Virus record (IMG/VR): IMGVR_UViG_3300013093_000144
Span: 1-33,190 of that record
DNA from: a virus
Direction: 5' to 3' (one strand)
Length of the DNA: 33,190 nt
In this document: positions 1-33,190 of the stretch, in pieces
Layout of the letters: each line of letters opens with the position of its first letter
Position numbering within the stretch: the stretch's first letter is position 1
Notes under the pieces: generated by a model
The model's database searches: none
Told to the model about the DNA's origin: nothing
Seen by the model: the letters and a program-made list of their open reading frames with translations, nothing else
Position numbers and translations under genes: made by a program

Positions 1-123
1 GATCTGCTGGTGCTACTCCTGGTTCCCAACCCATAACAAATGCCCAACGATGGGTATTAATCTGTGGAGGAGTTGAATTATCAGTCCATGTAACACCAAC
101 TACTGTGATTGGAGTATGGCTAC
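1..123. repeat. Left copy of 123-bp terminal direct repeat (circle closure)
   Basis: These 123 bases are identical to 33068..33190, the end of the window. Both copies lie inside the same gene, and its reading frame runs straight through the join. This is what a circular or circularly permuted genome looks like when an assembler reports the overlap twice. A true direct terminal repeat would usually fall in non-coding sequence next to the terminase. Removing one copy gives a 33,067-bp circle. Confidence 0.93.
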
Positions 124-463
124 GTGCATCTGGTAAAATGCCACCTGTATAAAGTCCGCCTGGGAATGTGATAGCCACGGTTCCTGATGAAGCATCAATT
201 ACCTGTACATTAGTACTGGTTGAAATCGTGCCACTTGGGAAATAACCAATGATCTGGCTACCTGAAAAATTTGGTGCACCTGTTGTATTACTGTATGAAA
301 TTGAATTTGCGACTACTGTTTGATAGTCTAGATAAAAAGTCCAACCTGTAATATCTTGTGCGAAATTATAAACGACTGTTCTTTGTGTTGAAGGGAATGC
401 CTGTTCCGTTTGTAGGTTGTCGTTACCGCCCACGTATTGGCTAAAATCTAATAAGCCTGCCAT
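1..463 (-). CDS. Virion appendage protein, 168 aa, crosses the circle junction (5' part)
   Basis: The reading frame starts with ATG at 461..463, preceded on the minus strand by AGGAG six bases upstream. It stays open to base 1 and continues through the duplicated end to TAA at 33024..33026. The joined gene is complement(33024..33067 + 1..463), 168 residues, beginning MAGLLDFSQYVGG and ending YVPITIGG. The middle is rich in Thr, Ser and Gly and alternates in a beta-sandwich style, with W-T-F-Y-L-D-Y early on. This resembles the N-terminal beta domains of baseplate or fibre-associated proteins, but I cannot assign a family. It sits between the giant Ig/LamG protein and the first collagen-like fibre, so a structural role is inferred. 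Confidence 0.8.
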   Translation of the reverse strand, partial: MAGLLDFSQYVGGNDNLQTEQAFPSTQRTVVYNFAQDITGWTFYLDYQTVVANSISYSNTTGAPNFSGSQIIGYFPSGTISTSTNVQVIDASSGTVAITFPGGLYTGGILPDARSHTPITVVGVTWTDNSTPPQINTHRWAFVMGWEPGVAPAD

Positions 464-487
464 ATCTGCTCCTGTAGGATTGATTGT

Positions 488-505
488 AGGGGACTGTAGC
501 CCCCT
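488..505 (-). other. Intergenic stem-loop after the giant Ig/LamG gene
   Basis: AGGGG (488..492) can pair with CCCCT (501..505) in the 65-base gap below the 1227-residue gene. No T-run follows on the minus strand, so it is not a convincing intrinsic terminator. It could be an RNA-processing or 3'-end-stabilising hairpin. The rest of the gap (464..487) carries the ribosome-binding site of the next gene. Confidence 0.4.
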
Positions 506-528
506 GCGTTACTATTTACAACTATACC

Positions 529-3500
529 TTAATTTGTAATGGTAAAGGTAGTATTTGTGCTGGTTGATGCTAGATTATAAAAATCTCCATTATATGTTGC
601 ATATAGAGTTCTAGTTCCAGTACTTGAAACACCTGTTAATACATTGTAATTAAAATATGCTTGTGCAACTGTACCAGTATTCACACCCATTGGGTATGGT
701 TGATTTGTTGGAATAAAATTATTGGTATATCTTGCCGCTGTAGTTATTCTAACTTCATCAATAGTTCCAATAGTCACTGGATTGCCATATGTTGATGGTA
801 ATTCTATTACATGCTGACCTGTGGTATTATAATTCCATGGATCAAGCATTGATGTAACTGCAACACCATTTATATAAAATACCGCTGTACCATTATGTTT
901 TACATAAGCATAATGGATCCATGTATTATCAACCCAATATGTTGTTGGAATAGTTGAAGAATATTGTGTTACTCCATTTGGTCCTACGTTAGCAACATAG
1001 ATAGTTTTTGGTGTAAAATCAATAATCATATATCCAAATTGAATACTTAAAGGAGGAAGTATAGTTGAATTCGCATAATACCAAAATTCATAAGTAAAAT
1101 CACCTGTTCCAAAAGTATAATTTGGAGGAGCCTCTAAACCTCTAATTAATGAAAATGCATCAAAATTAGTATTCAGTGCATTATTAAATTTGCCCTGTAC
1201 TGGATTGGCATTTAGATAATTTGCATACTGTTGACTTATTCCAAACAAACCATTAGGATTATCTACAGGAGTTACTCCTGCAGGTGGATGGCTATTAATA
1301 GGAGGACGCTCAACAAATAACGGAGCAGTATCTGTTCCATAATTTTGATAAGTCACTACATTTGGAACACCATTATATGTAATAGTTGTTAAATTATCAA
1401 ATTTATAATAATATAATGTTGAAGATGAAAAACTATCAATATTAGTACCTGGTTGAATGATATTTGTAGTAGCGATTGGTTGTGATAATTGCTTATCCCA
1501 AAGAGTCACAGTTCCTGTAAATTGATGTGCAGGATAATCAGGTGAAATCGTAGCAATCGCATAATTTATTGCAGGACCATTTGAAATACCATAACTTGTG
1601 CCATTCACTGATAATGAAATAGTTGTTGAATTAGCATTGAATATAGTTATTGTGGCAGTATTTGAAATACCACCATAATAATATGGAGCCGCTCCTTCAA
1701 ATGACAGATATGTTCCATTCCAATATGCTCGTAATGAATGTGTTCCAGAATTTAATGTTCCTGCTGGAATATTAAATGTGATAGAATTATTATTAAATGA
1801 CGCTGTAGTAATTACATTTGTTCCTGTTCCTTCTTTTAATGAAACTACACCTTTTATTGATGTAGAAGTATTAACGGTCAAGGTTAATGTATTTGCCATT
1901 ATTTGATTATATAAACTAATAGGATTTGTTAAAATCAAACTACCTGGATAGGTATGTGCAATTATAGTAGCAGTAACTATATTACTATTTGCTGTTCCAT
2001 TTAGATAATATGTTCTTGATGGATCTGTTACATTTAAAAATTGTTTATTGGTTATAATACTTGCATGTAAATTATGGCTACCTGTAGTAAAGTAAGTAAC
2101 CTGCCCTGTTAAAGTATTAGGATCTGTAAATGTATTAACAGTACCTGAATTATCAATATAAACTGTAGCGGTAGTACCTTGCCAATTATAATATTTTGTA
2201 GATAAAGTATCACTTATATTAAATGTTATTGGTTCTCCTACATAACCTACATTAGTTGAAGTAATTACAATACCAGGTGTTTGTCTTAATGCCAATGTGA
2301 TAGTATTCGCATAATCAATTTCTTCTGCATAATAGTGACCATCATTGATCTGTGTTCCAATCCAATCACTGTATGCGATTAGTTTAGTGGCAGTTGAATA
2401 AGTGATAACCGCTGTGGCTGTATTACCAACAAAAGTTTCAGCACCCAATGGATGATAATTTGGTCCTAAGAACCAAATAGGAACTCCTGCGGTTGATAGA
2501 TATATGGACGTGTTTAATGTAAGACTATTATTGCCAGTATTGGCGCTGACCACTGAAGCAAGATACTGTGTACCATAGATATCATGATATAAGCGTGTGC
2601 CTGGAGTATATCCACTGATGGTACTGCCAACTCCAAATATTACTGTGCTGGTTGTAGAATTTTCACAAACACTAACACGGTCACTGATAAACGTATCATC
2701 AATAGTAAATGTCGCTGTTGAACCATTTACAGTAGTACCTGTGCTGTTGTTAGTCAACACTAGATTAAATGGTTCATTTACATAATAACCAGGTGCTGGA
2801 TCTAAGTATGTATTAGATTCAAATGCTAGGACAAAACTTAAAGGTTCACCAGAAAGTGTTGCTGTTGTTACTACATTAGATTTTTTAGGATATACTTTAG
2901 GTTGTGTTGAACTACCTGCAAAGTAAGCATATAGATTATGTGTTCCAGTATTCAGCGTTGGAAGATTAAGCACAGCATGATTTTGGTAATCTACAGTTGA
3001 TATTCCTAATAAAATATTTCCATCATAGAAACTGATTGATTGACCAACTATACTATTAGCCATCGTTGATGCATCTACTACGGCTGTTAAGGTCACTGGT
3101 TCTGTGTAATAAGTATCAGCAGGTGATAATGTCAATGTTAGATTAGTAATAGTTTCTTTGGCCAATACACTGAAGTAAGTGGCAGAACTAGCGATAGGTA
3201 CATACGAAGGATGATTAGGTTGATTACCATCCCATACAGCCACTATCTGATATGTGCCTGTGGATAATGTATTAGGTAATACTGTGCTGGCTCTATTAAA
3301 AACATTGTTTTGGATTGGAACAGTATTGATCAATTGAGGAGCAAATGGATTGATACCTGGACCACTGGTTAGATAAAAACTGATATTACCAGGAAGTGTG
3401 CTTGGCAATGTTACACCTGGTTCGCCTACAGGATAAAGCACAGCCTGTAATTGATTACCAATTTCATTTACGATACCATGATTTGGAAATATAGTCAATG

Positions 3501-4212
3501 ACATAGTCACTGTGTTACTGATATTAGTACCAGAATTAACTACGTAGGTAGTTGAAGTTGTCAATGCAGGATAATCAGTACCATTGACTGTGGCTCCTGG
3601 CCAAATGGCCTTAACTGTATGGGTACCTGGACTGAAATCAGGAATATTAATAGAAGCATTATTATTATAAACAGGAACAACACCAATCTGTGAGTTGTCT
3701 TTGTAAAAAATAATATTGCCTGTTAGTTGTATAGGTGTAGTTGCCAATATTGAAAACGTAGCAGTGCCTTCACCTGCTATCAATTGTCCACTGGCAGGAT
3801 AAGCATAGATAAAGAAACCACCAGTGAGTGGAGTGCTTTCTCCTACATTAACTGTCAATGGAACATTTTCAGTTGTTACTGGAGCATAACGATTTTCACC
3901 GGGCCATGTTGCATAGATCTGATGTGTACCTGCGGCTAAACCATAATAGACCAAAGGAGCATTAACTGTGTCAACAAATGTGGCTGTACCTAATGTGATA
4001 GTTGATGATGAAGTGCTGTTGATAGGAGTAAAATTACTGTAGAAAGTAACTGGCTCAGTCTTATACATTACAGCATTACTGATAGCCTTGATAATAATCT
4101 GTTGGTTGGCCTTAATAGTTGAAGTTGAAACACCAACAGCCATGTTTGATGCTTTTGTTTTATAGTCTGTTGGTGGCTTAACACCGTTTTGACTTGCTTT
4201 AGTAAAATCCAT
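529..4212 (-). CDS. Giant virion adhesin: Ig-like repeats with an embedded LamG domain, 1227 aa
   Basis: Probable virion-surface adhesin or tail appendage that would bind host or particle glycans. About eight degenerate Ig-like units of the bacterial Big_3/Big_5 style are visible, each ending in a signature such as G-T-H-T-V-K-A-I-W-P-G or G-T-R-T-L-Y-A-T-Y-N-G followed by S/T-rich strands. Residues about 934-1174 form a LamG/concanavalin-A-like domain, recognisable by F-T-Y-E-F-W-Y-Y, W-I-H-Y-A-Y-V, F-Y-I-N-G-V and T-I-D-E-V-R-I-T. It interrupts the last Ig unit, whose final strands resume at about 1175-1227. No signal peptide or membrane segment is seen. The start is supported by AAGGAT upstream, which overlaps the TAA of the preceding gene. 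Lectin function is inferred from the fold, not proven. Confidence 0.85.
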   Translation of the reverse strand: MDFTKASQNGVKPPTDYKTKASNMAVGVSTSTIKANQQIIIKAISNAVMYKTEPVTFYSNFTPINSTSSSTITLGTATFVDTVNAPLVYYGLAAGTHQIYATWPGENRYAPVTTENVPLTVNVGESTPLTGGFFIYAYPASGQLIAGEGTATFSILATTPIQLTGNIIFYKDNSQIGVVPVYNNNASINIPDFSPGTHTVKAIWPGATVNGTDYPALTTSTTYVVNSGTNISNTVTMSLTIFPNHGIVNEIGNQLQAVLYPVGEPGVTLPSTLPGNISFYLTSGPGINPFAPQLINTVPIQNNVFNRASTVLPNTLSTGTYQIVAVWDGNQPNHPSYVPIASSATYFSVLAKETITNLTLTLSPADTYYTEPVTLTAVVDASTMANSIVGQSISFYDGNILLGISTVDYQNHAVLNLPTLNTGTHNLYAYFAGSSTQPKVYPKKSNVVTTATLSGEPLSFVLAFESNTYLDPAPGYYVNEPFNLVLTNNSTGTTVNGSTATFTIDDTFISDRVSVCENSTTSTVIFGVGSTISGYTPGTRLYHDIYGTQYLASVVSANTGNNSLTLNTSIYLSTAGVPIWFLGPNYHPLGAETFVGNTATAVITYSTATKLIAYSDWIGTQINDGHYYAEEIDYANTITLALRQTPGIVITSTNVGYVGEPITFNISDTLSTKYYNWQGTTATVYIDNSGTVNTFTDPNTLTGQVTYFTTGSHNLHASIITNKQFLNVTDPSRTYYLNGTANSNIVTATIIAHTYPGSLILTNPISLYNQIMANTLTLTVNTSTSIKGVVSLKEGTGTNVITTASFNNNSITFNIPAGTLNSGTHSLRAYWNGTYLSFEGAAPYYYGGISNTATITIFNANSTTISLSVNGTSYGISNGPAINYAIATISPDYPAHQFTGTVTLWDKQLSQPIATTNIIQPGTNIDSFSSSTLYYYKFDNLTTITYNGVPNVVTYQNYGTDTAPLFVERPPINSHPPAGVTPVDNPNGLFGISQQYANYLNANPVQGKFNNALNTNFDAFSLIRGLEAPPNYTFGTGDFTYEFWYYANSTILPPLSIQFGYMIIDFTPKTIYVANVGPNGVTQYSSTIPTTYWVDNTWIHYAYVKHNGTAVFYINGVAVTSMLDPWNYNTTGQHVIELPSTYGNPVTIGTIDEVRITTAARYTNNFIPTNQPYPMGVNTGTVAQAYFNYNVLTGVSSTGTRTLYATYNGDFYNLASTSTNTTFTITN

Positions 4213-4224
4213 ATCTTTTAATCC

Positions 4225-5676
4225 TTATCCATTTACTGAAACGATAGCACCACCTGCACCTACCGCAACAAATACATTTAAGTCAGGGCTGTATGATAAA
4301 CCGTAGAATTGACTTGTAGTTCCAGGATTTCCTTTGACCCATGTGTTTCCATTATCAGTTGAATACTGTATAACGCCCTGTGATTGACCATTGATTGTTA
4401 AATTGCCAACACAGACAAATTTGCCATTACCATAGGTCATATAATACCATTCTGCTCCTGGAATAGCGCCAGTACGTTGAAACCAATTAGTTCCATCACT
4501 GCTGATATAGATACTGTTGTTTGTACCAGCCGCTATGAAAACATTGTTTCCATATGATACAGTATTAAGACTATACAATGTAGAACTTGTGGTTGTAGTC
4601 CAATTATTAATAAAATATTGTGAATTCAATGTACCTGTTAATATACCACCACCAAGAACATACTGTCCTGTCAATGGATCAATATTTCTGTAGCAGGCCA
4701 CCACGGTCGCATTATTAGTAGCCTGTGTGGCATTTGAGGCTGCGCTGGTATAAAATTGGCTAGGACTATAGTGTGTGAATCTAGTAGTGATAGTGCTACC
4801 ACCCACATTAACATCCCATCCTTCATAGATATATCTAGCACCAACAAGCACAGAGGCTATACCATCTTTTAACATAAAAAATTGTAAATTAAGACCACCA
4901 GAGATTGGTCCACTTTGATCCACGATAGCATAATCATTAACCATACCATCAATACCATTTGGACCATCATCAAATCCTACTAGGGCACGATTATCATAAG
5001 TGTTAGGATCAGTATATACGCCAAAATAAACAATGTTATTATAAAAAGGAACTAGTTGAGCACTTCTATAACCATTGACACAGTTAAAACTAATCTGTGA
5101 ACTAGTTGAGTAGGTCTGCATTTTAACCCAATTATGTCCATCACGGCTACGGAAATTGACTCCATTGTTACCTACAGCAACAAATTCGCCTTGGCTATAA
5201 GAAGTATTAGTGCTCCAAGATTTAGTCCAGTTGACATCATATAGATCTTCTGTATTAGTAGCAAGATCAATAGGACTAGTTGAAATCGTAACAACACCTT
5301 GTCCATTGGGTGCTGAAATATAAATTCCAGTGCCTGCAACAATTTGATTGACAGTGGCGATAACCGCTGTTCCAGAATTAGCACCATTTGCATCTGCTAC
5401 ATTTGATTGGAATAGATCTAGGCTACCTGCTTTATAAGTTGAATCACCTGTAAAGCGTGTTTGTATAGTATTTTGACCAACGTCAGCAGAACTAAATGTT
5501 TTTGTATAGACAGCCTGCTTGGTAACAGGATCAACAGTAACAGCAGAAAGGATCTTGCCATCACCACCCATAAAGTTAAATGTGGCTGAAGTAGCATTAG
5601 TCGCGGCTACACCATTAGTGCCTCCACTTGATCCTCCAGCACTGCCTGTGCCTAGTCCTAAATTAAAAAATCCCAT
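4225..5676 (-). CDS. Asp-box (BNR-like) beta-propeller appendage protein, 483 aa
   Basis: Likely tail-fibre or appendage protein. Residues 1-135 are a Gly/Ser/Thr-rich attachment region ending in a phage-fibre-like G-T-G-I-Y-I-S segment. The rest looks like a propeller of sialidase/BNR or sortilin type, with Asp-box motifs S-R-D-G-H-N-W (177-183), S-S-D-G-T-N-W (392-398) and S-T-D-N-G-N-T-W (439-446). Each follows a strand such as F-V-A-V-G or F-V-C-V-G. Asp boxes are structural turns, so they do not show sialidase activity, and no catalytic set was identified. The upstream gene's stop codon TAA is fused to the Shine-Dalgarno (TAAGGAG), which suggests coupled translation. Confidence 0.8.
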   Translation of the reverse strand: MGFFNLGLGTGSAGGSSGGTNGVAATNATSATFNFMGGDGKILSAVTVDPVTKQAVYTKTFSSADVGQNTIQTRFTGDSTYKAGSLDLFQSNVADANGANSGTAVIATVNQIVAGTGIYISAPNGQGVVTISTSPIDLATNTEDLYDVNWTKSWSTNTSYSQGEFVAVGNNGVNFRSRDGHNWVKMQTYSTSSQISFNCVNGYRSAQLVPFYNNIVYFGVYTDPNTYDNRALVGFDDGPNGIDGMVNDYAIVDQSGPISGGLNLQFFMLKDGIASVLVGARYIYEGWDVNVGGSTITTRFTHYSPSQFYTSAASNATQATNNATVVACYRNIDPLTGQYVLGGGILTGTLNSQYFINNWTTTTSSTLYSLNTVSYGNNVFIAAGTNNSIYISSDGTNWFQRTGAIPGAEWYYMTYGNGKFVCVGNLTINGQSQGVIQYSTDNGNTWVKGNPGTTSQFYGLSYSPDLNVFVAVGAGGAIVSVNG

Positions 5677-5686
5677 TCAAATCTCC

Positions 5687-8194
5687 TTATGCAAAATCGC
5701 TAAAATCACCACCACCACCACCTGAATAATCACTGAAGTCGCTATAATCACTTAATGGACCAGGATCAGGTGTTGCATCTGCTACTATCTGTACAGTATC
5801 TCCTTGTTGTGGTGCGGCGATTGGAGTACCATCTTCTGCTAATAAAGTAGTTGTTGGACTGACAGGAGTTCCACCTGCATCATTACCACCACCCTTAGGT
5901 AAGAAGTCTGCTGGCAGTAGACTATCAAATATACCCTGTTTGTAACCATAGTTCACAGCGGCCAAACCAAGTCCACCCAATAACAATGGACCCATTGTAT
6001 CAAAGAATCCTTTTGATTGGCTAGTACCTTGTGTCGCAGCATCACCTGTGGTTACCTTGGTACCTGGAATACTGTTATCAAGGATCTGGCTGCCATTGAT
6101 TGGTGTAGTTACAGAAAATAAGTTAGTCCAAGTAAACGCTTCACTGATCAGACTAAAATCACTAGATGATTTAGGACCAATGGCCTTGGTAGCAAAATAG
6201 TAAGTGTTGCTAGGCAAGTTTATAAAATTACAACTTTCAGTTCCTGTATTAGGATACAATGAAACAGCACTGGTTGATGTAGTGCCTGTTGAATAATACT
6301 GTACTTCATATAGAGTAAAATTGTTTACTCCAATAGTGCTGGTAGTTGAATACCAAAATTGCATTTCTTCAACTTGTCCAAATGTAGGCAAGTTAGAAGT
6401 TACAGTAAAATAGTTTGGTGAACTGGCTGTGGTAGCATAAGTCACTGTAGGTTGGCTTGGTGTTCCAATCAGTGTTGGATCTGTTAAGATACCAAATGGT
6501 GCTGGTGTTACATAAGCGGGATTAGTTTCAAAATAGATCGCATCATTGTAACTTACAGCAGTTACCTGTACTGATAAAAATCCATCTGTGGCTTTTTGTT
6601 CACGTACTTGTGTTACACGGAACGGACGCCCAGGCCAAATATTATATCGTGTTTGATAAGTGCTCCAACCATACCATTCATGATTGATACAGACAACATC
6701 ACCTGCATTGATTCCAATACCTGAATAGTCCATGGTAAATGTTATGGCTAGATCTTCACGGCCCATGAACAGTTTCTTATAACCTAACCAACTGGCCTGT
6801 AGACTGTCTGTTACCAATGGATAGGCCAAGGTAAGATTATTATTAGGTTCATTTGGATTGCGTTGTGCAGGATTCAAATAGAAATAGCGATAGTCTGTTT
6901 GATTAAACAGATCTACGTTAGGGAAATTGATAGTCAATATGTTAGGTGTTGATGCTAGGTCTGTTGGAATTAGATCAATACCACCTATGATATTGTCTGC
7001 TGTGATCAGTTTAGCAGTGCTGGTAGATTGTTCAACACCATTGATCACTGTATTTTCCCATGCTTGATTTAGGATAACACCCCAACGTGCTGTTTTTTCA
7101 TTCCACTGTAACCAACCATCTACCGCATCAGTCATCTGTGCTAGATTGGTCAAGCAATCATTGGTAGTGTCAACGATACCATTGATCTGATATGTAAAGT
7201 AATTTGTGGCTGTTGTTCCTGTGGTATAACTGGTGATATTGATAGTATCTACATAGTTGATGTCAAGGTTCAATGGTAGAGCACTGATAGTATCTACATA
7301 GGCTAGGCTAGTAGTATCAACCCTTAATGGATCTAGGCCAGCACCATAACTTGTGTTGGTCATATAATCTAGCATAGCAGATCCAGGACCTCTATTAGGC
7401 AATGGATTACCAAACTGATCTTCACCTGCACCTAGAGGATTGACGATACGTGCTTTGATACTGCCTAGACCTGAAATACCATGTCCTGCATCATAGTCTA
7501 ATTGTATGATGGCAAACACAGCATTAGACATCAGTTTAGTTTCATCCCATTGTTGATCTGCTGAAATTCTTGTGTTGCTAGGACCTAAGATATCAAATGG
7601 GCTTCTTGTTGAAGTTTGTGGAACAGCATCACCTGGTGCGGCATAGCCATCCACGTTACTTAATGGGAAAGTTAGATATTGTGTGCCAGTGCTTGCAGAT
7701 CCATTGTTATAGAACCACATGTGTAATTTGCCAGCAACACCTGTTACAACATCTCCACCTTTACGTCCACGCTTGGTAGGCATCACTTGCCAACCTAGGA
7801 TCTCACCTGGATTATTGTAGTCAAATATCAATAACTTATTGTCATAATAAACTTCACCAAATGATATCTCACCTAGATTAGTATCTGTGGCTTCTGCGAA
7901 TGTGATCACATACCACATGGTCTGTTGATCTGTTGATAGGATAGCGTCTGTGATGATACCAGCGACCACATGGCTACCATAGACCACAGGGACTTTGTTG
8001 TCCGTTGCGGGCCCAAGCATGATCTGTCCACCTGGAGTACCTTGGTTGACTGGTTTCTGATTATTAGTTAATAAACTGCTTAAGGCATAGGTAGCAGCCA
8101 AACGTATGGCAAATGCGGCGGCACTAACAGCCAAACCACCTGCGGCAATTTCTGCACCTGTAAAGAATAAAGGTAATATTAAACTTGCTGGCAT
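5687..8194 (-). CDS. Tail-tip central hub / host-specificity protein, gpJ (TipJ)-like, 835 aa
   Basis: Probable tip attachment protein at the distal end of the tail. The N-terminus has an Ala/Gly-rich hydrophobic stretch (about 5-42). Then comes the TipJ-type hub signature N-K-V-P-V-V-Y-G-S-H-V-V-A-G (66-79) and, further in, a D-Y-M-T-N-T-S-Y-G-A-G-L element typical of lambda J relatives. A fibronectin-III-like region lies at roughly 590-690. The C-terminus is Gly/Asp/Ser-rich (G-G-G-G-G-D-F-S-D-F-A). Its position as the last gene of the tail-tip block, after the tape measure and two minor tail genes, agrees with J. The start codon overlaps the stop of the GNAT gene by one base (TAATG). Length is shorter than lambda J but within the range of smaller homologues. 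Confidence 0.85.
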   Translation of the reverse strand: MPASLILPLFFTGAEIAAGGLAVSAAAFAIRLAATYALSSLLTNNQKPVNQGTPGGQIMLGPATDNKVPVVYGSHVVAGIITDAILSTDQQTMWYVITFAEATDTNLGEISFGEVYYDNKLLIFDYNNPGEILGWQVMPTKRGRKGGDVVTGVAGKLHMWFYNNGSASTGTQYLTFPLSNVDGYAAPGDAVPQTSTRSPFDILGPSNTRISADQQWDETKLMSNAVFAIIQLDYDAGHGISGLGSIKARIVNPLGAGEDQFGNPLPNRGPGSAMLDYMTNTSYGAGLDPLRVDTTSLAYVDTISALPLNLDINYVDTINITSYTTGTTATNYFTYQINGIVDTTNDCLTNLAQMTDAVDGWLQWNEKTARWGVILNQAWENTVINGVEQSTSTAKLITADNIIGGIDLIPTDLASTPNILTINFPNVDLFNQTDYRYFYLNPAQRNPNEPNNNLTLAYPLVTDSLQASWLGYKKLFMGREDLAITFTMDYSGIGINAGDVVCINHEWYGWSTYQTRYNIWPGRPFRVTQVREQKATDGFLSVQVTAVSYNDAIYFETNPAYVTPAPFGILTDPTLIGTPSQPTVTYATTASSPNYFTVTSNLPTFGQVEEMQFWYSTTSTIGVNNFTLYEVQYYSTGTTSTSAVSLYPNTGTESCNFINLPSNTYYFATKAIGPKSSSDFSLISEAFTWTNLFSVTTPINGSQILDNSIPGTKVTTGDAATQGTSQSKGFFDTMGPLLLGGLGLAAVNYGYKQGIFDSLLPADFLPKGGGNDAGGTPVSPTTTLLAEDGTPIAAPQQGDTVQIVADATPDPGPLSDYSDFSDYSGGGGGDFSDFA

Positions 8195-8640
8195 TAGTTA
8201 CTCCATGTCTCTTCTAATTTTTTGAAACCAAAACGTTCATATTTCAAGTCAGGGCTGGTTACCATCTTTGAAATAGTGTAATAGGCTATCTCACCTTGGC
8301 TTTTCATGATTTCACAAAAGTCTGTATAGGTTTTTAATAGTTTGTAACCTGATGATCCATAACGTGCTTCTGGTTCAACCCAATAGGCCAATTCATTCAT
8401 GCAGAATGCACTCTTGTCCCACATGTTGACATTCTTGATGGCTATCAGCATACCTTCTATCTTGCCTTGATTGTCTGCTAGTAATACCACACCCCTTGAC
8501 TGTGTAAAAATCATATCAAGGATCAGTCTGGCAGTTTCTTGTGAAGTGTTCTTATGTATCTCAAGAGGACTTGCTTGCTTGTAGTGTTCAAGCATTTCAA
8601 TGATTACTTCTGTATCTTCAGCGGTGGCCTGTCTTATCAT
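8194..8640 (-). CDS. GNAT-fold N-acetyltransferase-like protein in the tail-tip operon, 148 aa
   Basis: The N-terminus M-I-R-Q-A-T-A-E-D-T-E-V-I-I-E-M-L matches the first strand and helix of GCN5-related N-acetyltransferases. A motif-A-like segment (V-E-P-E-A-R-Y-G-S-S-G-Y-K-L-L) follows at about residues 86-100, and the C-terminus has Y-E-R-F-G-F-K-K-L as in GNAT motif B. The pyrophosphate-binding Q/R-x-x-G-x-G/A signature is imperfect, so acetyl-CoA binding is uncertain. It starts with an ATGA overlap on the preceding minor tail gene and ends overlapping the J-like gene. It therefore occupies the slot where lambda-type phages place the NlpC/P60 tip-assembly protein. It may be virion-associated or modify a host or tail protein. 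Confidence 0.75.
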   Translation of the reverse strand: MIRQATAEDTEVIIEMLEHYKQASPLEIHKNTSQETARLILDMIFTQSRGVVLLADNQGKIEGMLIAIKNVNMWDKSAFCMNELAYWVEPEARYGSSGYKLLKTYTDFCEIMKSQGEIAYYTISKMVTSPDLKYERFGFKKLEETWSN

Positions 8641-9326
8641 GCTAATTTGATTCCAAAGTTATAGGTAGCATCATGGATGGCCTGCACACGATCCATTGAT
8701 GTATCATAATCAGGATTAGGTGTGACCCCATCACTTAGATATGGATTGAGTCCACCATTCCAACTGCTACCATTAGTATGACGTCCTCCTGTGCGATTCT
8801 CTAATACTGTCTTATAACTAGAACAGTTCAATTGAAGTGTAAATGTATCAACTTCTGCTTGACGATCTTCTTTGATAGTATAAGAAGTAACGATACCTGT
8901 ATAACGTAATTCTGGTGTTTCAATTAGGTTATAGTTAGTGTCATAGAATCCACGGAAAACTTCAATCTGCGCCCCTTTAAGTCCTGAGTGGAAGTTTGTA
9001 CCTGTTGAATTTTGTCCTGCTTGTAGGATATCTTTGATCTTAGTTGGATCAATTCCTACCAAACCAATTTGTGTATCATACGCACTGGCTGATAAATCTC
9101 GTTGATGGCTGCTGACACCTACTAGACCACCAAGGCTGGTGAATGTACCTACAGCCTGTGTTGTTCCTGATGAATCTACGATAGTCTCAGTCTTATAACT
9201 GTTAGACATAGCATAGACATTTTGGCTACCATCAGGATTGGTTATTTTGACCTTGATAAATTCAGCATTGTTGATCATGCTGTTGGCAAGGTAATTGGTA
9301 AGTGTTGAACTAAAAATATCAGCCAT
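8637..9326 (-). CDS. Minor tail protein, gpL / DUF2163-like, 229 aa
   Basis: Probable tail-tip structural protein. The segment V-F-R-G-F-Y-D ... L-R-Y-T-G-I-V-T-S-Y-T-I-K-E-D followed by F-T-L-Q-L-N-C-S-S-Y and a late M-D-R-V element is characteristic of the DUF2163 / phage BR0599-type minor tail proteins that precede the tip hub. I assign it by pattern and position, not by a search. It overlaps the preceding gene by one base and the GNAT gene by four (ATGA), so the tip genes are translationally coupled. Confidence 0.65.
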   Translation of the reverse strand: MADIFSSTLTNYLANSMINNAEFIKVKITNPDGSQNVYAMSNSYKTETIVDSSGTTQAVGTFTSLGGLVGVSSHQRDLSASAYDTQIGLVGIDPTKIKDILQAGQNSTGTNFHSGLKGAQIEVFRGFYDTNYNLIETPELRYTGIVTSYTIKEDRQAEVDTFTLQLNCSSYKTVLENRTGGRHTNGSSWNGGLNPYLSDGVTPNPDYDTSMDRVQAIHDATYNFGIKLA

Positions 9327-10045
9327 TATGCACCTCCAGTGTATTCATAGAGACCAAAGTCACTACTCCATTCTAGATAAGCATTATTAGTTCTAGTTGA
9401 TCCTGTGTATTTTGTAGCACCTGGAATCAATTTATAAACTGGCATCTTAGGACAGAACATATAAAATGATACCGCATTACCTACAACAAGACCTTGTCCA
9501 GCAGTAGGACTGTTTACAAAGAAGTTAGGGCGGTTAGTGGTTATTGAAACAGTATTGACTCCGCCAATAACTGTATAAACCGCAGGAACATCATTGACCA
9601 CAGTAAATGGATATGGTGCATTGCCAATCTGTATAAAATCTCCAGCACGGAATAGATACTTGCCTGTAGTCCATGTGCCCGCTATGGCAGGTACGTTTTG
9701 TATGACTAAGGTGCTACCACTAAAACTGGTAACAGTCAGTGCTGAAATCTGAGCGGCTGTCATATCACCTTGATAAGAACAGATCCAACTTAGATTAGGA
9801 TTGTTTGAAAATGTGATCACCTGTGGATAACGACTGTCCAAGTAGTCAATCTGTTCAATTAGATCTCTATAGTCATTATATGGTAATGCTGCTTTCATTG
9901 ATACGTTAATGCGCCAAGGATTGCGTGTTGGGGTTTGACTGACCTTAGCAACCTCAGAGCGTGTGTATTGTACGCCAACAACCTTACGGCGATCAAACTG
10001 TATGGTTTCAGCATAGTTTAGGATTGTTTGTAAACCGTTTGCCAT
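9326..10045 (-). CDS. Minor tail / distal-tail-like protein, 239 aa
   Basis: First gene after the tape measure, joined to it by a TAATG overlap. The N-terminal half contains R-N-P-W-R-I-N-V-S-M and Y-R-D-L-I-E-Q-I-D-Y-L-D. The centre has a beta-rich F-R-A-G-D-F-I-Q-I-G element, as in distal tail and lambda gpM-type minor tail proteins, where a strand-turn-strand precedes a long insertion. No catalytic motif is seen. The role at the tail tip is inferred from position and this partial resemblance. Confidence 0.6.
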   Translation of the reverse strand: MANGLQTILNYAETIQFDRRKVVGVQYTRSEVAKVSQTPTRNPWRINVSMKAALPYNDYRDLIEQIDYLDSRYPQVITFSNNPNLSWICSYQGDMTAAQISALTVTSFSGSTLVIQNVPAIAGTWTTGKYLFRAGDFIQIGNAPYPFTVVNDVPAVYTVIGGVNTVSITTNRPNFFVNSPTAGQGLVVGNAVSFYMFCPKMPVYKLIPGATKYTGSTRTNNAYLEWSSDFGLYEYTGGA

Positions 10046-12330
10046 TATCTAGTCCTCATTGGTAATTCGCGACGTGCTTGCTCAACCATACCAAACATTG
10101 TCATACGGTTTTCTGCGAATAATTGTGCCACTGACTTAGCATCAACGGCATTGATATTGTAATTGTGTGTGGTTGTGCCACCACCGCCCATCATGTCTGC
10201 TGTGTTAGGAGCATTGATCACTGATGCTGGACCTTTGATTAGTTCAGGACCATTTTCACCAACTAGACCAAATGTTCCGCTAGCGATAGTACCACCTGAA
10301 GCATGTCCACCACCAAATAAACTGGTTAGGCTTCCTAACAGTCCGCCACCTGATGTACTGCTAAACATTGAAAATAATGAACTAGTAGCGGCTTTGATTT
10401 CCATCTTGATTATGTCAGTGATGATCGCATTGGTCAAATCACTGAATTTCATCTTACCACCTGTGGCTAGGCTTTCAAAATAACTTTCCACATTAGTTGA
10501 GAATGACTTGAATAGGTTATCGGCGATCTTAGCACCATTAGTAGCATCATCTTGATACTGTTTAATTGCACCTTGCCAAGCAGTTGAGAAATCACGGCTT
10601 TGTGCGATATTCTTTTTCTCTTGATCAATATTCTTTTGATATGCGGCTGTCAATTCATCAGTGGCCTGTGTTACTTTCTTGATAGCATCTGCTTTAGTAT
10701 CCCAATCGCTACCATAAGTCTTAACGGCTTCTAACTGGATATTCTTGACCGCTTGATCATATTGTTTCTTGAGATTTTCTAATTTCTTCTCATCAGCGGT
10801 CATTCCATATTCTTTATATTCTATTTGTAAATTCTTTAATTGTTCTTGGAATGTAAGTTCTTCTTTGGCAACCGCACGATTAAACTGTGCCTGCATCTGT
10901 GCTTGGGCCAATAGTTTATTCTTTTCAGCGATAACCTCAGATTGATTTTTGTATTCTTTTAATTCATCTTGTAGGATCTTGATTTCGCCTGCATGGCTAA
11001 CTGTGCCACGACTATTAGCCTGTTCTTGGCGTAACTTGGCGATTTGATTTTCAAACTCAAGGACTTTCTTTTGATAAGCAGCATCTGCATCAAACTCTGC
11101 CATCTTGCTGCGTTTAACATCATCAGATGCTCCAACAAGACTACGTTCTAGGTCTAGGCGATCTAAGGCTAACTTGTTAGTCAATTGCATTAGAGCAAAT
11201 TGATTCTTAAGACTTTGTTCTGCACCTGCTTGTGGATTTAGATCCTTTTCACTTAATGCAGGTGTCTTAGGCTTCTTATTATCCTTGCCTGTTTCTTCAT
11301 TATTCTTTTGTGCGGCTTTGGTATTCTTTTCAATAGAATCTGTTAATTGATCAAGACCATATTTGGTAGCCAATGCAGTAGCGGCACCTACTCCTAATTG
11401 GATAGCAAATTTGACCAATGTACCAAGTCCAAATGTTGCGGCATTTTCTGCGGCAACCATAGCCCATATTTCTGCAGTTAATGCTACTACTGCTTCACCA
11501 ATACCTGCTAACATGGTTGCGATTTTAAGTGCGGCAAATGTACCAAATGCCACAGTTAGAGCCACAGCGGCTTCTTTGGCTGATATCAATCCAGTGCCAG
11601 CACCTAGAAGAGGTTCAATCAATCCTAAGAATGCCAATTTAACATCAGTCACGAACTGATTTAATTTCAACATGGCCTGTTGTGCTTTTTCTGCGGCTTC
11701 AGCATTTTCACCTTGTGTGCCTGCTGTTTCATGCAGTTGTTGGCTTAGTTCTGCCCAATTGGTTGTTCTTGCGGCCTTGCCAAATAATTCTTGTGCTAGT
11801 GCGGCACGTTTGGCAGGATCTTCCATAGCGGCTAATGCATCAACCTGTTTCATGAATGCTTCTGATGCATCATGTGTTCTTAGATAATCTGTTGATGTAC
11901 CGACCTGATCCAAAGCGGCACGCAATTTCATGTTACCGTCTGCGGCCTGTTGAGCACCAATTAACATCTTGTTCATCATCGTGGCTACTTTTTCACCACT
12001 TAGGCCTACTGCTCCTGCGGCTGCGTTAATCTCTAACATGGCCTGTGTAGTGATACCAAACTTCTCAGCCATTTCAGTTGCTTGTGCGCCTGCTTCCATG
12101 ACTGATTTAACAAATTCAATAATACCAACACCAATCAAGGCAGAACTCATGCCTTCAATCTTCTTGTTGATACCTTCCATTGATTTGCCTAGGTCATCAA
12201 AGGCCTTGCCCATTTCAGAAGTTTTCTTCTTGGCATTTTCAGCAGTAGCATTGGTAGCAGCGTCTACTTTCTTTAGACTACCTTCATATTGTGTACTATC
12301 AAGTTCAAGGGTGATTTTAATGTCAGCCAT
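10045..12330 (-). CDS. Tail tape measure protein, 761 aa
   Basis: Sets tail length and is probably ejected ahead of the DNA. The N-terminal 60 residues are Lys/Asp-rich and helical. A long hydrophobic Ala/Gly/Val-rich region with membrane-like segments lies at about 225-320. It is followed by highly charged coiled coil (about 360-620). The C-terminus shows the tape-measure hallmark G-L-V-G-E-N-G-P-E-L-I-K-G-P-A (688-702) after a Gly/Ser-rich stretch, as in lambda gpH relatives. At roughly 0.15 nm per residue the tail would be about 110 nm. No lytic transglycosylase or peptidase motif was found. It starts with a TAATG overlap on the 110-residue gene. Confidence 0.93.
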   Translation of the reverse strand: MADIKITLELDSTQYEGSLKKVDAATNATAENAKKKTSEMGKAFDDLGKSMEGINKKIEGMSSALIGVGIIEFVKSVMEAGAQATEMAEKFGITTQAMLEINAAAGAVGLSGEKVATMMNKMLIGAQQAADGNMKLRAALDQVGTSTDYLRTHDASEAFMKQVDALAAMEDPAKRAALAQELFGKAARTTNWAELSQQLHETAGTQGENAEAAEKAQQAMLKLNQFVTDVKLAFLGLIEPLLGAGTGLISAKEAAVALTVAFGTFAALKIATMLAGIGEAVVALTAEIWAMVAAENAATFGLGTLVKFAIQLGVGAATALATKYGLDQLTDSIEKNTKAAQKNNEETGKDNKKPKTPALSEKDLNPQAGAEQSLKNQFALMQLTNKLALDRLDLERSLVGASDDVKRSKMAEFDADAAYQKKVLEFENQIAKLRQEQANSRGTVSHAGEIKILQDELKEYKNQSEVIAEKNKLLAQAQMQAQFNRAVAKEELTFQEQLKNLQIEYKEYGMTADEKKLENLKKQYDQAVKNIQLEAVKTYGSDWDTKADAIKKVTQATDELTAAYQKNIDQEKKNIAQSRDFSTAWQGAIKQYQDDATNGAKIADNLFKSFSTNVESYFESLATGGKMKFSDLTNAIITDIIKMEIKAATSSLFSMFSSTSGGGLLGSLTSLFGGGHASGGTIASGTFGLVGENGPELIKGPASVINAPNTADMMGGGGTTTHNYNINAVDAKSVAQLFAENRMTMFGMVEQARRELPMRTR

Positions 12331-12662
12331 TATCGTTTACTCGCTATTTGTTTAACTATTTGTGGAATAAGTTTCTTGGCAAACTCTTTGGTTGGCTCGC
12401 TCATACCATCTGGTGCTTGGACTGAACCACGCATCTGTCCATCACGGAAGCCGCGGCCTGCGTCAAGAACAAAAGCATATGGATAGTCTGCTTCTATAAC
12501 TTTGCCAACTAGGCTAGTGTTTGCCTTGGCATTACCTGTTGCGACAGGAGTATTCTTTACAAATTCTTTTTCAAGTAAGGGCATGACCTTTTGTTGGATG
12601 GTAGCAAGATCAGCCAACTTGGCTTTAAATTGTGTATTTTGGATACCGAATTTAACTGTCAT
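12330..12662 (-). CDS. HK97 gp10-like tail completion protein, 110 aa
   Basis: The pattern N-T-P-V-A-T-G-N-A-K-A-N-T-S-L followed by A-D-Y-P-Y-A-F-V-L-D-A-G-R-G and a late T-K-E-F-A-K-K-L-I-P is that of HK97 gp10-type head-tail joining or tail completion proteins. Those genes normally sit before the tail tube. Here it lies between the frameshifted chaperone, whose end it overlaps by 11 bases, and the tape measure. The fold call is fairly secure; the role at this unusual place is inferred. Confidence 0.7.
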   Translation of the reverse strand: MTVKFGIQNTQFKAKLADLATIQQKVMPLLEKEFVKNTPVATGNAKANTSLVGKVIEADYPYAFVLDAGRGFRDGQMRGSVQAPDGMSEPTKEFAKKLIPQIVKQIASKR

Positions 12663-13196
12663 TGCCTCTTACCTGTTTAATAACATCTAATAATACTTCT
12701 TGCTTGACATCTGGCATTATACCATTTGCCTTGTTCTGTTTCAATTTTTCCCATGACCTAGCGATATCTAATACTTCTAGGTCAAAGGTGTTGGCTGTGT
12801 GTAATATCTGGCTGGGCAACATTCCATATCGTTGTCCCAACTGATCCAGGGTCACAGCAACAAAAACTTCAGGGCCCGCAGGATCATATTCACCCTGTGT
12901 TACTTTCCCAAGACTTCAACCATCTTGGTGAATACAGCGATCATGACCTTAGGTGGTAGAACATAACCATCTTCAATGGCTGGTGAACCATCTTCGTTCA
13001 TGACCATATCTTTTAATACTTCTGCCATTACAGCAAAACTTCTATCTGGGCTGGCAGCAACCTTTAGGAATGTGTCCATAGGCTGGCGATCCCATGTGTA
13101 AAAGTCAAGACTATCTCCATACTGTGCAACGATATCTGCATCGTCTATGGTAAGTTTGATTAATTGGGGTTTTGCGGCTAGGTCTTTTAGGTTCAT
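12652..13196 (-). CDS. Tail assembly chaperone frameshift product (lambda GT analogue), 181 aa
   Basis: Predicted product of a -1 ribosomal frameshift: complement(12652..12903, 12903..13196). The first 98 residues equal the G-like protein. At the slippery heptamer (12903..12909) the ribosome steps back one base, avoids the TAA at 12900..12902 and continues V-T-Q-G-E-Y-D-P-A-G-P-E-V-F-V-A into an open frame encoding T-L-D-Q-L-G-Q-R-Y-G... and ending V-R-G-N-D-S. In lambda the equivalent GT protein coats the tape measure and recruits tube subunits. Read alone, the downstream frame has only a GTG at 12853..12855 as a possible start, with no ribosome-binding site. This favours expression as a fusion. 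Confidence 0.82.
12900..13196 (-). CDS. Tail assembly chaperone, unshifted form (lambda G analogue), 98 aa
   Basis: Small acidic protein between the tail tube and tape measure genes, ending E-V-L-G-K at TAA just after the slippery site. Position, size, and the frameshift into the next open frame identify it as the abundant short form of the tail assembly chaperone. The start is supported by AAGGAT upstream in the spacing seen at several other genes here. It is shorter than lambda G (140 residues). Only a small fraction of ribosomes would be expected to make the longer form. Confidence 0.82.
   Translation of the reverse strand: MNLKDLAAKPQLIKLTIDDADIVAQYGDSLDFYTWDRQPMDTFLKVAASPDRSFAVMAEVLKDMVMNEDGSPAIEDGYVLPPKVMIAVFTKMVEVLGK
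12903..12909 (-). promoter_or_regulatory. Programmed -1 frameshift site, GGGAAAG slippery heptamer
   Basis: Reading the minus strand, the last codons of the short chaperone are TTG GGA AAG TAA, so the heptamer G GGA AAG sits in X-XXY-YYZ phase directly before the stop. It is the same heptamer lambda uses for its G-GT shift. Just downstream, CAGGG can pair with CCCTG about 18 bases later around the GC-rich segment at 12870..12897, which could act as a stimulatory structure. Confidence 0.82.
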
Positions 13197-13200
13197 ATCT

Positions 13201-13365
13201 TTATATCCTTGTTTTTAAATGGTGGATTAGTGCTAGGATAAACTTCTGTCTATTCTGTGCCTTTTCCAAATCTTGTTGTGCGTGTGTGATTTCGCTAATT
13301 GCTTTAGCGACTTCACCTTCTAGTCCTTGAAGGAGTTCCTTCACGGGATGTTCGTTAAAATCCAT
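13201..13365 (-). CDS. Small coiled-coil protein in the tail operon, 54 aa
   Basis: Complete short frame from ATG at 13363..13365 to TAA at 13201..13203, beginning MDFNEHPVKELLQGLEGEV and ending H-H-L-K-T-R-I. It is nearly all predicted helix with a heptad-like pattern of Leu/Ile/Ala and charged residues, and no signal or membrane segment. AAGGA lies nine bases upstream in the same AAGGATTTAGAGATATG context used at 21746. It fills the gap between tail tube and chaperone genes. Function unknown; a small tail-assembly factor is a guess from position. Confidence 0.72.
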   Translation of the reverse strand: MDFNEHPVKELLQGLEGEVAKAISEITHAQQDLEKAQNRQKFILALIHHLKTRI

Positions 13366-13401
13366 ATCTCTAAATCCTTCTTATTGTTATTTACAAAAGA
13401 C

Positions 13402-13427
13402 AAGGGGAACCCTTTAAGATTCCCCTT
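13402..13427 (-). terminator. Stem-loop after the tail tube gene, possible partial terminator
   Basis: AAGGGGAA (13402..13409) pairs perfectly with TTCCCCTT (13420..13427), and two further inner pairs are possible. On the minus strand it is followed by a T-rich GTCTTTTG. It lies 17 bases below the stop of the presumed tail tube gene. It could reduce read-through into the chaperone genes or protect the 3' end of an abundant message. The T-run is short, so termination would be partial at best. The rest of 13366..13444 shows nothing else. Confidence 0.5.
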
Positions 13428-13444
13428 TCTTTTAACTCATTTGA

Positions 13445-13918
13445 TTAGAATGAGTTGTAACTTCCATCAACTTCAATCACTAGTGGTGACAACCAAACTG
13501 GTTGGTCTGGAGTTACCTTAGGTGCTAAGTTTGCTAAGAAACCTGAACCTGTTACATAGTGAGTTGAACCGCCACCCCAAGCGAACTTGAAATAAACGCG
13601 GGTCTTGCTGTTTGAAAGATCAAACAATCCTTTAGTTGCACCTGCTCCTGTAAAGAAACTTGTGTCATCTAAAACGATGTTAAAGTTCAAACTGTTTGTT
13701 GCTGGAGTTGCAACTACTGCTCTACTTGTGCTATCAAGTTGAACCCATCTAAAAGTACCGTTACTGTTAGTTACGGTAATATCTTGAAGAGCGGGAACTG
13801 TAATAGTAGTAGAAGTAGAAACAACCCAATCATTTGTTGTAGTTGACAAGGCACCTGACTGACTACTGATCTGTAGTGAGACAAAGTTACTTGGGCTACT
13901 TACATTTAGATTTGCCAT
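13445..13918 (-). CDS. Major tail (tube) protein, 157 aa
   Basis: Ser/Thr/Val-rich beta protein with no coiled coil. It is placed exactly where siphophages carry the tube subunit: after the tail terminator candidate and before the chaperone frameshift pair. The segment V-Y-F-K-F-A-W-G-G-G and the C-terminal W-L-S-P-L-V-I-E-V-D-G-S-Y look like strands of a tube beta-sandwich. It has its own ribosome-binding site (AAGGAAAAAAGT) rather than an overlap. The call rests on position, size and composition. Confidence 0.68.
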   Translation of the reverse strand: MANLNVSSPSNFVSLQISSQSGALSTTTNDWVVSTSTTITVPALQDITVTNSNGTFRWVQLDSTSRAVVATPATNSLNFNIVLDDTSFFTGAGATKGLFDLSNSKTRVYFKFAWGGGSTHYVTGSGFLANLAPKVTPDQPVWLSPLVIEVDGSYNSF

Positions 13919-13931
13919 TTTACTTTTTTCC

Positions 13932-14339
13932 TTATATAATTTGCAATCTTGTAAGATCGAATATGATCTTATAACGTTCTGAATTATTCACATACTGTTG
14001 TTCTATGGTATGTTCACGTTGGAAATATCCGCTGAATAAATCAGCATCAATCAATGTAGGGAATATACTCAACAGGTTGTTCACAAAAGTGTTGACCTGC
14101 TGAGTCACTACATACATTTCAACGCGGTCCTTGATCCAGTAGATGTGTCCACTAGGAAGGATACCATTCGTGTGTATAATCCTATCTGCTTGATAAACAC
14201 GGGCCACATAGATACCTTCGCTGATCTTATTTTGATCAGAGGGGAATTCTGTAAATGTTTCAACCAAATTGGTGCCAGTCGTTGCTGACTTGGCAGTATT
14301 GATCGCACCAATTACGTCTGTGGTAGTGAATAACGGCAT
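13932..14339 (-). CDS. Probable tail terminator / head-tail joining protein, 135 aa
   Basis: Mixed alpha/beta protein of the size of tail terminators (lambda gpU group), ending in an amphipathic stretch Y-K-I-I-F-D-L-T-R-L-Q-I-I. It lies directly upstream of the tail tube gene and overlaps the preceding gene by one base (TAATG). No specific motif was recognised, so the name is inferred from gene order. It could instead be another neck protein. Confidence 0.5.
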   Translation of the reverse strand: MPLFTTTDVIGAINTAKSATTGTNLVETFTEFPSDQNKISEGIYVARVYQADRIIHTNGILPSGHIYWIKDRVEMYVVTQQVNTFVNNLLSIFPTLIDADLFSGYFQREHTIEQQYVNNSERYKIIFDLTRLQII

Positions 14340-15034
14340 TAGAAATATCTCCTATCACCTTCAAAGAAGTTTATGTCTGCTAACCAATCTTGTTGGTAGG
14401 TGCCCACGAATCCAATATTGCGTAGATCGTAGAAGTAACTTTCTTGTTTGGCTTTTTCCCATTCTTCTTCAAATCTGCGGCGAGCAAATTGGAAGTTTTG
14501 TGCATCCTTTTCATTGATGTTTGAGTTGTCAGTTACTAAAGTTGAGTAGAAAATTTCTACTGCCTTATAAACTTCCAATTGGATCAATGTTTGGTTTTGC
14601 TTGGCCAACTGTGCTGGATTGAATGCTGTCATAGTCATGCCTGCGGCTTGTGCTGGGACAGGTAAGTTGTTTGGACTTACTGTTGGAGCGGCTGGACTCG
14701 CAGGTTGTGCACCTGCACTGGCAGACTTATAGTAGAAAGCACCTAGAGTGCGTTCAACGAAAGCCGACCACCAGCCAAACTCTAACATATTCAATAGTTC
14801 AATTGACGCTTTGGGAAATAGAGTGGAGGTTAGATAGAGATCCTGATCACCCGCGATGAGTTCATCAGTTTGTGCTATCTGCTCCATTCTGCGATAGGCC
14901 GCACGATCATAGAACTGTACATCGCTGGGCTGGGCCACAGAGACCTTGTAAAGACCCACTGAAGGGTTTCCACTGCGGTCATAAGTGATCTGAAGACCAG
15001 GATCAGTATATGATAAAAAACTCGTTAAAGCCAT
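14339..15034 (-). CDS. Head-tail connector region protein of unknown family, 231 aa
   Basis: First gene after the major capsid protein. The N-terminal 95 residues are mixed. Residues about 105-140 form an Ala/Pro-rich flexible linker. The C-terminal half is helical and charged (F-A-R-R-R-F-E-E-E-W-E-K-A-K), finishing F-F-E-G-D-R-R-Y-F. The place between capsid and terminator suggests a head completion or connector protein, but I do not recognise the family. GGAGAG sits upstream of the ATG. Confidence 0.5.
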   Translation of the reverse strand: MALTSFLSYTDPGLQITYDRSGNPSVGLYKVSVAQPSDVQFYDRAAYRRMEQIAQTDELIAGDQDLYLTSTLFPKASIELLNMLEFGWWSAFVERTLGAFYYKSASAGAQPASPAAPTVSPNNLPVPAQAAGMTMTAFNPAQLAKQNQTLIQLEVYKAVEIFYSTLVTDNSNINEKDAQNFQFARRRFEEEWEKAKQESYFYDLRNIGFVGTYQQDWLADINFFEGDRRYF

Positions 15035-15051
15035 ATTTTCTCTCCATTATT

Positions 15052-15069
15052 GGGATAGTTGCCTATCCC
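15052..15069 (-). other. Perfect 7-bp hairpin after the capsid gene
   Basis: GGGATAG (15052..15058) and CTATCCC (15063..15069) form a perfect stem with a four-base loop, nine bases below the capsid stop codon. On the minus strand AATAATGG follows, so there is no T-run and it is not an intrinsic terminator. It may protect the 3' end of a processed capsid message. Confidence 0.5.
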
Positions 15070-15077
15070 TCCCGCTA

Positions 15078-16175
15078 TTAATTGTATGAGTCAACGATCG
15101 CGATTTCTAAACCACGAGATTGATCTACAACACCTGAACCAAAATAGCCTAAGCCAGTGATCCAAGTTTGTAATCCACCGTCTTTATCACCCATAGAGAT
15201 GTCAAGACCTTTAACCATAACAGTTGTAATGGCTTGTGGACCAAATGCAGCACCAATATGGCACTGAGCAGAACCACGCTTAACAGTACGAGTAACATTG
15301 GTTTGTAGGAATGTTGAGAAGATTACTGTGCAACCGTATAGGTTACGCAACATACCAGTAGCCAATAGTTCATCACCCAATGCTGTTAAACCAGCGTTGA
15401 TTGATGTTGAACCTTGTGTACCTGCTGGGTTGTAAACAGCACCACCAGTTAATTCTGTTAGTAACTGTTGTTCTTCGCCTGGTCCTAAAACTAGTGTTGG
15501 ACGACCTGGGTTACGTGCTTCTCTCCAACGCTTGATAATGTTACGGATTAGACCAGAAACAGTAACAGCATTGTCACTATCAACTGCTAGAGCAGAAGTA
15601 GATGTAGATTCAATCAATGATAGACCTTGTGAGCCCATTGCTGAAACACGAGTGAAACCGTCAACGATACCTACTGAACCACCTGTGTAAGTAGCAGTAG
15701 AAACGTCATAGTAACTAGCACCTTGAGTTGCTTTGAAACCTGCTTGTGAAACATCTGTTGATGTAACATCGCTTGGGTTACCAACGAATGCGCGAGTAAC
15801 ACGTTGATCAACTTTTTCAGCAAAACTTGCACCTAACTCAGAACCTAAATTGTTTGCTAGGTCGAACGCTGTTGTCCATCCTAAGAATTTAGAGAACGCT
15901 GTTTGTGCTACTGCAGGAGTTGCTACAACTTCCTTAGCAGTGATGCTGGCTTGTTGCTCATAGATACCATAAGGGTTCGCACCAGAATCAGTGTAATCAC
16001 CGTAACTGATAGGAGCCATTTTAGGAACCTTATATGTGTTACCTTGGTTAGGCATCACAACATTAGTCATATTGACTAGACCTTGAGATTCGTGTAGAAC
16101 CTGAATTGCACTATTTTGAATAGTTTTTTCAAACGCGGAACTTTCACCTGATGTTCCGCCAATAAAATAAGCCAT
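15078..16175 (-). CDS. Major capsid protein, 365 aa
   Basis: Shell subunit, called from size, composition and position directly after the scaffold. The N-terminus (F-E-K-T-I-Q-N-S-A-I-Q-V-L-H-E-S) has the helical N-arm, followed by a K-V-P-K-M segment. A helical spine region carries S-G-L-I-R-N-I-I-K-R-W-R-E-A-R-N-P-G-R-P-T-L-V-L-G. The C-terminal strand block ends Q-S-R-G-L-E-I-A-I-V-D-S-Y-N, all compatible with the HK97 fold. There is no obvious prohead protease or cleavage-site gene nearby, and the separate scaffold makes an HK97-style delta domain unnecessary. A strong AAAGGAG precedes the start, as expected for the most abundant virion protein. Confidence 0.85.
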   Translation of the reverse strand: MAYFIGGTSGESSAFEKTIQNSAIQVLHESQGLVNMTNVVMPNQGNTYKVPKMAPISYGDYTDSGANPYGIYEQQASITAKEVVATPAVAQTAFSKFLGWTTAFDLANNLGSELGASFAEKVDQRVTRAFVGNPSDVTSTDVSQAGFKATQGASYYDVSTATYTGGSVGIVDGFTRVSAMGSQGLSLIESTSTSALAVDSDNAVTVSGLIRNIIKRWREARNPGRPTLVLGPGEEQQLLTELTGGAVYNPAGTQGSTSINAGLTALGDELLATGMLRNLYGCTVIFSTFLQTNVTRTVKRGSAQCHIGAAFGPQAITTVMVKGLDISMGDKDGGLQTWITGLGYFGSGVVDQSRGLEIAIVDSYN

Positions 16176-16199
16176 TATTTTCTCCTTTATATATTATCG

Positions 16200-16961
16200 T
16201 TAAACGATAGGCTTGTTAAAAGAGACATTCATACCTTTAAGTGAACGACCACCAATTCCTTGGCGTTCTTTCCATTTCTTCCACCCTTCTAAATCTTGTC
16301 CAGCATCAGGGATTTCATTAGAATCACCTTGGATGCCCATACCAAATTTAGAACCAGTGCCAGAACGGCCATCATCCGCGGCCAACTTAGGTCTCTGTCT
16401 CAATATGTCCTGGGCGAGGAAGTCTAGACCAACGGGGTTACCATTTGAATCTAGTCTTGGTCCGCCATTAGGACCTTTTATATAAAAGTTACCATCTTCA
16501 GTGTAGTCAATCTGACTTTCAAACAAAGGAGTAGCGATGTCAAGCATGTTTGGATCAAATCCAATCTTGACTGCTGTTTCCTTGATCTGGCTCTGTAGTG
16601 TGGTCTTGCGAACTGCTTGATCTTTCTGTTGTAGTTGTGACTGCAACCCTTGGATCATGTTACGCAATTCAGCGATCTCACCAGTACCACCTGATTTGGA
16701 ACTTTTATTGGCTTTATCGTTGCCACCGGTGTTCTTCAAACTTTCTACAAACTTGATAGCGTCTTTCGTTTTACTGAAATCAACACCAGCAACCTTGCTC
16801 AGGGCTTGGAGAACTTCTTGTTGCCCACTCTTACGGATCGCACCTAAGTTTGGTCCTTGTTGTGTGGTTTGTTGATTGTAGTCAGCGGCGGTATTTGCTG
16901 GCTGTGTATCAACTGCTTGGCTATTAACGGGAGCCCCCGCGTTTGATGTATTTTTGTCCAT
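16200..16961 (-). CDS. Capsid scaffolding protein, 253 aa
   Basis: Internal scaffold that would guide prohead assembly. The first 45 residues are Asn/Gln/Thr-rich and disordered. Helical segments follow, with E-I-A-E-L-R-N-M-I-Q-G-L-Q-S-Q-L-Q-Q-K-D coiled coil at about 95-120. The C-terminal third is Gly-rich with a basic W-K-K-W-K-E-R-Q segment of the sort that contacts the coat protein. Its place between portal and capsid supports the call. AAAGGA lies upstream of the ATG. No protease motif was found. Confidence 0.8.
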   Translation of the reverse strand: MDKNTSNAGAPVNSQAVDTQPANTAADYNQQTTQQGPNLGAIRKSGQQEVLQALSKVAGVDFSKTKDAIKFVESLKNTGGNDKANKSSKSGGTGEIAELRNMIQGLQSQLQQKDQAVRKTTLQSQIKETAVKIGFDPNMLDIATPLFESQIDYTEDGNFYIKGPNGGPRLDSNGNPVGLDFLAQDILRQRPKLAADDGRSGTGSKFGMGIQGDSNEIPDAGQDLEGWKKWKERQGIGGRSLKGMNVSFNKPIV

Positions 16962-16983
16962 CTTTTTTCCTTTTAGAGTTTAA

Positions 16984-17027
16984 GGGCGTCTAGCCCAGTG
17001 CTACCTATAACGCTAGGTAACTTAGCG
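16984..17027 (-). other. Alternative stem-loops between portal and scaffold genes
   Basis: The 73-base gap holds GGGC (16984..16987) paired with GCCC (16993..16996). It also holds two mutually exclusive stems sharing base 17015: TACCT/AGGTA (17002..17006 with 17015..17019) and CGCTA/TAGCG (17011..17015 with 17023..17027). No T-run follows. The exclusive pairing is suggestive of a small leader for the scaffold-capsid part of the operon but could be chance. Confidence 0.35.
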
Positions 17028-17034
17028 AAAAATC

Positions 17035-18555
17035 TTATCTACCTACGCCCAACATGATCAATTGACGAGCGATTGGATCGTTAGTTGTGACACCCTTGTC
17101 TTGGATCTCACCACCATATATGTTTGTTTGATTCTGTAGATTAGTCTGTGTGACCAAACTGTCTTGGACATAATCTGTAGTATTGTCTGGAGCAGCCAAG
17201 TCATAAACACCAATCTTGGCCAAGAACTCTGCTTGTTGATCAGCAGGAGCGATCATCTTGATCACTTCTTGGTCTATGATCTGTTTGACGATCGCATTGT
17301 CACCAGATAGTGTTGCGGCTGTTTGCAACAAGGCCATACGGAATTGTAGATCCTTGTCTTCATAGTCTGTGTTGTAGTTGACATCACCTGCCCAGAATGT
17401 GTTCATCCAACGGCAGACTAGATCAAATATTTCTAATTCTGCGGCTTCTAATTGACGTGCTCGCTGTGCGGCTTTACGATGTAGGCTACGGCGTTCTTCA
17501 ATGATTGAAATGCCTGACTGTGTCTGCATACGAGTAGTGCGTAGGCTACCACGGCCACTAAAGCCATCTAGGCGTTCAATTAGAGCATCTTGTTGGGCAC
17601 GGATCTGTGCTATGTCTTGTGTTGGTATCTGGAATACTTCAACTTGGTCTTTGTCACCACGGATGATACCACCGCCACCTGCTGGAACACGGATTCCTGC
17701 GGCAGCACGGATAATTGGTTTAGAGAAGCGAACTGAGTCATAGGCTTCTGCTTCTAGTTTTAATAGTTCACGCTGGACATCTAGGGCTTCTGTTAGGTCT
17801 GAGACACCTAGGTCTGATCTGCGTTGATCTTGGCGTGTTTGCACTTGGACCACAGGAATAGGAATTCCCATAGGTAATGTCCAAGTAGATTCTGGTTCAA
17901 TAGGCTCATCCAGGTTAGCCATATGATTTTCACGGACGATATAGCGTTCGCAATATGTAGGATTGTTAGCATCACCTGCATACCAAACTTTGAATATAGT
18001 GCATTCAAAATCTTGATATTCAATGACCTTCATATATTCAAAATAGTCGCGACCATATTCTGTGTAGATAGTCCAATCAATGATATTTTCTGCTGGGCAA
18101 TATGAAATGTAAGGACGATTGTTAGGACTTGGATTTTCTGGTAAGTCTACGAAGACCCAGCACCAACCTTCAATACCAGCCATGGTGCCAATGGTTTCCA
18201 TGCAACTGGTTAGGCTATTACCATTAAGGTCTGCATCATCACAAAATGCTTCCCACCAATCTGGTGCATCAACTATAGGCATGCCCGTCTTGGTAAGAAA
18301 CGCTGGATGGCGAGTAGGATCGTCTTCAAAGACCACGTCAATAACTTCGTCTACGATGGCTTTACAAATGGGAAGTGCGGCTACATTGATTAGTTTGTCT
18401 CTGAATAATGCGGCGTCTTCAGAGGGACGCTTTACGAGAACAGCATTCTTAAATGCTGGACCGCCTTCATAACCTGCCCTCAATGCCTGCATCTGCGGTA
18501 TGATGGCATGCATCAATGCAGAAGGCTGGATAAGTTCTCTTACGGTTAGAGCCAT
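17035..18555 (-). CDS. Portal protein, 506 aa
   Basis: Forms the dodecameric DNA entry ring. The N-terminal C-K-A-I-V-D-E-V-I-D-V-V-F-E-D element and the central A-L-D-V-Q-R-E-L-L-K-L-E-A-E-A-Y-D-S-V block resemble the DUF4055 group of phage portals. The Q-S-G-I-S-I-I-E-E-R-R-S-L-H-R-K-A-A-Q-R-A stem-helix region and the size and position after the large terminase agree. The C-terminal about 70 residues are Gln/Asn-rich. The gap to the terminase gene (18556..18627) contains nothing obvious. Confidence 0.85.
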   Translation of the reverse strand: MALTVRELIQPSALMHAIIPQMQALRAGYEGGPAFKNAVLVKRPSEDAALFRDKLINVAALPICKAIVDEVIDVVFEDDPTRHPAFLTKTGMPIVDAPDWWEAFCDDADLNGNSLTSCMETIGTMAGIEGWCWVFVDLPENPSPNNRPYISYCPAENIIDWTIYTEYGRDYFEYMKVIEYQDFECTIFKVWYAGDANNPTYCERYIVRENHMANLDEPIEPESTWTLPMGIPIPVVQVQTRQDQRRSDLGVSDLTEALDVQRELLKLEAEAYDSVRFSKPIIRAAAGIRVPAGGGGIIRGDKDQVEVFQIPTQDIAQIRAQQDALIERLDGFSGRGSLRTTRMQTQSGISIIEERRSLHRKAAQRARQLEAAELEIFDLVCRWMNTFWAGDVNYNTDYEDKDLQFRMALLQTAATLSGDNAIVKQIIDQEVIKMIAPADQQAEFLAKIGVYDLAAPDNTTDYVQDSLVTQTNLQNQTNIYGGEIQDKGVTTNDPIARQLIMLGVGR

Positions 18556-18627
18556 GTGTTTAGGTTCCTAATTTGATATCTAGAATATTTATGTAGCGGG
18601 CTCGTAATGGGATAGATATTCACCATT

Positions 18628-20070
18628 TTACATCCAACTTTCGTCAGATTCTGGGAAGAAATTCTGTTTGATCAGGCTATCTATGGTTGGCATACCATCT
18701 ACTCTAGAACGAGCATTAGGATCCATCATGTATTCATGTCCTGGTTCTACGCTCTGTTGGAAGTCTCCATCTAGGTATTCAGGTAGGATAGGTTGTTCAT
18801 GTTGCATTGGAAATAGATAGTGTATGCCGTAGCGTAGTGCATCACCTAGACCATCAATGTGTGCATATTTTACATCTGAATATTTTACCAATTGTTTCCT
18901 AGAACCATCTTCATAGTGATAAGTGTCTAGTGCGTCTAATAGTTTGGTTTCTGTATCGTTGATCAATAATCTACGCTGTGATATGAAAGCATTACTAGAG
19001 TTATCAGTGTCTGAAACTAGAGGATTTGACTTGGCAGTGTTTATGATGCGGAAACCATACTTTTCTAGGATAGTTTGGTCAGTGATACCAAATTGTGAGG
19101 TAGTATCTCTATTAACCTGTGATCCTGAGCGGTCCATGATGCTTTGTATAGGACGATGTGGAAAGTCTGATCTGATCAACTGTGCGATACCTTCTGTGCC
19201 ACAGTCTGGTACTGCATAACTTTTTAGGATTTCTAGACGGCCTGTGGTGCTACGGATATCTCCCACTACCTGTGCTACTATCGCACACATGACCCGTTTG
19301 TTAAAGTCATGGAATGAATATAGGGTCTTGCCACGATCCACTATGCGTTCAGGATGTACAAAATTGCGATTCCATGAATAGTAAAATTGATCCTGCACTG
19401 AACCCCAATCACACAGTAGATCTTTCCTAAATTTAAGTGGACTCAGCAGATACATCTGTTCTTCAACCCATTGTTTAGGCTGTACACGCATGGTCTGCCA
19501 TGTTTTATGCAGATAGATCCAACGATCAGGATGCTGTTGTGCATGTTGGGCCCAATCATAAAACGCATTCTTACCTTCAGGGGTAGAAATCAATATGATA
19601 CGTCCTTGTGCTTGGGTTTCACCTGGGCTAGGTCTGATACGATTGGATAGTTCTTGCAGTGCTTCATCTGTGTATTCTGCGGCTTCATCTGCTACGATCA
19701 ATCCAGCGTTGATACCTTTAAGTCCTGTTTCTGAACTTAGGCAAAATATACGGATACCATTGGGAAATGTGATAGTCTTTGATGAATTGTTGATATCCTT
19801 TTCATCTTCTAATCCCCACATTGAGATACAGCGTTGTTTTAGGTCTTTCCATATGATTCTAGAAATCATAGGTGCTGTAGGTGCCACATAAAGGATATCT
19901 TTACCCTTGTGTATGGCGGGTGTTGTAGCGGCTATGGGTAGGAGTAATGAGGCAAGGAAACTCTTACCTGAACCTACTGGTAAGACAGCGCAGACGTTTT
20001 TATCTGATAGCATGGCTGACCATACTTCTGACTGTGCGCCCCAAAGTGTTATCTTATGCGTATTATTCAT
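18628..20070 (-). CDS. terL: Terminase large subunit, 480 aa
   Basis: ATP-driven DNA packaging motor and nuclease. The ATPase domain shows Walker A V-L-P-V-G-S-G-K-S (29-37), Walker B L-I-V-A-D-E-A (124-130) and coupling motif I-S-T-P-E-G (161-166). The RNase-H-like nuclease domain has acidic positions in F-H-D-F-N (D255), I-M-D-R-S-G (D313) and H-I-D-G-L-G-D-A-L-R-Y (D406, D410). Its start overlaps the end of the small subunit gene by eight bases. All expected motifs are present, so the motor should be functional. The packaging mode (headful or cos) cannot be decided from the protein alone. Confidence 0.95.
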   Translation of the reverse strand: MNNTHKITLWGAQSEVWSAMLSDKNVCAVLPVGSGKSFLASLLLPIAATTPAIHKGKDILYVAPTAPMISRIIWKDLKQRCISMWGLEDEKDINNSSKTITFPNGIRIFCLSSETGLKGINAGLIVADEAAEYTDEALQELSNRIRPSPGETQAQGRIILISTPEGKNAFYDWAQHAQQHPDRWIYLHKTWQTMRVQPKQWVEEQMYLLSPLKFRKDLLCDWGSVQDQFYYSWNRNFVHPERIVDRGKTLYSFHDFNKRVMCAIVAQVVGDIRSTTGRLEILKSYAVPDCGTEGIAQLIRSDFPHRPIQSIMDRSGSQVNRDTTSQFGITDQTILEKYGFRIINTAKSNPLVSDTDNSSNAFISQRRLLINDTETKLLDALDTYHYEDGSRKQLVKYSDVKYAHIDGLGDALRYGIHYLFPMQHEQPILPEYLDGDFQQSVEPGHEYMMDPNARSRVDGMPTIDSLIKQNFFPESDESWM

Positions 20071-20410
20071 TGATTTGGCGGACTTCTGCTTCTACATAGT
20101 CAGGAAGTTCTTGCACACCAAATTGTAGGATTGGAGCCTGTAGGCTTTGTCCATTAGTAGTAATATCTACTTTGTCAGCGATAACCTTGCTTAGGATCAG
20201 TTGATGATATTTGGCCACTAGATGCTTGTCATCATCAAAACGTGCGGCTAGGAAGTCATTGGCTAGGATAACTTCATAAGGTATGCCGTTGTTGGCTGAG
20301 GTAATTGCGGCTAGTATTTCTTTGGCAGATAGTTTATTAGTAGTACCAGCGATCCTACCTGCGCCTGGGCGGGCTCCACCATGTCCATTTGATTGTTTTT
20401 CAAGTTCCAT
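20063..20410 (-). CDS. terS: Terminase small subunit, 115 aa
   Basis: Recognises phage DNA for packaging. The N-terminal G-G-A-R-P-G-A-G-R-I-A-G-T-T-N-K-L-S-A signature (about 11-29) is shared by many small terminases. The rest is helical, with a central L-V-A-K-Y-H-Q-L-I-L-S-K. It lies directly before the large subunit and overlaps it by eight bases. Unlike most genes here it has no visible Shine-Dalgarno sequence. Initiation may therefore depend on the structured leader upstream. No in-frame alternative start close by looks better. Confidence 0.85.
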   Translation of the reverse strand: MELEKQSNGHGGARPGAGRIAGTTNKLSAKEILAAITSANNGIPYEVILANDFLAARFDDDKHLVAKYHQLILSKVIADKVDITTNGQSLQAPILQFGVQELPDYVEAEVRQINE

Positions 20411-20522
20411 AGTGGTATTTAATAGGCAGGGGAGAGATTGGGCTTATATGTGGGGAAAACGGAAAAACCTAACCACAGGCATCCTCTCTAGTCCGTTTAA
20501 CGCCCCTGCAGACTATTTAGAC
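20411..20522 (-). other. Structured non-coding leader of the terminase operon
   Basis: This stretch lies between a terminator and the terminase genes and has no gene. On the minus strand it can fold into a long stem: CCCCTGC (20503..20509) with GCAGGGG (20426..20432), CTCTC (20484..20488) with GAGAG (20432..20436), and TGTGG/CCACA (20449..20453, 20473..20477). A competing pair, AAACGGA/TCCGTTT (20457..20463, 20492..20498), crosses the last one. A late promoter should be here, but I see only a weak TATAAG without a good -35. A packaging-recognition site is also possible. Confidence 0.45.
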
Positions 20523-20558
20523 AAAAAAAATAGCACTGGGACGTCCATCGCAGTGCTA
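20523..20558 (-). terminator. Intrinsic terminator ending the accessory operon
   Basis: On the minus strand TAGCACTG (20551..20558) pairs perfectly with CAGTGCTA (20531..20538) across a 12-base loop and is followed by a run of eight T (20523..20530). This is a textbook rho-independent terminator downstream of the PPK2 gene. The plus strand lacks a T-run, so it works one way. Confidence 0.85.
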
Positions 20559-20560
20559 AT

Positions 20561-20619
20561 AAAAATCCTACGGAGATATAAAGGAAATGTCTGTAACCCT
20601 TATGAAATATAGGATTTTT
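20561..20619 (-). other. 10-bp inverted repeat just before the terminator
   Basis: AAAAATCCTA (20561..20570) and TAGGATTTTT (20610..20619) are perfect inverted repeats around a 39-base loop that can itself fold weakly (ATAAAGG with CCCTTAT). Together with the terminator below it makes a tandem hairpin in the 3' UTR of the PPK2 operon. It might protect the message end, or be a protein-binding site. The sequence between here and the PPK2 stop (20620..20671) is very AT-rich with nothing further recognised. Confidence 0.5.
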
Positions 20620-20671
20620 TGATCTTTTATATACTGCAATTATATATAATCTTTTGATCAGATCCTAGTGG

Positions 20672-21322
20672 TTATTTGCTCAAAATATATCTGATGGCTT
20701 CTAGTCTGGCTGACTTCTTGTCATTTGAGTCAATCTGTATCCAAGGTGCATAATGGGTGTCTGTTTGTTTGAACATGCGGGTTTTGGCCTGTGTATAATT
20801 GTCCCATAACTGTTGTGCCTGTAGATCTACCATGGACAGTTTGCCTTGACGTAAGGGATTGTCTATCCTACGTGCTAGGCGTTCTTGTTGTGTTTCTTTG
20901 GTGATTGAAAACCAAAATTTAATGATCTTGATTCCTGACTGTGTCCACATCTTTTCCAAGCGGGGACATTCTGATAGGAAACTGTTCATTTGATCTCGGG
21001 TGCAGTAGCCCATGACTGGTTCTACTAGGGCACGGTTATAGTAACTGCGATCCCAAAAGGTAATTTCACCTATGCGGGGAAATTGAGCAATATGTCTTGA
21101 CCAATACCACTGACTGCGTTCTTCTTCTGTGGGCTTGTCTAGGGCCACGATCTTGACTGCTCTAGGGGGTAGATTTTCTGTGGCTGCACGGATAAAACTG
21201 GTCTTGCCAGCCATGTCTCTGCCTTCGCAGATTATGATCCATTGTTCACCCTGTTGCTTGACTCGCTGTTGCCACTGATTAAGTTCTAGATCCAGTTGAT
21301 ACTTTTGATCTTCATAGGACAT
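20672..21322 (-). CDS. ppk2: Polyphosphate kinase 2 (PPK2), 216 aa
   Basis: Transfers phosphate between inorganic polyphosphate and nucleotides, usually making NTPs from NDPs. The PPK2 fold is clear: P-loop E-G-R-D-M-A-G-K-T-S (33-42), K-I-V-A-L-D-K-P-T (57-65), R-S-Q-W-Y-W-S-R-H-I-A-Q-F-P, Walker B region F-W-D-R-S-Y-Y-N-R-A (89-98), V-M-G-Y-C-T, K-F-W-F-S-I (135-140), the lid A-R-R-I-D-N-P-L-R-Q-G-K-L-S (150-163) and A-P-W-I-Q-I-D-S-N-D-K-K-S-A-R-L-E-A-I-R (192-211). The order and single-domain size suggest class I, though it is slightly short. One oddity is Gly in the lid where PPK2 proteins usually have Trp before K-L-S. Last gene of the accessory operon, overlapping the preceding gene by 11 bases, directly before a terminator. 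The family call is secure; nucleotide preference is not. Confidence 0.93.
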   Translation of the reverse strand: MSYEDQKYQLDLELNQWQQRVKQQGEQWIIICEGRDMAGKTSFIRAATENLPPRAVKIVALDKPTEEERSQWYWSRHIAQFPRIGEITFWDRSYYNRALVEPVMGYCTRDQMNSFLSECPRLEKMWTQSGIKIIKFWFSITKETQQERLARRIDNPLRQGKLSMVDLQAQQLWDNYTQAKTRMFKQTDTHYAPWIQIDSNDKKSARLEAIRYILSK

Positions 21323-21746
21323 TTCGGTCTTTAGGAACTTTGATTAGGATATAGTCTTGTGGATTGGCTGTGAGTTCTTCTACAGTGGCTTCTGTCATGC
21401 CCACTTTATGCACCCACGCTTCACGCAGTTCATCTGGTGAATATAGGCTCTGCACGGCATTTTGATTCTGTATCACCCACATCTGTTCCATGGCATTCCA
21501 GCGATCGTTGCCTATGGTTTCTCTGCAGAACATGACTGCATCGCTTGGACTCCAGTTGTTTTCAATCTTACCTTTGGCCATCTTTTCCATGGCATCCATG
21601 ATCTTATAAGTTTCATCTTGTGTAAGATATGGACTCATAGCATACATGATGCGATCTAGGTGCCAAAAACGTGCAGTGGCCTGTGGTGAAATCCTAGTGT
21701 AGTCAGCGAAGACTTGGGTGTTAACGGGTTTTCCGTTTAGTATCAT
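21312..21746 (-). CDS. Hypothetical helical protein upstream of PPK2, 144 aa
   Basis: Not recognised. It is soluble and mainly helical, with aromatic-rich segments (F-W-H-L-D-R-I-M-Y-A-M, W-N-A-M-E-Q-M-W-V-I) and a basic C-terminus. It has a good ribosome-binding site (AAGGATTTAGAG) and its last 11 bases overlap the PPK2 start, so the two are probably co-translated. A partner or regulator of the kinase is possible but only from position. Confidence 0.75.
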   Translation of the reverse strand: MILNGKPVNTQVFADYTRISPQATARFWHLDRIMYAMSPYLTQDETYKIMDAMEKMAKGKIENNWSPSDAVMFCRETIGNDRWNAMEQMWVIQNQNAVQSLYSPDELREAWVHKVGMTEATVEELTANPQDYILIKVPKDRNVL

Positions 21747-21768
21747 ATCTCTAAATCCTTTAGGTTAA

Positions 21769-21963
21769 TCAAGCGTAGGTGTTGGTTGCGTCACCGCGGC
21801 TATCGTGTACTATCTGATTCTGTTGATTATAGATCTTAGCGTGGCTAGATCCGTTCAAAAAATGCTTTAGGTATTCATGGGCTTGTTCTAAACTGGCATG
21901 GAATTCATCGCGGCTGGTTAGTGTGCCACCATCCCATGAATATATTCTAGTCATATGTCGCAT
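21769..21963 (-). CDS. Small hypothetical protein, 64 aa
   Basis: Starts in a TAATG overlap with the Dps-like gene; a second in-frame ATG (residue 4) is also possible. Content is hydrophilic with D-E-F-H-A-S-L-E-Q-A-H-E-Y-L-K-H-F-L as one amphipathic helix. No motif, signal or membrane segment. Function unknown. Confidence 0.65.
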   Translation of the reverse strand: MRHMTRIYSWDGGTLTSRDEFHASLEQAHEYLKHFLNGSSHAKIYNQQNQIVHDSRGDATNTYA

Positions 21964-22442
21964 TAGATCTTCTCATCGTTGTCTTCTTCACCAACAGCCT
22001 TAGCATGCCAGATCCAATGATCTAATAGTTGTATGTAATTGGTTATAATTGAAGCGATACCAAATTGTTCAACATCGTGTGCTCGCTTGTGTGCTTTTAC
22101 AGCACGATCGCGGACTGTGTTAAAGTCTTTGACCAATTGGCTATTGATATCTTCTACATTAGGAACTTCAGTAGCGTCTTTGATCTCTGTCAATTCTTGG
22201 ATGCGTTCTATTGATGCTGGAGGAGTTTCATCCAAATAGCGTATAGTATGTCCAATCTTGTGATTAGAACGCATGATGTGCTTGGCTACTTTCTTGTATT
22301 GTCTGTGCGTGAATATACCAATTGGGCCTTCAGCACCTAGTGAGAAACCTTCTACTTTAGCATGTAGACTGATATTATCAGCCCAAAGTTTTTTCAAATG
22401 GTCTACTAGTTTATCTTCTAATTGTGGATCTATATCCGCCAT
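21963..22442 (-). CDS. Dps/ferritin-like four-helix protein, 159 aa
   Basis: The layout follows Dps-type ferritins. Helix A has L-V-D-H-L-K-K-L-W-A-D-N-I-S-L-H (12-27), then a G-F-S-L-G-A-E-G-P turn. Helix B is Y-K-K-V-A-K-H-I-M (49-57), leading into T-I-R-Y-L-D-E-T-P-P-A-S (66-77). I-Q-E-L-T-E-I-K-D (81-89) matches the short mid helix, then come helix C and a final helix D, G-I-A-S-I-I-T-N-Y-I-Q-L-L-D-H-W-I-W-H (128-146). Dps proteins form 12-mers that store iron and shield DNA. The usual ferroxidase H-x(11)-H spacing is not obvious, so iron oxidation may be lost. This is a pattern-based call. SD is GAGGAAATAAAGATATG-like. Confidence 0.62.
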   Translation of the reverse strand: MADIDPQLEDKLVDHLKKLWADNISLHAKVEGFSLGAEGPIGIFTHRQYKKVAKHIMRSNHKIGHTIRYLDETPPASIERIQELTEIKDATEVPNVEDINSQLVKDFNTVRDRAVKAHKRAHDVEQFGIASIITNYIQLLDHWIWHAKAVGEEDNDEKI

Positions 22443-22446
22443 ATCT

Positions 22447-22518
22447 TTATTTCCTCTTTTTAGGTGGTTTGGGTCTTGGTGCTTTGTAAGGGTTCTTAGG
22501 CCAATCGTATGCCATCAT
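22447..22518 (-). CDS. Possible 23-aa basic micropeptide
   Basis: Short frame starting ATG ATG at 22513..22518, with its first codon sharing an ATGA overlap with the stop of the four-cysteine gene, and ending TAA at 22447..22449. It encodes MMAYDWPKNPY followed by a Lys/Pro/Arg-rich tail ending P-P-K-K-R-K. The coupled start and the fact that it fills the gap to the next gene's ribosome-binding site favour it being real. Length alone cannot establish this. Confidence 0.45.
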   Translation of the reverse strand: MMAYDWPKNPYKAPRPKPPKKRK

Positions 22519-22721
22519 TTCGCTCCCACCCATTTCTTGCACCAATAGTAATTACGAACAGGTGCATCAAATAGGTCGCAATATCCTGAAGCATAATAAC
22601 GACAGTTACCACAGTTTTCACCTGCAGGTACCATGGGCATGTCTGATGGTTGATAAGCATCTGGTAGGCTAGTGGGTATCAGACTACCGTCTGGATATCT
22701 AGAAGGTCTAGTATAAGCCAT
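22515..22721 (-). CDS. HiPIP-like four-cysteine protein, 68 aa
   Basis: Four cysteines, C37-x2-C40-x7-C48-x12-C61, in the context C-G-N-C-R-Y-Y ... Y-C-D-L-F-D-A-P-V ... Y-W-C-K-K-W. This is close to the C-terminal cluster-binding pattern of high-potential iron-sulfur proteins (C-x2-C, C, then W-C-x-x-W), except that Tyr replaces the usual Gly before W-C. There is no export signal, whereas bacterial HiPIPs are usually periplasmic. A 4Fe-4S cluster or a structural zinc site is possible. The start overlaps the upstream 55-residue gene (TAATG). Confidence 0.65.
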   Translation of the reverse strand: MAYTRPSRYPDGSLIPTSLPDAYQPSDMPMVPAGENCGNCRYYASGYCDLFDAPVRNYYWCKKWVGAK

Positions 22722-22888
22722 TAGCGTCCTCTACCTGATTTCATTGAACTGCCTCTATAGCCAGCGGCATGTGCGGCTCGGCCCTGTGCGGCGGCCTTGG
22801 CTTGTGCTCCAGGTCCAGTGTAGACCCGACCATGGCTACCCCATTGATAGCCCTGCTTACCATTTTTTGTCGCTTTATGAACTGGCAT
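22721..22888 (-). CDS. Small basic Gly/Ala-rich phage protein, 55 aa
   Basis: Complete frame from ATG at 22886..22888 to TAA at 22721..22723. Sequence features: M-P-V-H-K-A-T-K-N-G-K-Q-G-Y-Q-W-G-S-H-G-R-V-Y, then an Ala/Gln-rich helix with A-A-A-Q-G-R-A-A-H-A-A-G-Y-R. The pattern (MPV-basic, Y-x-W-G-x-x-G-x-V-Y, A-x-x-Q-G-R-A-x-x-A-x-G-Y) is one I know from many small, uncharacterised phage proteins. It is very basic and may bind nucleic acid, but no function is established. It lies three bases below the coiled-coil gene and overlaps the four-cysteine gene by one base. Confidence 0.75.
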   Translation of the reverse strand: MPVHKATKNGKQGYQWGSHGRVYTGPGAQAKAAAQGRAAHAAGYRGSSMKSGRGR

Positions 22889-22890
22889 AT

Positions 22891-23139
22891 TTATTTGAAC
22901 CCTAATTGTTGGGCAAACCCCCCAGGATTTACCTGCTGTCTTAAAATGCTAATCTGATTGCCCTGTATCTTGTTCAATTCAATCAACTGTGCTACCTGTT
23001 GATTCAACAGGGTTATAGCATTAGCCTGATGATTAATAGCCGATACCATCTGCATCTTATCGTGCATAAGGCTATTAATGTTAATCTCTAAGGCTTCTAA
23101 GCGGGCCAGAGGATCTTGGACATTTTCAAACATACTCAT
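22891..23139 (-). CDS. Coiled-coil protein, 82 aa
   Basis: Almost entirely a heptad-repeat helix (L-E-A-L-E-I-N-I-N-S-L, then I-T-L-L-N-Q-Q-V-A-Q-L-I-E-L-N-K-I-Q-G) with a short Gly/Pro tail ending Q-Q-L-G-F-K. A start two codons later (23133) is equally possible, and neither has a clear ribosome-binding site; coupling from the gene two bases upstream is likely. Probably an oligomerisation module. Role unknown. Confidence 0.7.
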   Translation of the reverse strand: MSMFENVQDPLARLEALEININSLMHDKMQMVSAINHQANAITLLNQQVAQLIELNKIQGNQISILRQQVNPGGFAQQLGFK

Positions 23140-23141
23140 AT

Positions 23142-23528
23142 TTACAATTCAAACCCTACTTGGAACTTAATAGCGGTGAATTCTGGGAAATATGAAGCCA
23201 TAATCACGCTGATTACTTCAATGGCTTCCATTTGCTTCTTGGTCAGATCACGCTGTCCACCAAATGTTAGGTTTTCTAGCATACCTGAGACAAAACTGGC
23301 GATTGAGTTAGGACCTTCTTTGCCTTTGGGCAAATTGGTGTTGCGTTCATGTAGATCTGTGCGTAGGATACGGATATCTCTATCACGGCTAGTGTCTAGT
23401 TCATTGATACGCAACAACCAACGCAGGAACTGTTCCTGTGTCCAACTCATATCATTGATATCAATTTCCACATATTCTGTGCGAGCATGTGTGATCTTAG
23501 GTATGTATTTGATTATTCTTTCATTCAT
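23142..23528 (-). CDS. Hypothetical protein, 128 aa
   Basis: Not recognised. Mixed charged protein with I-D-I-N-D-M-S-W-T-Q-E-Q-F-L-R-W-L-L-R-I near the N-terminus and a hydrophobic helix A-I-E-V-I-S-V-I-M-A-S-Y-F near the C-terminus, too short and polar-flanked for a confident membrane span. It starts in an ATGA overlap with the duplicated HNH-like gene, so expression is coupled. Confidence 0.72.
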   Translation of the reverse strand: MNERIIKYIPKITHARTEYVEIDINDMSWTQEQFLRWLLRINELDTSRDRDIRILRTDLHERNTNLPKGKEGPNSIASFVSGMLENLTFGGQRDLTKKQMEAIEVISVIMASYFPEFTAIKFQVGFEL

Positions 23529-24127
23529 TTTGTTTTCCTCAAGTTTACTAGTTGACGGAAAGCACTGGCACGTTGCAGTTGCTCACGTCTGGTTACGATA
23601 ATAACATTGTCTAGGGTCCAAGCACCTTCTGGATCTTCACGTGTCATGGCCAAGTTATCAGCATGGCGACCTCGTTGTGCCCAAAGTTCATCTGGCCATA
23701 TGGTTTTCCAATCTTCAAATGTGATATCACATTCTTCATCACGGAAAGCGCATTGTGCTTTGAATCTCAACCAAGGTTCATATTTCTTATGCTGTATGGG
23801 ATCTTTTTCTATCCATACCTGTGGACGTGGACGACCATAACTTCTGCTGGGTATGCCTAGATTGCTCTTGCCCTGTGTGGTGGCCATGATGTTGCCTAGT
23901 TCAAATGGCCGGTTGCGATCAATCCTAGTCATGCACAAGTATTCAGCCAACATAGGGCCTGTGTGCCTAACGTTTTTTTCTACACCCTGTGCTAGCCACC
24001 AAGCATACCAATCTTCAAATGTGATCTTGAATTCATTACCAGCGGCTATCTGGCGCTTGCGATTATCGTTATATCTGCGTTTGGCCCACTTTAATGGGTT
24101 ACGTGGCCTTCCTCTAAGTTCTTCCAT
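23525..24127 (-). CDS. HNH-like protein with an internal tandem duplication, 200 aa
   Basis: Two related halves lie 100 residues apart. I-T-F-E-D-W occurs at 35-40 and again at 135-140, each followed about 30 residues later by C/A-M-T-R-I/E-D and a N-I-M-A-T-T / N-V-I-I-V-T strand. The L-x-M-T-R-x-D-x(6-8)-N-x-x-x-x-T element resembles the second half of phage HNH or AP2-like DNA-binding modules. The canonical catalytic His-Asn-His and zinc cysteines are not evident, so nuclease activity is doubtful. The N-terminus is very basic. SD GAGGAT precedes the ATG. Confidence 0.6.
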   Translation of the reverse strand: MEELRGRPRNPLKWAKRRYNDNRKRQIAAGNEFKITFEDWYAWWLAQGVEKNVRHTGPMLAEYLCMTRIDRNRPFELGNIMATTQGKSNLGIPSRSYGRPRPQVWIEKDPIQHKKYEPWLRFKAQCAFRDEECDITFEDWKTIWPDELWAQRGRHADNLAMTREDPEGAWTLDNVIIVTRREQLQRASAFRQLVNLRKTK

Positions 24128-24147
24128 ATCTGCATATCCTCTTTGTT

Positions 24148-24348
24148 TTAATTATTTATATCTCTGTCATGATTATTGTTATATTTTGCCATCGTTTTGA
24201 CTCGTTCATTGGCTTCATTGATCTTGGCCACCAGATCAGGTTCTTTGAGCAATCGTACGAGATCTGCATTGGTCATGCGATGTTCTCTCACACGACGGCA
24301 TATGGCATTAAATTCAACAACAGGTGTTAGGTCAAGTGGTTTAGTCAT
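24148..24348 (-). CDS. Small helical hypothetical protein, 66 aa
   Basis: I prefer the ATG at 24346..24348, which avoids overlapping the preceding gene. An ATG 12 codons earlier (24384) stays in frame and would give 78 residues. Neither has a good ribosome-binding site. The protein is helical and charged (I-C-R-R-V-R-E-H-R, L-V-R-L-L-K-E-P-D-L-V) with an Asn/Asp-rich tail. Function unknown. Confidence 0.6.
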   Translation of the reverse strand: MTKPLDLTPVVEFNAICRRVREHRMTNADLVRLLKEPDLVAKINEANERVKTMAKYNNNHDRDINN

Positions 24349-24362
24349 TGTTTTATTTTTTA

Positions 24363-24845
24363 TTAAAATTTCACCCAGCGACATTGATTTTCAGGATTTA
24401 ATTCTTGTTTAATTTTATCCCAAATATTACCTATTTCTAAACGACAATGTTTATCTAATACACTACCTAAACTATCATTGCGATCAAAAATAATCTGTCC
24501 TTGATCTCCTTTGACAATCCAATAATCATTTTGTGTTGCAAAAACCCACACATTGAATAATTGATTATGGACTAGACACATATCATGATCTTGGCTATAT
24601 CCTTGACCACGTTTATTGATTACAAATAAGGTTAAGGGACCTAATGCATCGCCTGCATAACCAACTACCAAATCTTTTTGCCAACTGCGTAATTCTGATT
24701 GATTTTGATCAGACCACCAATCACTGATTGGATGTTTGGTTTTATTATATTGAAATGTTTGATAAAGATCACCTCTATCAGTATCAATAACTATTTCGCC
24801 GTTACGTTTGCGATCTAAAATAACACGTTTATTATATTTGATCAT
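24363..24845 (-). CDS. Hypothetical protein, 160 aa
   Basis: Not recognised. Mixed alpha/beta, rich in Trp and Asp, with a strand pair L-F-N-V-W-V-F-A-T-Q-N-D-Y-W-I-V-K-G. It begins in an ATGA overlap with the 228-residue gene upstream. Both proteins share a similar style (a W-x-x-x-x-x-x-L-V-V core and a late F-D-Y-W or N-D-Y-W-I motif), and they may be distant relatives or partners. More AT-rich than the structural genes. Confidence 0.72.
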   Translation of the reverse strand: MIKYNKRVILDRKRNGEIVIDTDRGDLYQTFQYNKTKHPISDWWSDQNQSELRSWQKDLVVGYAGDALGPLTLFVINKRGQGYSQDHDMCLVHNQLFNVWVFATQNDYWIVKGDQGQIIFDRNDSLGSVLDKHCRLEIGNIWDKIKQELNPENQCRWVKF

Positions 24846-25528
24846 AAGCCTAAATCCTCTAGTGATAGCAAAGGTTGTTTTTCTTTACCAATAAATTTAC
24901 TAGCAATAATATTTCCATTCCTTTGACTTTGGCTAGTTGTTCCTGATTTGTTTAACCAATAATCAAATCGTTTGGCATTAAGCACTAGGATCACTAACCA
25001 TTGATGATCTGTTTCTGCTAAAAATCCAACGATTTCTGTACCTTTACCTTTATGGGGTAAACTAAATTTACTACATTTATAATCTATTTGGCTTTCTTTA
25101 AATTCTTGTTGTATTTCTTTGATCATAGTCCAATGATTATTAACAGCATCTACAGGTTCTACACCTCTCCATATATAACGAGTAGGACTATTCATATGGG
25201 CACGAAGATTCTGTGTAGTCCCATCTGATTTAATCACGCTAATACCTAATTTTAAATTAGTTTGATCTCTATTAACACTATTGTCAAATAAGTCTATTTT
25301 AAGGCCCCTCCAGTTTCTAGGAAGGATTTCTTCTGCGGGATTACCTACACAAGAAACAAATGACCCATCTAAAGAGAGCGAAGCGAGGCCATCTGCCCCC
25401 GCAGGGGTAAGCGAAGCAGTTCCTGGAGTTGTGTCACTTGGGACACAACGATTATAGTTAAAGTCTTTAATGTTATTATTGTTGTTATTGTAGTTAATGT
25501 TATTAATGTTTGTTTCCTGATTAATCAT
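24842..25528 (-). CDS. Hypothetical protein with Asn-repeat N-terminus, 228 aa
   Basis: First gene of the accessory operon. I place the start at 25526..25528 because GGAGG lies six bases upstream; a GTG 12 codons earlier is possible but unsupported. Residues 3-26 are an Asn/Ile-rich low-complexity tract. Residues 37-53 (T-A-S-L-T-P-A-G-A-D-G-L-A-S-L-S-L) come from a GC-rich patch unlike its surroundings. The rest is an alpha/beta domain with K-G-K-G-T-E-I-V-G-F-L-A-E-T-D-H-Q-W-L-V-I-L-V-L and R-F-D-Y-W-L. No known family recognised. A DNA-end or nuclease fold is imaginable but not shown. Confidence 0.75.
   Translation of the reverse strand: MINQETNINNINYNNNNNNIKDFNYNRCVPSDTTPGTASLTPAGADGLASLSLDGSFVSCVGNPAEEILPRNWRGLKIDLFDNSVNRDQTNLKLGISVIKSDGTTQNLRAHMNSPTRYIWRGVEPVDAVNNHWTMIKEIQQEFKESQIDYKCSKFSLPHKGKGTEIVGFLAETDHQWLVILVLNAKRFDYWLNKSGTTSQSQRNGNIIASKFIGKEKQPLLSLEDLGL
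25370..25420 (-). repeat. GC-rich insert-like element inside an AT-rich gene
   Basis: Two copies of AGCGAAGC (25377..25384 and 25410..25417) flank a small palindrome CTGCCCCCGCAG (25393..25404). The patch is in frame and adds about 17 residues. Its composition is sharply different from the Asn-repeat region just upstream. It looks like a short palindromic element that inserted into a coding sequence, but only one copy is present in this window. Confidence 0.45.
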
Positions 25529-25585
25529 TTTATCCTCCACGTTATTTGATGTATGCCTAATCACAGTTATTTATAACTCTTTAAA

Positions 25586-25614
25586 ATAATAGCACTAATA
25601 TTGGCAATTTACAA
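25586..25614 (-). promoter_or_regulatory. Predicted sigma70-type promoter of the accessory operon
   Basis: On the minus strand TTGTAA (25609..25614) and TATTAT (25586..25591) are separated by exactly 17 bases. They lie just below a terminator and about 58 bases above the ribosome-binding site and start of the first accessory gene. The -10 matches the consensus at five of six positions and the -35 at four of six. The region is AT-rich, so chance matches are possible. Confidence 0.5.
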
Positions 25615-25624
25615 ATTGTTTGGA

Positions 25625-25665
25625 GAAAAGAAAACCCCCTAACATGGCCACACACTAGGGGGTTT
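25625..25665 (-). terminator. Intrinsic terminator ending the late operon
   Basis: On the minus strand AAACCCCCTA (25656..25665) pairs perfectly with TAGGGGGTTT (25632..25641) across a 14-base loop. TTTTCTTTT follows. The ten-pair stem and T-rich tail make it the strongest terminator of the window. It closes the long late transcription unit after the zinc-finger gene and insulates the accessory promoter below. Confidence 0.88.
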
Positions 25666-25764
25666 AACTGTCTTGAGGAAACAGTACAGAATAGAGGTAG
25701 TTGGAAACTGCGCTTTGAATGATTAGGACAAGGCACAACGTGGAGACCGAACTATCCTGCAGTT
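25666..25764 (-). other. Gene-free 3' region with long inverted repeat
   Basis: About 100 bases between the zinc-finger gene and the terminator without an acceptable frame. AAACTGC (25705..25711) and GCAGTTT (25759..25765) are inverted repeats enclosing 47 bases. A smaller ACTGT/ACAGT pair lies next to the terminator. The region could be a small structured RNA ending at the terminator, or simply a 3' UTR. No tRNA fold was found. Confidence 0.4.
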
Positions 25765-26067
25765 TTATTTATTTGTATTGATCTCAGAGGTGTGGAAATT
25801 TCGTTTTTGTCCGCAGTCTTGGCATTTCGCTGCCCATACGTTGGATCCAGAAGAGCGGCGATAGAGTTTTTCTTGGCTACAGGTGTCTCCACACCATTCG
25901 CAGGGGTACTCAAGTGGTTTGTGTTTGAGCACAACAGTATAGCCTTTTTCTGGTGGGTGGTATTGATTTTTAGTCCCCTTCTTTTCAGTTTTACAAACAA
26001 GTATATCTGTGGCCACTGTCCATTCAGTTAATTGGTCGAGGTGCTTATGGAAGTGATCTTTCTGCAT
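25765..26067 (-). CDS. Zinc-finger-like small protein, 100 aa
   Basis: Last gene of the late unit. Two CxxC knuckles, C56-E-W-C59 (with C63 nearby) and C82-Q-D-C85, suggest a treble-clef or zinc-ribbon fold. The N-terminal half is basic and hydrophilic with a V-V-L-K-H-K strand. The C-terminal C-Q-D-C-G-Q-K-R-N is reminiscent of phage HNH or zinc-ribbon proteins, but no HNH catalytic pattern is visible. A DNA-binding or regulatory role is inferred from the cysteines only. It lies three bases above the start of the terminator-side gap. Confidence 0.65.
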   Translation of the reverse strand: MQKDHFHKHLDQLTEWTVATDILVCKTEKKGTKNQYHPPEKGYTVVLKHKPLEYPCEWCGDTCSQEKLYRRSSGSNVWAAKCQDCGQKRNFHTSEINTNK

Positions 26068-26070
26068 CCA

Positions 26071-27120
26071 TTATTTAGAATAGTATTCTAAATTGGATTG
26101 TAATCGTGGATTATTTGGATCATTAGCCAGAGCCAACTTGCCATATTCAAGTGCTAGGTCTCGTTGTCCTAGATGATAAGCGGCGATAGCACCTAGGTCA
26201 TAGGGCTTCCAAGTCCAGTTGTCGTGGACTTCTGTATAGACCCATTCACGGTCAGTGATTTCTAGTGTTTGTTTTACTGCTTCAAGGCATTCACGCCACA
26301 TGCTGTTCCTATAAAAGAAATCAGCCATGTCCATATATGGTTCGCGGACTTTTGGTGCTTCCTTGATAGCCATGCGATAGTATCTTAGACTATCAAATTT
26401 AGGACCTAGATTTTCCATGCACTTGGCCTGCACACGTCTGGCATAACAGCGTTCGTGGTTCCAAGTAGCACCTGGTAAATTCAAATAGCGTTCGCACTCA
26501 TCGAAGGCTGCTTGCCAATGTTGATAAAAACTCAATTCGCGAGCATAGTAAAATGCGTTGCGGGGATTATAGGGATCTAATTTAGTATCAGCGGCCAGTA
26601 GGTCTAAGTATTGTCCGCGGCTCTTTGTGGGATCTGGTTTATGGACTATCAACAGTTGATCTGTTTCTGCCCAATATTCTGTGATGCGGCTGTCTGGATA
26701 AAGTGCTTCATGGCACATGCTACGCCAACTATAGCCTGTGCGGCTGTGTATCTTGTCACCGTAGAATATTAGATTGTTGCTCCAATCAAAACGATAACGC
26801 ATACGTGTGGTATGGTTTTTCCATTCACGTTCTATCACTTCGCGCCAGCCTGGTTGTAGTTCTTCGTCTAGATCTAGTGAAATACAGACATCTACGTCAC
26901 TAGGTATTAAACTTAGTGCGGTGTTCCTAGCGACGTCAAAACGCCATGGTTTGACGCTGATATTGAACACTTCTGCGCCACTTTGACGCAATAATTGCAC
27001 CGTTTTGTCAGTTGATCCTGTGTCACATACTATGACCTCATCTGCGTCAAGACATGACTTCATAAAACGGCGAACAAATTTCTCCTCATTTTTGGAGATG
27101 GCATATATACAAATCTTCAT
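26071..27120 (-). CDS. Family 2 glycosyltransferase with C-terminal TPR-like repeats, 349 aa
   Basis: Probably transfers a sugar from a nucleotide-sugar donor to a phage or host acceptor. The GT-A domain shows I-S-K-N-E-E-K-F (8-15), V-C-D-T-G-S-T-D-K-T (31-40) and the metal-binding S-L-D-L-D-E-E-L (81-88). From about residue 180 there are helical hairpin repeats (N-A-F-Y-Y-A-R-E-L, Y-Y-R-M-A-I-K-E-A-P, A-L-E-Y-G-K-L-A-L-A-N-D-P-N-N-P) of TPR type. This GT2-TPR arrangement is common in environmental phages. Being next to the fibre genes, glycosylation of a virion protein or of the host surface is plausible. No membrane segment, so cytoplasmic. Confidence 0.88.
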   Translation of the reverse strand: MKICIYAISKNEEKFVRRFMKSCLDADEVIVCDTGSTDKTVQLLRQSGAEVFNISVKPWRFDVARNTALSLIPSDVDVCISLDLDEELQPGWREVIEREWKNHTTRMRYRFDWSNNLIFYGDKIHSRTGYSWRSMCHEALYPDSRITEYWAETDQLLIVHKPDPTKSRGQYLDLLAADTKLDPYNPRNAFYYARELSFYQHWQAAFDECERYLNLPGATWNHERCYARRVQAKCMENLGPKFDSLRYYRMAIKEAPKVREPYMDMADFFYRNSMWRECLEAVKQTLEITDREWVYTEVHDNWTWKPYDLGAIAAYHLGQRDLALEYGKLALANDPNNPRLQSNLEYYSK

Positions 27121-27131
27121 GCAATTATTTA

Positions 27132-27380
27132 CTAGTGTACTGGGACCTTGGTCAAAATAACGCCAACCAAGCCAATCACTGAAACAATCACAGATCCTGC
27201 TGTGGCTATACAGGCTTTGATGATAGCAGACTTGTAGTCAACTACCGCTGTCTTGACTTCATCCATCTTGACTTCAAGCACACCCAATCTCCTATCCAAT
27301 TCAGCATAGCGTTGGGCACATAAGTCCACATGCAGTTCTAGATCTGTTTTTTCTTTATCTATAGTTTCTATAAAGTTCAT
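27132..27380 (-). CDS. Holin-like / XhlA-like membrane protein, 82 aa
   Basis: The N-terminal half is a charged coiled coil (L-D-R-R-L-G-V-L-E-V-K-M-D-E-V-K-T). One strong membrane segment follows at about 53-77 (I-I-K-A-C-I-A-T-A-G-S-V-I-V-S-V-I-G-L-V), ending in a short K-V-P-V-H tail. This order and size match XhlA-type phage membrane proteins associated with host lysis. I chose the ATG at 27378..27380 because it overlaps the stop of the preceding small gene (ATGA). An upstream TTG at 27404 would add eight residues. No endolysin was found beside it, so the holin role is inferred. Confidence 0.65.
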   Translation of the reverse strand: MNFIETIDKEKTDLELHVDLCAQRYAELDRRLGVLEVKMDEVKTAVVDYKSAIIKACIATAGSVIVSVIGLVGVILTKVPVH

Positions 27381-27538
27381 GATATCATAACAACGGTTAA
27401 CCAACCACCATCAAGGCCCTGTTGAACAAAGGTATCTTGTTGCCCTTGTTGTATGGCTGTTTGCCAATCTGCTTCTTTGGCAAGGTCCATATTAAATCTT
27501 GTGATTACACCTGAATAGGTGCTCCATATTTCTAACAT
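27377..27538 (-). CDS. Small protein coupled to the holin-like gene, 53 aa
   Basis: Complete frame from ATG at 27536..27538 to TGA at 27377..27379, which overlaps the next start (ATGA). It begins M-L-E-I-W-S-T-Y-S-G-V-I-T-R-F and contains a Gln-rich middle and a W-L-T-V-V-M-I-S end. A strong Shine-Dalgarno, fused to the upstream stop as TAAGGAG, precedes it. No family recognised. Such short proteins are frequent between fibre and lysis genes of environmental phages. Confidence 0.78.
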   Translation of the reverse strand: MLEIWSTYSGVITRFNMDLAKEADWQTAIQQGQQDTFVQQGLDGGWLTVVMIS

Positions 27539-27547
27539 ATAATCTCC

Positions 27548-28375
27548 TTATGGCGCTTGGTATTTGTAGGGATGGCTGTTGGCAAGAAGACCTTGCAATC
27601 CCCACTTCCATGCTAGATAACCAACTATCTTATCTGAATCACTGACACTTGGTGCTGAACTGAATAACATCCATTCTGCTATGTTACCATTGTAAGCAGA
27701 GTCACTGGCCGCCGCATTGTTACCCAAGCGTAGGTGTGTAACAGATATGGCAGTTGAATCACTGTCAGTACCTGTGGTAGTCGCACCATTTAGATAATTG
27801 CGTATGGCTGTACCTGTTCTGGTAAAACCCAATTGGTTCCAAGTGTTGGTTGTAAATGCCGCACCACCTGCTTGGACAGCAGAGTTACGATATAGGTCAT
27901 ATTTGTTGTAAGCACTGGTACCTGCGGTATATAGGATACCTGATGCTTGGTTATAGTCGTCTGGGTTAGCGGGCCAACCTGATAACAATCGTCCATAAAC
28001 ATAACTAGTACCTGAACCATTATATGCGTTTGGTTGTGCTACGCAGAATAGGGCCACGTTAGCACCACTAAAAGCAGAAGGAGTAGTAGCATCCAGATAG
28101 TTACCACTACCACTGGTTCCAACGAAACCTACTGTAGGTAATCCATTCAATAGGTTCGTTGAAGTGTTTAGGGTAGGCTGTAAAGTGCTAGTAGCCTGGT
28201 TCATGTTATTGTTGTTGCCACTGATATCCTTCCAAGCAGATATCTTACCTGATGAAACAGTAAAGTTACCTGTGGAACTGGCATCTAACCAAATGATCGG
28301 CTTAGTAGACAGATCATTTGGTGTCCAACTTGGTTTGCCTGCGTAGGCTGCTATTCTTGAACTAAAGAATGTCAT
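27548..28375 (-). CDS. LamG/ConA-like lectin-fold virion protein, 275 aa
   Basis: Nearly the whole protein is one concanavalin-A-like sandwich of the Laminin_G_3 type. It opens with I-I-W-L-D-A-S-S, W-K-D-I-S-G-N-N and a N-G-L-P-T-V-G-F block, and closes with I-A-E-W-M-L-F-S and the typical end V-G-Y-L-A-W-K-W-G-L-Q ... H-P-Y-K-Y-Q-A-P. The last motif is common in marine phage and bacterial adhesins. It follows the third collagen-like fibre gene, overlapping it by one base, so it may be that fibre's receptor-binding partner or distal head. Sugar specificity cannot be read from the sequence. Confidence 0.8.
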   Translation of the reverse strand: MTFFSSRIAAYAGKPSWTPNDLSTKPIIWLDASSTGNFTVSSGKISAWKDISGNNNNMNQATSTLQPTLNTSTNLLNGLPTVGFVGTSGSGNYLDATTPSAFSGANVALFCVAQPNAYNGSGTSYVYGRLLSGWPANPDDYNQASGILYTAGTSAYNKYDLYRNSAVQAGGAAFTTNTWNQLGFTRTGTAIRNYLNGATTTGTDSDSTAISVTHLRLGNNAAASDSAYNGNIAEWMLFSSAPSVSDSDKIVGYLAWKWGLQGLLANSHPYKYQAP

Positions 28376-29901
28376 TATTGGAATCCTCTCACTAGTGTAC
28401 CTAGTGTATTAACTCCGTCATAAGTTAGTGTAACTACGTCAATGGCATTACTGGTAGTTGTTAATGTTTTAGCACCACCTGCAAATTTTGCACTAGATGT
28501 TAGGGTTCTTGAACCAGTCGCATCTTGTTGCAGGATCAGACTTACAGTCGTACCTGTTGTGCTTGTGGTTAAACCGTTAATAGTCACGTTACCTGTTAAG
28601 GTAAGTCTATGGATAGTTCCAGAACTTGCGGCAATGGTGTAAGTACCAGCGGCCGCGTTACCCCAGTTATAAACTGTTTCAACACCTGAGAATGTGCCGT
28701 TAGTACCATTAGAACCTGCAGGGCCAGTAGGTCCTGTTGTTCCTGTGGCACCTGTAGTTCCTGTGGCTCCCTGAGGTCCTGTGGGTCCAGTTGCACCAGT
28801 TGGGCCTGTAGGTCCTATAGATCCCTGTGGTCCTGTTGCACCTGTTGGTCCAACTACACCTGCTACTGCGATATTCCATGAACTATAACTGCTTGGTCCA
28901 TTGATATAATCAACTGTAAAGACTAGTGTATTTCCGCTGAATGAAGTGATGATACCTTCTGCATATACAGTATTGATAACCGCACTAGAAACATGGATTC
29001 TAGTACCTACGGCAAATGCTGTGGCTGTGGAGGCCAAGTTTGTTGTAAGTGTTTGACTACCTAACGCAGGAGTAAATGTAGTGTTAGAAGTTAAACCACT
29101 GTAACCTAAACCAGTAGCGCCAGTAGGACCAGTTGCCCCTGTAGTTCCCTGTGGTCCAGTAGGTCCTTGTGTGCCAGTAGCACCTGTAGTTCCTGTGGCT
29201 CCCTGAGGTCCAGTTGCGCCAGTAGGACCAGTTGCCCCTGTAGTTCCCTGTGGTCCAGTAGGTCCTTGTGTGCCAGTAGCACCTGTAGTTCCTGTGGCTC
29301 CCTGAGGTCCTGTTGCGCCAGTTGGTCCAACACTACCTGTTGCTCCAATAGGGCCAGTAGGTCCAGTTGCCCCTACAGTTCCAGTAGCACCTTGTGGTCC
29401 AGTTGCGCCAGTTGGTCCAACACTACCTGTTGCTCCAATAGGGCCAGTAGGTCCAGTTGGTCCAGTGGCTCCATTACTTCCATTAGTTCCTGCTGTTCCC
29501 TGAGGACCAGTAGGGCCTGTTGGGCCTGTTGGGCCTGTTGCGCCATTCGTTCCATTTGTGCCTGCGGTTCCTTGTGGTCCAGTTGGGCCGGTTGGTCCAG
29601 TGGCACCTTGTGATCCATTCGTTCCATTTGTACCTGTGGCTCCTTGTGGACCAGTAGGTCCTGTCGCTCCCGTAGTTCCTGTGGCTCCCTGTGGTCCAGT
29701 AGCACCTTGTGATCCATTCGTTCCATTTGTACCTGTGGCTCCTTGTGGACCAGTAGGTCCTGTCGCTCCCGTAGTTCCTGTGGCTCCCTGTGGTCCAGTA
29801 GGTCCTGTAGGGCCTTGTAATCCGTTTGCCGTTGTTACATAAGTTCCATCGTCAAACTGTAATCCGTTTTTAATTTTAAAATATTTTTCTGTTGAACTCA
29901 T
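28375..29901 (-). CDS. Collagen-like tail fibre protein A, 508 aa
   Basis: The N-terminal attachment module [20 protein letters not shown] (5-24) is shared with the next fibre upstream. Residues about 30-265 are Gly-X-Y repeats dominated by G-P-T, G-A-T and G-P-Q. Then comes a globular beta module of about 85 residues (266-350), a second collagen stretch (351-400) and a beta-rich C-terminal head (404-508). Phage collagen-like stalks trimerise into rigid fibres. Thr in the Y position, rather than hydroxyproline, is normal for bacterial and phage collagens. The gene contains recent in-frame 90- and 99-bp duplications. Confidence 0.9.
29117..29310 (-). repeat. Tandem 99-bp in-frame duplication in the collagen stalk
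   Basis: Bases 29117..29211 recur exactly as 29216..29310, a 95-bp perfect match at a 99-bp period (33 residues, eleven Gly-X-Y triplets). Nucleotide identity including third positions points to a recent slip or recombination event, not selection on the protein alone. Confidence 0.88.
29312..29459 (-). repeat. 90-bp-period duplication in the collagen stalk
   Basis: Bases 29312..29369 recur exactly as 29402..29459, 58 identical bases at a 90-bp offset (30 residues, ten triplets). This is a second, separate duplication within the same stalk with a different period. Confidence 0.85.
29603..29801 (-). repeat. Second tandem 99-bp duplication in the collagen stalk
   Basis: The 99-bp unit starting at 29603 is followed directly by an identical copy starting at 29702, with identity through about 29801. 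It encodes [12 protein letters not shown] type triplets. With the other two sets it shows that stalk length changes in whole-triplet steps. Confidence 0.88.
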
Positions 29902-29938
29902 TTAAGTTTCCATATTCCACTTAAGGATAAAATTTAGA

Positions 29939-29955
29939 GGGGGCTTTTCACCCCC
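29939..29955 (-). other. G5/C5 hairpin between two fibre genes
   Basis: GGGGG (29939..29943) pairs with CCCCC (29951..29955) across a seven-base loop, eight bases below the stop of fibre B. The minus-strand tail TCTAAATTTTA is only loosely T-rich, so it is at best a weak terminator. The remaining gap holds the ribosome-binding site of fibre A. Confidence 0.45.
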
Positions 29956-29962
29956 ATTGTTT

Positions 29963-31516
29963 TTATTCGCTAGCGATAGATGTTAGATGAACTACGATAT
30001 CAACGCTAGTGATTCCTTCTGCTGGTGTATATTGAAGAACAATATTACCACTAGAAATCACATTGTTAAAATCACCTAATGAAGTATCTGATTGGACAAT
30101 GCCATATTCAGTTTCATATAAGTTGCCATTTGCGTAAACGCAAGTGATTTCTTGTGAGTGGATTCTTGTGCTACCACTGGCACGATCAATCGCTTGGACT
30201 AGATACTTAATAGTTGTGTAAGTTCCTGCATCAATACTGCTTAGGCTAACAACAGCAGTTCCTGAAATGTTTTGGACATAGAATGAACTAACTCTAAAAC
30301 TTTCAGCATCAATTACTGTGCGAGTTGAACCAGCACTAACTTCTGGAATATAAACGCTAGGTGCTTGAACTTGTTGTTGGAATTGCCAACCGCTTGATGA
30401 TGCTCCAACTGTTTTTACATTATTATTGTAAAATTGCAAGGCTCCATCGTCATCACTGAACATACCAGTGTCATATCCGCCATCATTTTGAAATGAATAC
30501 CCCACTCCAGCACTTGGGGCACCTTCACTGGCTAAGAATTGATTTGCTTTAACTGAATGGAAAGTTACATCACTAGTTGAATCTAAACTTTGACTTGGTA
30601 ATGTTGGTAAATTGCTTAGGTCATTATAACTACCTGAAGTTGCAACTGTTGCCAAACCAACGATTTCGCTTGTTGCCACAGTTCCAGTCCATGCTGTAGA
30701 CTGTGCTGTGTCGTCAGGGAATACTAACTGTGCAGGTTGTGCACCATTTACAGGTTCAAATTTGAAAGTGTAAGTTGTTGTAGTATTGCTTTGATTTGCC
30801 ACAGTAATTCTTGCAGAATCAGTGTTAGACAAATTGATACGGTGCCATGATTGGTGGCTGAACAAGCGATAGTTAGAAGTATCTACGTCTGATGTAAACA
30901 CACCTGAGAATGTACCTGTAGCACCTGTTGGACCCATATCCCCTTGAGGACCAGTTGGGCCAGTAGGACCTTGTGGGCCAGTAGCACCAGTATTACCTGT
31001 ATCACCCTTTTCGCCTTGTGGACCTGTTGGACCCATATCCCCTTGAGGACCTTGTGGACCTGTTGGGCCAGTGGCTCCATCATTACCTGGGTTACCTTGA
31101 GGACCAGTTGGACCAGTCGCGCCTTGATCACCTTTGATTTGACCTACGTCAGCCCATGTGCCATCAGCATAGACCCATAAATGTCCTGTGTCTTCTGCGA
31201 TAACACCGTTACCATTACTAGCACTTGGGTATGCTGTGTTTAGTGTTGATTGATCTACTACTGTTGGAACTGTGCCAACGATAGTTACTGAAGTACCATT
31301 AGTACCTGGGTTACCTTGAGGACCAGTAGGACCTAGATCACCCTGTGGACCTGTAGGGCCAATATCACCCTGTGGACCAGTAGGACCAGTAGGACCAATG
31401 TCACCTTGTGGACCTGTTGGTCCTTGTAATCCATTGGCTGTTGTTACATAGGTATTATCAGGGAATTGAATACCATTGCCAACTCTAAAATATTTTTCTG
31501 TTGTTGTTACGCTCAT
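29963..31516 (-). CDS. Collagen-like tail fibre protein B, 517 aa
   Basis: Paralogue of fibre A by its N-terminal module ([20 protein letters not shown]). Two short collagen stretches (about 30-72 and 133-198) flank a small domain containing [17 protein letters not shown]. The C-terminal half is globular, with a [12 protein letters not shown] tail-fibre motif and a final domain (I-K-Y-L-V-Q-A ... S-Q-E-I ... E-Y-G-I-V) that is homologous to the end of fibre C. The collagen stretches are much shorter than in fibre A and lack recent DNA duplications. Presumed trimeric receptor-binding or decoration fibre. Confidence 0.88.
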
Positions 31517-31539
31517 TTAAGTGCTCCATTATAGTTGGC

Positions 31540-33021
31540 TTATACAGCCATTAGTGTTTTGATTACTCTAATACTCATCAATGCAGCATTGACTGGAGTA
31601 AACAGTAATCTCATGTTAGACCCACTTACATCTGCTGTAAATGTTCCTAATAAATCTCCGTTAGTTACTATGCCATATTCACTAAACCCAATGTTAGTGC
31701 CATCATAGAACATAACGATTTCTTGTATGTGGAAACCATTTCCATCATTTTCTCTAACTCTTACCAAATACTTTACAGTATCAAACTGTGTGGTATCAAT
31801 AGTGTCAAGTTGTACCTGTGTGGAACCAGTGATACCAGTATAGTTAAGTGTAGATTCAGTAGACGCAGTTGATTGCTGTGTTCCATCAGGGAATGTTAAA
31901 CTACCATCTTGATTGAACCACCATCTGCTGCCATCAACATAGATATTGAATGGTGCTCCAGTAGTATATAAGAAACTGCTGGTTGTTGATGATTCTAATC
32001 CCGCTGGAAATAAACCAACGGCAAAAAACTCACCACCTGCATCTGGACTATCAAATTGGATATAAGTTGATGAACTTAGTTCCAGATTAGATATGCCACC
32101 ACCATTAAGTGTTACTGATGCACCTGTTGATGTGGTTAATTGGAATCCTACGCTGGTTCCAGTAGGTCCTTGTGGTCCTGTTGGTCCATCATTTCCTTGT
32201 GGACCTGTAGCACCTGTTGGTCCAACTACACCACCTAATACCATAGCCCATGTAGTTACAGTTCCTGTTCCAACTACTTCTATTACTTGAATATTGATAC
32301 TTGAAGTTGTGATAGAACTTACGATACCAGAAACATAGTGTGTTTGCAATCCTAAATTTGTTGCATAAGCAATGATAGGTTGTGTAACTGTCCATGATGT
32401 GGTAGTAGGATCAATATTCGTGATGTTTAATGGTAGATATCCATCAATCGCACTGAGATCAATATTATCTGATGATCTTAAGATTGGAAATCCAGGTCCT
32501 TGTGGTCCAGTTGGTCCTGGTACTGTTGAATCTGCACCTTGAGGGCCTGTTGGGCCTGTTGGTCCATCATTTCCTTGTGGTCCTGTTGCACCATGCGGGC
32601 CAGTAGGTCCCTGTGGTCCTGTAGGTCCAGTTGCGCCATCATTACCCGTAGGTCCTGTTGGTCCTGTTGGTCCATTACTACCTGCATATCCACGTGGTCC
32701 TGTTGGTCCTACTACGGTTCCAACATTGATTAAACTGCCATCTGTTAAAGACAATGATAAATCACCACTGGCATTTATGCTGGCATTTTGTATGCTAGTG
32801 CCAGTAGCACCTGTAGGTCCAGTTACTCCATCATTACCTGCGGGTCCTTGTGGACCTGTTGGACCAGTAGGTCCTGTAGCGCCAGGTACTGGATGGTTAA
32901 CGATACCATTTTGCACTACCTGTACAGTAGTGCTGGTAGATTGTACCTGTACTACCTCTTGATTTTCTGAAACAACAATGTTAGGTATTGTCTCATTAAT
33001 TGTAAATGAGAAGGTAGCCAT
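31540..33021 (-). CDS. Collagen-like tail fibre protein C, 493 aa
   Basis: A distinct N-terminal beta module (1-45) precedes three collagen-like stretches (about 47-75, 105-180 and 265-290). These are separated by small beta modules, one of which matches the inter-collagen module of fibre [15 protein letters not shown] motif leads to the C-terminal domain V-K-Y-L-V-R-V ... [12 protein letters not shown] ... E-Y-G-I-V shared with fibre B. The start has GGAGG seven bases upstream, inside the end of the 168-residue gene. Its N-terminus differs from fibres A and B, so it may attach at another virion site. Confidence 0.88.
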
Positions 33022-33023
33022 TG

Positions 33024-33190
33024 TTAACCTCCAATAGTGATTGGAACGTAACTAGGATCTAAAATAGGATCTGCTGGTGCTACTCCTGGTTCCCAACCCA
33101 TAACAAATGCCCAACGATGGGTATTAATCTGTGGAGGAGTTGAATTATCAGTCCATGTAACACCAACTACTGTGATTGGAGTATGGCTAC
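33024..33190 (-). CDS. Virion appendage protein, 168 aa (3' part; continues at 463..1)
   Basis: Same gene as at 1..463. Here its C-terminal end is seen with the stop TAA at 33024..33026, two bases above the start of fibre C. Bases 33068..33190 duplicate 1..123. The reading frame is uninterrupted across the join, which supports circular closure. The end of the coding sequence (I-G-G) supplies the Shine-Dalgarno for fibre C. Confidence 0.8.
   Translation of the reverse strand, partial: SHTPITVVGVTWTDNSTPPQINTHRWAFVMGWEPGVAPADPILDPSYVPITIGG
33068..33190. repeat. Right copy of 123-bp terminal direct repeat
   Basis: Exact copy of 1..123. One copy should be removed to obtain the circular genome. 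Confidence 0.93.

Follow-up and report, generated by a model that had tools for sequence, protein, structure and literature searches.

What would a phage gain from a polyphosphate kinase of its own? The question is raised by a gene at positions 20672..21322 on the minus strand of the window (the whole stretch of DNA analysed here, a linear IMG/VR contig of 33,190 bases, possibly incomplete). It encodes a 216 aa protein which Pfam (PF03976), PDB and AlphaFold2 matches identify as a polyphosphate kinase 2 (PPK2) of the class I type. Viral ppk2 genes as such are already known and are counted among viral auxiliary metabolic genes in metagenome surveys (PMC13188868, PMC9636769), one of which reports ppk2 in transcriptionally active viruses (PMC13188868). 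The available portions of these surveys give gene counts only and describe neither the clade, the lid residue and the fixed site nor the allele exchange that are considered below. No characterised phage PPK2 was found in a literature search that extended largely to papers available without subscription. New here are a clade of viral enzymes with a glycine in the lid, a regained P-loop motif, a fixed genomic site and a putative allele swap.

The preliminary description had assigned the protein to PPK2 from the sequence alone, and the PF03976 profile bears this out over practically the whole protein (residues 2-215, E 9.2e-74, 248.3 bits against a cut-off of 22.3). The best NCBIfam model is TIGR03707 (PPK2_P_aer); the score of 279.2 bits is below the equivalog cut-off of 301.8 bits and the protein is thus not filed as a PPK2_P_aer equivalog. 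The closest solved structures in a PDB sequence search are the class I PPK2s of F. tularensis (FtPPK2; 5ll0, E 2.4e-68) and S. meliloti. An AlphaFold2 model built from 13 phage sequences (pLDDT 82.9) has the three-layer alpha/beta/alpha fold with a helical lid, and matches FtPPK2 with a Z score of 27.8 over 214 residues (5llb) and a TM score of 0.91 (5ll0), so that structure prediction, one of the checks proposed at the outset, points to the same family. Both the sequence and the predicted fold are nearest to class I enzymes.

Placement among thymidylate or other P-loop kinases, which had been named in advance as the outcome that would speak against PPK2, was not observed. Phage thymidylate kinases (phrog_761) share the P-loop kinase fold with the window protein, but their profile matches it only weakly (E 0.0054), far behind that of PPK2, and the dTMP kinase structures reach Z scores of at most 12.3 compared to 27.8 for PPK2, a difference that favours PPK2; profile and fold together also rule out identity with another P-loop kinase. 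The gene starts with ATG and has no longer N-terminal frame (the stop-to-stop frame is 223 codons), and the protein is a minimal core lacking an N- or C-terminal extension.

Active site and the glycine-lid clade

The window protein aligns with FtPPK2 without gaps at an offset of 26 residues. All the signature segments named in the preliminary description were located, namely E-G-R-D-M-A-G-K-T (33-41), F-W-D-R-S-Y-Y-N-R-A (89-98), K-F-W-F-S (135-139), the lid segment L-R-Q-G-K-L-S (157-163) and S-N-D-K-K-S-A-R-L-E-A-I-R (199-211), and these include the family motifs Walker A (GxxxxGK) with the catalytic Asp, Walker B (DRS) and the lid RxxxR. On the minus strand, the Walker A P-loop GRDMAGKT (residues 34-41) is encoded at 21200..21223, Walker B DRSYYNR (residues 91-97, containing D91, R92 and Asn96) at 21032..21052, and the lid, from R148 through R152 to PLRQGKLS (residues 148-163), at 20834..20881.

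All catalytic residues checked are present: D36, K40, D91 and R92 correspond to D62, K66, D117 and R118 of FtPPK2, and R148, R152, K202, K203 and R206 to R174, R178, K228, K229 and R232, positions that are catalytic or bind polyphosphate (PMC4748334, PMC8776046). Alanine mutants of FtPPK2 K66, R118 and R178 lose polyphosphate binding and activity (PMC8776046). The residue following Walker B is Asn in class I, Gly in class II and Glu in class III (PMC8776046), and Asn96 in DRSYYNRA is accordingly the class I (NDP kinase) signature. There are three departures from FtPPK2: Gly160 in place of W186 (codon 20843-20845), Thr41 in place of the Gly that follows the P-loop lysine, and Asn50 in place of H76. 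The lid glycine noted in the preliminary description is therefore real, G160 aligning with W186 without a gap. The fold is alike over the whole protein in FtPPK2 (4YEG, 5LL0, 5LLB; about 50% identity) and in S. meliloti SMc02148 (3CZQ, 6DZG; Z 25.5, about 45% identity). Both enzymes share with the phage protein the catalytic Asp, Lys and Arg residues, the class I Asn and the channel residues, and differ from it in the lid, in having GKG rather than GKT and His76 rather than Asn, and in possessing the N-terminal extension and C-terminal tail.

Relatives were gathered in an IMG/VR scan with a PPK2 alignment, from which the best 80 of 335 were used. Across the viral loci gathered, the lid position is Gly in 46 (duplicates included) and aromatic in 48. 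The best 80 cellular sequences of one genome scan have Trp (70), Tyr (9) or Phe (1), and the residue is likewise aromatic in the 10 best sequences from 369 genomes of the class to which the Rhodoferax hit belongs, so that Gly occurs in none of the 90 closest cellular PPK2s examined, as ranked by similarity; rare cellular Gly-lid enzymes may exist beyond this sample. The window protein thus lacks the aromatic lid residue that is a feature of cellular class I enzymes.

In a maximum-likelihood tree of the phage and bacterial proteins, a comparison suggested in the preliminary description, the 29 distinct Gly-lid sequences, including the window PPK2, form a single group with 100/100 support, a stem of 0.49 changes per site and no cellular members, and this group is retained (support 99) when the lid and P-loop columns are left out of the alignment. 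The glycine lid thus marks a virus-only branch of compact PPK2s. Full-length Gly-lid proteins span 216-268 aa, and the stretch ahead of the core has a median length of 19 residues compared to 62 in the cellular set; the C-terminal tail is missing in the window protein and in its relatives L002 and L003, and consists of five residues in L104. Within the clade, the relatives of the window PPK2 have regained the canonical GK[ST] P-loop, with Thr in the window protein at the position after the lysine where cellular PPK2s have Gly; a single change within the clade suffices to account for GK[ST] in place of GKG. Pairwise comparison of the window gene and its two nearest relatives gives dN/dS values of 0.11-0.19, and the range for the clade is 0.05-0.24, which indicates that the gene is maintained in functional form by purifying selection. 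Other members of the clade belong to different phages and have genes for DNA polymerase, helicase and primase around them, consistent with a role in nucleotide supply.

The aromatic-lid PPK2s of viral or viral-labelled contigs belong to the same family, and 46 of the 48 have the class I Asn. They are mostly larger (280-405 aa), with Trp, Tyr or Phe in the lid, and include proteins from phages with very large genomes (LR756501, 735 kb); in the tree, they are either interleaved with bacterial sequences or form a separate viral clade. The PPK2 matches examined from this part of the family in 50,697 named phage records (L005, L006, L007 and L009) have a Trp lid. The first three (KR093630.1, MT835589.1 and MT835605.1) are unannotated PPK2s in phage-labelled records, and the neighbours in the former two appear, by eye, to be bacterial housekeeping genes. 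All three seem to be bacterial DNA filed under phage names, which would inflate counts of viral PPK2.

A fixed genomic site and a putative exchange of alleles

The characterization of the source as a small siphophage fits the gene content, which includes a portal, a scaffold, a major head protein, a lambda-type tape measure and tail proteins, with all recognisable phage genes on the minus strand. The phage is probably a freshwater one, judging from the accompanying contigs. Upstream of PPK2 is an ORF of 144 aa with no assigned function (ORF144, 21312..21746, minus strand), a conserved neighbour in the relatives, the end of which shares 11 nt with the beginning of PPK2, an arrangement that suggests translational coupling. 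Directly after PPK2 comes a probable intrinsic terminator (20522..20558, minus strand) that consists of an 11-pair stem at 20531-20558 and a T-run behind it, with a hairpin fold of -13.6 kcal/mol (z -3.39). Beyond it, also on the minus strand, are the genes for the probable terminase small subunit (TerS, 20063..20410), which is conserved in the lineage and precedes the large subunit but has weak PHROG support, and for the large subunit itself (TerL, 18628..20070; phrog_2, E 2.7e-36). PPK2 thus lies between phage genes, ORF144 and the terminase subunits, as expected of a viral auxiliary metabolic gene. On the far side of ORF144 is a gene for a ferritin-like or Dps-like protein (21963..22442, minus strand; PF00210, E 5.1e-07; phrog_3636, E 8.1e-14; supported by synteny). 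No other nucleotide-metabolism gene was recognised adjoining PPK2, and a sigma-70 scan around it found no more sites than in shuffled sequences.

The order Dps-like, ORF144, PPK2, TerS, TerL is found, as far as the contigs extend, in L002, L003, L013, L015, L029, L099 and L104, whereas in L097 and L101 the flanking genes are present and PPK2 is absent. PPK2 is therefore optional in this phage lineage, and its site is fixed. Replacement by another kinase was considered, and only small ORFs are present at the site in L097 and L101. Between the window and L002, PPK2 (82% identity) and TerL (84%) are much more similar than ORF144 (39%), TerS (46%) and the Dps-like protein (52%).

Two relatives from two IMG metagenomes, L002 (IMGVR 3300025785_000128, PPK2 at 10001-10651) and L003 (IMGVR 3300025426_000212, PPK2 at 8805-9455), differ at 159 places in an alignment of 14.5 kb, of which 154 fall within the 651 positions of PPK2 and about 5 in the 13.8 kb outside it. 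Within the gene, the first difference is at nucleotide 28 and the last some 25 nt short of the stop codon, and the changes are spread over the gene, involve all base types and are distributed 44/29/81 over the three codon positions. The third-position bias and the range of base types point to two long-separated alleles brought together by homologous recombination, rather than to targeted mutagenesis, and the same features, with their gene-wide spread, exclude a diversity-generating retroelement. The pattern is that expected of an allele swap between otherwise near-identical phages; an assembly chimera is a possible source of the difference. General hypervariability of PPK2 was rejected because, in the other overlapping close pairs, the gene diverges like its flanks or less, and at most twofold more.

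Proposed function and alternatives

The protein is probably an active, compact class I PPK2 of the phage's own that produces NTPs from NDPs by means of host polyphosphate in the course of infection; activity, direction, timing of expression, host and benefit are what we infer. Given the conserved residues, class I chemistry with NDP and polyphosphate is most likely, that is, nucleophilic attack of the terminal phosphate of the NDP on the polyphosphate end across a Mg2+ bridge (PMC8776046). Host polyphosphate would bind in the basic channel, and its terminal phosphate would be passed to nucleoside diphosphates (ADP, GDP and perhaps dNDPs); the resulting NTPs would feed genome replication and virion building as host respiration falters. 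The gene is the last of an apparent operon, closed by the probable terminator ahead of the packaging genes, and is optional cargo whose alleles would pass from phage to phage through recombination. If the enzyme works in this way, phages can draw nucleotides directly from host polyphosphate, linking infection to the bacterial phosphorus store.

The sequence does not tell in which direction the reaction runs, and the enzyme might instead make polyphosphate from NTPs, which could serve infected cells as, for example, a phosphate reserve, chaperone or counter-ion store. Synthesis is the main direction of some class I enzymes, and those of C. glutamicum and P. aeruginosa (PA2428) make polyphosphate strongly (PMC8776046); one survey takes viral ppk genes as a sign of polyphosphate accumulation (PMC13188868). 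We nevertheless consider this unlikely, given that NTP formation is the favoured direction in most class I enzymes (PMC8776046) and that long-term storage would presumably be of little gain to a lytic phage. Alternatively, the main benefit might be removal of polyphosphate, blunting polyphosphate-dependent host stress responses and proteolysis (polyphosphate-stimulated Lon), with the gain in NTPs secondary. Optional, exchangeable genes with diverging alleles, as in the L002/L003 pair, would be typical of genes engaged in host conflict. However, in the other close pairs PPK2 evolves about as fast as its flanks or slower, and a direct link between phage infection and polyphosphate defence was not found in the literature searched, so this explanation appears improbable.

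Nucleotide supply from polyphosphate is also to be weighed against a shift of the kinase to an ordinary nucleotide donor, a notion prompted by the regained GK[ST], the loss of the lid aromatic residue and terminal extensions, and the fold held in common with dTMP kinases. Such a shift is very unlikely because R148, R152, K202 and R206, the basic residues of the polyphosphate channel, are retained in all 46 Gly-lid viral loci. Finally, the optional presence of PPK2 and the interleaving of aromatic-lid viral and bacterial sequences might bring to mind a host gene picked up recently and by accident, devoid of phage function. This is scarcely credible in view of the virus-only clade with its long stem, a best cellular match of only about 53% among the matches listed, purifying selection and the fixed syntenic site; the gene would belong to the phage.

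The preliminary description had proposed that the lid Gly may alter substrate choice, and the finding that it marks a whole viral clade lends weight to the idea that the residue matters. The lid contacts the N-terminal extension in the S. meliloti enzyme (PMC4748334) and the C-terminal clamp helix in a class III PPK2 (PMC12257356), and the loss of terminal extensions and of the lid aromatic in the same enzymes may perhaps be linked. It is conceivable, although we regard it as doubtful, that the Gly-lid PPK2s form an enzyme class specialised to phages, in which these losses and, in this lineage, the restored GK[ST] have altered the direction of the reaction or the choice of substrate (dNDPs or pyrimidine NDPs, for example), with alleles traded to suit hosts or evade inhibition. 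The presence of ppk2 on viral contigs thereby becomes a testable matter, with a virus-only branch and a discrete substitution in the lid; the window protein is small enough to express, and a natural allele pair exists in nearly identical phages. Those who use PPK2 for ATP regeneration might also take an interest in this minimal form of 216 residues.

Other features of the window

There is no tRNA in the window that might serve as a clue to the host, nor any Rfam RNA, and the relatives of the terminase among named phages are all distant (below 60%, the best rows at about 27%). The gene at 22515-22721 (minus strand) encodes a 68-residue protein with four cysteines that resembles high-potential iron-sulfur proteins (PF01355, E 0.0018, below the cut-off; PioC, E 0.046), and its relative in L097 matches equally; a phage-borne electron carrier, if this is one, would be unusual. 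The product of 23525-24127 (minus strand) weakly matches HNH endonucleases and a 'decoy of host sigma70' family, and small genes related to it are located near PPK2 in L002 and L003. A family 2 glycosyltransferase (26071-27120, minus strand; phrog_13126, E 8.8e-94) is encoded near collagen-like tail fibre genes.
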